A stretch of DNA of 64,000 bases from Paracyclopina nana (lineage: Eukaryota; Arthropoda; Copepoda; Cyclopoida; Cyclopettidae): contig JAGUCH010000003.1 of assembly GCA_019096065.1 (NCBI GenBank), positions 11,036,001 to 11,100,000 of the forward strand, written 5' to 3'. The position numbers and the translations under genes are program-made. Under the pieces are notes generated by a model. The model had not been told where the DNA came from. It worked only from the letters and a program-made list of their open reading frames with translations, and searched no databases. Below, piece by piece: positions 1-64,000 of the stretch. Position 1 is the first letter of the stretch. Each line of letters opens with the position of its first letter.

Positions 1-714
1 CAAAAAAAATATTATTTTTAAATAAGTCTTTTATTAGATGAAAACACTTTTAAAACAGATTCAATACTATTAATTTATTAATTAAATTATAAATACTATC
101 TATAATAACTTATGAAACAAAAAAATTCATGTATTATTTTCACACACGCATACCATAGGATAAAATAAAAATGAAATTAAGTTGATAGCGATAAGTTTTA
201 GAGATCAGGATTTCGCAAAAATTTTATGAAACGGTTGCGTTACGCTTTTAGGTATATTCTTGTAACAAGAATACCGATCAAAAATACGTACTAAATTAGG
301 ATCAAATCGGTATGGTTTGCGGATTTGTTTTGTGGGGTGTAACTTACACGTTATACGTTATATTGGAGGTGATTTTTTGCACCCAGCCATTATAGCTAAT
401 GTAAATCACGAGCATATGCTCTAAAGGGACTATTTGCTTTCTCCCGACGTTTATGTTATATTCTCCAGAAGCTGCATGCTGTGCCACAGCATAATAATAG
501 AAAGTTTTATTGCCAGAAAACAATAAAAAGTCCAGCCCAGACTGCTCGCTGCTGCTTTTACTGCAAAAGCTAGCTTTTTACTCTATATAATGCTAGCATG
601 ATGCCAATCTTTCGTGCAACAATAAAGATCAGACATAAAGTAAGATATATAACATGGGAATCTCCGCTTTATGTGCAAAAAACGTCAATATATATATTTT
701 GCTGCTCCTTTCAG
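1..714. other. AT-rich intronic sequence, no coding signal seen
   Basis: No reading frame here resembles the N-terminal or first membrane part of adenylate cyclase. The first recognisable exon begins at 715 after a pyrimidine-rich acceptor. The stretch is therefore probably intron of the cyclase gene, whose 5' exons lie left of the window. Confidence 0.5.
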
Positions 715-3700
715 CCCTGTCTACCACATGTGAGCCCGACGAACTTGTCAGAATTCTCAACGATCTCTTTGCTCGTTTCGACAAATTGGCTGGGGTAAGT
801 AACTATTTATCATGACTATTCAAATATATGCCTGGAAACAGAGATTTAGTTCAGGCGTTTTCCGCTACCACCTTGGGTGGCGCCACTGTAAAGATGGCAA
901 AATTGCCAGATGTGTATTTTTCGGTGCATGAGCATTTTGGCATTTTTGACGGTCAAATGACGCATTTTATCTTATGAGATATTTTGAACTTTGCAAAACT
1001 TGGATCATGTTCTCAGAAGTTATCAGAGTTATCTCAAAGAGTTGCTCTTGTCTTCAACTATCGGTTTACAATATTATCGGGTGCTCTGTATGACTCCATT
1101 TAGCTTTTACACGTTTCATGCTTGATGGAAAGTTAGCTTGTGGAATCACTGAAATATTACATGCCAACTTTCTTGTGCCTTGAATTAAGTTTGTGCTATA
1201 TATGTCACCAGAACAAACTATGACATGTTAAGTATGTAGACCTTTTGTAGGCAGATTCTCGAGTTACTAAACAAGCCTGGATGACAGCCTAGTAATTGGA
1301 ATGATTGCATGCTATGCCAAATTGAAGCATGTAATTTCCAAGTGGTGTTCGATTTACAAAGAATTTGCTCACCGCCAGGTGTCGCTAGTTGCTGAAGGTC
1401 TTACTTTTCAAAGCTTCCTGTATTTAGGGCTGCTCCAATTAACTTGCAAATCTTCCTCGTAACACACCAAATAGGCTAGCTCGTTAAACGAGTTCAGCGC
1501 ACAAAGGCTCTTAATAAATCTGCAAAATTACAATAGTCCATATTTTTGTGGTGATACCAGATCCCAAAATATCTAAGTCTCATTTCTCTGATGGCATTCT
1601 GTAGGTTTCGTTTGACATTAGAGTTACTCGATCCTAGTCCTATTTTTGGCCAGTTTCCACGAAATTGAGAGCTTTACAGTGGACTGCAACAAAGTTTTCA
1701 TATCCAAGTTGATAAAGGGCCACGTGGTTCATAGTGACTTTTGCAGAGTCAGCACAACTATTGTCCCAAGCTGTAAAAAGTACTTTATGACAGCTCGCCC
1801 AATAACTTCGACGTGAATATGTCTACTATATTTGTAATTTTCTGCTGCAGGTGAGCAATTGTCTGCGAATCAAGCTTCTGGGTGATTGCTACTACTGCGT
1901 CGCAGGCCTCCCAGTGGCCAGAGATGACCATGCCAACTGCTGTGTCGAATTGGGTCAGCACATGATTAAGGCCATCAACTTTGTCAAGAGAAAACGATCC
2001 TCGGTATAATGATGAAGGGATTAAGCAATAATTTGTGGGGTTCAATAATTTTCCCTGTGAAGGTCGAACTGTCAATGCGAATTGGCGTTCATTCCGGCTC
2101 GGTGCTCTGTGGTGTGCTTGGACTTCGCAAATGGCAATTCGACGTCTGGTCCAATGATGTCACCATTGCCAACAAGCTCGAGTCTGGAGGCATTCCTGGG
2201 TAACCTCACTTTTTCCAATGAGCCTAATTTGACCATTCTCCGACATGCTTTGGCAGTAGCTCGCTTAAAAGGCCCATTGTATTCGATTTTGGCAAAAAAG
2301 GCCAATCAGGGCCACGTACTCCACAACTGAGTTTTGGCTATATTTTCATTTTTGCCAGCAGAGATTTTTTAAGAATTCCCAAGGGAGGTTTTTAATCAGG
2401 ATTACTCTTTTGTAGGCGAGTTCACATTTCAAAGGCCGCCTATGACAACCTTAATGGAGCTTTTGAGGTCGAGCCAGGAAACGGGGGCGAACGGGACGCG
2501 TTTCTCTGTGAGAACAACATTGAAACCTATTTGATTGTGGGCAAGGCCAGGCCAAATGGTGGCCAACCAGCAGCAGAGTCGAGTGTGGAAACAGCAGCCT
2601 CCAAACAGCCTCGACCTCAGCAGAGGTGGTCGCTCAAGTCGAGGCCAGAGGCCGTTCTAGAGGCCAAAACGAATGGGGTGCAACATTTGCTCAAGACCTT
2701 TTCAGAGGACGAATCCAATGATCAAGAATGGAAGCCTGAAATCCCTTTTGGCAACGTACAAATAATACGAAATCTGACTCTTATTGCATTTTTTAAGAAT
2801 GTGCTTTCTTCTTCCAGCTGGAAATTTCTGACGATCAGATAACAATCGAGGCCAAAGTTGGGCCCACCACTGCATCCATTGTGAGCCTGGATGCATCGGA
2901 AACAAAGGCCAAAACAGCCACATTGGCCGAGGAGCTGGACAACCTTATGGACATCTCCATCGAGATCGCAAGCAACAAAAGAATGAAAAAAGATCACATC
3001 AAGTCTTTCAAATTGACCTTTAAGGACAAGGAGATGGAAAAGAAGGCAATTTGGGCTTTGCCATGCCTATGGAGAAACTGAGTTATAATTTTTTTCCTTT
3101 TTTTGCAGTATTGTCACCAAAAAGACTACACGTTCAAATCGAGCCTGTTTTGTGTCGTTGGCGTGTGGATCCTGGTTTTTGCCAGCGAAACCTTCCAAAT
3201 TGGAGTGCACCATGAATGGTAATAATGGGAGAGCCATTTCACCAAAATGATTAAATCCATGAAAGGATTAATTTGTATCCTTGGCTGAGCTCGTGAATTT
3301 GAAGTTTCATTACGTTTTTCTCATTTGTGCGTATCAAAGCAGCCATCAAAGCTTTCATTTGGCTTAATTCCCAATGACTTTTCTTCTCTTCTTGGAAAGC
3401 CAAGAAAGTTACCAACTAATGTGTTGAGTTGGCTCTGTATAATTGTCATATCATAACGATGAAATTGCTCAATTAGTGCTCGAAATGAGCAGCAAATATG
3501 CAAATGAAGCTGGCTTTCACCCGTTCGGCCCAAGCACAAAAGGCCAAAGATATTTTCCAATTCTGTAGGTGCAAAATATTGGGCAGAGGTGACAGGTGCA
3601 ACATTGTCGTGACTTTGACGTCCACAGCCACGGTGACGTTGTTCCTTGTCTCAGCACTTGGAGTCGTTGTGGCCGAGTCCACGTTGCCCAAGCCCATCAA

Positions 3701-6700
3701 AAGGCTGTCTTATACCCTGGTCCACGACAGACGCAAACGAAATACTGTGATATTCATCACGTTCTGCTTCATGTGCTTTGCCACAACTTTGGCTGTGGTG
3801 AGTAGTGCCAAATGAGTCAAATGAAAAATGTGCAGTAATTAAGCCCCCTTTTTTCAGATCGATCAGACCTTGATGTCTTGGAGCAGTGGTGCCAACGAGA
3901 CCGGATACAGAGACGAAGCAGCCAATATCTCTTGGTTCACATTATCCGATGCCAATAATGAAGAAGAAGAAGATACCAGTCGCGTTCTGAGGTCCTCCAT
4001 TCATACTGCAAATGAACACGACGAGGCTTACGGTACTACTAATTAGGAATTAAAAAAGATCAGCATACAGAACGCGGCACAGTTTTCGGAGTAAAATAGT
4101 TAGCTGAGAAATGATGGATCAGGCTCCAAGTCGAGCTCTACGCTCCTAGCGCTACGCGGTGCGTGCACGGCACTCAGCGCGTTGCCTGAGAATGTGCCCT
4201 AGAAAAATAGACTCGACTACTGTGACTGGTTGATTACTCCGAAAATCGTGATGCAACCTGTATGACGATCCCTGTCATTGCAGAAAACTACAAGGAATAC
4301 ACATCCCAGTACCTGATCCACTTATGGATAGTGACGATCCTATCGCTGGCGCCTTTCATCAAGTTCTACTATTTGTACAAAGCCATCATGCTGCTCAGCA
4401 TGTTCTGCGCTTACAGCCTCGTGATATGGTTTGTGATACCATCTTGGCTCATGGGGATGTAAGTATATTGCATTCTCCTGTGCTGCTGCAAGTTTAATTT
4501 ATTCTTCTGCAGCAGCAGCAGCAGTGTATATACCGTCTGACCGTTCAAAATTGGACGGTGCGGGAATCAAAAGTTTGTATTATGGATTCATGAATTTTGT
4601 GGCTTAATGGGTATCGTTGGAAAGCTTGAACCTTTAGACATCTTTTTTGTTTTCTGACAAAATGAAAAATATTATAGTGCATTCCCCGTGACATAAAAAA
4701 ATACATGACTCACCAGCGTTTTCGTGACAATTTACTGGTTTATCTTTTGAAAACTGAATTCTCCCGTTTTTTTCCTCCTTAAATTGATTTTTTCTACTTT
4801 TACAAAAAAGATAGAAAAAGGCTCAATCTTTCCAACGCTATCATTTAAAAGTCCTGTATTTCTTGAATATGTGACAAAAAGTTAAGATTCCGGTACCGTC
4901 CAATTTTGAACGGTCAGACTGTATATAGAGAGAATATTGCTTTAAAAGTGTCAGCTCGAAATTTGGAGCTCCCTAGGCCAAACTTTTTATGCCTGGCAAA
5001 AGAGAAAGGCTGCAGAAAGTCTACGTAATTGCATGGGAAAAGTCCTGAAAGGATCCTCATGCGCCAAAATAGGACCTCCTGCACTTTGAATTAATAGTCT
5101 ATTTTGTCCAGGCCTGGAAGCTCCCCTATAGCAATGTACTTTGCCACATTTTTATGCCTCATTTTTATGCTCGCAAAATTACTCAAGAACTGTATAATTG
5201 TATAATATGGTAGATTTCGAAATGTACTGATCTTTCAGCTTTGTGCTGGGCCTCTTCGTTTTCCTGGTGCTCTATCATGGCCGACAGGTGGAGATTGCTT
5301 CATCTCTGGATTTTTTGTGGAAGCAGCAGGCCAAAAAGGAGCTGGAAGAGATGAGCGAAATGCGAAGACACACCAACCAGCTCTTGCAAAACATCCTACC
5401 ACTTCACGTTGCCAAATACTTCTTGGAGCAAGATCGACAACCTGAAGTAAGTGTGTAATAGATTGCGTAGTCCACAAGTTGTATTTACTGTATCCTGCGT
5501 ATCGATTTGTCTCACTAGATAGTATTTTCGGGGGCTGCAAGCATTGATTGATCACTAGCAAATATTTGACGTTATTGCCAAAAAGCAGGGGGAAAAATTG
5601 GCTATTCTTAGATTCAATTTCCAGAGAAACCGAAACCACGAGATCAGGCATGTCAAGCTGTATTCATGTCTCAAAAGCTTCTTGAATTATGTAGTACCCA
5701 TTCGTACTTTTAGCTGATTTGACATACATGTGAATACAGCGTCTCATACATGGATATGTTGTAAATTGGAGGTGTTGCTCAAGTCAAATGTAATAGTGTC
5801 CTTTGCCAACTGATACCACATGTTATAACTATTTTTGTACTGCATGTGAGAAAATGTACCAGCTTGTAAGAAATAGCATATTAGTAGAGGTCTGCGGCAA
5901 GTAAATACAGGCCAGCTTTCATAGTAAAACTCTAGAATAGTGCAAAAAGTGTCGCATAATATTAAATGGGGTCACATCTTGCCTTTTCTCAGCCCTTCTG
6001 TATTCATAATACATGCGCTGTAAGCGCAGCTTTCAAACCTTTATCATAACAGGAGATGATTCATTAGAGTGAGGAAATGAAGGAAAACAAGGAATTTATA
6101 AGTCTTATTTTTTCAGGAGTTGTATGCTCAAGGTCGAGCCAATGCGGGCGTCCTCTTCGCTTCGATCCCCAACTTTACCGACTTTTATTCCGAGGACGTC
6201 AACGAGGGCGTGGAATGCATTCGCCTGCTTAATGAGATCATCGTGGATTTCGACCAAATCCTGGACGACGATAAATTCCGCGCCATCGAGAAGATCAAAA
6301 CAATTGGCAGCACGTACATGGCAGCCTCTGGCATCAACCCTTTGGAGGCTGAGTGCGACGAGCTCGCTCATTTGTGCGACCTCGTCGATTTTGCCATTGA
6401 GATGAGAAACAAGCTGGATGACATTAATGTCCACTCCTTCAACACTTTCCAATTAAGGATAGGTAGGAGTAGCCGAATTGCTAAAGCCAATATTGACATA
6501 AAGGCTTTTCTCATTAGCTCCATCTCCTATCTCCCCTAATTTCTTGGAAGCATGATTAGCTTTCTCTTTTTGCCATGAAAATCCTTTTTTCGCCCAAAAA
6601 ATGAATACTGAAGATGTAACTGTCGGAATTCCCCCTGCGTATATAGAAATGGCAACTTTTCGTGGTCGTAAAAAAATTTCTGTGGTTCATCTGCTGGAAG

Positions 6701-9700
6701 CTTTTTGCCACTTTTCTTAACGAGCAAGATAGCACAGCAGTTGCTTATGTTGTACGTCTGCGAACTTTTTCTTCTTTCTTGGTTTTCAGGCATTAGTGTG
6801 GGTCCACTCGTTTGTGGTGTGATAGGAGCCACCAAGCCTGTCTTCGATATTTGGGGTGACACCGTGAACGAAGCCAGCAGAATGGATTCAACTGGAACAC
6901 TCGGATGCATACAAGTCTCGCAAAGAACTGCATTGGTAAACCAGAGATATTTTGCTCTTTCTCATTTCTAACAAAAGTTGCGGGTTTTCTTTTCGGAGCA
7001 AATAACCAGTCCGACAAATAGAGCCTATATTTCTTAGGCGTGAAATAAGCTCGAGTTGTTGCTCGATCTTATTATTTTCTCCGATTTTGGTGGGACAATA
7101 TGTAAACGTGAAAAATATTTCTTCTTTCTCATAACTAAAATAGTACCAGGTTGACTCATGTTTTTTGCCTACATTTCTAAGGCGTAAAATAGGCGCGACT
7201 TAGAGCTCGATCCATTTTGTCTGCAACACTTACTCCGATTATGCTAAGGAGAATATGTAAGGACCTTTCCATGTGTTAGTACTGCCAAAAACAGATCTCA
7301 AAAACGGTTTTTGGTACAAAAATTTGCTCTTGGCCAAGTAGCCAAAAAAAGTAAACACCCAGTACGCAAAAAAGTAAACAAGTGAACAAACACGTAAATA
7401 AACAATAAAAACGTTCTTGCGAAAAAATGCAATATATTTTGTGGCATTTTAGTTTCAAATATTTTTCACCCTTCTTCTACCTTAAAAACCGTTGCGGGTT
7501 GCCCAACCATTTTCTGAGTGAATAACCAGTCCCGCAAATCGAGCCTACATTTCTAAGGCGTAAAAATAAGCTTGAATTTGAGCACATTCTTTTTTTTCAC
7601 TACATGACCAACTCTCATAATGGTGGTACTATCTGTGCTATATGTATTTTATGGCATTCCAGATTCTTGCTGAGCGAGGATACATTGTGAAAGAAAGAGG
7701 TGTGATATCTGTGAAGGGCAAGGGAGAAATGCTCACCTTTTATGTGATGGGCCGCAAAATCTCGAGGTCGTGGAGGTTCGGCAAAACGGTCAACCAGGGC
7801 AACAACAGCCTCGCCGAGGTCGTCTATGGCATGGTGCGAGCCCGTAAAAGGAGGACAGCTCGCAAGGGCAAAGGTAATGCAAGTGATATATATGAGTACG
7901 AAAAGTTTGCCATGCAATTTTCTAGCTACTTTTCTTCCCTGGTTTCTCTTTTGTGAGGCAACTCGCACATTAATTAGGCATGAAAAGCTCTTCAATGTAG
8001 TTCGAAATGGGGCCAAAAATTCCATCTAGGGACTTGGGCATTTCGGCCTTTTTCATTTTAACATGAAATCATGAATCAAATAATTGGTGCCAAAGATGCT
8101 CTAGGATATGGCATAACTTTGCATGATCAGCATTTTTAACCCTGCTCGTAACCCTTGCATAACATAAATTAGGTCATAATCATCGTTCTCACCATCACCG
8201 CCACCATCGACCTCGTCCTGGAGGAGGAGGACAAGTGGAAGAGGATGGACCAACCCTTTCAGGTGGAGCGAGTGACGTCATAACCTCCACAGCCTCAGCT
8301 GTGAACGCGGCGACCTCCAACCTCGTGGCCACTGCAACCTCTTTAGTTCACATCCACAGTAATGATCCCAATAATTACGTCTCTGTTTGGACGGTGGAGG
8401 CTGCTGTTGCTGCTGATGTGCACAATAATAATTGCAACCATTATTATTATGATTCTTCCACAAAATTGCCCTGATGCTCATGCATGACCAAAGATGTGTG
8501 TTTTCCTACTTTTTGCATGATTTTGGCCTGACCTTCACCACGTGCTTTCTTATTTGCAAATTGCATGACCTACCGCACCACATGTAAGTTCCATTTCCGC
8601 CCTAAGTAAACTTAACCATGATATCATATACTTTTTTTAATTATTCTTGGTTTACCTTGACCTGGAAAAATCTTTTCATAGGGCAAATCGGTGAACAATA
8701 ATTCATATCTGCAGAATACATTGGTATACAGCAGGAAAGGAATTTAGAAATGGGAAACAGAGAGCTACCTTTTTGCCTCCTCTGACCCTAAGGCCAATTT
8801 GGCCTTAAGACACCTCCTTATTTAGAGCTTTAAGAACTTGCTCTCTCGCAGCCAAATTGTAGAAGCTCGCATCTGATGCTTTGTATGTGAAAAGTCCTCG
8901 AAAGTGCATAAAGTTACATGAAAATAGGGCAGTTTCGCTTTTTTTTAGAAAGGCACTCTGAATTCAGGACTCAAAGTGAAAGCCGCGTTTTGACTCTTTT
9001 TATGTGAGAAAATTCAAGCTGTGATCCTTGTTGCTTTTCATTTTTATAAATGGTATGACATGGCACAACTTCTGTTGCCTCTTTTCAGTCTTTTGGAACT
9101 TTGCACCGAGCTCTCATAAAGAGAACTTTGTCAAGCAAAGAATTACTCAGCAACCTAATTTCAAAGAACAAAAAAAGCATCTCATGTTACAAAATGCAAT
9201 CTGGAATCCACTTTTAAATAACTATGCGAATTGAGCATTGAACTTTCGTTCATTTTGAAAAATGAGGTAAACATTTAGCACAGAGATGGCGCTACTGTAG
9301 CCATAAATCTAAGCAGCGCCATCTAGCGGTGAAAAACGACAACGTTTTAAATAGCATCTGTACAAAATGCACTGTATCGTTTTTAAGCACTTGTGTCTCT
9401 TATGAAACTGGCGCTGCCCTAAAAATGATTGCATTATATTTTGCAGGCAAAAGGAGGAGCAGCAAATCGGATTGCAATTCTGATCGACCTTGCGAGCAGC
9501 AGTCATCATTGCAAGGCGAGCCTTCAGAGACGAACCGGCTTTTGATTCCACCGAGGCTACGCGTGGAGGCCACTGACGATCAAGAGCAGCCTTCGGTGGC
9601 CTCCAAATTTATACGGAATGGAAATGAGCTGAGACGCAGCCTTCGTCGCATCAATTCTTTGACGAGGCGGAGATTGTCACCCTCAAACCTAAAAGATACG

Positions 9701-9811
9701 ATTGCAAAATCACCAGTGACCCGTAAGCACTCGCACAGCAATTCAGTCGCGGGCGCAGAGGTCACCACCATTTCCATTGAGCCAGACTTCAACAGTTGCA
9801 TTAACATTTGA
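715..9811 (+). CDS. Ac3: Adenylate cyclase type 3-like, 3' part (5' exons outside window)
   Basis: Membrane adenylate cyclase making cAMP from ATP. Exons: 715-794, 1851-2003, 2063-2199, 2416-2755, 2818-3045, 3109-3218, 3569-3797, 3858-4032, 4284-4458, 5239-5446, 6117-6462, 6790-6935, 7663-7873, 8173-8358, 9447-9811, about 1,028 codons, all phases consistent. The first three exons encode the rest of the C1 catalytic domain ([22 protein letters not shown] with a metal-binding Asp, [12 protein letters not shown]). Then come a linker, the second membrane block (3109-5300) with a large extracellular loop, and C2 ([39 protein letters not shown]), retaining the adenine-contacting Lys and the Asn/Arg pair. 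Loop sequences such as [11 protein letters not shown] and [10 protein letters not shown] favour vertebrate ADCY3 and insect Ac3 over other types. The intron at 3046-3108 appears GC-AG. Exon 8173-8358 is His/Gly-rich and phase-symmetric. Amino terminus and first membrane block are missing. Confidence 0.92.
852..960 (-). repeat. Short interspersed element, TGGCGCCA family, copy 1
   Basis: Lies in a cyclase intron. Read on the minus strand it carries the family blocks in order: GTCAAAAATGCCAAAA, then CACATCTGG, then GTGGCGCCA. Five related copies are at 10265-10408, 10724-10850, 47029-47155, 50793-50950 and 60440-60535. Confidence 0.6.
4074..4254. repeat. Inverted repeat, possible small MITE in cyclase intron
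   Basis: The arms at 4074-4094 and 4234-4254 are reverse complements at 17 of 21 positions, with the shared core TTTTCGGAGTAA. They enclose a GC-richer loop in the intron between the exons ending 4032 and starting 4284. No clear target duplication was seen. Confidence 0.4.
4533..4921. mobile_element. Tc1/mariner-type MITE with TA target site
   Basis: A 389-bp element with inverted ends of about 36 bp (4533-4568 and 4886-4921, three mismatches), beginning CCGTCTGACCGTTC and ending GAACGGTCAGACTG. TA dinucleotides flank both ends, as expected for the Tc1/mariner superfamily. It has no coding capacity, so it is non-autonomous. It sits in the cyclase intron 4459-5238, just downstream of a (CAG)n run. 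Confidence 0.75.
6970..7620 (+). repeat. Three spaced copies of a ~125-bp intronic repeat
   Basis: Degenerate copies around 6970-7110, 7140-7265 and 7490-7610 share GTTGCGGGTT, ATAACCAGTCC, CATTTCTAAGGCGTAAAATA and a following GAGCTCGAT-like block. All lie in the cyclase intron 6936-7662, in the same orientation. Confidence 0.55.
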
Positions 9812-9836
9812 AATATTGAATAATATTATATTATTA

Positions 9837-11641
9837 TCAGCCACGTGGTATGAGCATGACTTTGATGGACTCTCCGCTGTTTACCACCATATCAATGGCC
9901 GCGCTGTAATTCTTCAGAGGGAATTTGTGAGTTATGATGTCATCAGCTGGAACCTGTTTCTTGGCAACCATATCGATTGCCTTGGGCCAGCAGTGTGGGC
10001 CCAAATGGCCACCGAAAATCTGAACCTCCTTCACATCCCCTAAATCACAAAAAGCATAAATAAGTGGTAGCATTTGGGGGAAATGGCAGCAATTTCGGTT
10101 TAAAATGATATGCTTACCTATCAAGCTCCAGTCTGCCATAACGTCGCCTTTGAAGACAGCATAGCATACAAAACGACCTCGTCTCGCGATGATATCAAGG
10201 CCTTGTTGCACAGACTTTTCATTTCCACTCACCTATTTAAAAGTGAAATTTTAGTTGTAGCTGTGCGAAGCAATAATCCGCAAGATGGAGCAACGATTTG
10301 TTTGTATTTGAGGAAGTATCGTCCTTATAATTTCCCCAATCTACAATCAAAAATGCCAAAAAAGAGAAAAAGAGAAGAAATCCACAACTGGATTTTTGGC
10401 TTTCAGTGTAGATGCAGAAAAAAAGCACAAAATATGTCTTTTGATCCAGTTTAAAAGTTTTACCTCAATGTAGACGTCACAGCCGTAGCCATCAGAGACT
10501 TGATCAATTTCGTCCTTGAGATTGCACTTGGTTGGGTTGAATGCCAAATCAGCTCCGCATTTCTTTGCCAGGTCCAACTTCCAATCGATGAGATCTAACG
10601 CGATCAAACATTTGGGATTTTTTTTTGGCGAGCTGCAGCAATCATTCCCAAGCCCACTGGTCCACATCCTGCATAAATATACATTGATTTCTTCTGCAGC
10701 TAATCAAATAAAATGCAGAACTAATCCGCGAGAGGAGCTGCTATTTGTTTTTGCGGTAAATGTGAACGCCACCAAACCACATTTCAGCCATTTGCTCTTC
10801 AAAAATGCCAAAATGCAAAGAGACTAAAAATCCACTTCTGGCAATTTTGTATTTTTTCTCAAGTGAGCTGAACTAAAAGTCTTGATCCAAACAGGACTAA
10901 AAACTAATAAGGTACCTGATATCACGACCACATCAGTGAACTGAATTTGGCCCAAGTCCACGCCATGGATTGCGCAAGCCAGAGGCTCAACATAGGCAGC
11001 ATGGCAAGGATCAACTCCCTTGGGAACTTGATGAACGCGAGCTTTTTCTGGGAATATCATGTACTCTGCCATCGCTCCGTTGGTCTCCTTGTGGAATCCA
11101 TACACAAAGTGATCCGGGCAGACTTGATATGCACCCTAAATCAAAGTATTTGCACAGGCCACCTCTAAGGCCTACCCAATATTGTAAATACGCACTGTCA
11201 AGCAGTATCTGCATTTGTGGCAAGTAATTATTTGCTCAGAGACAACAAGGTCTCCCAAGCTGACACCATGATGAACTCCTGCTCCTTCGCCCAGCTTCAC
11301 CACTGTGCCACTGAATTCGTGCCCTGGAGTGACTGGTAATTTCATATAGCTGGGGGTTCTCCCTAGGGGACACAGTGCAGTGCTTAGATATTAAATATAA
11401 TACCTATGCTTACATGAACGTACCAGGCTTTCCCCAAAATCTTTCGGCTCCTTGACGTACTTTCCCATCTCCTGCGCAAATGCCAACGGCTGCCACTTTT
11501 ACTAGCACTTCCTTCGGACCTGGCTCGGGTATGGGTACTGTTTCGTATCGATAATCACCTGACAAAAGTAAATAATGCATAAAGAAATCTATGTATGTAC
11601 AGATAGGATTCACCTTGGCCATGAATTACCACAGCCTCCAT
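9837..11641 (-). CDS. Zinc-dependent MDR dehydrogenase, polyol/sorbitol-threonine type (frameshifted as read)
   Basis: Medium-chain NAD(P)-dependent alcohol dehydrogenase acting on a polyol or similar substrate. Exons (minus): 11641-11614, 11558-11424, 11362-11196, 11135-10916, 10668-10464, 10232-10118, 10039-9837, about 357 residues. Visible motifs are the catalytic-zinc Cys in GICAGDGK, PGHEFSG, the structural-zinc cluster with C-x2-C-x2-C-x7-C spacing (CHKCRYCLTGAYQVC), PLACAIHG, the nucleotide-binding GCGPVGLG, and FGGHLGPHCWP near the end. The GICAGD and GGHLGPHC patterns recall bacterial erythritol/threitol-type dehydrogenases more than animal sorbitol dehydrogenase; this is from memory, not a search. 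In exon 10668-10464 the reading frame changes across a run of nine T (plus strand 10618-10626). One extra base, or two fewer, restores it, and every other exon junction is in phase. Its stop lies 25 bp from the cyclase stop on the opposite strand. Confidence 0.85.
10265..10408 (+). repeat. Short interspersed element, TGGCGCCA family, copy 2
   Basis: Diverged copy in the dehydrogenase intron 10233-10463. It has AATCCGCAAGATGGAGC, then TCAAAAATGCCAAAA, then AATCCACAACTGG in family order; the terminal GGCGCCA block is not recognisable. Confidence 0.45.
10724..10850 (+). repeat. Short interspersed element, TGGCGCCA family, copy 3
   Basis: Copy in the next dehydrogenase intron (10669-10915). CTAATCCGCGAGAGGAGC is followed by TTCAAAAATGCCAAAATGC and AAAATCCACTTCTGGCAA. 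Two introns of one gene thus carry copies. Confidence 0.5.
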
Positions 11642-12224
11642 ATTTTTAATTTTCGTGGGCTAGGCTGATCTGTGTGCTGCTTTTCAGTTCTAGTTTGACC
11701 ACTTTTTGGTGGCCTAGCCTATATTTTTTAAAAGAGCTGGATTCGAGTGCTTCATTCGCATTTTACACAAGATTACTAAATACTGCTCCGTTAATTAAGC
11801 TTAATTAGCGCATTAGCTCTAAGAAGGAGAATATTTTGAAACAAAAGCAAAATTGCCGCAGCAATGAAGATAATTCACTGAACCTGTGAAGTTGTGAGAC
11901 AAAAAATCAATCATGTTGTTCTTCAAGCATGCATTTGTTGCAGTAGCTTATATTGGAAAGTAATAATCCTCGAAAGGTGATGGTGCTTTCATTCTAAAAA
12001 TCCACATAACATTTGCGTAAAAGTTTAAATCCAGGCTGTTTTTATTAGTCTTTATAATAAAATCGGCTTTAGGGAAAAACTGCTTTGTTTCACTAAGTAG
12101 TTGACAGGTTGCGTGAATGGTGTTTTAAAATTTGGCGCGGAATTGAATTGTTTACATTTATTTTTGATTTTACGCGAAATCGTAACGTCATCAACAAAGG
12201 TTGGAATTTTTCCGCCAAATCGTC
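11642..12224. promoter_or_regulatory. Bidirectional intergenic region, dehydrogenase / ZW10
   Basis: 583 bp between two divergent start codons. It is AT-rich and must hold both promoters. I see no clear TATA/Inr pair and no open reading frame of note. Confidence 0.4.
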
Positions 12225-14578
12225 ATGGCCTCGTTTGTGCGGGAAGTTTTGCTCGCTTCTGGCCGCCTCGGCGAGAAAGAAGACTTTAGCGGCAAGGCCC
12301 ATCGGCTCAAAGACCAAGTGGACGACATGAAGTTGAACTTGTGCTCCAGAATCGAGTCGAAATATGTGGATTTCGTGGAATCGCTCGACGAAGTGTCAAC
12401 AGCTGTGGTTCGACTCGAGACCGTCAACCGTGAAATTGAGACACTTCAACACTCGGTCAACACTCATTTGAAGGCCGGCCTTGTCGAGGCTGACAGCGAG
12501 GCCACCGAAATTATTCGACAATTGAAAGAGTTGTGCTTTGCCGTGAAGATCACCAACATTGTGAAGAAGGCATATGAAGATATCGAGGAGGCGGGAGAGT
12601 ATCTCGAAAGGAAAGATTACCTTGAGGCCACTGACAAGTTGGCTGCTGTTGACAGTGTCACGAAAAACATCAACTGGCAAGGAGACGAGGATGCCAAGCG
12701 AGCCATGGAGGCCATCAAGAAAGAGTCCATAAGTTTGCAGCAGAAAATTGCCTATGTTCTCGGGAAAGATTGGGATGAGAATGTCAAAATCGTGCCGGTC
12801 TTGGGAGGAGACGAGGAATTGCAGTCCGTCACTCTTGAATTGAAAAGTAGAGACAAACTGCAGAACCTGATTCAAGCAATGCACCTGATTGAAGCTCTTG
12901 CTTACAAGCAGCAAAAGTTTTGCCAAAATCTCATCAAGTACATCTTTGAGCCTCTCATCACTCGAGTTTCTAAATTGGAGCCAGTTGGCAATTCGATTGT
13001 TTTCCACTTTGGAAAGCGTCACGAGGGCGGCGGCTTAAGCAATGATTTCGCTATTACTGTTATGGACAATGTCGAGACTGCTTGCCTTTTCTTGGCCAAC
13101 TCCTTTGATTTCCCGTTGAACAGATACGAGGGAAAACCTCTGTTCGTGTCCTCTCTTGGTGAGCAATTCACTGGCCAAATGATCAGCCTGTTGCTCAAAA
13201 ATTGCCTCCAGCCCTCGGTACCCGATGAAAAGTGCAATCTGAACGATTTTGGCAGCGTCATCTGCTCAGTAAAATCCTTCAACGAAGCTCTGATCAATGC
13301 TAACCTGATGAAAGAGTCTGACGAACATGCCAAGATACTCGACTCGTTTTCCTCCAACATCAACAGTGCTTTCATCAATAAGCGTTGCGTGAGTCTGCTG
13401 GTGAAGGCTCGCAAGCTGATGAAGCTGGATTTGCATGTATCGACTCAAATCACCGAGAAGCCTTCATTGGGAGCAGCCGATGCTGAAGAAATGATGAAGA
13501 CTGTGACGAACACTGATATAGTTGTCGACATGGACTTGGAAGAGGAGATGTTGCCTCTCCCTATGGGAATGTCCCTCAATGATGGCCTTTTCAAGTTCCC
13601 CTCGTGCCAAGTCTCCAGTTCTGTGATTCAAATAGCTGAGTTGGTGCAAGAAGTGATAGATGAAGCCGTTGCCTCCACAGGCGATGTCAACTATTGTGGC
13701 AGACTTTTGGTGACTGCACGAAACATCTTTGAAATGTACAATGACATATTGCCCATTAGCCACAGTGAGAGCCTCAAGAGTTTTCCCTTGAACTGTGCCT
13801 TGGCCTACAACAACTGCATGTACCTCGCTCATTCATGCCTGCAAATCTACATTCCTTCCGATCAACTGCCAGCTCCACTGACTTCGAGGCCTCTCACACT
13901 TGCTGACTTGGTGCCAAGACTTCGCCAAACCGGAGTGGAGGTCTTTCTTGGGCAAATGCGAAGACTGAGAGAACAATTCAGGCAAGTTCTTCAAAATTAA
14001 GCTTTTAAAGTTATGTGGTTATTTTTTGTGTTGTTTAAAGGTCTATGCTCAGGGATTCAGTAACTGGGTTTGGCCAACTTGACGGATCTAATATGTTGCC
14101 AAGCACTTCTGACAAGTGTATCAAGCAAATCATGCATCAGTTGATGCACTTGAGATCCCTCTGGCAAACTGCTCTGCCGCTAAGCATTTACCGCCGCGCC
14201 ATTGGCACCATCATCAATACCATAGCCGAAGAACTCGTTCAAAAGGTAGTTGTTCTTGAAGACATAGCTGCTGACGTAGCAGTCAAGATTTGCGTTCTCT
14301 ATACCCAACTGCAAGAGAGGGCTCCTGAAGTCTTCCTGGTGGATGGCAAATCGAAGGAAACCTCCAAGGGTGATATCATCCGCTATGTGAAGAAATGGAA
14401 CCGTTTCAAAGAGTTGATTGTTGTGCTGAATGCAAGCCTCAGTGAAATTGAGGACAGGTGGGCAAGCGGCAAAGGGCCTTTGGCAATTGAGTATTCTCCC
14501 GATGAAGTGAAACGTCTCATAAGGGCCCTCTTTCAAAACACGGATCGAAGGGCTGGAGTGTTGTCTCGGATAAAATAA
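12225..14578 (+). CDS. Zw10: ZW10 kinetochore / Golgi-ER tethering protein
   Basis: Subunit of the RZZ (Rod-Zw10-Zwilch) complex that recruits dynein and Mad1/2 to kinetochores, and of the NRZ/Dsl1 tether in Golgi-to-ER traffic. Exons 12225-13981 and 14041-14578 give about 764 residues, close to the human protein. It begins MASFVREVLLASGRL, the N-terminal ZW10 signature, and ends with [18 protein letters not shown] and [14 protein letters not shown], which match the conserved C-terminus. An upstream TTG would extend the frame but ATG 12225 matches the family start. The only intron (59 bp) begins AG|GCAAGT, a strong GC-AG donor, and no GT donor gives an in-frame join. ATTAAA at 14599-14604 is a possible poly(A) signal. 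Confidence 0.95.
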
Positions 14579-14679
14579 GCTATTTTTCTATGTGTATCAT
14601 TAAATGTACTTTCAAAAGACTACCAATAGAAAGCCGGTATGAAGAAGTAGATTTGATAAATAGTTTGACCATAGAGGGG

Positions 14680-15035
14680 GATCCTGAAGCCTAGTGGATG
14701 GCAAATCCAAGGAAACCTCCAAGGGTGATATCATCCGCTATGTGAAGAAATGGAACTGCTTCAAAGAGTTGATTGTCATGCTGAATGCAAGCCTCAGTGA
14801 ATTGAGGACAGGTGAGCAAGCAGCAAAGGGCCTTTGACAATTGAGTACTCTCCCGATGAAGTGAAACGTCTGGTTAGGGCCCTCTTTCAAAACACGGATC
14901 AAAGGGCTGGAGCGTTGATTCGGATAAAATGAACTATTATCCTATATGTATTCAAAAATATCAGGTCGAAGACTAACGATATAAGGATGGTATATGGTTG
15001 TAGATTTGTTAATAGTTTACACATATTATAGTTTG
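14680..15035 (+). pseudogene. Decayed tandem copy of the ZW10 3'-terminal exon
   Basis: Begins near 14680 and repeats the sequence from about 14320 of the ZW10 last exon through its stop and on into the 3' flank, at an offset of about 360 bp. Long stretches are identical (for example GGAAACCTCCAAGGGTGATA). A lost base in the copy of SEIEDRWAS shifts the frame, and an in-frame stop follows. It cannot encode the ZW10 C-terminus and ends just before the WDR82 stop codon on the other strand. Confidence 0.9.
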
Positions 15036-15041
15036 AAAGGT

Positions 15042-16100
15042 TCATTTTGTGGCCGCTGCAATTAGTGGGTTGGACAGGTTGGGCAGCCACATGTTTAAAT
15101 GCGAGCACGCTGAGGCCATCATCATGAAACAAGGGTTGAACTGAACACACTGGACGGGTCCCACATGGCCTCCGTTGAGGACGCACACTTTGTAGCCGCT
15201 GTCAGAGTCCCAGATATGAACGCGGCCGTCAGTGGAGCCAGAAAAGACAAACTTGGAGTCTGGTGAGAAGCAGCCTTCCACCGGGATGCCCTTATTGTTC
15301 AGATGGCCAGCGAAGGTTTGCAAAGGCTGCCCGTGGAAGGCCTCAATCAGCCTCATCACTCTTCCGTTCGTTGTCAACAAAATCGATTGTCCGTTGGGGC
15401 TGAATTTGAGGCCAGTCCACTCGCACTCCTTTTCTTGGGGCAAGTTAAAGGTCACGAATGGACCCTTGTCAAAGGATCGAAGGTCATACAGCTTGACCTA
15501 CTCAAAAAAATATAGAATAATGATGATCGAAAACGAGAGCTGTTTTAAACGAACCTGCTCGGATTGGACTCCGACTGAAAAGACAAGACCCTCAGGGTCA
15601 AAGGCACACACTGGCTTCCCCTGAACTTGCATTAGACCAACGCAGGAAGGGGAACGCAGGTCCCAGAGTCGCACTGAATTGTCCAGGCCTCCGGAAATGA
15701 AGGTGTCATCGGCAGGAGACATTTCCAGGCTGATGACCTTCTTCGTATGGCCAGAGAAGTAGCGTATGAACTTGTTGTCATGCAAGCTAAGGTATCTGAT
15801 GGCGTCGTCCCGCTTTGTCGAAGCGTGAATTGCGGCGTTGTGAGCATGCGTGAATCTGGCCAAATCGACGCCATATTTCTGCGAGTTCACCAGCCGCTTT
15901 TGGTCCCCACGCTCGCAATCGTAGATGACAATTTGGTCGTCCTCGGAGGAGGTGATCAAACTGAGTCCATTCCAGCTGAAGTGAAGGGAATTGACGCGGC
16001 CTCCGTCATTGTCTTTGAATGACTTGGCGACACAAAAAGTCTTCATGACTTTCTCGTCAAGAAGCATGCTCACTTCTTTGTTTACGTCCGTCATTTTCAC
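15042..16100 (-). CDS. Wdr82: WDR82 / Swd2-like WD40 protein
   Basis: WD40 propeller subunit of the SET1/COMPASS H3K4 methyltransferase and of the PNUTS-PP1 (PTW) phosphatase complex. Exons (minus) 16100-15555 and 15497-15042, 333 residues. Family motifs include [74 protein letters not shown] and the terminal [11 protein letters not shown]. The N-terminus [20 protein letters not shown] appears to carry about a dozen more residues than human MKLTDSVLRSF. The start could instead be the ATG two codons downstream. It is divergent from RPA2. Confidence 0.95.
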
Positions 16101-16679
16101 GAATTTTAAAAGATGGCCTCGTAGCGGCGAAAACCCGAGGAATCAACACGACGACCTCCTGATTTTGTGGATTACCTCAGGTGAAAGCCGAAATTCTGAA
16201 AACACAACTCGATTCCAATTGTGGTAATACCCTAAAGATGTTTCAAAAAGCCAAATAATAATTCTATGAAAATTGTAAGAGACTGGTAGCGTGATGACGT
16301 AGTAGGGTGATCGAATCAAAAGACAACCAGGTTCAAAATATTTCATCTTCTTTTCAACTAATTAGTTCATTTTTTGTACTCCATAACTATTTCTGAGGAA
16401 ATCTACTATTGTAAACTGCACGAGTCTCTAAAAGCAAATAAAAGCTAGTAAGTAAATGATTAAAGAAAATTGAGAAGAAGAATTAAGCCTAAAAAAGATA
16501 GTACTGCTTCACACTCATGTTTCTACTTTCCCACTTGAGAATTTGCCAAAAACAAATTAACTTCAAGCTACTCACAGTCTCACCAGTGTTGTTATTGACT
16601 ATTGAGGCAAAACACAGTTTTCCCGCGAAGCAAGAAATCAAGAACCAGTACTGAAGATTAATTGTGAAAATACTTTGAA
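16101..16679. promoter_or_regulatory. Divergent promoter region, WDR82 / RPA2
   Basis: 579 bp separating two start codons on opposite strands. AT-rich, no coding signal and no recognisable core-promoter elements. Two ubiquitous chromatin/replication genes sharing a divergent promoter is plausible. Confidence 0.4.
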
Positions 16680-17516
16680 ATGTGGGAACAAGGAGGTTAC
16701 GACAATGCAGGTGGGTTCTACGAACCTTCCTCGCAAGGCGGGGCCGCCACTCCCGGGGGCGGAGAGAAAAAGCGGCAGCGAGCTCAAAATCTGGTGCCCG
16801 TCTCAATCAGAGAAGTCCTCAACTCAGGTAGATCAGCAACATTTTTCCAAATGTCAATATATTTCTAAATTGGGTTTGCAGGCGAGGAAGGGCTGAAAAT
16901 TGAAAACATGGAAGTCGGCATGGTTGCACTTGTGGGCAAAGTGGAGTCCACGGATCACGCAGAGACCAAATCGACCTACCGCATCGAAGACGACTCTGGC
17001 TCAGTGGAATGTGTTCAGTGGAACGACGAATCCACCGGAGGATCAAGGCAAGACGAGGGAATCGTTGACGGAACGTACGTTCGAGTCGTGGGCTCCATTC
17101 GCACTCAGCAGGAGAAGAAATACATCATGGTGTTCAAAATTAGCCCTGTGTCATGCGACGAAGAGGTCGATGCTCATAGGCTGGAGATTTTGCACAGCAA
17201 GCTCCTCATCAAGAAGATGAATGACAAGGAGAATGCTGCCATCGGAGCCAATTATGGCCTGTCCAATTCCATGGTGGGTTCATCAACTGCTACCTCTTCC
17301 TCGTCAGCCTCGTTTGGCAATGCCAAGTATGACAACGTCTACAAAATGGTGGCTGGATGCGACAGAGACGAGGGCATTTCGAGGGATGAAGTGTACCAAC
17401 AGTTGGCAGGACGATTGGCCAAGAATGACATCAACGAAGCCCTGGAGTTCCTGAGCAACGAAGGTCACATCTACACGACGACTGACGACGATCACTTCAA
17501 GACGACCGACTCTTAA
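16680..17516 (+). CDS. RPA2: Replication protein A 32-kDa subunit
   Basis: Middle subunit of the RPA single-strand DNA-binding heterotrimer, used in replication and repair. Exons 16680-16827 and 16882-17516, 260 residues. The order is as expected: a Gly/Ser-rich N-terminus (a phosphorylation region in the family), a basic turn EKKRQRAQNLVPVSIREVL, an OB fold (MVALVGKVES, TYRIEDDSGSVECVQW, GTYVRVVGSIRTQQEKKYIM), a Ser-rich linker, and a C-terminal winged helix (EGISRDEVYQQL, LEFLSNEGHIYTT). The stop lies 56 bp from the CEP164 stop on the other strand. Confidence 0.95.
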
Positions 17517-17572
17517 AACGTATATTTCCAAAGGTTAGTAAAAATAGAAATCTCTTCTGAATGTATGTAGCG

Positions 17573-20500
17573 TTACGATCTGGGCAGCATTTGAGCGTTT
17601 CTTTGCTTCAGCCACATTTTCGACTTGTATATTTGCTCATCGACGGTCCACCCATTGATGATCCTCGGAGGTTGGTGTTCCAGGCCAGCCAACGTGGGAG
17701 TAGTAGCAAAACCTGCACCATGAAATAGTATTAACTTGTCACATCATCCGTGAAAACTGCAAAATAAAATTACCATTGAGGTGGACACTCGGTGCTTGTT
17801 GGCCTCCCGGAGGCTGAAGGTGAAAAGTCGACATGGAGGAGGTAGGGTAAGGTACGGTAAAAGGCAACAGGTTTCTCTCCAGAGAAATGACTCTTTGCTG
17901 CAAAACTTCTATCGTTCGACTCAAATCTGTAGTAAAGATCTTAAGTTTATAAGTCCTCAATGAGATGATCATGAAGTACCTTGAGGAGCAGGAGAAATGC
18001 AAGCCTGCTCGTAGTTGATGGGATGAGCTCGAGGTTGCTGATGAAATCTTCTTTCTTTGTAGTACACATTCGGAGCAAAGTCGTCCTCGCTTAATGTGCT
18101 TGCAGTTTCATCACACGAGTCATTGGCCACTGTGCTACCAAATTTGACTTGTGACCGAAGCTGCTTTATGTCTGACTCAATGCCCTCGATTTCGCGTAAA
18201 AAGTGCGAGCTTTTATTGTGCATCGACTTTGGTTTCGGTTTGGCACTCACGTGTTTCACTTGGATTTCAGGAGGCTTCTCAGCCGCCTTGGCCTTTTCCA
18301 ATTCTTGCCTCAAATCGGCCAAGTCGTTGGCGAGCTGAGATTTCAGAGTCTCCTCAAGCTCGCTCTTCTTCTTGTCAAAGTCTGCTCTCAAAGCTTCCAT
18401 TTCTCTGACAAGAGCTTCTTCTTTGACCTCGAGCTTTTTCTGGTATTCTTCCTCCATGACTTTCCTCTCCTTGCCCAGCTTTAACTCGAAATCCTTGAGG
18501 AGTTGTGTTTTCTGCTTGGCAAAATCTTGCTCCATTTTGGACTTGAGTGAGTCCATCTCCTTTTGAAACATGCTTTTCAGAACTTTCTCTTGCTTTTCCT
18601 TTTCGGCCTCAAACTTTTCCCTTTCAAGCTTGAAGTCGTTTTTCAGCTTGGCAATATCTTCCTCGTGCTTTTTTCGCACAGATTCAGTCACTTGTGCTGT
18701 CAAGCTCTCCTTGTTCAGGGTCGTCCCAACTAGGCCATTGATGCCGCCGGCAGATGCTGCTTTTTGCGTGGTCAATTGGCCTTTGGAGCCAGCTGACTCC
18801 GTGATCTCCTTCTTTTTGGCTTGCATGGTTGACAGTGTCTCGGTTTTGAACTTGATATTTTGCAGCACCGCATCGTCTTCCACTGACGAGGATCCGGACG
18901 ACGACGAGCTGTTCAAGCTGGACACTCTTGGCTCTTTTTTCAGGGTGGAAGACAGGCTCCTGGCAGTGACCGGCCTGGCAGCATTGGGAACTGTCCCAGG
19001 GGGCCTAGATACTGGGACAGGTTTTGTGCTGGACTCTGATGAACTCGAGTTCGGCTTTGTAGCTGGAATGGCTTTCTTCTCTGGTGTACTCAGTTTGGAC
19101 GACTCGCCTATAAATATGGATAATTGATAGGATAATTATAGAGCTAGCTCCTCCTCTTCAATTTCAGGCCACAATTGATAAATACTGCATTAAGGTTTTT
19201 TTTTCCTTTCGTGTGAAAAAAGCCATGAAAAGTGTGAGTTTTCACAATCATCAGGTGGTGATGATACCTGAATCAGGTAAAGGAGACTCTTCGTTGCCGG
19301 AGGTCAAAGTAGTGGTCAAGTCAGCGGGGTCAAGCAAACTGTGCCTCCCTGTGGAATGCAATCAAAAAACAATTGCAAAACTCTGTGTGCATTTCAATAT
19401 CGAGTGCTCTATATATACAGTATAATAATAAATAATCAAGTGCATTGTTTTTGGCCACTTACCTAAAAAGTCATTTTTGGTTGGCAGTGAGCTTTTCACC
19501 TCATCAATCGCGGCTGAGGATTCACTCTTCAAATTAAAAAAGAAATTAATAAAAAGTGTAATTTTCGTAATGAAAAAACATGCAACCTCTTCGGAAGTGA
19601 GGACGAGATTTTTACTTTCATCTTCAATGTTGAATTGAATCCTCTTTTCATCTCTTGCGATCATGGCAGCCCTCAAATTGGCGTTCGGATCAGCTTTCCT
19701 TGGCGAGGTTTTCAAAATGCTTTTCACTCCATTTTCTTGGTGCGATACAATCTTGACTTGCACACTATCCGACTCTTCGTCCGAATGGCCCGTTTCCTTG
19801 CCAGCTTGGGACTTTAGAAAGCTTGTGCCTAACATATGCAAAGTAAAGCAAGATTACCATCATCTTCATTTGAGCTATACCTCCAAGCTTGAGTGAAAGT
19901 CCCTTGGACTCCGGAGGTCCCAAGGGAAGACTTTTGCCCGCAGGCTCTCCATTTTTCAAGGGGCTTCTATTGGGTGATCCCATGGGAGATTTCTCTAATG
20001 AAGAGGACACGCTGAGGCTGTTTTGCTGTGGCATCTTTTTCAATGGTGGCAATGCCCTTTTCGAGCCTGCTGCGCCCGCATTTTTCCCACCACCCAACGG
20101 GGGAAGAGGACCCTAATCAAAAGTTCATGGATAATTGTAATTATCACTGATTAATAGAGCGCTTACCAGCTTCAAAGGCTTTGCTATGGGCTCCATACTG
20201 AGTTTGCTATTTGACAAGATATCACTGGTGTTGTCCGATGCTTCTTCACTCACATCCTCTTTAGCTAGCTGCCCATCATTGTTTCTCGCAATAATCACTT
20301 TTTGCCTGTAGATTTCGTCAAGAGGGTGTCCCCATTGGGTGCTTCCTGTGGTGACATTAAAGTAGTAGTAGTCGCCAATGGTCTCGTCCCAACTGAAGAA
20401 AAATAGAGACTGAATAAGTGTGTGTGAGTGGTAAAGGCTTTCTCTTTTGCTTCGGTGGCTTTTAATGCAGTTGACGTCGTCGTCGTCGTCGTGTGCATGT

Positions 20501-21488
20501 AGTCGCAGTACGCGTATGTGTGTGTGCATTATGACAGCCACAATATATCGAAATTATACGTATGTATATAGTGGTATACAGAGTGGCCCTAAAATCCCAC
20601 AAAAATTAGCAGCCTGCCAATAAATATGAACTTCAGGCTGAAAAATTGCATAGATTAAAATAGTGAAGAAATTAATTTAGAATTGATAATGGATTTTTGT
20701 GCCTCACTGTAGAAAGAGGTAAAGCCGCCCTTATTCGCAATGGCTTTCTCCGATTCTTTTTTAGGGTGCTTTCACTTCATTTCTAAAGTGATTTGAATGC
20801 TCATCTATGGTAGTTCAAACGAGAAGGAAAGATTATAGAGAAAGGATGATGTGCGCGATTATCTAGCACGACCACTTTGCATGTAAAATAAGCAGACATG
20901 CGAGATAAAAGAATAATTATCCAGAGATCAATTTACCATGGTTTCCATTCAGGGGGCAATTCTTTGAGCAAGCCCTCTCTGGCTAGGTAAAGGAGTGAGG
21001 GTTCCTTGTCCGCGTCGATGCCAATTTTCCGTGCATATTCAATCACTTCTGAAAATCCGATTGAGATGATGAAGACAGTCTGCACGCAATCAGCTAAATA
21101 GATCATTAACCTTTGAAAAAAAACTAAAATAATCAATTTCAGCAAAATTAAAAAGCTTATGGGGAAAATGACCTAACTACGGTCACATATTTATTTACAT
21201 CTAGCGCGGAAGCGTAAAACGGGGCTGTGATATGAAAAACCCTAGTGAACCTTTACTAGCCCGAGCCTGCGAGGACGGTAATTTTATAAAAAATTGTTAG
21301 TATTTACCATCTCCAGTTGGGTTGCTGTGCTCATCAAAAACCTCAGTGCAAATGATGCTGGTGTCTTTGATGTTGAGCCCATCCGAGTTGCTATTATTAT
21401 TTTTGCTCCCTTGCGATGCTGAATTGTCTTTATTTTCTGAGGAGGATTGATCAGATGAAGTAGCACTTCCAGTAGTCGATCGAGGCAT
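17573..21488 (-). CDS. Cep164: CEP164-like centriolar distal appendage protein
   Basis: Distal-appendage protein needed in other animals for centriole docking, TTBK2 recruitment and ciliogenesis. Ten exons (minus): 21488-21308, 21048-20937, 20392-20167, 20112-19881, 19828-19587, 19526-19463, 19348-19268, 19107-17980, 17926-17774, 17712-17573, about 852 residues with every phase consistent. N-terminal signature: [14 protein letters not shown], then [17 protein letters not shown], followed by a WW domain ([23 protein letters not shown]), the arrangement seen in human CEP164. The middle is Ser/Lys-rich; residues about 480-650 form a long charged coiled coil; the end holds [19 protein letters not shown]. 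It is shorter than the roughly 1,460-residue human protein, with much less coiled coil. The donor at 19586 (GTTGCA) is weak and the small exons 19526-19463 and 19348-19268 are inferred from phase. Confidence 0.9.
20470..20495. repeat. (GTC)n microsatellite in CEP164 intron
   Basis: Perfect GTC repeats around 20475-20490 within the intron 20393-20936, followed by TG-rich sequence. Position is approximate. Confidence 0.7.
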
Positions 21489-22356
21489 CGTCTTTTTCAA
21501 AGCACTGCTGAGTCATACCACTGTGCGATGAGGAGGAGACCTCTGTCACACACCGAGGGCGAAGAGTCAATGATCATGCATCACATTTTGTCATCCGGGA
21601 TTAATGCTCACGACGTCTTTTATGCTGGCCCGCAGGAGTCAGTGCACTGAATATAATTAGCTGCTTACCATCTACTGATTCCGTCTGTCTGTTATTTCCT
21701 CACCGGCTTCCAATAGAAAGCCATGAAGATAATGTACCTACCCACAGCCAGGTATAACTTTTATTCCGACTTAACATCAAAAGCCTGCCATTCCTACAAG
21801 AGCACTCCAATGACGTAATTCAAGCATTTAGATTATTTTATCAATTTCTTTACAGTAAATGCTCTAAAATTAAAATTGCTCAAATGAATAGGACTTGACT
21901 TTTTCTGATGTTCTTAAAAGACGGAAACCGCTTTTTAAGAAGGATGAAATTTATGTTTTGATACTTTACTCCTATTTCACATTTAAAATAATATAGAACC
22001 ATAATTAGATAACTTTTAACTGAATTTAGCTATGTACTTTTCGGTAATTACAACTACCTAAATTATTAGCATAAATCGTTGTAAACTTGCCCGAAACATC
22101 ACTTTTTCGAGTTAAAATGCTATAAAGATGCTTTAAGTTAAGTTTAGGACGCTAAAAACAATTTGGTATCGCCTAATTATGATAAAATAAAAAATGGCAT
22201 TTTTACACAATTTTTCCGCCAAATGACAACATGTGATGGTAGTAACGCTGTAAACATCCGCCACGCAGCACTTTAAAAATCGTCAACAACAAATCTTTCT
22301 CCTAGTTGCTCGCTTCGCGATCATTTTCTCCACTTTCAACCTATGAATCGGGTACG
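21489..22356. promoter_or_regulatory. Divergent intergenic region, CEP164 / SRP9
   Basis: 868 bp, AT-rich in the middle. It must hold promoters for both flanking genes. No conserved element or reading frame recognised. Confidence 0.4.
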
Positions 22357-22668
22357 ATGACATTTCTCACTTCTTGGGAGGACTTCGAAAAGGCCGCGGA
22401 AAGGCTTTATTTACAAGATCCCATGAAGGTAAGCCGTTGGCCACCTCAACGAGAAATCGCCCAAAATTTGACATTTCTCCGTTTCTATCCACCCTCGTAG
22501 GCTCGTTATGTCACTCAGTATAATCACAACAAAGGCTGCTTGGTCATGAAGATGACGGACGACGTGGTGTGCATCCAGTACAAGACTGACGCGGCTCAAG
22601 ACATGCGTCGCATGGAGAAGTTTGTCAACAACCTCATGAGGCACATGGCGTCCAAGGAGCAAAACTAA
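22357..22668 (+). CDS. SRP9: Signal recognition particle 9-kDa protein
   Basis: Forms the SRP9/14 heterodimer on the Alu domain of SRP RNA, which slows translation during ER targeting. Exons 22357-22428 and 22501-22668, 79 residues (human 86). Begins MTFLTSWEDFEKAAERLYLQ, then DPMKARYVTQYNH, and ends with the VCIQYKTDAAQD helix region, all typical. The following gene, TAF9, starts 55 bp after the stop on the same strand. No AATAAA lies in that gap, so the two may share a transcript. Confidence 0.95.
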
Positions 22669-22723
22669 GACTCTCTATTTCAGTTTTTCGTGCATTTAAA
22701 AAAACAAGCAAGATCCAGCAGCC

Positions 22724-23482
22724 ATGAGAGTGAGTGCCGACTCCGAGCCTCAGGAGAGCTCTTCAGCTCCCAATGGTCAGCAGCAGCAGCCCAAAGACGC
22801 TCAAGTGATGGCTTCCATTCTTCGTGATATGGGAATTATGGACTGGGAGCCCCGTGTCATCAACCAGCTGCTGGAATTCGCTTATAACTACGTGACGGCT
22901 GTGCTCGACGATGCCAGACTCTTCTCCAATCATGCCAGCAAAAAGGCCATCGACGTGGAGGACGTGAGGCTGGCCGTGCAAATGGTCACCGAGAAGAGCG
23001 TGACAGTGCCACCCTCAAGGAATACGCTGCTCGAGGTGGCCAGGGTGAGGAACGCGACCACGCTGCCCGTGCCCAAGCCCACGTGCGGCCTCAGGCTGCC
23101 GCCTGACAGATTCTGCTTGACAGCCTGCAATTTCAAGCTGAAATCCAATCGGAAGCAGCCTCCGCCCAGAGCGGGCCAGCAACCTTATTACATTAATAAT
23201 GCGGCCAATATGGCCTTCAAGAGTGGCCCCCAGCAAGGATCCAAGCCCGTGGTCATGGTGAGCCAGTCTGCAATGCCCTCGTTCACTCTGACTCCGCAAG
23301 GATCATTGGCCAGCCAAATGAGGCCGGCTGCCGCGAACACAATGATGAAAATGGCCACTCCGAACAAAATCCAGATTCAGCCCGCCCAGAGTGGCCCCAC
23401 TATGTTCACAATGACGATTAACCCGCCATCTTCCTCGTCGGCTGCCAATGCTATGAAGCGGAAGGCTGACGAGATGAGCTAA
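22724..23482 (+). CDS. Taf9: TAF9, TFIID/SAGA histone-fold subunit
   Basis: TBP-associated factor pairing with TAF6 through its histone fold in TFIID and SAGA (Drosophila e(y)1). Intronless, 252 residues. Histone fold at about 26-95 (MASILRDMGIMDWEPRVINQ, LLEFAYNYVTAVLDDA, AIDVEDVRLAVQM), followed by the conserved LRLPPDRFCLTACNFKLK segment and a Gln/Pro/Met-rich tail ending KRKADEMS. AATAAA at 23560-23565 is a good poly(A) signal and may serve SRP9 too. Confidence 0.96.
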   Translation: MRVSADSEPQESSSAPNGQQQQPKDAQVMASILRDMGIMDWEPRVINQLLEFAYNYVTAVLDDARLFSNHASKKAIDVEDVRLAVQMVTEKSVTVPPSRNTLLEVARVRNATTLPVPKPTCGLRLPPDRFCLTACNFKLKSNRKQPPPRAGQQPYYINNAANMAFKSGPQQGSKPVVMVSQSAMPSFTLTPQGSLASQMRPAAANTMMKMATPNKIQIQPAQSGPTMFTMTINPPSSSSAANAMKRKADEMS

Positions 23483-24334
23483 TAATCTGTGCATATACCT
23501 TACCTAGATGTAATTTGTACTCTGCTACAGCTTGCCTACCCAACGTTTCTTTTAGCCAAAATAAACGTTGCAGTTGGCTCTTAATTGATCATTTTGGGTC
23601 ACTTTCTCATTAATGTATGTAAAATCGCTCTTGTTTGGCTTACATTTGCCGTTTGTGTCAGCAATTACAAATTCTGTTGACAGAAAGGGCGAAAGTAAGC
23701 TTGTATTTTGTAGCCCTTTTTATAGCTAGAAAAACGCTTCTTTTGCCCTTTTTCAACCTCGATCAAATTTGGACCAACGGGTAAATAGCACTTTTTTTAG
23801 CTACAAAACCCTACATACGGCCTTATAATTTAAGATAGGCATAATTTCGAGCGAGTACGGCTTATAAACTATATTAGGTTATGGGGGATTGACGAGCGAA
23901 GCGCGTGAGCCCCCTCATCTCAAATGTTCTGTAAATAATTGAAACTGATCAAAATGTAGATCTTCCGGATGAAACTGCTTTTTTGTTAACTGTTGCGCCC
24001 ATAATGAGATTGCCATCTAGTGATCTAGGCTTGAGTTTTGGTTCATTTGTGAACTGCTTTACTTTACAATTTTGAATTCTTATTTTCATTTGCCAACACG
24101 TCCGCCCCCATCTCCCCACAAAGTGGACGCGTACTTCTGGTATAGACTCTGAAATAAGTATTTTAGTGCATTTTAGAGCAGTTGATACATTTTTGGCTTT
24201 TTTCGCACCTTTTTGCTTGAAGGTGCAATCTAGAAAAAGCCAATAAATAACTCGGGAAACAAAACGTCAACAAACTTGAGCTCTTCATTCATTGAGCTCG
24301 AAAAATCTGTTGACGTTGTCATGACTGAAGCAAA
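23483..24334. other. Intergenic region with a degenerate repeat
   Basis: Contains the TAF9 3' UTR up to about 23.58 kb. From about 23935 to 24060 there is a diverged match to 52432-52560, inside the transposon at 52.2-52.9 kb (shared AGATCTTCC, GATGAAA, CTTGAGTTT). A phrase GAGCGAAGCGCGTGAGCCCC near 23895 is also repeat-like. Confidence 0.45.
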
Positions 24335-26481
24335 ATGACTTCCTATCAGTTTCTGGACGACTTGGTCAAGGAATACCTCCTTTTTCGTGGCTTTGTTGCC
24401 ACCCTCAAGGCTTTTGATGGCGAAACCAGAACCGAGAAGGAAAAGGGACTCAGATCTGACAAGTAAGCAATATGTCAACATGCACTTTACAAAGCCTGAC
24501 TTCCTTCGTCTCCAGGATTGTTGAGCAAATCATCTCACTGATTTCAAGTCATGAGCTTCAAGGCCTTCGTGATTTGTGGCATCATTTGAATTCTCGCCTG
24601 TTCCGGCGTCTGGATCCAACCCAGACTGGAGCCGTGTCAAGACTGGAATCCGGAGTGCTCAAGCTCTACGTGGTGAACTGCATTCAGAACAAGGCCAATG
24701 ATAAGGTCAAGGAGTTCTTTGAGAAAATGTCCGCTGAACTGCATGGCCAATCCGAGTGGAAGGAATGGTTTGCTTTGCCGTTCCTACCCAATCCAGAGTC
24801 CAATCCTGTCTTTGTCAACTTCTTTTCAAGGCAATGGCAAGACACTCTCATGTTGTCATTGCACAACTTCTTGGCCATCGTGTTTGCTTCGCTACCTCCG
24901 CCAAAGCTGGCCGACTACCATTCCACAGCCTCCAAGTTGAAGAGGCTCCGTGACGAAAACGATGTGATGAGGCAGACTTTGCTCAAGCATTACCAGCGCA
25001 CCAATCAGCTGCAAAAAGTCCAGCCTTTGGATATTCCGAGGCCGACAGATGTCATGGATGACTTTTACATCATCGCTTCTCACGAGACCTCAGTATCAGC
25101 CTCTGGTACTGAAAACGTTGCCAAAGGCCTGAAAGGGTTCTTGAGGAACATCACGGGCACATCAGCCCCATTGTCCACCTCAACTCCGAGTGGCAGGAGT
25201 GAAAAGTCCCGATCTTCATCGCGGTCAAGAACCCCTTCGGCGACTGGTATCACCTCCTCTTTGGCACCAAAGCATGCGCCTGTCAAACGAGTGGTGAAAA
25301 ATGCGAGCAGCTCCAACCTGAGCTCCAGCATCAGTGGCTCTGGATCCGTCATCTCTGAGTTGGATGTGGAGACAGTTAGGTCCAAAGGAGAACGAATGGC
25401 CTTTCTCCTCCTAGGTGAATTCCCAAGCACTTATTTAATTAGTAACGAAGAAATGAATCCTTGTTTTATAGGGCAAGAAGAGTACCAAGAGCATCACTCG
25501 GAGGTGACTCAGTGCAAGTTTTCCAACTCTGGATACACGATAGCGAGCAGTGATGTGGACGGAGTGGTCAAGGTCTGGTCAGCCTCTCCTGGGCCTCCGC
25601 ACACCTATGCCACGTTTGTCTCCCAAGTTGGCGTCTCTGCTCTGGATTGGTTGCCCAACAGCGACCGCAAGTTCATCTACGGTACCATGACGGGTACATT
25701 GCGAGTCTGTGATAGGGACGAGCGGAAATCCTCGCTGGAATTCAACGTGCCTGGAGATCGAGAGAGCAGCAATGGCAAAACGCACTTTATCAAGCAAGTC
25801 GTGTGCTCCAACACGAGCAACTTGTGCGCCATTTCCAGCCAAAATTCCATCGACGAAGGCCTCTTGATGCTCTACGACTTGAAGGCTTGCCAAGCAATAG
25901 AAGACAATCTGACCAGTCAGGGCACGTTCAGTCAGTCAACCTCGGTGACGAGCTGCGTTTTCAACCATAATGCGCAAATGATCATCACGGGTGCCAGCGA
26001 TGGGAAAGTGCGCATTTACGATCTGAGGAAAAGGGACTGCATATCATCCTGGTCACTGAGCAGTGCGGAGCACCAAAGAGGGGCATGCCAAGTGCTGTCA
26101 CTGCAAATGTCTCCAGACGAAACCACCATCTACGCCTTGTCCTCCGAGGGCCAATTCTCAGCCTGGAGTTTCATCCAGACCAGCCAAAAGTTGCTGGAGG
26201 CCAAGCTGGACGATCCCATATTCGTGGCTGAAAATTACCCCCGGGCAGCTTGTGGCAAGCAGTTCGCCTTTGCTGGAGACGGGAAGCACCTGCTCGTCTG
26301 CTCCACAAATGGGGGAGTCATTTACGAGGTGGTCGATGACAAGTTGGAAAAGATCCTTGGATTGAAAGGGCATAGGCGACACGCAACCTGTACAGACTGG
26401 TCTGCCAGCAACGATTGCGGGCCTTGTGTGACTGCGGGATTTGATGGCCAAATCCGAGTGTCCACTCTGCTAAGTCAGTAG
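24335..26481 (+). CDS. Wdr91: WDR91-like endosomal WD40 protein
   Basis: Rab7 effector that restrains endosomal PI3K and drives early-to-late endosome conversion in other animals. Exons 24335-24462, 24516-25414 and 25472-26481, 678 residues. The N-terminus has a LisH-like start ([19 protein letters not shown]), then [18 protein letters not shown] and [18 protein letters not shown] as in human WDR91. A Ser/Arg-rich linker is followed by the seven-bladed WD40 part from [14 protein letters not shown] to [16 protein letters not shown]. Intron 25415-25471 is 57 bp, a multiple of three with no stop, so its retention would insert 19 residues. A 5-codon upstream ORF (24321-24338) ends overlapping the start codon as ATGA. 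Confidence 0.94.
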
Positions 26482-26706
26482 CCAACTAAGAATTGTGATG
26501 ATTTTTTCTACTACTACGGTTTGTAATATGATTGGTGTATTTGAACCAGGATTGTCATTAGTCATGGGCTCTTGGCCTTATTGCATAGTACTTTTGAAAA
26601 TTATTGAAAGAACTGCCACAAAAAGACAGTAATTGCTACATGATAATATAGCCATCAAAGCATGTCGTCGCATGCTTTTTACGGCTGCAGAAGAATCAGC
26701 CATTTG

Positions 26707-29318
26707 TTACACTCTGAGTGTGTTCAAGTGGTGCCTCGAGTTGGAAAGGTATTTGTGATTCCAGTAGGGTTTGGAATATTCCTCCTCTTCATCGGTGCAG
26801 TCTTCGCAGTGGCTGCTTCCTCTGCTATTCATTCCGCCACTGTTGCCATGCTGGCCACCATGGCCATGGATGACACTACCGCCATTGCCATTGGTGGTCT
26901 GGTGCTGCAAATTTGTCTTTGAGGCTGCTGTCATCGTCTTCGAGCCCATCAAGTTGGGCAGCCACGTCTTGTTGAACCACATCTTCTCTCTGCTTGCACT
27001 GCTGGCCTTTGAGACCGAGGTCACGAAGGCTCGTTGTCGGCTCGTTTTTTCCAGGATCTTTTGCAGTTGGGGCGACATGTTGAAGACTCCAGTGTAGGCT
27101 CCAACGTCGTGGAATCCTTCGGGCCTGTTTTTTGGTGGAGGATACGTTCGAGGCTCGAAAGGGGCGTTTATTTGGCGGCTGTTTGATATGCTGTTGGGTG
27201 AGAGCAGAGCTTGCTTGGCTTCGAACGGTAAAATGAACCACCTATACTTGGCAGAGCCATTTGTGAACAATGACCTTTGATCCGGAACGTGAGCTCGCTT
27301 CGCAAATACTGCAGCTGTGGCAAAGACCTTTTCAGCCTCGAGTAAAAGCGTAGACCAAGACTTTGTAGGTTGTTGAGCTGGAACAGCCACAGGCTTCTCC
27401 TAATATGTATAAGCTATGAGAGCAAATACACAAGCAATGAAAAGTATGTTATACCTCTGATTTGTAGAAGTTGATGTCATTGAGCCATTTCCTGGCTGTG
27501 GCATTCGCCCTGGACTGGTGATGCCATTCGCCATTCTCGCTGTTGAACTCGTATTGGGGGAGCAATTTCCAGCCATCACGCGCCACCATTTCCAGAGCGT
27601 CCAAAATGTACTCGATCTCCTCATCTGGAGCAAACCAGGGAAGACTCAACCGAGCAAATCCAGGCTTTAGCCGCTCGAACTTGTTCACATTGATGTGTGG
27701 ATTCATCTATTAACAAAATACCCTTCATGATTTTGAGCTAAATAAGATTTTGAAAAATGGCTCACATGGGAAGGGATGCCATAAGGATCCTGGATGAGCC
27801 CAGTGAATTGTCGCACTTTCTCTTCGTTCATGCCCAAGAGGTGCTCCACGTACGGACCAGCACAAGCACAGCCGCCTCTTGCTTGAATCCCAAAGACGTC
27901 ATTGAGAACGAAGCAGACAAAGTTGTGGTGCAAGTAGCCATTGCCCAAAAGGGTTGGGCACTTGATCATGAACGAGAGAATGGGCAGCTTTGGAGCCTCA
28001 ATTGGGCCCAGCATGACCATATTGTCCATATTCCGGATTCGCTCCCTGGCCATATTGAGCAATTTCTCCTCTCTGGTCATGATGTACTCGGGCCCAATGT
28101 TCTCCTTGATGTGCATCACCAATCCAGCTCTGATGGATTCGATAATTGCTGGCGTTCCACCTTCCTCTCGATCCTCAATTTTCTGGATAATCCAACTATT
28201 ACTGAAATCGCCTTAATGCCTAATTATATTCTATATACCGAGACGTAGTAATGGTCTTTGTCTGTCACAAAGACAACTGTGCCACCTCCTCCAGCATGTG
28301 GAACTGGGTTTCTGAACAGCTCCTTTTTGGCAATGAGCACCCCTGGAGTCTGTGGCCCACCCACGAATTTGTGCATGGAAAAGTAGATTGCATCTTTGGC
28401 GCAGAGTCCATTCTCGTCACCTTCCACATTGGGATTCATGTCAATGTTGACATATGGAGCGGCAGTGGCGTAGTCCCAAAAGGCGAGGCCGCCATACTTG
28501 TGCATGACGGCTGTCAGCGTCAGGTCGTCGTTGAGGATTCCTGAGACATTGGAAGCAGCCGAAAAGAGGCCAATGATCATGCGTCGTTTGCTGGCTTTTC
28601 TGTGATCCAGCAGCTTGCGCTCAAGATCATCCGCGTTCACCTCTCCGGATTGCGTTTCTGCAATGGTGATGATTTCGCATCCAGCTTCTCTCCAAGGCAG
28701 CAAATTTGAGTGGTGCTCTTGACCACTGATGAGCACCAAAGGTCGCTCCTGAAATTGCATTAAATGAACTAACAATATGTATTACATACCTATTTTAGTT
28801 ACATATAAAGATACATCTCAGATACTATAATTTTAGTTTTAGTGTAAGTATGCCAATATGGTAATTTTTAGGCATACCTCAAGTTTGTCGAGGTATAAGC
28901 TACTGATGAGCTTGTGAATAGCTCCAGTGCATCCACTACCAGTGAAGATGACAGCATCGAGGTCAGAAGAAGCATTGACAGCTCCACGAATGATGTTGCG
29001 AGCCTCATTACGATACTGCGTAGTCTGCAAGGCTGTCACCGTGGTGGTCGTATGCGTATTGGCGTACAAAGGCAACACATTGTCGTTGATGTAGTCCTCG
29101 ATGAAGGCGAGAGACCTTCCAGAGGCAATGAAGTCACAATAGAGGACTTGCTTGGTGCCAAAGGGTCCCTTGAAGGGCACAGCATGGCCTATTTGGTTCT
29201 GGTGGATATTCTTGGCCAGCACCTCTGGATCGCCCATGTACGCTATGGATTCCCCAATCATGCCCAATGACAGCATGGATTCAGGGCCTATGGAAGGCAA
29301 CATGTTTGTTGGAGGCAT
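26707..29318 (-). CDS. PLP-dependent class V aminotransferase / cysteine desulfurase-like protein
   Basis: Fold-type I PLP enzyme. Exons (minus) 29318-28878, 28748-28239, 28192-27776, 27706-27455, 27399-26707, all phase 0, about 770 residues. Motifs: TTTTVTALQTTQYRNEAR, FTGSGCTGAIHK (cofactor phosphate region), GQEHHSNLLPWREAG, AFWDYATAAPY (Asp contacting the pyridine N), and the Schiff-base Lys in FSMHKFVGGPQTPGVL. A later loop reads IQARGGCACAGPYVEHLLG, where cysteine desulfurases hold their catalytic Cys. Residues from about 505 on form a roughly 265-residue tail, His/Gly/Asn-rich near the end, that is not part of the standard fold. I know class V enzymes of this kind in invertebrates and protists only as uncharacterised, so the substrate is unknown. 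Confidence 0.82.
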
Positions 29319-30408
29319 TCTGATTTACTAGTGAGGCCGACGCCACATGCCTTCGGCCTATTTACATAGACATATCATTTCAAGCATCACTGCATTTTTA
29401 CTAGTTGTATATGCGCAATACTCACGGGCCTATACACACCCGCCGCGGCCTATTAATAAAATAAAAACTTTTGTACTTCTTCTGTCTTACTAAATAGCTG
29501 ATGCATGGCATTGATTGGCAAGCGCAAGTCAGGCATGCATTGAAAGTAGTATATCTGGTTGCGCGCGCGTTAATTCACGTTCAAGCTACTAATATCATTT
29601 TCCAGCATGTGCTCGCATTCTTGTGCGTACTTGAAGTCTTAGTTTTTCTCTCTAGAATCAAGCTGTGAATGAAACATTATTATATAGCATATATTAAATA
29701 AGGATCATATGAGTAACTCGGCAATTTGTTTAGCGAGCACAACAGATTAAAAAAGTTGCGAAACTGGAAAGGGCAAAATAAATAATAACAAATCGGTCAA
29801 TTTGAAGAATGAAGAAACTTAATTGAGAAGTTAATTAGTCGTCTACGATCTGACTTGCGAGTGAAGCCAAAAATGGGACATTTTTCAGTGACCTGGAGCC
29901 TTTCATGTTTTAGGTGGCCAGAATTTCTGCTTCATTGCGTTCACTGTTGAATTGGCTGGATTTTGAGCCAGAAAGGCCACTTTTGGTAGGTTCTTCATAT
30001 TGTCAGCTCTTCAGTCACCTGATGGAAGTTCTGATTTCAGAGCTGAACGGATCCGATGAATCGATATTCGATCGAAAATATTTTGATGAATTCCGAATTT
30101 TTCAGAAGTTCTCTCAACGCCAATCTGTCGTTCACTCGTGACTCTTGACTCGCACTCACTACTCACTCGCCTCACTATACAAAAGATTTTGCATCCTTTG
30201 ATTCTATTCATTGTAATTTGCATTTTGCAACGTGATCAACGGCTCAACGCCTCCGTCATCTTTAATCTTTACAGGTTTCTCAGATCTGGAGTGCAAGAAC
30301 ATTTAAAGGCCATTTCTTCACCAAAATCGCCAAACTGTTTCATGTGTTTGTGATAAAGTTTACATATAACTCTCTTAAGTACAGGAATTCACCAAAATGA
30401 TCCATATC
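29319..30408. other. Intergenic, no gene recognised
   Basis: Holds the promoter side of the class V enzyme gene. From about 29.9 kb it looks repeat-derived: 30079-30110 is inverted relative to about 31100-31137. The open frames present are short and unlike any family I know. Confidence 0.4.
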
Positions 30409-30966
30409 CAGAGTTATCAACGGTGGTCGGAAACGACCAAAGTGGTCGTTTTTGACTGACTTTGGTCGGAAAAAAAATTGGTGGTCGGTGGTCGGAAAAG
30501 TGGTCGTTTTTCAAACTGACCAAAACTAGCTAAAAATAGGCACTTTTAGACGAAAAAGGACCAAAATTCCAATTTAAAATTGCACATTTTTTCCTTTGGG
30601 AAGTAATCTAAAATATATAAACTTAGCAAATAAGATTGGTCTCAATAGAAATATGAAATTAGATGAGAAACAGCTTCTCATGAGTAAGGCTACTTTTTTG
30701 CTCAGAGATGCGACATCAAAAAAAATTCTGATTTCTTGTAAACATTTTCCTAAGTGACATATTTTTTACAGCAAACATTGCTCAAAAAGACTTTGCAGAT
30801 AAAAAAAAGGACATTTTATGCATAAATTGTGTGAGTTTTGGCCGTTTTTGTGTAGGTGGTCGGAAAAGTGGTCGTTTTTGAAATAGCCTGAAAAATGGTG
30901 GTCGCAAAAGTGGTCGTTTTTGGCCAAAAAGGTGGTCGGAAGCCTAAAAATCCGTTGATAACTCTG
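30409..30966. mobile_element. hAT-type MITE with exact 8-bp target duplication
   Basis: A 558-bp element with perfect 15-bp terminal inverted repeats, CAGAGTTATCAACGG at 30409-30423 and its reverse complement at 30952-30966. Identical 8-bp duplications TCCATATC flank it at 30401-30408 and 30967-30974. CAG ends plus an 8-bp target duplication are hallmarks of the hAT superfamily. Both subterminal regions carry direct repeats of GTGGTCGGAAAAGTGGTCG, possibly transposase-binding sites. No transposase frame is present. Confidence 0.9.
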
Positions 30967-31744
30967 TCCATATCTGATCGGCGATCAGTTTCTCAGCATC
31001 TCAGTGTACCCAACTCACTTCCAGGGCCGTTTTGCTCACTACTCAGTTATGTGGTTTTATTCACGGTCACTGCCTTGCGTCATACTGAGATTTCAAGTAA
31101 CTTCTTAAGAGTGAAAAATTCGGAATTCATCAAAATAAATGGACTCAGTGCTCACTCGCTCAGATGAACAAGTGAAAAACAGATTAGAAAGCTGAGGTAA
31201 CAAGCTTTCAAATGACTTGAGGAAAATCGTATTGGTACCCAAAATTGTCCAAAACTAACGAACATCACCGCGAATGGGTGAGTATTATTAATTAGCAATA
31301 CGGATGATTTCTAAGCTGCCAAAAAAGTAGAAGTTAGTGTTCAATGGCACATGACCATTTGCCTCAGAAATCATTTTTTAATGAATTGAGCCTACTTTCG
31401 GAAAAAATGTGGAACATAACGACTATGTTGAAAAAGATGCTAGTTTCTTCGATTTTACGACTATAAGAGTGGGTTTAACGACAAAAAATCGATAGAGAAT
31501 TTTTTTTTACCTCGACGAAAGTGAAAATTCATGCTTATTATTTTTAGCCTCCACTAGAAATGTTCCCAAGCTTTCTGGATATTATTGTAACGAGTTTAAG
31601 CTCATTCGTTTCATTAACGTTGAGTTTTGCTGGGTCGTTTTGCAAAACTACACCCAAGTGAAATTAGTCATTTGATTGATTTTACTAACGTAGCAAGGAA
31701 GTTAATGTTACATGACGATGTAAAACTAAGTTTGAAGTAGGTGT
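30967..31744. other. Intergenic, repeat-like, no gene recognised
   Basis: Contains the right partner (about 31100-31137) of the inverted pair around the hAT element. The rest is AT-rich with no coding signal. Confidence 0.4.
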
Positions 31745-33262
31745 CAGATTTTCTCTAGCGTTAGCCGTAAATCCTAGGTAAGCTTTCTATTTCCAAATGC
31801 TTCTCAGCTTTTTCTCACACCAGGGTTTATTTTTTCCCGGGAAAAAAAGTGTCACTATTAAGCTAAAAATGATGCCACTCATTTTACTTAAAAAATAAGC
31901 AGCAAAACCTTTGGCTATTTATTCATACTTTTGTCATTGGTGTGTAACCTTAAAAACTCAAATCAATTTTTGGACAAACTAGCTAAAACAAGACAAGGAA
32001 TTTGGCCAAAGTTCAAAGTGAAACTGCTAAATAGCGTTGAATTTTTAGGTCGGGATAGTCTTTGAATTTCAAGCTACCAAGGATTTGCGATTACTGGTTG
32101 AGATAAATGAATCCCTACTGCCTTCAGCAAAAGTTAGACCCCGCAAAAAATCCCTGATCGGCCGGTAATAACAGTTCCCTACCCCCTCAGCAAAAGTTAG
32201 GCCCCAAGAAAAATCCTTGAGAGGTCGGGACCTCGCACTTTTTTCATTTCCTCGCTACGCTCGGATGAAAAATAGTAGCTCGGTTCTCAAATCTTTTCCG
32301 GCCGATCAGGGATTTTTTGCGGGGCCTAACTTTTGCTGAGGTTAGTAGGAATTCATTTTTCTCAATAAACGCAAATCCTTGGTAGCTTGAAATTCCAAGA
32401 TTATCGCGACCTAAAAATTCGACGCGCTACGATGCACGTTTGTGTGACGTCAGAAAGAAAAGCGAGCAATGTTCAGTAGTGATGGAGCGAATTTTCAAAA
32501 TCCGAGTTTTCGAGTTTCAAGCATTGTGTTTGGGGTTATGCCCGTATTCTGATGTCTCGGCGTCGCGCGGCTGGCTGGTCCTACTTTTCGATCTGTTTTA
32601 TTATGATTTGTCAGTACTTACTTGGATTTTATACCGTTCGGTCGTAAATAAACGACTTGGACCAAAAAGTCCTCAGCAGTACTTTTTATGTGTGACGTTT
32701 ATTTACTCGTTTACATCGTGATTAGCTTAGTGAGAGACGATTCTTCATACACATTGCTGCATATTCTGCATTGTTAATTGGATTTTTATTACATTATGCA
32801 TTAGCTAGATTAGCCTTTCGATTTACCGAGTCGAGTGAAAACTCGTTTCATCACTAATGTTCAGGCATTCTGCTTGCAGACTCAAAGAAAACTGATGATC
32901 TGTGGCACCTTTGCAAAATTCGGAGGATTTGGCTTGATTTTGCACCTTTTCTTATTGGTTGACGGCCGTAAGCAAAAAATGTTACATACTTTTTTAGTTT
33001 AATAGCGAATTGGCCAGGTGACACTTTTTTTCCCGAGAAAAAATAATCCCTGGTGCGAGAATAAGATGTGAAGGATTTGGAAATTGAAAGCCTACATGAG
33101 ATTTGCGGTTACTGGTAGAGAAAAATTTGAGAACCTTGCACATTTTTCATGTCCTCGCTGCGCTCGGATGAGAAATAGTAGCTCGGTTCTCAAATTTTTC
33201 CCGACCTCTCAGGTATTTTTCTTGGGGCCTAACTTTTGCTGAGGCAGTAAGGAACTATTACT
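31745..33262. repeat. Nested inverted-repeat cluster (foldback-like)
   Basis: Outer arms 31745-31855 and 33017-33130 are diverged reverse complements (shared CCCGGGAAAAAAAGTGTCAC-like ends). Inner arms 32039-32164 and 32299-32423 are closer (shared TTTCAAGCTACCAAGGATTT and CCGCAAAAAATCCCTGATCG). The inner loop (32165-32298) recurs partly inverted at 33125-33262, including CTCAGCAAAAGTTAGGCCCC. The segment 32424-33016 between them has no gene I can support. Probably several related non-autonomous elements inserted in one another. Confidence 0.7.
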
Positions 33263-35382
33263 CAAGTGCGCCAAATTCAGGTACAGAACTAAGCTTTTTG
33301 GAGCCCTGGGCTATTATGAACTTTAGAATAAAACTTGATTTTTTGGATGAGACATGATTGTATTTCTTACTCATTTTTTGTATTTTACACCATTTTTGTG
33401 ATTCTTCTTCTTTGTGTCTTGGCTCGGTTTGGAAAGCCATAGGTGGGCTAAAAATCAAACTTTTGTATTTGTAGCTTATTTTTCCTAGTCTTTGTATCCT
33501 GATTAAGGCCTGATTAATTATACGGTTATTTAATCCACTTAGGTGGATGCATAATTACATGACTATTTTTTATCTGCGATCCATTGCTAATTATAAGCTT
33601 GTAAAAAAGCAGCCTAGATTATGCAGTGTTAAAAAAGCTGCTTCTAATTATGCCATGAAGTAAAGTCATTCATGCAAAGACAATTATGATGAATGCAGTA
33701 TCAATTTTTGGCTCATTTGCCTCTTATCTCAGTTTGGTTATTGCTCTATAAAGCTGTAAAGGAATGCATGCCTGAAATAATGAATGAAATCTATCTTGAC
33801 AAAAGTTTGGCACTAGCAGCAAACAGAAAAGCTTTTCTTTTTCTGATGGCGGTGGAACAAGTAGTGCAAGGTCACACTATTTTGCGATTACCAAACATTA
33901 TCTGCATTGCTGCACCCTTGGGTAAATTGGAACTTGTAGCCTCTCTGATTGGTTTTGCATTTTGCCTGTTTTCTGAGAAATATCTCCAATAATAATGAAT
34001 ATAAAAAACAGGGTTTTTTTATCAGCTAAAAATTTTCCTCTTGATCAAAATGCAGTAACCTGAGGTATGCTATTTATCCAAATACTAAAGGCCAAATACA
34101 CAAAAAGCTGATTGTTTGTATCAAGCCATTTTTTCATTGCTATAGTAGTCTACAAAAGAAAGTTTGGAGCCGACCGTCTCGCGTGATGGCAGCCATGATT
34201 TTTAATTAAAGATATGCCATCTTTAGTGCATGACAGATATTATTTTTCCTAAAGTTAGCTTAGGCCTTCAACCTTTTTATTTGAGCGTAAGAAATTGAAG
34301 AGGGAGCTCATTTCCGAAAATTCCTCCGCTGACCTTTTGACCCTTAAATGCAACACCATTTTTGTTTGCTTTATTTTAGAGAAACTGAAGATATTGTCGC
34401 ATAAAAACAAAATATAAGCTGTCATTTGAAGACATTTGCAAAATGTACCACAAGGAGGGAATTCGCTTTTGGCCACAAACATAGTTCCAATGTATATTGA
34501 GTTCTGGGGTGAATATGCCATGCACAAAATGTGATTTTTATCCTCCAAAATTGCTGTTGAGAAATGTACTGATGGGTTTATTTGAAGCATTTTCGAAAAT
34601 ACTGCGTAGCTTTCAAGAAAAATGCAAAAAACGTGATTTCCCACAGTTATGCCGCTGCTTTTATGCTAGCTCTATTTTCACAACAGGGGGCGCTAGTTAC
34701 CCTCTTCAACAGTGGTTATACTTGCAGCCAGCAGCTTCAAGTGACTTTTTGATCCAGAACTTAATTCTTGCCCACAGCACATAAAAGTCCAGGCAAAAGT
34801 ATTTAATTTTGCGCAAGCCGCAGTAGCACCTCGAAAAAAGTGCAAACTTTGCTCAGAGTAACTCAGCATTGAAAATGGGGCATTTATTGTTACAGGCATG
34901 GAATCACGTGTGAAATGTGCTCTAGATTTATTTATTGCCGTCCAAATTGAACAAATATGGCAGCCAAGCCTATATTCTACACGTGAGTTAGTGCAAGTAG
35001 TAGGGCACAGCATAGAACATGGCTTAGAGTCGGCTTTTTTTTTCGAGAGCGAACCATTAATGCCCCGCTTCTACTACAACAACGTACTACTACTACTATA
35101 GCTAAATAGAGTAAGAACGCCATTGATCAAACTTTGACGACGAGTTCTTCTGTTCTTTCCCCTCTTCACTTTCTCCAGACTTTCGACATTGCCATGGAAA
35201 GACAACCCAGATTTCCAAGCACTCCCCCTAAATACCAACTCTGCTGCTGCTGTGACACACAAAAATAAAATCATAATGTGCTTGTCTTTATTATTGTGTG
35301 GCCTCTCTGAAATTCTGCCAAAAATGGAGGAAATCTGAGAAGCAACCAAATCTCGAGTTCGTGACCTGAAGCCATCAGAAAA
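33263..35382. other. Intergenic, no gene recognised
   Basis: About 2.1 kb, AT-rich. Two open frames of 129 and 106 codons on the minus strand (34644-34255 and 35013-34693) show no family similarity and no splice or codon pattern that I would trust. The right end must hold the promoter of the next gene. Confidence 0.4.
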
Positions 35383-38300
35383 ATGGCTGAGGCTGCTAAT
35401 TATTTCAAGAAAAGGTCGTCGTCACCTCGATCCAGATCGAGGCTGAGTTATTCTTCAACCTCTGAAGATGATGGCAAATCTCCATTGGCAGTTCCAGAAG
35501 GACTCAGAGCTCTGCTGAACGATATTTCTCGAGAGGTAAGCAAGAAAACAATTTTTTCTGGTTATTAATTTTTTCGTGGTTAACTAAGATGTAAAATGGC
35601 TTTTTTCCTCCTTACATAAAAGGTACTGGAAATATCTTGAAAAGTAGCATTTCATGGGCCTTTAATTATCCATTTTACGAGCATGCTATAAGCTACATTT
35701 TTTGAAGGGTTTCTATACTATGAAAACTTAGCTAATGAGGAATCACGGTTCGTCGCAAAAATTGTTATTACTCTGCAGCTTTTGCAAATATTTTCAGTCA
35801 AAATTATTCTAGCCTGCCAATCATATCGTCTCATTTAAGCTTAGTTCACTATGTCCATTCCAAGTGATGCTCCTTTAGTCTTTAAATTGAAACCAGTTTC
35901 ACCTTCTGTAATTGCTAGTTTAAGTCAGTTCATTCAGGTTAAAATTATGAAAAAGAACCGAGCCTTTCTGTTTGAGGCAAAATTAACCAAGTTGGTCATC
36001 TTCATTGATGCGAAGCATTTTCTTGAAATTAAGCAAATATTTTAGCACGTTTGGCTTGAATCAACAAGATCTGCATTAGTTTTTATGGTATGGTGCTTTT
36101 ATTTAAGTATTAATTTTGATTTACGTAAAAGTGCAGGTTTACGTACGAGCAAAAAAAGGGTTGCCCATGCATAAAGTTTTTTTTCCAATTTGTGGTCTGC
36201 GATTTCTTCAGGTTGTGCATTCAAATGAGGCTAATATGTATATCTAATGAATTGTGCCTTGGAGGGTACGCGTTCACTTACCGAAACGTACTGTGTACTT
36301 TAATAAAATCTGTTTAAACAACTCGATTAAACATCAGAGTACAAATTGCACCTGTCATTTCTTGTAGGTGCGTATTGGAGCACATGTTTCCATTCTTCTT
36401 TCTTTTTCTAGCATCCCTTTCAATAAGTTATTTTTTTGTAATTTTCCACTTAATGCGATGTTCACTTACTCCCCCGTTAATGCAACTTTGCGTCCGAAAC
36501 TACATACTAATTTTTGTACTGTATTTTGTATTAAAGCAAACCTAACGCAAAACTTAATTGAAACGTTTCACAAATTGGATTCTCCTCCTAATATTCAAGC
36601 TTGCATTTAAGCTTAGATATCACGCAAATTGGCAATCAATGTGTACTGCAAATTTTAGCAAGCGTGGCAAAATTCGAAAAGAAATCAAGCCTCCATCCTC
36701 TATTGAACTCATTTCACCAATATGTACACAATTATGTAGTTATCCAGCGAATCGTACTTGGAAACTTGTAAAAAAAATGCTTATGATCATCATTATCTCT
36801 TTACGACAAATCGTAGGTTTTGCTTGGTCAGCCAACTTCTGCCGAATTATATGGGTTCTGCGCTGACTACCTTGAACAAAGGCTCGAAGAAAGAAATATG
36901 GACACTGATGAGCTCAAGGACAATGATCATTTCTTGACCCCCCAAAATTCACTGGAGCGGAATGTTGCTGCAATCACCAGCGCAACCTTGGAGCAAAGTG
37001 CAAAATCACCCTTTTCACCCAAGAAGAAAATATTGCGAAGGGAGGGAACATTCAGCATTTATGACTCTGGTTAGTTGCTTAATAGAAAATGCATAAAAAA
37101 GGTCTAGCCATGACAGCCATTTTCGGTATAATATTGTTTTTGCAGACAGTGGCGTGGAAAGTAGCACAACTTATGCTGGTCACGATTGTGCCACATCCGA
37201 TGGAGAGTATCTTCCAAATGAGGACACCAGCATAGCCTCACCACAGCCCACCCTTGAGGATGCCATGCAGAGGTTGGCTGAGACCATCAAAGAGTTTGAC
37301 AGCCATGCGGAAATTCCTGAAGAAACTGCAGGAGTGGCGCCAGGTAAGTAGTGAGAGGTTGCGTGATTTTCTCCACTTCAAATGTTGCGCTTCATAGCAT
37401 CTGTTAAATTAATCATGGAATGCAGCTAGCTGCTAATCATTAACTCTTTTATGTTCTGTAATACGATTTCCTCGTTTTATAATTCAGTTTACCGATCCAA
37501 CTCAGCTCTTTACGTCACAGTGTCACAATTCTAGCAATTATGGGGATTTTAAAAATACTTTATGACCCAGGAATCAAAATTGAGGGATTCAAAGTAATTT
37601 TATAGTCCTCATATTCCATGGAACTTATCCAAAAAAGAAAAGGACTACCTAGATTCGAGCCTCAGATAGTTGATTAGTATTCCAATGCTCTATCCACTGA
37701 GCTACGGTCAGGTAATTTGATTGCTATTACAGGACTATTTTAACATAATTTAAGCCAGATGAAGGAATCAGAAAAAATGTATGGCATGTCTGGGATTTGA
37801 ACCTCAAACAGCTGAATCATGAATCCAGCTCTCTAACCATTGTGCCATAGGAGCAACTCTAAAGAAATGGTTTTAAAAAGTCTAATTTATTGCTCCCGAA
37901 CCACAGGATGCTAGCATGTGAGAGCCAGTGATCTTCACATAGCAATTAAAAAACCAAGCAGCATTTTATAGGGCAATGGGCAGCCGGGCAACTTCATTAA
38001 AACACTCAAAAATCGTATCACAGAATATAGAATTGCATATTTCGAGCTGGGGCACGTAAATTTGGGTCATTAAATAGCTGACCTTGGATTTTAAAATGGA
38101 AAACACTCTTTATTTTCCAACTCACTTTGTTCATGCTTCTGTTTTTCCATCTTATGATCCTTGCTCAGCTATCAATGACCCGACTTTACAGTTTACATGC
38201 CCCAGATGGAAATAAATAAATATTAATGTAATATCTGAAAGTCTATTTTTTTAGCTGGTTTCAAATTCCCACTTAGCTTAGCTAAGAAAGGGTGCTTCCA

Positions 38301-41300
38301 TAAGAATGATTGGCTTCATTGGTGACATTTTTTTGTGCAAGCTCCCTCAACAATTAAAAAGCAGTCATGCATGTAAATGTGCAAAGCTGTAAAGCACACA
38401 TGGCACATTTTCCCAAAGGTGTTTACAACTATTTGCTGCTATATTGAGAAGCTTTCTTGCATTGAGGGGAGTTTAGTAATTACAGTTGCAATTGTTTTTC
38501 AGTCAACAATAGGAGCCAGTAGTTTAGCAGTGCTCTTCAAATTGGCAGGGAATAAATGCAAGATAAGCTGTGTAAGACTTTTTTTCTGCAAGTTGTGCTC
38601 TTCTTGGTAATTGTGTGCAGATTTGAAGGTCACGAAAACGAAAGCCTTTCTTTTTTTAGCAATGCATATAAATGCAGTTACTATAGGCCACTTTTACTTG
38701 ATGGCAGCTAGGGAGCATATTTTGCACGCGAAAAACAAACTTGAAGGATCAAACACAATTTGTGCACCTACTTGAAAAATGTCTTGATCATGGCAAGGCC
38801 ACTGTGTTCTACATTTTCTATTATTCTTGTCCAAAACTTTTACAACCTCGCGACCATCAACCCGCGTGTAATCGTGCTCCAAGCAAAGTAAGCACTTTTC
38901 TGCAAGCAAACAGATTCACTCAGGCAAATAAGGGCTGCATGAAAGTGCTTTTATTTTCCATTGAAAATACCGAAAATTACTAAAGTGGATTTTCAAGCTG
39001 TTCGCTATCAAAAGGCAATTTTCCATGCCCTTGAATTATTTTTTTTACTTAGAACAGCTTAATTTACAAAAATGAATTATTGAATTATTGGCTGCTTTCT
39101 CAAATAGCTAGTATTTTTAGACACGTACCTATAAGTAAGTGCTTGCTCAGAATAATGTCGGTGTAATGTAATCTATTTTTAGGAGTGAGTGAGCTAAAAG
39201 CATTTTATGTCATTCATCCATAAGGACATTATTGTGACTACTTTTGTGTCCCAGCAGAGAGTCAATGCAAAGAGACACGCAATTGTTTTATTTAGCACCA
39301 CAATAATTGGTCCAAGAACAGTATACCATATTTTGTGGCATTTTCACTCACTGCAGCCAAACCAAAAACGAGAACTACATCATTGCTTGACTAGAATATT
39401 AGTATTGCAGCTAGGAATCAAGCATGGAATTCTAAACAAATAGGGCTAATCGGCCAAGGCCAAGCAGTTTTACTACTTTTCCGGATCTTCTTCCATGCAA
39501 ACTTAATCACGCCAACTTTTCAGAGAACATGGAGGACGAGTCTGCTAGTGCAGGCACCGACATAATTGATTATAATGCCGCTACGACCCCGAGGCTCATT
39601 CAAATAGAGTTGGTAGACCGGTTAAGCGCTAATAAGTTAGTTGCTAGTAATGTAGTTGTAAAAAGGGTGAATTTGCGCATACTGAAAGATGGCTCCATAG
39701 AGGTGGTCCACACTGATGATGATGACCCCATCCTGGAGCCAATGACCAGAATACCGTTGCATTTGGTGGATCACGAAGAGGAAGAAGCCATTATTGACAG
39801 TGAAGCAGGAGTAACTAAAAAGATCCAAGGCCATCATCGTCAGCAAATTTTGCCCCCTATCCAAGTTGGCCTGCAATTGGGTCATCCTGAGCAAGAGAAA
39901 GCAGCCGAGCCTTGTCCTCCTCCAGGAGAGCAGCGTAGGAGGAGCGAAGAGTCCTCTGAGGCTCAGACTGACTCTGTCCTTCTGGAGCATGCAGAGGTCC
40001 AAACAGAAGCCTCGGAGGTTGCGCACGCTCATGCCGCAAGCCAGACCACTGCCGCACTCGAGGCCGAAAGCAGCACTTCAAAAACCGACGACCACGAGGA
40101 TTTGCCGTCCATTATTTCAAGGCCTTGCAGCCTAGTCTTGGTCCAGGGCACCACGCAGACAGAGCCTTTGTCCTCCGAGGTATTTGAGGTTGCAGTTCAA
40201 ACGGATCAGGAGGCCGAGGAGGAAGAGCCCGAAGTCTTAGAGCAACTGCCACAGAGGCCGCCAACCTTGCCTGGAAGCTCAGTGGACATTGTGGACTTTG
40301 AGCTCGCCTCCAGGACCAGAAACGTCACCCCTTTGACGCTCAAGGTGCAAGATGATGTGGTAGCGCGTGTCCTCCTTGAACACGTGGGCTCCGTGTTCCC
40401 AGCCTCCAATCCGAGACAAGCCCGATCTGTCAACTACCTGGACCTCTCCAGGCTTGGTGATGAAGGCGAGACTCCTGCCTCAGATGAAATATGGCTGGCG
40501 GTAGATGGCTCTGGCCACAGCGAAGATGAGGCTGGTGATGAAGAGGACAAATTCCTCACCACTGAAGATACCGACACCTACTCTGTTGTCACGGACAAGT
40601 TTTCAACCATGGCTGGATTTGATGGCAATGGCGATCACGGAGGAGCCAATACGCTACTGCTAGCGCCATCTAGCTGCAACTTGATTAGCGAGGCTGGCGA
40701 CCTTGACGACCTACGAGGCTGCGAGAGCTTCGATGCTGAGGCGGAGGCCACTGCCAGACTCCAGGGAGTTTTAGCTGGAGAACTGGTCCCCCTCACCAAC
40801 ACCGTTCAAGCCACGGACAAGAATATCGTCATCCTCTCGGACAAGTTTGGCAACATGGAGACCATTCTCACCAGCTTGTGCCACACTGTGGAAAATCTCC
40901 AGTCCCAAGTGTCCACAGTGGAAGGGGCCGGGTCGAAACAGCCCACAATGAGATCTGTACGAAGAACCCCGACTCCTCCGGGCACAAATGGCGGCGTCAA
41001 CGTGACCATCCTGGATCAGCTGGTAGCCAGGATTGAGCACTTGTCCTCAGACGTGGTCAATATGGACAACACGAGGCAACTGCGCGAAGACAATTTGCTC
41101 CTCAGGAAAGAATTGCAGACCTACAGGGAGAGGGAGGTGCAAATGGCCAACAGGCTGGAGTCCTTGGAGAAAAAGCTGGATGACTTGACCCAACATCCAC
41201 CAAGAGGACAAAGATCCAGGAGGAATAGCATTGGATCCTCCAGAGGAACGCCGGAGTTGCCTCCCATCCGGAGCAAGTCCATTGAACCGCAGAGGCTGAG

Positions 41301-44300
41301 CAATGGCGGAGATCATCACTCTGATGATGCCAAAAAGCAATCGGCCTCGAGTGATGACAATAATGAGAACATTGAACCAGTGAAAGCTGCCAAGAAGGAG
41401 AATAAGGTCGTGATGAAGCAGCCTTTGGTTTCCCAGGATCCAAAATCCAAAAAGGCCATCATGTTGCGACGAGGCTCCAATGCTTCCTCCTCCTCTGGTG
41501 AAATTGATCTGCGAGGCATCAACCGGAGAAAGCCAATTACCCCCAAGTTGGACACGGATTACTTTCAGACAGAGATCCAAATAGCTCGATCGGATAACAC
41601 GATTCTCAGGCAAGACATCCAGGTATACAGGGAGCGTGAAAGCCAATTGTACCGAAGGAATAAGGAGCTGGAGAGCCAATTGCTCACAGTTCTGCACTCG
41701 CCGAGGCCATCCTCAAGGGAGCCTCCCATCGGAGCTGGAGGCCAAGACAAGTCTGAGGTCAACATCAACGTCGACTTCCTCAACGATGGAGCTCCGAAAG
41801 CAGTCTTTGAAGCAAAGACCAGCAAGCCCGGAAGTGCGAAGGAGAAGCCAGCCACTGATGCAGCTAAGGATCATGAGCCTGCCACTGAAGCCAAGAAAGA
41901 CTCTCCCCCTGCCAGCAAGAGAGAGCCAAGCAAGGAGAGGAAGGCTCCTCTGAAGAAGGAAGCAAGCAAGGAGAAAATCATGGCCGTTCCCAAGAGGAAG
42001 GAGAGCAAGAAATCCTCCTCTTCCGGATCAGGATCATCAGATGCTGAGACGTCAGCCGGGAAGAAGAAGGTGGAGATTATTGAGGAGAAAGCCATGGAGG
42101 ATGAGCCAACGACAGCAGCCAAAACTAAGCCCGATCCAGATGCAGAAGTCAAGTTGAATAATACCAAGAATGGAGTGCCAAAAACGAAGCCCACTGCCAT
42201 CAACAAAACGAAACCAGCAAGCAAATCCAATAATAGCAAGAAAAGTCCCAAGGGAAGCACGAGCAGTAGCGCCGAAGAAGCTGCCACTAAGTCGGAAAAA
42301 TTGCTCGAGGATGACCAATGGAAGGTCACCATCACCTCAGTTCACGAGATGGAGACCACGAGAGACGAGCCGAACAAGACCATCATCGTGAAGCCCAAAA
42401 CTCCGCCGGCGGCCTCAGAAGTGAAAGCCGTGGCGAAGAAAGCGAAAGCTGTGAAAGGCGCGAAAGTAGATAGGAGTAGCGTAGTTAAGGACCCTAGATC
42501 GGACCCCATTCCCAAGCCCCCCCAGTACCCCGCAGCGCGCCCCCCACGCGGGTATGTCCCCCCTAGGCCGGTGCCCAACTTGAGCTTCGGGGTGTCGGGC
42601 TGCATTCCGTCCATGCCCATTTCGGGCCGGGCCTCTTCCATGGACAGTGATAGCGAGGTCACGCATCATATGGTCATCAAGCACGAGCCGCGAGACTCGT
42701 ACTACGTTGAGGCCGTCCCCGCCCGCAGCCTGATCCCGCCCGCTATGCCACACCCACCCATTTGTCAGGTATCTTACGATAGCGTTTACGACGATCCGTA
42801 CTACTCCATGTCATGCTACTGAAGCCAATAAAGGGCGCGCGCGTACTTCAATTTTTTCGAGACTGGTACACTCTTGGTTAGCATTCACTTTCTTCTGGTA
42901 ATTATGTATTATCTGTGCATCATCAACCAATTATGCTTGCTTTAATTGATGGCTTCTTTAGCTTCTATTAGCCTACACTTTTGTAATGAGGAGTAGGAAA
43001 ATTAGCTCAGGAGAAGGGCAACGATAGAAAGCTTGGATGTATTGATACAGCGCTTTGAAATACATTGATACATTACGCGTGTGTATCGGATGCACTTTGA
43101 TTACATTCTTCTAATGGTTATTGCGGTGACTTTATTGGCTTCAGATTTCGAGTCGTTATAATCATACTTGCACTGAGTACCATATGTTGAAATACATATA
43201 ATACATTTGACTGCATGCATTATTATGCCACTTTGTAAATGCTTACTAACATTGATTGCTTACATCACGAAAATACTTTCACTCATTAGCAGGTGCGAGA
43301 GTCTCCAGACGGAATGAACAGCTCCATGCTCGAAACAAACCCCAACAAGGACAAGTGCTTGAGCAGGACAAGTACAGCCTTCGGCATCACCGAGATCACC
43401 GAGGACGAGGAGAACAGGGACATTGTGCGCGAATACGTCTTGCAGGAAGAGGCCAAAATCTCCAAGCGGAGGTCCAAGCTGCCACTCAAGTTCAAGGATC
43501 TGAAGCCAGCCTCGGTGGCCAAGAACAGGGCCAAATTGAACGCCATTGGCCGCAACAAAAAGCTGAAGGCCAGATCGTGGTCAACAGACAAGCTATTTCA
43601 GAGGCAGGATCCTGACAAGACGAATCGAAGGTCGTCCAACGTGTCCAACATGTCCTTCATGTCGAGGCATAGCATGGACCGATTGCCTACCTTGTCAGCC
43701 TTTGACGAGGAGCGGATCGTCTGGCTGAAGAATTTGGAGGACGAAATCGCTTTGGAGGAGGAGCGCAAAAAAAGGTCGGCTGTACTGAAGAGGCAGCAGG
43801 CGCATGACGATGTGTCCTCGACGACCTCCTCCAATTCCAGCTCACCTTCCACGTGCATTTCCAGGGGCACGTCGCCCTACAATCGGCTGCAAAAGCGCAA
43901 AATCATGCAGGCCGAGCAAGGCCAAAAAAGGCCGGATCAGCTGGATGCCATCCAGCACGAATTGTCCACGCTGAATAGGACAGCCTCGAGCTCTGGCATC
44001 GGCACGGGTGAGCCCGGGGAGTCTCTGGTGGGGTCCAAAGATGAAGATGAGGCCATCCTTGAGCCAGACCAGCCCCAGGGAGGCCACAACGAAAAGGCTC
44101 TTCAACAAAATAAGCCTCAAAGGAGGAGCAAGTCGAAGAGTCGCAATAAATCGCGCATGCCAAGTTTGACAGCCGAGTGCTTTTTGGTCTCTCGAGGCTG
44201 GCAGCTGGACCAGAACGGCCTCCTCAGGGCCCTGGACCGCATCAAGGCCGCGAATTTCGGCCGCGTGCAACTAGCCACGACGATCAACCGCGTGGTGGAG

Positions 44301-45029
44301 TCGATTCGGCCTCACTTGGACGCTGTCATCATCCACATTGGGAACCAGGAGTTGGTCGAGGCCGCGCACTCCGTGGTCAGCGTGGTGGAGAACGGGGAGA
44401 ATTTGCGCGACAGCGCGGCCATCGGCCTCAGCGTGGCCGGTTCGGTGGCCACCGTGCTAAGCAGGCACATCATCACGGCCGCGAACCAGAACCGGGCCAC
44501 CCAATTCGTCATCTCTTTGCCCTTGCCAGTGTCCCTGGCTAAAACGAACGCGGCGGCCGACCTTCACTACATCGAATTGCGCAGGATGTTCAACGCGACG
44601 ATGAAGGCCAACTGCTCGAATTGCACCAACGTGCAATGCTGCGAAAACGAGAACTTGTCCTCCAGCATTGTCAAGGCTGAGGAAAAGGAGGCCGCGCCGC
44701 CGCCCGCTTCAACTCCTACGGACCAGGAGCAAACGCCAATGCCAATGGTGAATGATACCAAGTACATGTCCGAGAACCACCAGTTGACATCTGCGGGGAT
44801 GCGCAAATTAGCGCGTAATTGGGAGGAGTGCATCGACCGCATTTTTCGGACTTCGGACGGCCAATTGTTGGTGCGGAGGTCGTCCGAGTCCTCCTCGTCG
44901 AGTGGCAACGATAGCAAAAAGGCCACTTTGCCCCTGATGCTGCCACGTGGCGAATCTGGGAACAGCAGCAGCTCTGGCAGCCTCACCAGCGACAGCCTCG
45001 AGCACCGAGCCCCCTGGAAGCCCTATTGA
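35383..45029 (+). CDS. RIIa-domain coiled-coil protein with alternative C-termini
   Basis: Not matched to a named gene. Exons 35383-35535, 36817-37069, 37146-37343, 39524-42768 and 43293-45029 join in phase to 1,861 residues. If the donor at 42769 is not used, exon 4 runs on to a stop at 42820-42822 (1,300 residues), with AATAAA at 42827. Residues 37-78 are an RIIa dimerisation/docking-type domain (VPEGLRALLNDISRE, then QPTSAELYGFCADYLEQRL), the fold of PKA RII and of ciliary/flagellar proteins such as SPA17 and CABYR. Two coiled-coil segments near 724-762 and 890-926 repeat the pattern DN-x-LR-x-Q-x-YRERE. A Lys/Ser/Ala-rich stretch follows. The last exon has VIIHIGNQELVEAA and ENHQLTSAGMRKLARNW, faintly like SGNH-hydrolase blocks without the GDS block. 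Inferred role: scaffold or anchor, perhaps ciliary. Confidence 0.75.
37643..37712 (-). repeat. tRNA-like sequence (pseudo-tRNA or SINE head), first of two
   Basis: On the minus strand it has an A box TAGCTCAGTGG and a B-box-like GGCTCGAATCT at tRNA spacing. The acceptor and T stems pair poorly, so I do not call a functional tRNA. Lies in intron 37344-39523. Confidence 0.45.
37787..37855 (-). repeat. tRNA-like sequence (pseudo-tRNA or SINE head), second of two
   Basis: Minus strand: A box TGGCACAATGG, B box GGTTCAAATCC and a good anticodon arm GCTGGA-loop-TTCAGC whose 7-nt loop would present CAT. The acceptor ends do not pair. About 75 bp separate it from the first copy, in the same orientation. 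Confidence 0.45.
42827..42832 (+). promoter_or_regulatory. Poly(A) signal of the short RIIa-gene isoform
   Basis: AATAAA four bases after the stop codon that is read when the exon-4 donor is skipped. It suggests intronic polyadenylation competing with splicing to the last exon. The long form has only ATTAAA at 45072-45077. Confidence 0.55.
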
Positions 45030-46716
45030 ATATTTCAATCATGTACATATGTATCCCGTTGTACACAATTCATTAAAGATCATGATGATTCATTAATTCG
45101 CCCGTGATAATGGCACGCCTTTTCAAAAGTTTTTTCTATTCGATTGGCACGTACGCTTCGTGACGTTTAGCGCGGAATCCGCGACGTTCCACGGGCCAGG
45201 TAGCTGCAGCGGTGGTTTTTTTACACTTTGCGCCCGTTTCCCGCCAACGTTTGAATTGCTCAGCGGAAAGTGGCACTCTGGAATTTCGAGTCAAAACAAC
45301 GCTCTCGATTTTCTCGTCAAATCGCAAGGCGTCACCGCCGAAATTAGCCACTGTTTAAATTCAAATCGAATGATGATTCGATTTTCTCTCCTTTTTGCGT
45401 GCTTCATTCGAAAAAGGCGAATCGCAGCTCAAGATTGATTCTGGCAACTTTGCAGCGCTTTCGCTTGAGCTCGCCTCGGGAATCCGTGAAGTGTTGAACC
45501 CCGGGGTTGCGGCTTATAGGACTCGCAAAGACACACATTACACACATCGAGCTCGGTAAATCGAGTCAAGTGAACGATCAACTGAGATCTGAGGCTGACT
45601 TGCGACCACTGTGCGGTGATCTACACCCTCTGGATAACCTTCTGGTAAGCCTCGAGCCTCCGGGCATTTTTACAGCCGTGTCCTCGCCTCGTCGTCCCCC
45701 GTTCAATTTCGCGGAAAAACGGGGCCTTGTTTTCCAAAATGGCAGACTCCGAATTGGCAGTGCCAAAGCTGAAAGATGACGCTGACGGCTTGAGTGTCAG
45801 GCATTTTCGCGGCGATGATTCGCACGCAGCCATGATGTTTTTTCGCCTCCTTCGTCCATCTTGGCATGCGGTCAAGGCATGAGAATCTAATATTGGAATC
45901 ATCACGCTGCTGCTTTACGATGGAAGTTTCACGAAGCGAATTTTTTTTTCTACGAAAAAGAAAAATCCAGACAGAAGGAAGTAGAAAGCCCCTCTTGAGC
46001 CTACGTTCGTTGCATGCGGAACGCGATGACCACCATCATGGCAAGTGTCTTGCTGAAAGTCCGCCGCGCTGCTGTGTGAAAATATTCATTCATTGTCATG
46101 CCGTTGTTGCTATATTTTACAAAAGTAGAAATCGCCGCCGGGCGTGGCAGTCGTCATTCCAGCAGCAGCAGATTTTGGCTGCGACGCAGGTTCAGTGACT
46201 CATTCCATCAGTGACTGTTGCACGTGTATTTTAGGGCCAATCATAATTGTATGCGCGCATGGCAACCTATGCGGAGTCATGCTCAAGTTTCATCATCTGC
46301 TGCTGCTGCTGCTGCTGTGTCCTTGATCCCTTTGAAAATAGTGGGTGTGCAAAAGTTGCTCACCTTTGGAAGTTGCTCCTCGTTTGAGGCAGCAACTTTT
46401 GAGAAAATGCTGCACTCGATGATGTGGGAAAGCCCCTGCCTGCAGTGCACCAGCTTCTCCACCCTTATCATCATCATCATCATTGTCGTCATAGTCAAAC
46501 TGAAATGGAGGAGTTTTCAGCTGAATTCCACGCAGAGAAATTGGCCGTGATGCGACAAATGAAACGAATGAAATCGTGCTTGATGATTGCGTTATTATTT
46601 TGTTGAGGAGGTCGCGGAAAGCTCGAGCAGCTTTCTCGTCCCTAGGGTCAACGCTCTTTAAATTCTGGCCGCCTTGTTGCAGATCCGTAATACCAAGCAA
46701 GAACAACTCTTAAACG
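45030..46716. promoter_or_regulatory. Upstream region and probable 5' UTR exon of 14-3-3 zeta
   Basis: A GC-richer block around 45.5-45.65 kb ends CTTCTG|GTAAGC at 45646, a good donor. An acceptor TTGTTGCAG lies at 46674-46682, 34 bp before the 14-3-3 ATG. Together they suggest a noncoding first exon and an intron of about 1 kb. The intron holds short CTG and ATC runs near 46.3 and 46.47 kb. No other gene seen. Confidence 0.45.
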
Positions 46717-48162
46717 ATGGCCGACAAGGACGAGCTGGTGCAGAGGGCCAAGTTGGCCGAGCAGGCCGAGCGCTACGACGACATGGCGCAGAGCATGAAG
46801 TCGGTGACCGAGACGGGCATCGAGCTGTCCAACGAGGAGAGGAACCTCTTGAGCGTCGCCTACAAGAACGTGGTTGGCGCGAGGCGCTCATCCTGGAGGG
46901 TCATCTCCTCCATCGAGCAAAAGACCGAAGGCACTGAGCGCAAGCAACAGATGGCCAAAGAGTACCGCGAAAAGGTCGAGGGCGAGCTCCGCGACATCTG
47001 CCAAGACGTGCTGGTAAGCCTGAACTAATCCGCTAGAAATTGCGTATTTCCCGCCATTCGGCCTTCAAAAACGCCAGAAAACGTAAATAGGGAAAAAGTC
47101 CACTTCTGGTAATTCTGGCGTTTTCCTTCCTCTCTTCGGTGGCGCCATCTATAGTGAAAAATTATTTTCTTTGTTTAGGGCCTGTTGGACCAGTACCTCA
47201 TCCCCAAGGCGAGCAACGCAGAGAGCAAAGTGTTTTACCTCAAAATGAAGGGCGATTACTACCGGTACCTTGCCGAGGTCGCCACTGGGGACGCAAGAAC
47301 TTGTAAGTACAAAAAAGTAGTAACCTAAGAGTGGTGACTAACGAGATTTTGCGAATTGGCTTGCCGTGCTCATTAACACACCTCGATGATCTCTTGTAGC
47401 TGTTGTGGACGATTCCCAAAAGGCTTATCAGGACGCTTACGACATCAGCAAGTCAAAGATGCAGCCCACTCACCCCATCAGGTTGGGATTGGCGCTCAAC
47501 TTCTCAGTCTTCTACTACGAAATCCTCAACTCGCCAGAGAAAGCCTGCCAATTGGCTAAAACGGTTTGTCACTCTTAAAGCTCCTTCTTCTTCTACTACC
47601 TTCGGCCTTTCTCTACATGCGTATATACACGTGTCCTTCTTTTTTCGTTGCAATCAACAACAGCCACGGTGGAGAGCTCCCAGAAGGCATACCAGGAGGC
47701 ATTTGATATAGCAAAGTCTAAAATGCCCACCACCCACCCAATTAGGCTGGGTCTGGCGCTCAACTTTTCCGTCTTCTATTACGAAATCCTTAACTCGCCT
47801 GATCGGGCTTGCCACTTGGCAAAGCAGGTAGAACTCGAGAGAGAAATAAGAAAGCGAGGCCTTCAACTGACTAATCCGGAGTTCTCGATTGATGATGCTA
47901 ACCCCGATTACGTAATCGGACCACGTGTTGCGCTACTGTTGTTGCTTGCAGTGAAACTTCTTGTGTCATTATGTGATAGCTTTTGATTTTGGTTTTTACC
48001 TAGGCATTCGATGACGCCATTGCCGAGCTGGACACGTTGAATGAGGACAGCTACAAGGATTCTACGCTGATCATGCAATTGTTGCGTGACAACTTGACCC
48101 TCTGGACCTCTGATGCCGCCGGGGAGAACGAGGATGGTGGCGAAGCCGGTGGTGATAACTAA
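46717..48162 (+). CDS. 14-3-3zeta: 14-3-3 zeta with two mutually exclusive exons
   Basis: Phosphoserine/threonine-binding dimeric adaptor (Drosophila leonardo). Exons 46717-47013, 47179-47302, then either 47400-47563 (A) or 47664-47827 (B), then 48004-48162; 247 residues with either. A and B are both 164 nt, same phase, and encode alternative versions of the same helix pair ([20 protein letters not shown] versus [20 protein letters not shown]), both including the signature [14 protein letters not shown]. Other hallmarks are [29 protein letters not shown] and DNLTLWTSD. Intron 47014-47178 carries a copy of the short interspersed element. Possible poly(A) signals are at 48980-48985 and 49191-49196; short CTA and AAC runs follow the stop. 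Confidence 0.97.
47029..47155 (+). repeat. Short interspersed element, TGGCGCCA family, copy 4
   Basis: Near-complete copy filling most of the first 14-3-3 coding intron: CTAATCCGCTAGA, CATTCGGCCTTCAAAAACGCC, GGGAAAAAGTCCACTTCTGG and terminal CGGTGGCGCCATCTA. Confidence 0.65.
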
Positions 48163-49206
48163 AATCCGCTCGATTTGATGAGGAAAATACTACTACTACT
48201 ACTACTATATAATGATGAATAACAACAACAACAACAACCACGTTTTAGCAGAGGGGAATAATATGAGCCATCCAATGATTAATTTGAGTTGTTTTCTTTA
48301 CTTTTGGGCTGCAGTTTTTCTTCCTTTCCTTTTTGGTTCGTTCAGTTCTCTCTTGATTGATTGGGCTACTTTGTCCATGCATAACGACAATGATTCCTCT
48401 ATCAACGATGTTTCTTCGCAGAGAAATGTCAAGTGTTCGTATATTTCAGCTGGAATAACCGATTGTGGCATAATGGATCTTTTTTAGCCTCTATATCGTT
48501 CACTTACAACCTCTGAAACATGTGTACTATTATGATGATGATTATATCTTGATATGAAAGGGTGTCTTATGATGTGAATGGAAAAACTGTTGCTCCCCCT
48601 CAACTCCAATCTTCTCAAAAACACAACAGCTTCAGCAAATTTTGGCCCCACTTTCTTCTGCTTCTTCTCCCCTCCACGCAAATAAGGAAAAGGTTGAACT
48701 TTTGGCTGAACAGAATGCGAGCAGAACTATAATTATAATAATGATAATAGTTGGTGTTTTCCTCCATCATTGCTTAATTTCTGCGCACATTTTTACCACA
48801 CACTACAACAATTCATTGGATATGAAGTACACAGCCACACACACACAAAAAAAGTTGCTATTCAAGTGTTTTTTGATGGCCGGAATAATTCCACCTTCTG
48901 AAACAAAGGCAAAAACTTGTTTAATTATTATTCTTAACTATCATTATTCATTGTGTTGAAAGTACGTACCGATTTTAAAAATAAAAGAATGGCGATACTT
49001 GTCAGACCAGCCTCAAAAAGCAACACTACCTAATTATGATTTTTTGGATTTTCTCGGTGTATTTTTCGTTTGGAATTCACATTTATGGTATATACACATA
49101 TATCCTGTACTATATTTGGTGATTATTAACTGTGTGTACTAGATCGTCTTATTGTCTATGTACTACCATATATATTGTGAGGCAAACTCCAATAAACGAA
49201 CGTTTT
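48163..49206. other. 14-3-3 3' UTR and intergenic sequence
   Basis: No gene seen on either strand. Contains (CTA)n near 48187-48206 and (AAC)n near 48221-48239, plus two AATAAA hexamers. The second (49191) lies 11 bp from the stop codon of the convergent N-rich gene. Confidence 0.5.
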
Positions 49207-49838
49207 TCAATTAAGACTACTCGTGAATAATGGACACTCGGCCAGACCATCATCACAAAATCCGTCAACTCTGCAAGAAATATATCGATTACTCCCATAT
49301 CACGAAACCAGCTCAACTGGTTCTCCTTGAAGCTCCAGATTGGCATCCTCAATAATAAATAAACTTACTTCCCCAGCATTTGGCATGCAAAGTGAGGCCA
49401 ACATTGTGGAAACGCCGACGAGACCAAATACGTCCACGAATGCATCACCTCACTCATCCTCCCACTTCTTCCTTTGGAACTTCTGATGAGCTCAAATAAC
49501 TGCCAACTCCAGGGTGAGAGTGATTGGCTCCTTAGAGCCAAGATGATCCAATCCTCCTCATCATCTCTTTTTCGTCTCATGTTCACATTGTTAGAGTTGA
49601 ACAAGTTGTTGTTGTTGTTGTCGCGGTTGTTGTTGTTGCGATTGTTGTTGTTGTTGCTCAAGTTGTTGGAGATGTTCATCACTGTGTTGACGCTGATCAA
49701 AATGAAGGCCAAAAATGCGAATGGAGAGAAGCCGTTGCTGGCCTTCACTGGAGGCGGGCAACTGCTGGCACGAGGTGAACGATGAAAAATGGCATCTTGA
49801 CCAGGAATCACTGACATCACCTCCATTTTCTTCACCAT
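49207..49838 (-). CDS. N-rich secreted or membrane protein, insect-type, possibly 5' incomplete
   Basis: Exons (minus) 49838-49369 and 49270-49207 give 177 residues ending CDDGLAECPLFTSSLN. The segment ASNGFSPFAFLAFILISVN is hydrophobic and followed by NTVMNISNN and a run of Asn codons broken by Arg/Asp. I recall similar ASNGFSPFAFLAFILISVN plus poly-Asn proteins as uncharacterised and widespread in insects. The second half has several Cys and Trp. Homologues as I remember them start with a signal peptide that is not visible here. The frame is open upstream to a possible acceptor at 49864-49865, so a first exon may be missing. Confidence 0.6.
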
Positions 49839-50066
49839 ATGGGAAGAATGTACCGCTATTAAGCTGCGAACCCGTTAGAAGGCGTTAGATATAATAAAAA
49901 ATATTGAGGAAACAATTTCCAATTCATTTTTCCCTTCATCATGCTTATCATTTATTATACATTGTTTTTTCTATCCAAATGGGTTAATATGATACAGGTT
50001 GCGTGAGTTAAAGCCGACAATGTTCCGCAGAAGAACAGTATTTTATGATGGGAAAATTTCATTTTC

Positions 50067-51474
50067 CTAATTTGCCTCAAGCTCTCTGCGTGTAAAAAAC
50101 TCTTCCTCGTACAACTTTGAGTACCAGCCTGGAACAAATTTGTCCATATCATAGGAGTAATCAGCCAAGATTTCCTCATCTTTATCGATATTTGTAATGG
50201 CAATCAAACACCTCGTTTCCCCAAACCTTTCATTATTGAAGTCGTCAGCATAATTTTTAAAGCTGCAATTGATAATTGCATTTTTTACCTGGGGTGCTTC
50301 ATATAAGCAAATTTTGCATTATTGTCAAAGCTGTGGTTGGCTTTGTGCCCCAGAGTGGCTCTGTATTTTTTGAGATCATCATACGGGGGTGGAACATCAA
50401 TGGAATATGTTTTGTTGAAGGATATGTAATTTTTGTGCTGGTTCTCCATTTCAGCCAGGGTAGGAGCGTTTGACCATCCATTCGAGTTGCTGAGCATTCC
50501 AGCATAGGTGGCTATCAAGGAGCCCATCATGATTTTCCTCTTGGCGAAAAGTCCCTCCCCAGCTGAAGTGGATACGCTAGATTTTGCAACATATGTGTTG
50601 ACATCATCAATTGGATCCATCTCCTCCTTTGACAACTTTTCCAAATTCTCAGCCATTCCCACAAAAGTGAAGAAGCGTTGCTTTTCAGCCAACTTTTCCA
50701 ACTTTAGCTCCATAATTCCATCTTTGCACCTATGAAGTTAATGGTAAATGCCTTGTCTACTAATTTATCTTGCCATGTTAATTTCTAAAATACTAATCCG
50801 CTAGATGGAGCAATAATGACTTTTTTCGGAAGTTTTGGGTGTAACCTTGGACAATATCCCCATTTACCAGTCAAAAATGCCAAAAAGCACAAGTATGGGA
50901 AAAATCCACATCTGGAATTTGGTTCCCGCTCTACGGTGGCGCCATCCAAATAGGTGGTGGCCAAACGCAAAATCTCTTAATCTGACAATATATACCTATA
51001 TGCTGTGATTTTAGCAGTCGTCCCGTTGATGAGAGTTCTTCGTTTAAACTGGCCAAGAATGGCAGTTTCAAAGTCGTCGTAAATGTAGGCTATTTTGGAG
51101 CCAGTCATGATTTCCCCTTTGGCCTGGATATGCCCGTACAGCCAGCCATCAATGTTGCGATGCCCAAAGGCTTTCCACACGATGCTTCCATTGGGGTTGT
51201 GAGGATTTTGGATCAAGGTGTCCACCTTCAGGTTGCTCCCCATGCCTGGTGATGCCATGATGAAGTGAGTGCCCAAATTCCTCTTGATTGATGGATCCTC
51301 TCCGTCGAAAGTTGGTACCACTGAGCTCATCCAAGATCTGATGGCTGCAGGTCCTGATCCAGTTTTCCATTTGGTATCTTTATTGCACGAGCTGAATGGC
51401 CAGAAGCTTTGGCCTTTCGCCAAGCTCAAAAACACGAGCAATAACAATGTACTCCAGCCCGTCTGTACAACCAT
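50067..51474 (-). CDS. SETD7-like SET-domain protein with signal peptide
   Basis: Exons (minus) 51474-50996, 50729-50289 and 50262-50067, 371 residues. It aligns by eye with SETD7 (SET7/9) lysine methyltransferase. MORN-like region about 97-145 (GEIMTGSKIAYIYDD matches human GEMTGEKIAYVYPD); SET domain about 205-350 with the SAM loop SAGEGLFAKR (215-224), GHKANHSF (287-294), and Tyr at 235, 302, 342 and 344 in the places of the SETD7 active-site tyrosines. Unlike SETD7 it starts MVVQTGWSTLLLLVFLSLAKG, a clear signal-peptide pattern with likely cleavage before QSFWPF. If used, the protein enters the secretory pathway. An open frame continues upstream of this ATG, so a longer form without an N-terminal signal cannot be excluded. 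TTTATT at 49951-49956 gives an AATAAA on this strand. Confidence 0.85.
50793..50950 (+). repeat. Short interspersed element, TGGCGCCA family, copy 5
   Basis: In the SETD7-like intron 50730-50995. Starts CTAATCCGCTAGATGGAGC, then GTCAAAAATGCCAAAAAGC, AAAATCCACATCTGG and terminal CGGTGGCGCCATCC. With copy 4 it best shows the full-length form. Confidence 0.65.
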
Positions 51475-52155
51475 TTTCACATGACTGGAGCCACAGGCCA
51501 AAAGGCATAAAATATTCAACATCTCTCGATCCTTATTTTCGTCCACCATTTGACCATTGCATTGCCATGAGTTGTCACTAAGCAAAAGTAATCAATTTCA
51601 GGTATTTTTTGTGCAGGGCTATAAATAGTGCTCCGCCGGCTAAATAATGTGCATAATCATAATTGGCTTCCAGGTTTTCCTCGGAAAGTTCAAGTGCATT
51701 CCAAATAATAATAATGCGACAGATGGTCGGACTATGTTGCTGGGGAGCCGAATTTTACTATACATATAGCGAGGCCTCGGGGCCGCATTGCACAATGCGT
51801 GAACGACCTTAACAACTTTGCTAGCACTTTGGCCAAAAGAGTTGAGCCGTTGTGTATATATCTGATACATTAGCATCGCGTTCTGCTTAGAAAACGAGGA
51901 GAAATCTCGGTTTACGACCTGTTCCACAGAGTGGACCATATCCTGACATATCACACCCAAAAAGCATATATTTTGTGATATATGCTTTTTCCTATATGTA
52001 ATGAAAAAAAATATCCCAAAAATGTTCCTAGAAAGTTGCCCAATTTTCGAGCCTTAAGATATGATGGTTCACATTGTTGGGCCATATGTAATTATTGACT
52101 TCATCCACGCGGTCATGTTCGCATGCCCAGTTATATATACGATATCACATATGGC
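51475..52155. other. Upstream of SETD7-like gene, no other gene seen
   Basis: Open frames here are short. The region ends at the target-site copy of the next transposon. Presumed promoter of the SETD7-like gene. Confidence 0.4.
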
Positions 52156-52928
52156 GGGATATACTAAAATACGCGACATACGCGAAACACGCAACATACG
52201 CGACATGCGCGACAAACTACTAAAATACGCGACACACGCGACTACTAAAATACGCGACACACGCGACACCTAAAATACGCGACATACCCGGCTGCAAAAA
52301 AAACGCCCCTTCTTTGGACACATTTTCAAACAAGTTTTTTCCCGGCAATTTTGAGTCAACCTTTCTTATCACTTTTATGATTTTTAACCATTTGTGACGA
52401 ATAATCCAAGAGTAATTAGGTAAATTTTCAGTAAAACATTGAAAATGATAAAAATGAAGATCTTCCAGATGAAATTGCCTTTTTTAGTAACTATAGCTCC
52501 CAGAACTGGAAGGCAATCTTGTGAAGAAAGCTTGAGTTTGGGTTCCAATTACTGATTCGGAATGGTCTAAGTATTTTCCTGTTACAGAACAAAAATATTT
52601 TAAAAAAATGTATTTTTGATATTTGCCTAAACGAATAATTTGGCTTTATCCAGCAAATTAGAGGATTTTTTTATAATTACAATTATAGTAAGATAGGTCA
52701 AGAAGGTCATTTCGAAATTAGAATTTGTCTTTTTTAAAGGGCTGACAGGTTTCAAAAGAGATTTAAATGCCGAAAAAAATTCATATTATAACATATAATT
52801 CTCTGAAATATTGATTGTCGCGTATTTTAGGTGTCGCGTGTGTCGCGTATTTTAGTAGTTTGTCGCGTATGTCGCGTGTGTCGCGTATGTCGCGTATGTC
52901 GCGTATGTCGCGTATTTTAGTATATCCC
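52156..52928. mobile_element. Non-autonomous DNA transposon with minisatellite-bearing inverted ends
   Basis: A 773-bp element with long terminal inverted repeats that start GGGATATACTAAAATACG and run through tandem copies of a 9-bp unit TACGCGACA (left about 52156-52290, right about 52815-52928). Exact 8-bp duplications CATATGGC flank it at 52148-52155 and 52929-52936. An 8-bp target duplication fits hAT, P or Merlin families, but the GGG ends do not match hAT CAG ends. No transposase. The interior (52432-52560) resembles 23935-24060. Confidence 0.85.
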
Positions 52929-53242
52929 CATATGGCTACATACGATATTTTAAGTTCTTATTTGACATCATGGCAAATTGCCCTTTACAAATCTATCTAT
53001 AATAACATTTTTACATATACTGAAATCCTAATTTATCAATATTATGATGTTTTCAGCATTACCTATGCTTTTAATTTTAATTTTTTATATGGGCCAATTA
53101 TTGTTTGCAGTGCACCCAAATTGATTTTTCCCCGTTTAAGGAGCCAGCCAAATGCCTAATAACATTGCACGTATATACAGTGGCGCGTGAGATCCTAATC
53201 CGATGATGGTGCTATCAAGTCCGAAAAGCGCCGCACTTACAC

Positions 53243-53274
53243 TATATACGCACTTCCAGCGTCAGTAGATCAGT
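53243..53274 (+). promoter_or_regulatory. TATA box and initiator of the small secreted protein gene
   Basis: TATATAC at 53243-53249 and an arthropod-type initiator TCAGT at 53270-53274 (another at 53262), spaced about 29 bp to the A. This would leave a 5' UTR of only about 14 nt before ATG 53286. Confidence 0.45.
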
Positions 53275-53285
53275 GTGCCATCATC

Positions 53286-54513
53286 ATGACGCCAGTGTCA
53301 AGAAGCTTGTTCATTTTCGTCGTGTCAATTGCAGGCGTTCCTCCGGAAATTTCCGCCCTCGAGGAGCTCAGCTTCGATTATAATGCAGATTTTTCACCAG
53401 TGCCAGAATATTACTCGGAAGCCCGTTTCTTTGGAAACGTTTCTGCCGACGGAATTTTCAACAACTCTTTGCTGACTCTGGCAGGAATTTTCGTGGTGGG
53501 AATCATCCTTTTTGGCAAGCTGAAAAAGTTGAAATTATTTCATTGAACTAATCTTGAAACTTTGGCATTTGCAGAATTAGCTTTATATGCTCTTGATGTG
53601 TATTATAACCAGACTTACACCTCGTCTGCGTACAACCGCAAGGATACGTTCAACAACGAGAACTCTGAATTGCCTCTGTTTTACCAGGATTATCCACCTT
53701 ACTACGACCCCTATCAATCAACGCTCAAACGGAGCCTCTCGCAATCCGGATCTGCCCTGCTGAAAAACATATCAAAAATTCCCCAGTGGTTGTCACTGGC
53801 CTACGAAACGTACGTATATAAAGTCTGAAAAAACACACGATTAATCAACTGTAATTAAAGGTCTGGCAAAATTAGCGCAAACAGCCAATCTATTCAGTTT
53901 CACACAGTGTGGTCTCGCATTGGGCTTGAAATTGCTGTAAAATCCGTTTTTCAATTTTTTGAAGGCTGGACACGCTATAAACTGCAAGTTTTTCTGCTTT
54001 ATGTCCACTTCAAAGTGCGATGAGTATTTAGTGAAGCATACGACGAACGTAAAATTAATGTTTTTCCCTTGCGGTTTGCCATATAGTACATGCATGCCAT
54101 ATTTTCAGTGTTATTGCAGTTCATTATATATAGGAAAAAGTTGACTGTTTCAGGTACGAGGCCTCCACGGATCTGCTGACCGACTTGGACTGCCAAAAGA
54201 AGGCCATTTGCGAGGTCTACCAAAATGGCCTCGAACTGGGAGAAATCAGCACGCGAGCTCGGCATAGCCTGGATTACCTGGATGCCCTCAGTGTTTTCTC
54301 ACTCCCAGATGAGTTCATGAACATTGTGGACGAATTCACGGTGAGACAATTGCCCATTAGCTCATATTCACAATGTGAATTCTCACGCCTGAAAAAACTT
54401 CTACTTTGCAGGATGCTCAAACCGTAGGAAAATCCGGAGAGTTCACCTGCCACGATCTCTACTATTGCCCGAAATCTCTGGTGGAGCTCCGCAAAATGTA
54501 CAACCAAATTTGA
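53286..54513 (+). CDS. Small secreted or single-pass membrane protein, unknown
   Basis: Exons 53286-53514, 53575-53809, 54154-54340 and 54412-54513, 250 residues, phases consistent. I do not recognise the family with confidence. Visible: a signal peptide (SRSLFIFVVSIAGV), an acidic/aromatic stretch, a probable membrane segment SLLTLAGIFVVGIILF near 61-76, then a Tyr-rich region (YYDPYQS). The C-terminal part has cysteines as LDCQKKAICEVYQN and FTCHDLYYCPKSL, resembling the paired-Cys C-termini of small insect proteins such as the DM4/12 group. The first intron (53515-53574, 60 bp) has a GC donor; no GT gives an open join. Confidence 0.7.
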
Positions 54514-55114
54514 AAAATTTCCTTCGTAGCTTGAATCAATTTGATTTGCCAATAATCTGAATTGTGTACTGTTAGGGCTAGGTGCAATCCAAAGTTTTCT
54601 ATAGTGAATTTAAGTGTGAAAATAACATAAACGATTCGCATTTGACTTTGAACGCAGAATTCCAGCAGTCCTTGATGTCCGAAGAAAATGAATTACGGTT
54701 TCTTCCGTAGAAGCAGATTTTCGCGTCATCTGGTTGTTTAACGGCACTGAATTTTCCTTTGCTGCATCCGAATTCAAGGCCAGCAATTGTCATCTAAACT
54801 TGGCCCCATAAAAAGCTGTTAAAATATTAGAAGTGTGCGCACAATTCGAAGTAATTGCTTGAAGGCCACTTGAAAAAATCCCATTAATTATTAAAGAGGC
54901 CATTACTGAGAAGTAGGGCTCAAAAGTTCCTGAAAAGCAAAAAAATAGAAAGTGTCCTGTTTTTCACTCTATATTTATTAACGAATGAATCAGTTTCTTC
55001 TTCACAGCTCTGTTAGAATTGTATGCGTATGTATGTACGTATATTGGGGGAAAAGCTATAAAAGTGCTCGTGCGTCTGAATGAATTTTTTGGGAGAGAAA
55101 TGGGAATCATCCTC
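54514..55114. other. Intergenic between convergent genes
   Basis: 601 bp, no coding signal. TTTATT at 54974-54979 would be AATAAA for the receptor gene on the minus strand. Confidence 0.4.
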
Positions 55115-58100
55115 TTAGCTTTTGGTCGCATCTCCGTTACGATTCAGCTCGACTCCATTATTGGCACCAGCCGCGGCGGCCTCCACTCCATTACTTTTCC
55201 TAGGACTCATTTGTATCGACGTGGAAGAGGCCTATAAAACCAATCTTTAAAGATAGTCCGTATATAATTTTATTTCAATATCCATACCTTGAATGCCCTA
55301 TTTCTGAAGGAAGGCTTGACAGCTCCCTTATTGTTGGTTGGGGTATTGCCAGAAATGATGGCTTTGTAGGTTGTCGTCCTTTTGAGGTAGAAGCCGAGCA
55401 CAATCAGCAAGGCCAAGCCGGCCAAGGCCGCAATGACTGCGGCAATCACCATCGAGTTGTAGTAGCTGGCATCCGAAGCATGAAGGTCTGGACCTGGACA
55501 GGGAAAGTGCAGAATATGTGAATTTTCAGCATATGCATGTGTGGTGAAGAGTACCTGCAGAGGCCTCGTCGGGCCCATCGAGAGTTTTCACAGATAACAC
55601 ATTCGACTTTGCAACCTTTCCATTCCGCAAATAAGCCTCGAGCCAAATTTGATAGGATCTGTTTGGCCTCAGAAGGCCAATCCTCGTAGAACTGATGGAG
55701 TCGATGTTGGAGACGATGAATGCCGAATGGTGATCCAGGCCAATGGAGAGGTTCTCCTCCATGTACAGAATTCGATAGAGATTTACATAATGCTGGTAAG
55801 GCAAAGGAACTCCAGACCATGACAGGTCCACCAAATTGGATTCGATGTGATCTGCTCTCAGATTCAGCAGGAAATCGTATGGATCTGCAAGGGCATTCGA
55901 ATGAAGGGCAATTTGATACACTATATTAGTATTATTTCACCTTCTTTGGGTGACAAAGTGCGGAAAGTCACCACTGTGCCCGAAGTGAGCTCAATCCTCG
56001 ACTTGGGCACTGGAATCAAGTAGAGATCCACTTGGTATTCCGTGTTTGGCTTCAAATCTGCCAAGTGGAAGAAATTCGTGTCTCGGTGAATGAATGGGGT
56101 GGTGCCCGGAACTCCGGAAGCCAAGGAGCCATTGACCAACCGGGTGAACCGGATCTGCACTCCGTCAATGAATTGCTTCTCGTCATACGAGAAGAATCGC
56201 CAGGACACGAGTCCCGAGTCTGAGGTCACCTCGTTCACAACCAGTTTGACATCGATGCTACGCAGCTCAATGTCATTGATGACATCATTAATTTGAACGG
56301 GTGGAGTGGTGGCACTGATGATGTCACTCATCACCAGCGTTTCCTTGTCGGACTCTTGAATGTTCATGGCCACTCGTAAAAAGTACTGCTGATTGGGCAG
56401 CAAATCGTTCACCACCACCCTCGTTTCCCCGTTATCGTCCACCTTGAAGGAGCCTTGATCCGGATGGATCACTTTATTGGGCCACTGCTCCGGATCAGGA
56501 TGTCCCCTGAAAAAAAATGCCTTTGTAAAAAAAACTGAGAAGAAATGCAGAGTAAAATTGTTTTACTGAAATCCGGACGTGTAGAAAACTTTGAAGTATC
56601 CAGCTTTGCCATCCAGCACACGTGGCACTCGCACTCTGAGGACAACTGCGGTGGCATTCTCAGGCTCGAGAGTGATTTCGCCTATCTTTATGTTGTCTGG
56701 CAACTTGGGACATCCCCATGTCTCACAGCAGGGCCTGTCGCTGTTGGGAACCTTGACCGCCACGTCTTTGGAACATGACAAGTAACCCGGAGGCTCAGGT
56801 GGAATTTCATAGCAAGCCTCTTGGCACAGCACCTCGCCATTTTCACAGTAGCACCGCTGCTCACAGCCTGTCATGTTGGCAGGAATGTTGTCGTAATTGT
56901 TGAATTTTTGCCCTTCGTAGTGGCAAGCTCCGTCAGATTTGCACTGTGGCACTGGCGGACAACAGAGGGGAGGACTGGCGACAAAGTCCTCGTTCTTCTC
57001 CCACTCGAGGCAAAACGGATTGATGACGTCCAGCCCAAAGCTTGAGGGGCACTTGATTTTGTTGCAGAATGCCTCTCCTGTCTCGGTGCACATGCAAAAC
57101 TTGTCACACCCCTCGTAAAACTCCTCATTGGCCTTATAGAGATTGCCATTGTGCAAGCACCCACCGGCCTCCTTATTCGCAGTTGTAATGATTCTCGGCT
57201 CTTTCCTCTCCTTGTCCACATTCTCCTCCGGATCAAGGATGGGGTCATCACACACTGTGATGTTGCAGCAGGGGTCAGATGCATCTTGCAAGGTGTAGCA
57301 ATTCTGCCCTGGAGCTGGGGCCGTGGGAGGACACCGGGAGAGGCAAATCATGTCTCCAAACCCAATGCATTGGCACTGCTGTTCGCAGCCATCGTAAAAC
57401 CTCTGGCCTTGCTCATAGGTAGCATTTTTGAAGACGCAACCTTCGAAAGGCTCTGGCACCAATTTCAGGTCCTTGGCATCAGCAGACTTGGGATCTGGAC
57501 AGTACATCACTTTGCAGCATTCGTCGTCATCCGGATGTGGTCGCAGCTCGCACTGCTCACTCGGTTTGTCTGGGAGTTCCTTACAGCGCGGCTATAAATC
57601 ACCAATGACATATCAAATGCATAATTATGGAAGATTTTTTTGGCTTTACCTGGCAAATGATTTCCAGCTTTTCGCTGCACGTGCAAGTATATTCGCATCC
57701 ATCGTTCCACTGTTGGCCAACATCGTAGGTCTCATTTTTCACCACACACCCATCTTTGGGGCTGACAGTGACTCGATCAGGGAGTCCACCCACGTGCTCA
57801 TCGCAGCCCTTTTTGCTATCCGGATCTCCGGAGTAGCCCAGCTTGCACACGCAAATCGTCTCGGCTTGGTCCCCACGAAACACCTCGTGCCTGCAGCTGG
57901 CATTGGGGCCGCACTTGATCTCGGAGCAAGGCCCATCCTCCTCATTCTCGTCTCCAGCATTGCCAGCGCACGTGACAATGACGCAGCACTCATCTCCGGG
58001 CATGGGCTGCTCCACGCACAGAGGATCTCCAGCTGTGTCGCCAATCTTATGCAAGGGTGGCTTGCATCTAGCTCCACATGTCACGGTTGCATTCGCCAGG

Positions 58101-61100
58101 CATTCGCAGCTATGATCGCAGCCCACGTCGAAATGGCCAATTCCATAGGCTTTGTCCTTGTACTCGCACCCGTCTGCAATTTGAATTATTATTCATGAGT
58201 TTTGCTCCGGACTCCCAAAGAACTTACTGTTGGTGGTGACATTGATGACACCCGTGGATTTGCCGTAGCTGCGTAGCGCAAAATCCTCGTAAATTGCAAT
58301 GCGAGCCTCGTACTGCGTGTTGGGTTTCAATCCGACCACTGTGATGGATGGCAGATCTTTGCTACCAACAGCCCCCTCTTGGGCACTCCATCTTCCTCCA
58401 GAAACGGTGGGCTTGTACAAGACCACATACCCATGGTTATAATCCTCTGGTGCAAAGTGGTCGAACGAGAGGGTGAACGAGTCGAAGGACTTTTTGGTCA
58501 CAATCACCTTGGGCGCTCGTTTACTGGCCAAAGGCTGAGTGGAGACCTCCACGTCCGGATATTGAGAGTCCGGTGCCAGCCACCGGAGCCTGTACAGCGT
58601 TCCAGGGTTGAGCCCAGTCAACGTGAAGATCTTGTTGCCTTCCAGAATGATGGCATTCTCCCATGGGATATCGCCCTTGTTGGTGCTGGTGGCTGAAAAT
58701 AGGCGGTCCTCCACGTACATCAAGTTGCCCCCTGTGATGGCTGGAAACTGGACCTGCACAGTGGTCGGAGTGATTTGAAGAAATTGAATATTTTCCGCGT
58801 CGGTGACTTTGCGATCTTCGCTGTCATCAGCAATAGCATCATCATCATCATTATAATCGAATAGATCGGATCTTCCCGGATTTTCGGTGTTCCGGTTCCT
58901 TTCTTCTTCTTCTTCTTCCTCGGCTTCGGTTGCACACACGACCAGAACGCAGCACTCGTTGTCAGAATGTGGAGCAATTCTCTCCTCGCAAAGAGGATCA
59001 TTGGCCAGATATCCTGCAATTTGGAGCAGTTCAAGCTAACGTCCTATATTCTTATACAACAAGCATATGAACCTTCAAAACTGCCAAATGTCGATTTTGA
59101 AGTTCATGAGCTTATAAATAGTTACCTTTTTTAATGAGGCCACTCTGGCAGTTCAGGGGCTGGCACACAAAATCCCCGGAGCTGGTGCACGTGCACCGGC
59201 TTTCGCAGTTGCCATCGTTGAAGGAGTCGCCTGATTGGTGCTCAATCCCATTGTCATCGAGGCAGGTGACTTTTTCTGAAAAAAGCCCAAACGCTTATAA
59301 TTATATTAGAAGTCTACGAAAGAAATCAACCCCGCACTTTCACCAGACCAGTGCGCGATTGCCGTGATGAACTCTCAATGGATTTATACGCGATCTGTTA
59401 ACGCAAACACCGCGTCAAAGTTGAAATCACCAAGCACACAGCGGATTAAAGCCAAAAATCCACATGTGTAGCGTAGCCACGCATAAAAGGACACATTTCC
59501 CACAGAGTGCAATATGGTGTACGCAATATGTACTGGTATGGAAGAGAGTCCGAAATCGCTGGTCCAGAACGGCACGACAAGAAAAATTTATGTGACCAAA
59601 AGTCAGTAGGTTCAGGAGTCGCATCGCCTGCGGCTGCGGAGGAGGATAGATCATAAAAGAAGCTACTACTACAGCAGCTGACAACAGCTAGCGTGCCGGT
59701 CAAGCGAGCCAGGTGAACATATCCGTGACCCAAGCATAAACGCTGATCAGTTCACCTGTGCCACGCCAAGTGCCAACAACGTTTTCCCTTTGGCAGCAGT
59801 GAAAATGTACGATGGATCTCTGCAGAGGAGATTTTTCGGGGTGGCTTCCCTCTCCGTGGCAGCCATCTCCAGCCTGGTGGGCGTGGCCTTTGTGGGCATA
59901 GCCTTCTCCACGGACAACTGGAAGCACATTTCGGTGGTGCGTGCTCGCCTCCTCGACCAAATTGAGGCGATCAACGATACGAAAATGATGGAGGACTTTT
60001 ATGGCGATGTGAGGTACTTTGACAGGGTGGAGGGCATGTTCCGCATGTGCTTCCCAATGTTCGAGAAGCCCAAGAAGGCCGAGCTGTACATGAACCCAGT
60101 GGACGAGTGGTGCGCCAACATCGAGTACTACATGCAACTGCTCGAATACGACGGCCTCGTTCCAGACAAAATGACCTCCAATGCACAAGTGTGGATTCAC
60201 ACCGCAAGAGCCACCATAGCCGCCTTCATTCTCTACTTCATGTTCGCGGGCATCGCGTGCGGCACGGGCTTCTGCGGCTGCTGGCAAGTCTCCGGCGACC
60301 GGTTAATCACCACGGCCATCATCAAGCTTTTTGCCTTCCTCTTCGGAGCCGCTGGCATGGTGCTGTTCCACGTCTCGCATTTCTACGAGCTGAACAAGGT
60401 ACTTTACACATGTTCTATAGTTTTAGTTTGCCACTACTATTTAGGATGGCGCCACCGTAGCGTAGGACGGAATACCAGATGTGGACTTTTCCCTATTGTT
60501 GCCTTTTGGCATTTTTGACGGCCGAATGGCGAAAATAGCTATGGCCCAATCTGAAAACCCCCTATTTTTCAGGTCTTTGACGAGCGGATGCAGTTTTTCC
60601 AGACTTGGCCCCATCTGCTCAGGGAGAACACCGAGTTCAGCATGGGCTGGTCCTACATCTTCGCCTGGATCGGCATACTTTTGACCCTGCTTTCGAGCAT
60701 CATGTACGCGGCCGCAGCCATCGCCATCAAGCTGTACTGGGGCGAAACGGTGGACTATTACAGACGAGACGTGGCCACGCATGCACGCGAAGCTGCCGAC
60801 CACTACGAAGATACCTTGAAGAAGCATGGCAATTCCATCACATTGACTGCCATGCGGCCCATGGAAATCAAGTACATCCAGCACGCACCTGTCTATCCGG
60901 GATATGTCCAATTCCCCCAAGTTCCGGGGACAGACCCGGGCGTGGATCCCCGAACTGACCCCAAATATGCCAAGCATGTCGCAGACTTTTACCGATTCGA
61001 GGATGATAATGAGCTGTGAGGCAAATCACTCATTTTTTCAAAAAAGGCTGCCAATTGTAAATAAAGTACTCCTATTATTATTATTATTATTGGTCAATGG

Positions 61101-62239
61101 GGAAGTTCGCCTATTGAAAACGAGGGACAATGTGCAGATAAGATCACCTCGTTTTTAGTGGATGCAATTGAAAGGATCTCCATTATTCAAATTTAATGAT
61201 AGAGTTTGCCAACATTATCATCATCATGCCCACGCATTATCATATGCATGGCAGCCAAGGAAATTCGTATACTCCCAAAAAAGCCATCAATTTGAGCCGG
61301 TTAAGCCAAATTAGGCATCAGCTCATATGATAAAAATTCACATGTTCGTCAAGACGGATATGCCATCATCATTATAATAAACAAAGGTCGTGACCACACA
61401 AATATCACGTGCTGTACTATTGCAAATGTCCAACATTCATTCATCAATCGAAAAATTTATCTGCTTGAGTGGGAGTCAAAGTTGCGAAATTTATGGCAAA
61501 ACTAACCATGCGAGTTTTCCGCGTGTGCCTTTTTTGACGAAAATCACATTAGGCGTGGATTTTTCACGACCTCCAGCCATTCTGCATCAGTGTGACTTGT
61601 TTGACCTAGGCCAAGTCAGAAATTTCCCAACTGCCTTCAAGAATGCAAGAAGAGCCGAAGAATGGGCGAAAATTACAGTTATATAGCATTTGTTCATCGC
61701 ATATCCCATATGCTGACATGACGAGTCCGTTTTTAAATATTCTCGCGTCACTTGACATGTGCGAAAAAATTACGTAAAGGGCACCACCACTTTGTACAAT
61801 ATGCAAATAACCGCAATTAAATTGTTGCACCATTTCATTGAAGGCTTGAAAAAAAGCCTTCGCCGTCAGCAAATTGATATGAAAAAGGAAACGCGCAGCT
61901 AGACTTGCAATTTGGCAACAATTGTCAAATTTGATGATGACAGCTATAATTTAGCATAGGCCAAAATCCGCACTTACCTTTTTCGCAGAGGCTTGAGGTC
62001 GCGTTGCAAAACAGCCTTTGGGACAGGTCACAAGGCTGGCTGAGCTCATTGCACACTTGTCCTTCTTGGTGGGCACAGACGAGGCAGCAAGGACAGTCTG
62101 GCCTCGGAGTCTTGACACAATCCTTGTTGGCAGTTTCAGAGTCGTCGCAAGGGCTACTGCCGCACTCGCAGCCTCCCTTTTGGGCCTCAACGAAGGCCGA
62201 GATGAGTATGAGGCCCAGCACTAGTGTGGAAGTCTTCAT
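55115..62239 (-). CDS. IGFBP-VWC-FN3 single-pass receptor-like protein
   Basis: Exons (minus) 62239-61978, 59275-59126, 59013-58228, 58173-57650, 57591-56567, 56506-55941, 55884-55555, 55493-55288 and 55231-55115, 1,321 residues. Order: signal peptide MKTSTLVLGLILISAFVEA; an IGFBP-like Cys module (PDCPCCLVCAHQEGQVC); VWC modules (for example DGNCESRCTCTSSGDFVC, and ECC motifs); an acidic stretch; FN3 domains (LTGLNPGTLYRLRW, VGLKPNTQYEARI); several more VWC modules; two more FN3 domains; TM VIAAVIAALAGLALLIVLGF; and a cytoplasmic tail of about 80 residues. I recall this architecture from insect proteins annotated as putative epidermal cell surface receptor; CRIM1/crimpy shares IGFBP plus VWC but not FN3. 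VWC modules in other proteins often bind BMPs; a role here is inference. The first intron (2.7 kb) contains a whole gene on the other strand. Confidence 0.85.
59805..61019 (+). CDS. Claudin-like tetraspan membrane protein, nested gene
   Basis: Exons 59805-60398 and 60573-61019, 346 residues. Four membrane segments: LSVAAISSLVGVAFVGIAF near 15-33, then a large first loop starting STDNWKHISV (the W of claudin loops), IAAFILYFMFAGIACG, LFAFLFGAAGMVLFHVS, and after the second loop YIFAWIGILLTLLSSIMYA, followed by a cytoplasmic tail of about 100 residues ending FEDDNEL. The topology fits the PMP22/claudin superfamily; claudin-like proteins build septate junctions in insects. I cannot assign it to a named member. 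AATAAA at 61060-61065. The gene lies inside the first intron of the receptor gene on the opposite strand. Confidence 0.82.
60440..60535 (-). repeat. Short interspersed element, TGGCGCCA family, copy 6
   Basis: Inverted copy filling much of the claudin-like intron: GGATGGCGCCACCGTA, CCAGATGTGGACTTTTCCC, GGCATTTTTGACGGCCGAA. Closest to copy 4 in reverse complement. Confidence 0.65.
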
Positions 62240-63149
62240 GATTGGGCCGCGGCTATGAAAAAGGCCATAAGAACATGGTCTTTTTGGGCGTTGGACTCTC
62301 TTTTGGAACTGAAGGCGATGCAGGTGGATTTTGGCTGGCGCGTCTCGTAAAATGCTGCTGATGTTCACCTTGACGAACCACTCCAACGCACAGTGAACCT
62401 TTTACCTCGTTTTCTGCTCGTTACAAATGCACACCAATCTGCGCAATGTCACAATTTTTGAAAAGTCCTCAAAAGTCTCCTCAATCTTGGCTTAATTCCA
62501 AAACTATCAAATCTTACAATATGTAAAAAAAGGATGTCATGCAAGATATCCCAATGAGAATAAAAAATTATTGGTGATTTCCGAAAAATATTGCAGATAT
62601 TCAGCTCTTATGTCATGATGCTATAAAATGCTCAAAATGAGGAGTTTGCATAAGAATTGGTAAAATGTGAGCTCAGTGTGCTCTGGGAGCTACGTTACGT
62701 GGTGGAGTCCGAGTGAGAGCTAGCTCGCGTCGAGCGTTAGGAGTTTTGCCAGAAGGTCGCTCGTAGTGTCTACAGTATGCACGGTGAGGACCAGCAGCGT
62801 GCCGACAAAAGAAATCTATACGATCATAGCACCAGAGTCTATGATACAAAATCAGACACGTCGTCTTCTTCTTCCTCTTGATTGGATTACTGCGATTATA
62901 TCTGCTCTGCTTCAGAGTGAAACTCGGGACAGGAAATGATCTTGGGCTGGAATCAATGGAAAATGGATAATATTAAATATGGAAGACACGTGGGCTGATA
63001 GGTGGTTTTTTAAGGACACTTTTTGCTGATTTCCAGAGAATTGCTGCGAACAAGTTGGGAGTCATGAAAACATGAAACTCAACGTGACCACGATTCGTTG
63101 CACTTAAGAAATAATAGAAATCCCCTGCCAAACTGATTGCAACTTCCAA
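62240..63149. promoter_or_regulatory. Upstream region of the receptor gene
   Basis: About 0.9 kb. GC-richer block at 62.68-62.80 kb with a GAGCTAGCTC palindrome. No other gene recognised; presumed promoter and 5' UTR of the receptor gene. Confidence 0.4.
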
Positions 63150-63415
63150 ATTAATTAGACTGATGCCATTTCATTACATTGGTCAGCCTTAATGTCAAAA
63201 AGTTTTTCGTGTTCAAGAACTCATTAGCAGCTTATGGGTGTTGTTCACTAATGAAAATCCAAAAGCTGGAATGCCAACTCTACACAAATAGAGGTTGTCA
63301 GTGCCAGCAGGGAAAATGCTTGGCCGAATATCCAGTTGAAGCTTGCTGGCAGCTATCAAAAAAGCTTGAATCAAGACGGTCATTTCCAGCCGAACTTTTC
63401 ATGGTTGTGCTTTAT
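63150..63415 (-). pseudogene. Decayed tandem copy of the aminoacylase-1 last exon
   Basis: Matches the true last exon at an offset of about 315 bp, starting with the stop-codon context (TTAGACTGATGCCATTTCA) and including AATCCAAAAGCTGGAATGCC and CAGTGCCAGCAGGGAAAATG. Small deletions and stops break the frame, for example in the copy of LLHDHNEFLNEN. Confidence 0.88.
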
Positions 63416-63468
63416 ATTAGAAATATATTGCCAATTAAAATGTAATTTGATTACCATGTGCAAATTAG

Positions 63469-64000
63469 TTAGACTGATGCCATTTCAGACACAACATCAG
63501 CCATAATGTCGATGCCTTTCAAAAAGACGTTCTCGTTCAAGAACTCGTTATGGTCATGAAGCAACACAGGGGTGTTGTTCATGGGGGAAAATCCAAAAGC
63601 TGGAATGCCAACCTCGCGCAAATAGCGGCTGTCAGTGCCAGCAGGGAAAATGCTTGGCCGAATATCCAGTTGATGCTTGTTGGCAGCTCTCATGAAAGCT
63701 TGGAACCAAGGGTCGCTTTCAGCCACACTTGTCATCGTTTGATCCGTGAACTTTTGCACAAACTCCATCTCGATGCCTCCACCAGTCTCCACTGTCCATT
63801 GCCTGAGCATGGCCTCAAAGGCTTCAATATTGGTGGTGGGCGTAATTCGAATATCAAAGCCCACCACAAACTCGTTTGGCACCACATTCATCTGGATGCC
63901 ACCAGACATGAAAGTGAGGTTGACAGTGGTCACATCTCCCAAGGTGAGCTTGGAGTCGCTCTCAAACACCTTTTTCTGCTCATCCCTGAATCCCAGGAGC
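63469..64000 (-). CDS. Acy1: Aminoacylase-1-like M20 peptidase, C-terminal part (runs off the window)
   Basis: Cytosolic zinc enzyme hydrolysing N-acyl amino acids. Only the last 177 codons are inside the window, in one exon continuing beyond 64000. Motifs: GGIQMNVVPNEFVVGFDIRI (M20 dimerisation domain), PAGTDSRYLREVGIPAFGFS, and PVLLHDHNEFLNE with the late zinc-ligand His. The stop is at 63471-63469. A broken copy of this exon lies immediately downstream. Confidence 0.93.
   Translation of the reverse strand, partial: LLGFRDEQKKVFESDSKLTLGDVTTVNLTFMSGGIQMNVVPNEFVVGFDIRITPTTNIEAFEAMLRQWTVETGGGIEMEFVQKFTDQTMTSVAESDPWFQAFMRAANKHQLDIRPSIFPAGTDSRYLREVGIPAFGFSPMNNTPVLLHDHNEFLNENVFLKGIDIMADVVSEMASV

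Follow-up and report, generated by a model that had tools for sequence, protein, structure and literature searches.

In the copepod Paracyclopina nana, one branch of a family of protein-methylating enzymes seems, judging from its sequence, to have entered the secretory pathway. The member described here is a SETD7-type gene on the minus strand of a 64,000-nucleotide stretch of DNA (hereafter the window; C3:11036001-11100000 in a 92-Mb, 10-contig genome), and its protein opens with a predicted signal peptide. The evidence supports homology to SETD7, a signal peptide that paralogues have in common, features indicative of an oxidising compartment, and constraint on the residues for S-adenosylmethionine (SAM) binding and catalysis. 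We consider it very probable that the window gene and the other genes of its signal-bearing class encode secreted proteins. Enzymatic action by such secreted SETD7-like proteins would be a further step, to which we give about an even chance.

Gene structure and homology to SETD7

The window gene, at 50067-51474, has three exons that encode 359 amino acids in a frame that is open throughout (Table 1); the 371 residues given by the first-pass annotation of this stretch exceed the length of the spliced protein. Three paralogues from the same genome (L043, L046, and L053) can be aligned with it from methionine to stop, at 32 to 39% identity to the window gene. Intron 1 carries a copy of a dispersed repeat that has at least 41 matches in the genome, its own copy included, and no intron occurs at this site in the models of the three paralogues, so a gain of the intron through repeat insertion is possible.

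Table 1. Features of the window gene and its surroundings, numbered from the first letter of the window
Feature	Position	Strand	Evidence or remark
Exon 1, coding: start codon (51474-51472), signal peptide, N-terminal ectodomain, SET7_N	50996..51474	-	open frame, GT donor at 50995, tblastn self match
Intron 1, 266 bp, GT-AG	50730..50995	-	contains dispersed-repeat copy
Exon 2, coding: linker with Cys161, bulk of SET domain, active-site Asn-His	50289..50729	-	
Intron 2, 62 bp, GT-AG	50227..50288	-	
Exon 3, coding: end of SET domain (Y330 and Y332 = SETD7 Y335 and Y337), W341 (= W352), stop	50067..50226	-	
Predicted signal peptide, residues 1-21, MVVQTGWSTLLLLVFLSLAKG^QS	51412..51474	-	rule score; paralogues L043, L046, L053
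Cys30	51385..51387	-	alignment of window gene, L043, L046, L053
SET7_N domain PF22648, residues 110-158	51001..51147	-	Pfam 6e-8
Cys161, linker cysteine	50726..50728	-	alignment; proposed partner of Cys30 (pairing inferred)
Asn291-His292 (= SETD7 N296/H297), then Ser293: N-H-S, potential N-glycosylation sequon	50333..50338	-	
Candidate core promoter, TATA-like TATTTATA, ~150 bp 5' of start codon	51620..51627	-	read from sequence
Candidate polyadenylation signal AATAAA, ~110 bp 3' of stop codon	49951..49956	-	read from sequence
Further dispersed-repeat copies	60427-60532, 864-959, 10274-10396, 10788-10850, 47065-47149		

Pfam placed a SET domain (PF00856) at residues 217-330 (5e-9, 37 bits against a cut-off of 22.4) and a SET7_N domain ahead of it (32.8 bits against a cut-off of 27, covering positions 18-65 of the 74 in the profile). 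At E values up to 1, the window protein matched 16 PDB sequences, with a best E value of 1.8e-29 (3m54); 14 of these are named SETD7, SET7, SET9, or SET domain-containing protein 7, and the other two (1xqh and 1h3i) are named histone H3 Lys4 methyltransferase. No MORN match was listed by Pfam for the window protein at E values up to 1, under a filter that drops most matches above 0.1. The place of the MORN repeats of SETD7 is taken instead by a short domain with cysteine and tryptophan that is common to L043, L046, and L053. Structure prediction on the two contiguous coding pieces, run as single sequences, returned mean pLDDT values of 29.7 and 41.2 and was unusable.

SETD7 residue numbers, for the window gene and paralogues alike, are assumed ones anchored on A226. 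The window gene keeps A226, G227, E228, Y245, N265, H293, K294, N296, H297, S298, Y335, Y337, and W352, and has Phe for Y305 and Leu for D256. The first-pass annotation had seen an intact SAM loop and NHSF block, and both are present (A226-G227-E228; N296, H297, and S298). It had also seen intact active-site tyrosines, which holds for Y245, Y335, and Y337 and fails at Y305. The best PDB match, 3m54, likewise has Phe at the position of the wild-type SETD7 Tyr305. In human SETD7, the Y305F substitution has been described as yielding H3K4me2 with small amounts of me3 (PMC12514578) and as lowering the barrier to the second methyl (PMC6043541). By analogy, the Phe in the window protein suggests di- rather than monomethylation.

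Scans of the 64-kb window for tRNAs and against Rfam returned no matches. An element-like structure lies at 52156-52928, with inverted arms (52169-52259 and 52816-52906, 92% complementary) built of 9-base GTCGCGTAT-type repeats. Elsewhere in the window, a tandem pair of similar 14-3-3 exons (about 47412-47566 and 47664-47829) has the arrangement expected of mutually exclusive splicing, as in arthropod 14-3-3 zeta.

The signal peptide and the start codon

Signal peptides were called by a written rule of our own, not by SignalP. Residues 1-21 of the window protein (MVVQTGWSTLLLLVFLSLAKG^Q) have a classic n-, h-, and c-region, with predicted cleavage at AKG^Q. Their score (4.86) is the highest among the 161 ATG codons in the window that open at least 100 amino acids, 8 of which pass the rule; when shorter frames are considered too, 82 of the 1089 ATG frames of at least 22 amino acids pass, and 2 score 4.86 or more. 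The runner-up among the long frames, a small cysteine-rich protein at 62239 on the minus strand, which on reading is presumably IGFBP-like, was an unplanned positive control of the rule.

One alternative is that the hydrophobic start is an artefact, either because translation truly begins elsewhere or because the segment stays in the cytosol. Two in-frame ATGs upstream, at 51549 and 51522, both lie 3' of the TATA-like box; use of either would shift the hydrophobic run inward by 25 or 16 residues, and neither start passes the rule. Their start contexts are weaker, however, than that at 51474, which has the best (AAAATGG). L043, L046, and L053 align from the methionine of the window gene, and the domain that follows the signal is conserved among them. 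In L053, moreover, the open frame begins just three codons 5' of its methionine, after a stop codon, and the shifts in cysteine and asparagine reported below concern the SET region and hold whichever start codon is used. We therefore regard an artefactual start as very improbable. The idea that the first 21 residues form a signal peptide, raised by the first-pass annotation, gains support from the top score among the long frames and from the starts at the same place in the three paralogues. Orthologues lacking the signal had been named as evidence against it; here the comparison is with paralogues, and all three of these carry a signal-like start.

The SETD7-like family of the genome

The window protein matched its own genome in 44 stretches. 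From 28 regions we compiled 29 paralogues, with the SET7_N-SET part of each modelled by our own protein-to-genome spliced aligner. SET7_N alone was found at 27 places in the genome, 5 of which lie beyond this set of 30 genes, so the family should number about 35 loci. Three of the six contig ends of C1 to C3 are rich in TTAGG/CCTAA (C1 right, C2 left, and C3 right), as fits an arthropod. Matches to vitellogenin and Cu/Zn-SOD in this genome are not adjacent, and searches for the mite allergen family and for insect odorant receptors gave no matches but, as their controls gave no signal either, carry no information on lineage. Patterns matching the family in viral contigs (89) and prokaryote genomes (34) were followed up with tblastn, and none was a relative.

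Signal-peptide starts were assigned to 17 of the 30 genes: the window gene, L041, L042, L043, L046, L047, L049, L053, L054, L055, L057, L058, L059, L060, L062, L064, and L066. Fifteen of these calls were made by the rule, that for L043 by reading, and that for L042 by the homology of its exon 1 to that of L041 (1e-18) together with reading. Twelve genes were classed as signal free (L039, L040a, L040b, L044, L045, L050, L051, L052, L056, L061, L063, and L065), and in these a distant signal exon is possible because their upstream DNA was read to about 2.3 kb, a distance exceeded only for L042 and L048. L048 was placed in neither class. The status of L040b is doubtful, since it has an in-frame upstream methionine and a hydrophobic run, with no accepted cleavage site. 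Upstream frames of 22 to 53 amino acids that passed the rule in L039, L040, L045, L052, and L063 were judged by eye to be chance. All class labels were fixed before the tree was built, with the sole exception of L042, which was relabelled once its exon 1 had been found.

The opposite strand of these regions served as a background for chance: 70 of 1072 frames there passed the rule, equivalent per 2.3 kb to 1.09 passing frames of at least 22 amino acids and 0.28 of at least 65. The rule by itself is a weak basis for the signal classes, and it is conservation that carries the case. In 15 of the 17 signal genes, the N-terminus is conserved in another paralogue; a 16th, L047, shares a single frame with its SET domain, and the call for L057 (54 amino acids) rests on the rule. 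Signal and SET domain were joined in a single model for the window gene, L043, L046, and L053 and in the one frame of L047, and the other 12 of the 17 signals were assigned by strand and nearness. Shared N-termini join L041 with L042, L059 with L062 (8e-23), L064 with L066 (2e-15), and L054, L055, L058, and L060 with one another and with L049. Profile comparison returned a clear match between the L054 group and L049 (E value of 1e-9) and weak ones between the N-terminus of the window group and those of other groups (best single-comparison E value of 0.005, probability of 7%).

L047 (2139-3638, minus strand) is one open frame in which the signal peptide is followed by RAKR, by reading a furin-type site; it also has a weak MORN match below the cut-off. 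The L040 region holds two SETD7-like genes in tandem, both counted as signal free, which give the two strongest SET7_N matches in the genome.

Phylogeny of the SET region

A tree was built from 231 SET-region columns and 31 rows, human SETD7 included. With L042 and L048 labelled signal free, the signal label changed 4 times on this tree, against a mean of 10.3 for shuffled labels, and none of 500 shuffles was as low; with L042 corrected and L048 omitted, it changed 3 times. Fourteen of the 17 signal genes fall on one side of a branch whose support (91/88) is short of the tool's own mark, and L047, L057, and L049 fall elsewhere. L049 thus stands apart on the SET tree, yet its N-terminus matches that of L054, L055, L058, and L060. 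On the tree, L043 is the partner of the window gene (98/99) and L065 that of human SETD7 (93/90); by this placement, the window gene is no orthologue of SETD7. The first-pass annotation had suggested a secreted or ER-lumenal relative of SETD7, a reading supported by the starts of L043, L046, and L053 in register with that of the window gene and by the clustering of signal genes on the SET tree.

Traces of an oxidising compartment

The two classes differ in composition within the SET7_N-SET region. Cysteine makes up 1.05% of residues in the 17 signal genes versus 2.25% in the 12 signal-free genes, the largest difference among the 20 residues; asparagine, with the second largest, stands at 5.3% versus 4.0%. 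The linker cysteine (Cys161 of the window protein) runs the other way, occurring in 12 of 17 signal genes versus 1 of 12 signal-free genes, and Cys30 and Cys161 are the only post-signal cysteines that are invariant in the window gene, L043, L046, and L053. Ser or Thr at SETD7 position 298, which completes a glycosylation sequon when N296 is present, is found in all 12 signal-free genes (4 of which lack Asn296 and so have no sequon there) versus 6 of 17 signal genes, being absent from the other 11. The Fisher and Mann-Whitney values for these comparisons (p values of 6e-5 for cysteine, 0.003 for asparagine, and, by Fisher, 4e-4 for position 298) overstate the differences because the genes are related and not independent, with at most three independent pairs, too few for a test.

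Position 298 changed 7 times among signal genes versus once among the others. It is not alone in this, as position 276 changes more often and positions 246, 230, and 325 equally often. The window gene and 5 other signal genes have kept the N-H-S sequon at the catalytic Asn, and the active site of the window protein might itself be glycosylated. Together, the shifts in cysteine, linker cysteine, asparagine, and sequon support exposure of the signal class to an oxidising compartment.

The same shifts bear on the idea that the proteins are secreted and then taken up, acting in another cell (of a partner, symbiont, prey, plant, or host) that would provide SAM along with nuclear or cytosolic substrates. 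An intact pocket behind a signal peptide would suit such a role, and secreted bacterial SET enzymes do act in host nuclei. The shift in cysteine argues, however, for a lasting stay outside the cytosol, and we consider uptake unlikely.

Constraint on the SAM and catalytic residues

Many residues of the SETD7 pocket are retained across the signal class: N296, Y335, and G314 in 17 of 17 genes, K294 in 16, H297 and Y337 in 15, W352 in 15 of the 15 that align there, and Y245 in 14 of 17. Position 305 is variable (F in 8, Y in 7, H in 1, and Q in 1), and F occurs there in 7 of the 12 signal-free genes as well. E228 is kept in 6 of 17, and the G-E-G loop, intact in the window gene, is degenerate in many signal paralogues. 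Five signal pairs were tested for selection, of which three had saturated dS and two were measurable; these two (L041-L042, dN of 0.20 and dS of 1.28; L054-L055, dN of 0.23 and dS of 0.53) indicate purifying selection. The pattern supports constraint on the SAM and catalytic residues in the signal class. Altered pockets occur in the signal-free class too, where L044, L050, L061, and L065 have Cys or Ser for Asn296.

Such constraint could also be met by a secreted protein that is not an enzyme, in which the SETD7 fold would now serve as a stable scaffold or a binding protein outside the cell, for example in haemolymph, cuticle, egg, gut, or gland, and the old pocket has been retained for stability or for another ligand. 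Several points would agree with a scaffold: no source of SAM beyond the cytosol is proven, the signal group shows more drift than the signal-free group at N246, D276, and the A-G-E loop, and the catalytic Asn of the window gene sits in a sequon. The family is also large and divergent, as families of secreted binding proteins often are. Against this, few positions in the group are as well conserved as the residues with which SETD7 binds SAM or catalyses (N296 and Y335 in 17/17, W352 in 15/15 aligned), and N296 is better kept in signal genes (17/17) than in signal-free genes (8/12). We see a scaffold as a real possibility that falls somewhat short of an even chance.

A possible secreted methyltransferase family

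We propose, with confidence divided about equally for and against, that the signal class is a secreted, disulfide-bonded methyltransferase family derived from SETD7. Within this proposal we infer the disulfide pairing, glycosylation, SAM binding, activity, product, substrate, and SAM supply. The signal peptide would direct the chain into the endoplasmic reticulum (ER) and be removed after residue 21. A disulfide, most likely Cys30-Cys161, would then connect the linker that separates SET7_N from SET with the short N-terminal domain found in place of the MORN repeats. Of the four N-glycosylation sequons (Asn95, 150, 265, and 291), some may be used. The window protein ends in RELEAN, and neither a KDEL-type end nor a further membrane span was found in the window gene, L043, L046, or L053; with no retention motif or span, the protein would pass onward to secretion. 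The SET core would still hold SAM in its N-H/Tyr/Trp pocket and methylate lysines in proteins of the lumen or the extracellular space.

Such a mechanism would require SAM to be imported into the lumen, as in the plant Golgi. To our knowledge, SAM is not known from the animal ER lumen, and we know of no animal precedent for its import there. In its fullest form, the proposal holds that some 17 secreted SETD7-derived methyltransferases carry out lumenal or extracellular lysine methylation in an animal, using imported SAM and dimethylating extracellular proteins; we offer this form tentatively, at somewhat less than an even chance.

If a branch of the SETD7 family with its pocket kept does reside in the secretory pathway, then either an animal methylates lysines beyond the cytosol or the fold has been reused. 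The first would raise the questions of how SAM enters and which proteins are marked; in the second, a methyltransferase fold would have taken on a different role while its former active site stayed strongly constrained. Because both classes occur in one genome, enzyme and reuse should be separable by simple assays.

Comparison with known systems

Among the papers listed in searches of the open-access literature, none reported a secreted SETD7. SETD7 (SET7/9, KMT7) is a textbook intracellular enzyme, nuclear or cytosolic. The window protein is like it in the order of SET7_N and SET, in its HPRFG and GHKxNHSF blocks, and in sharing Y245, N296, H297, Y335, Y337, and W352; it differs in its predicted signal peptide, its short cysteine-bearing N-terminal domain, the Phe at Y305, and the lack of a MORN match. 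Bacteria have secreted SET enzymes, RomA, NUE, and BaSET, that act in host cells or nuclei. In these, as proposed here, a SET enzyme leaves the cell that produces it, but they are bacterial and are exported by bacterial systems.

Among arthropods, a parallel is SmydA, whose proteins are intracellular. There, too, a SET family has expanded within an arthropod lineage, but SmydA is a SMYD-type group (PMC5459927). The main text of that survey of SET genes in 147 arthropod genomes does not contain "SET7," "MORN," "secret-," or "signal peptide," and eight insect rows of its table give one gene in the SETD group for seven insects and two for the other, a group that need not be SETD7 (PMC5459927). 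For the supply of SAM, the nearest likeness is in plants, where methylation in the Golgi uses the SAM transporters GoSAMT1/2; this is likewise methylation in a secretory lumen with imported SAM, differing in that it acts on polysaccharides and takes place in plants (PMC9946043).
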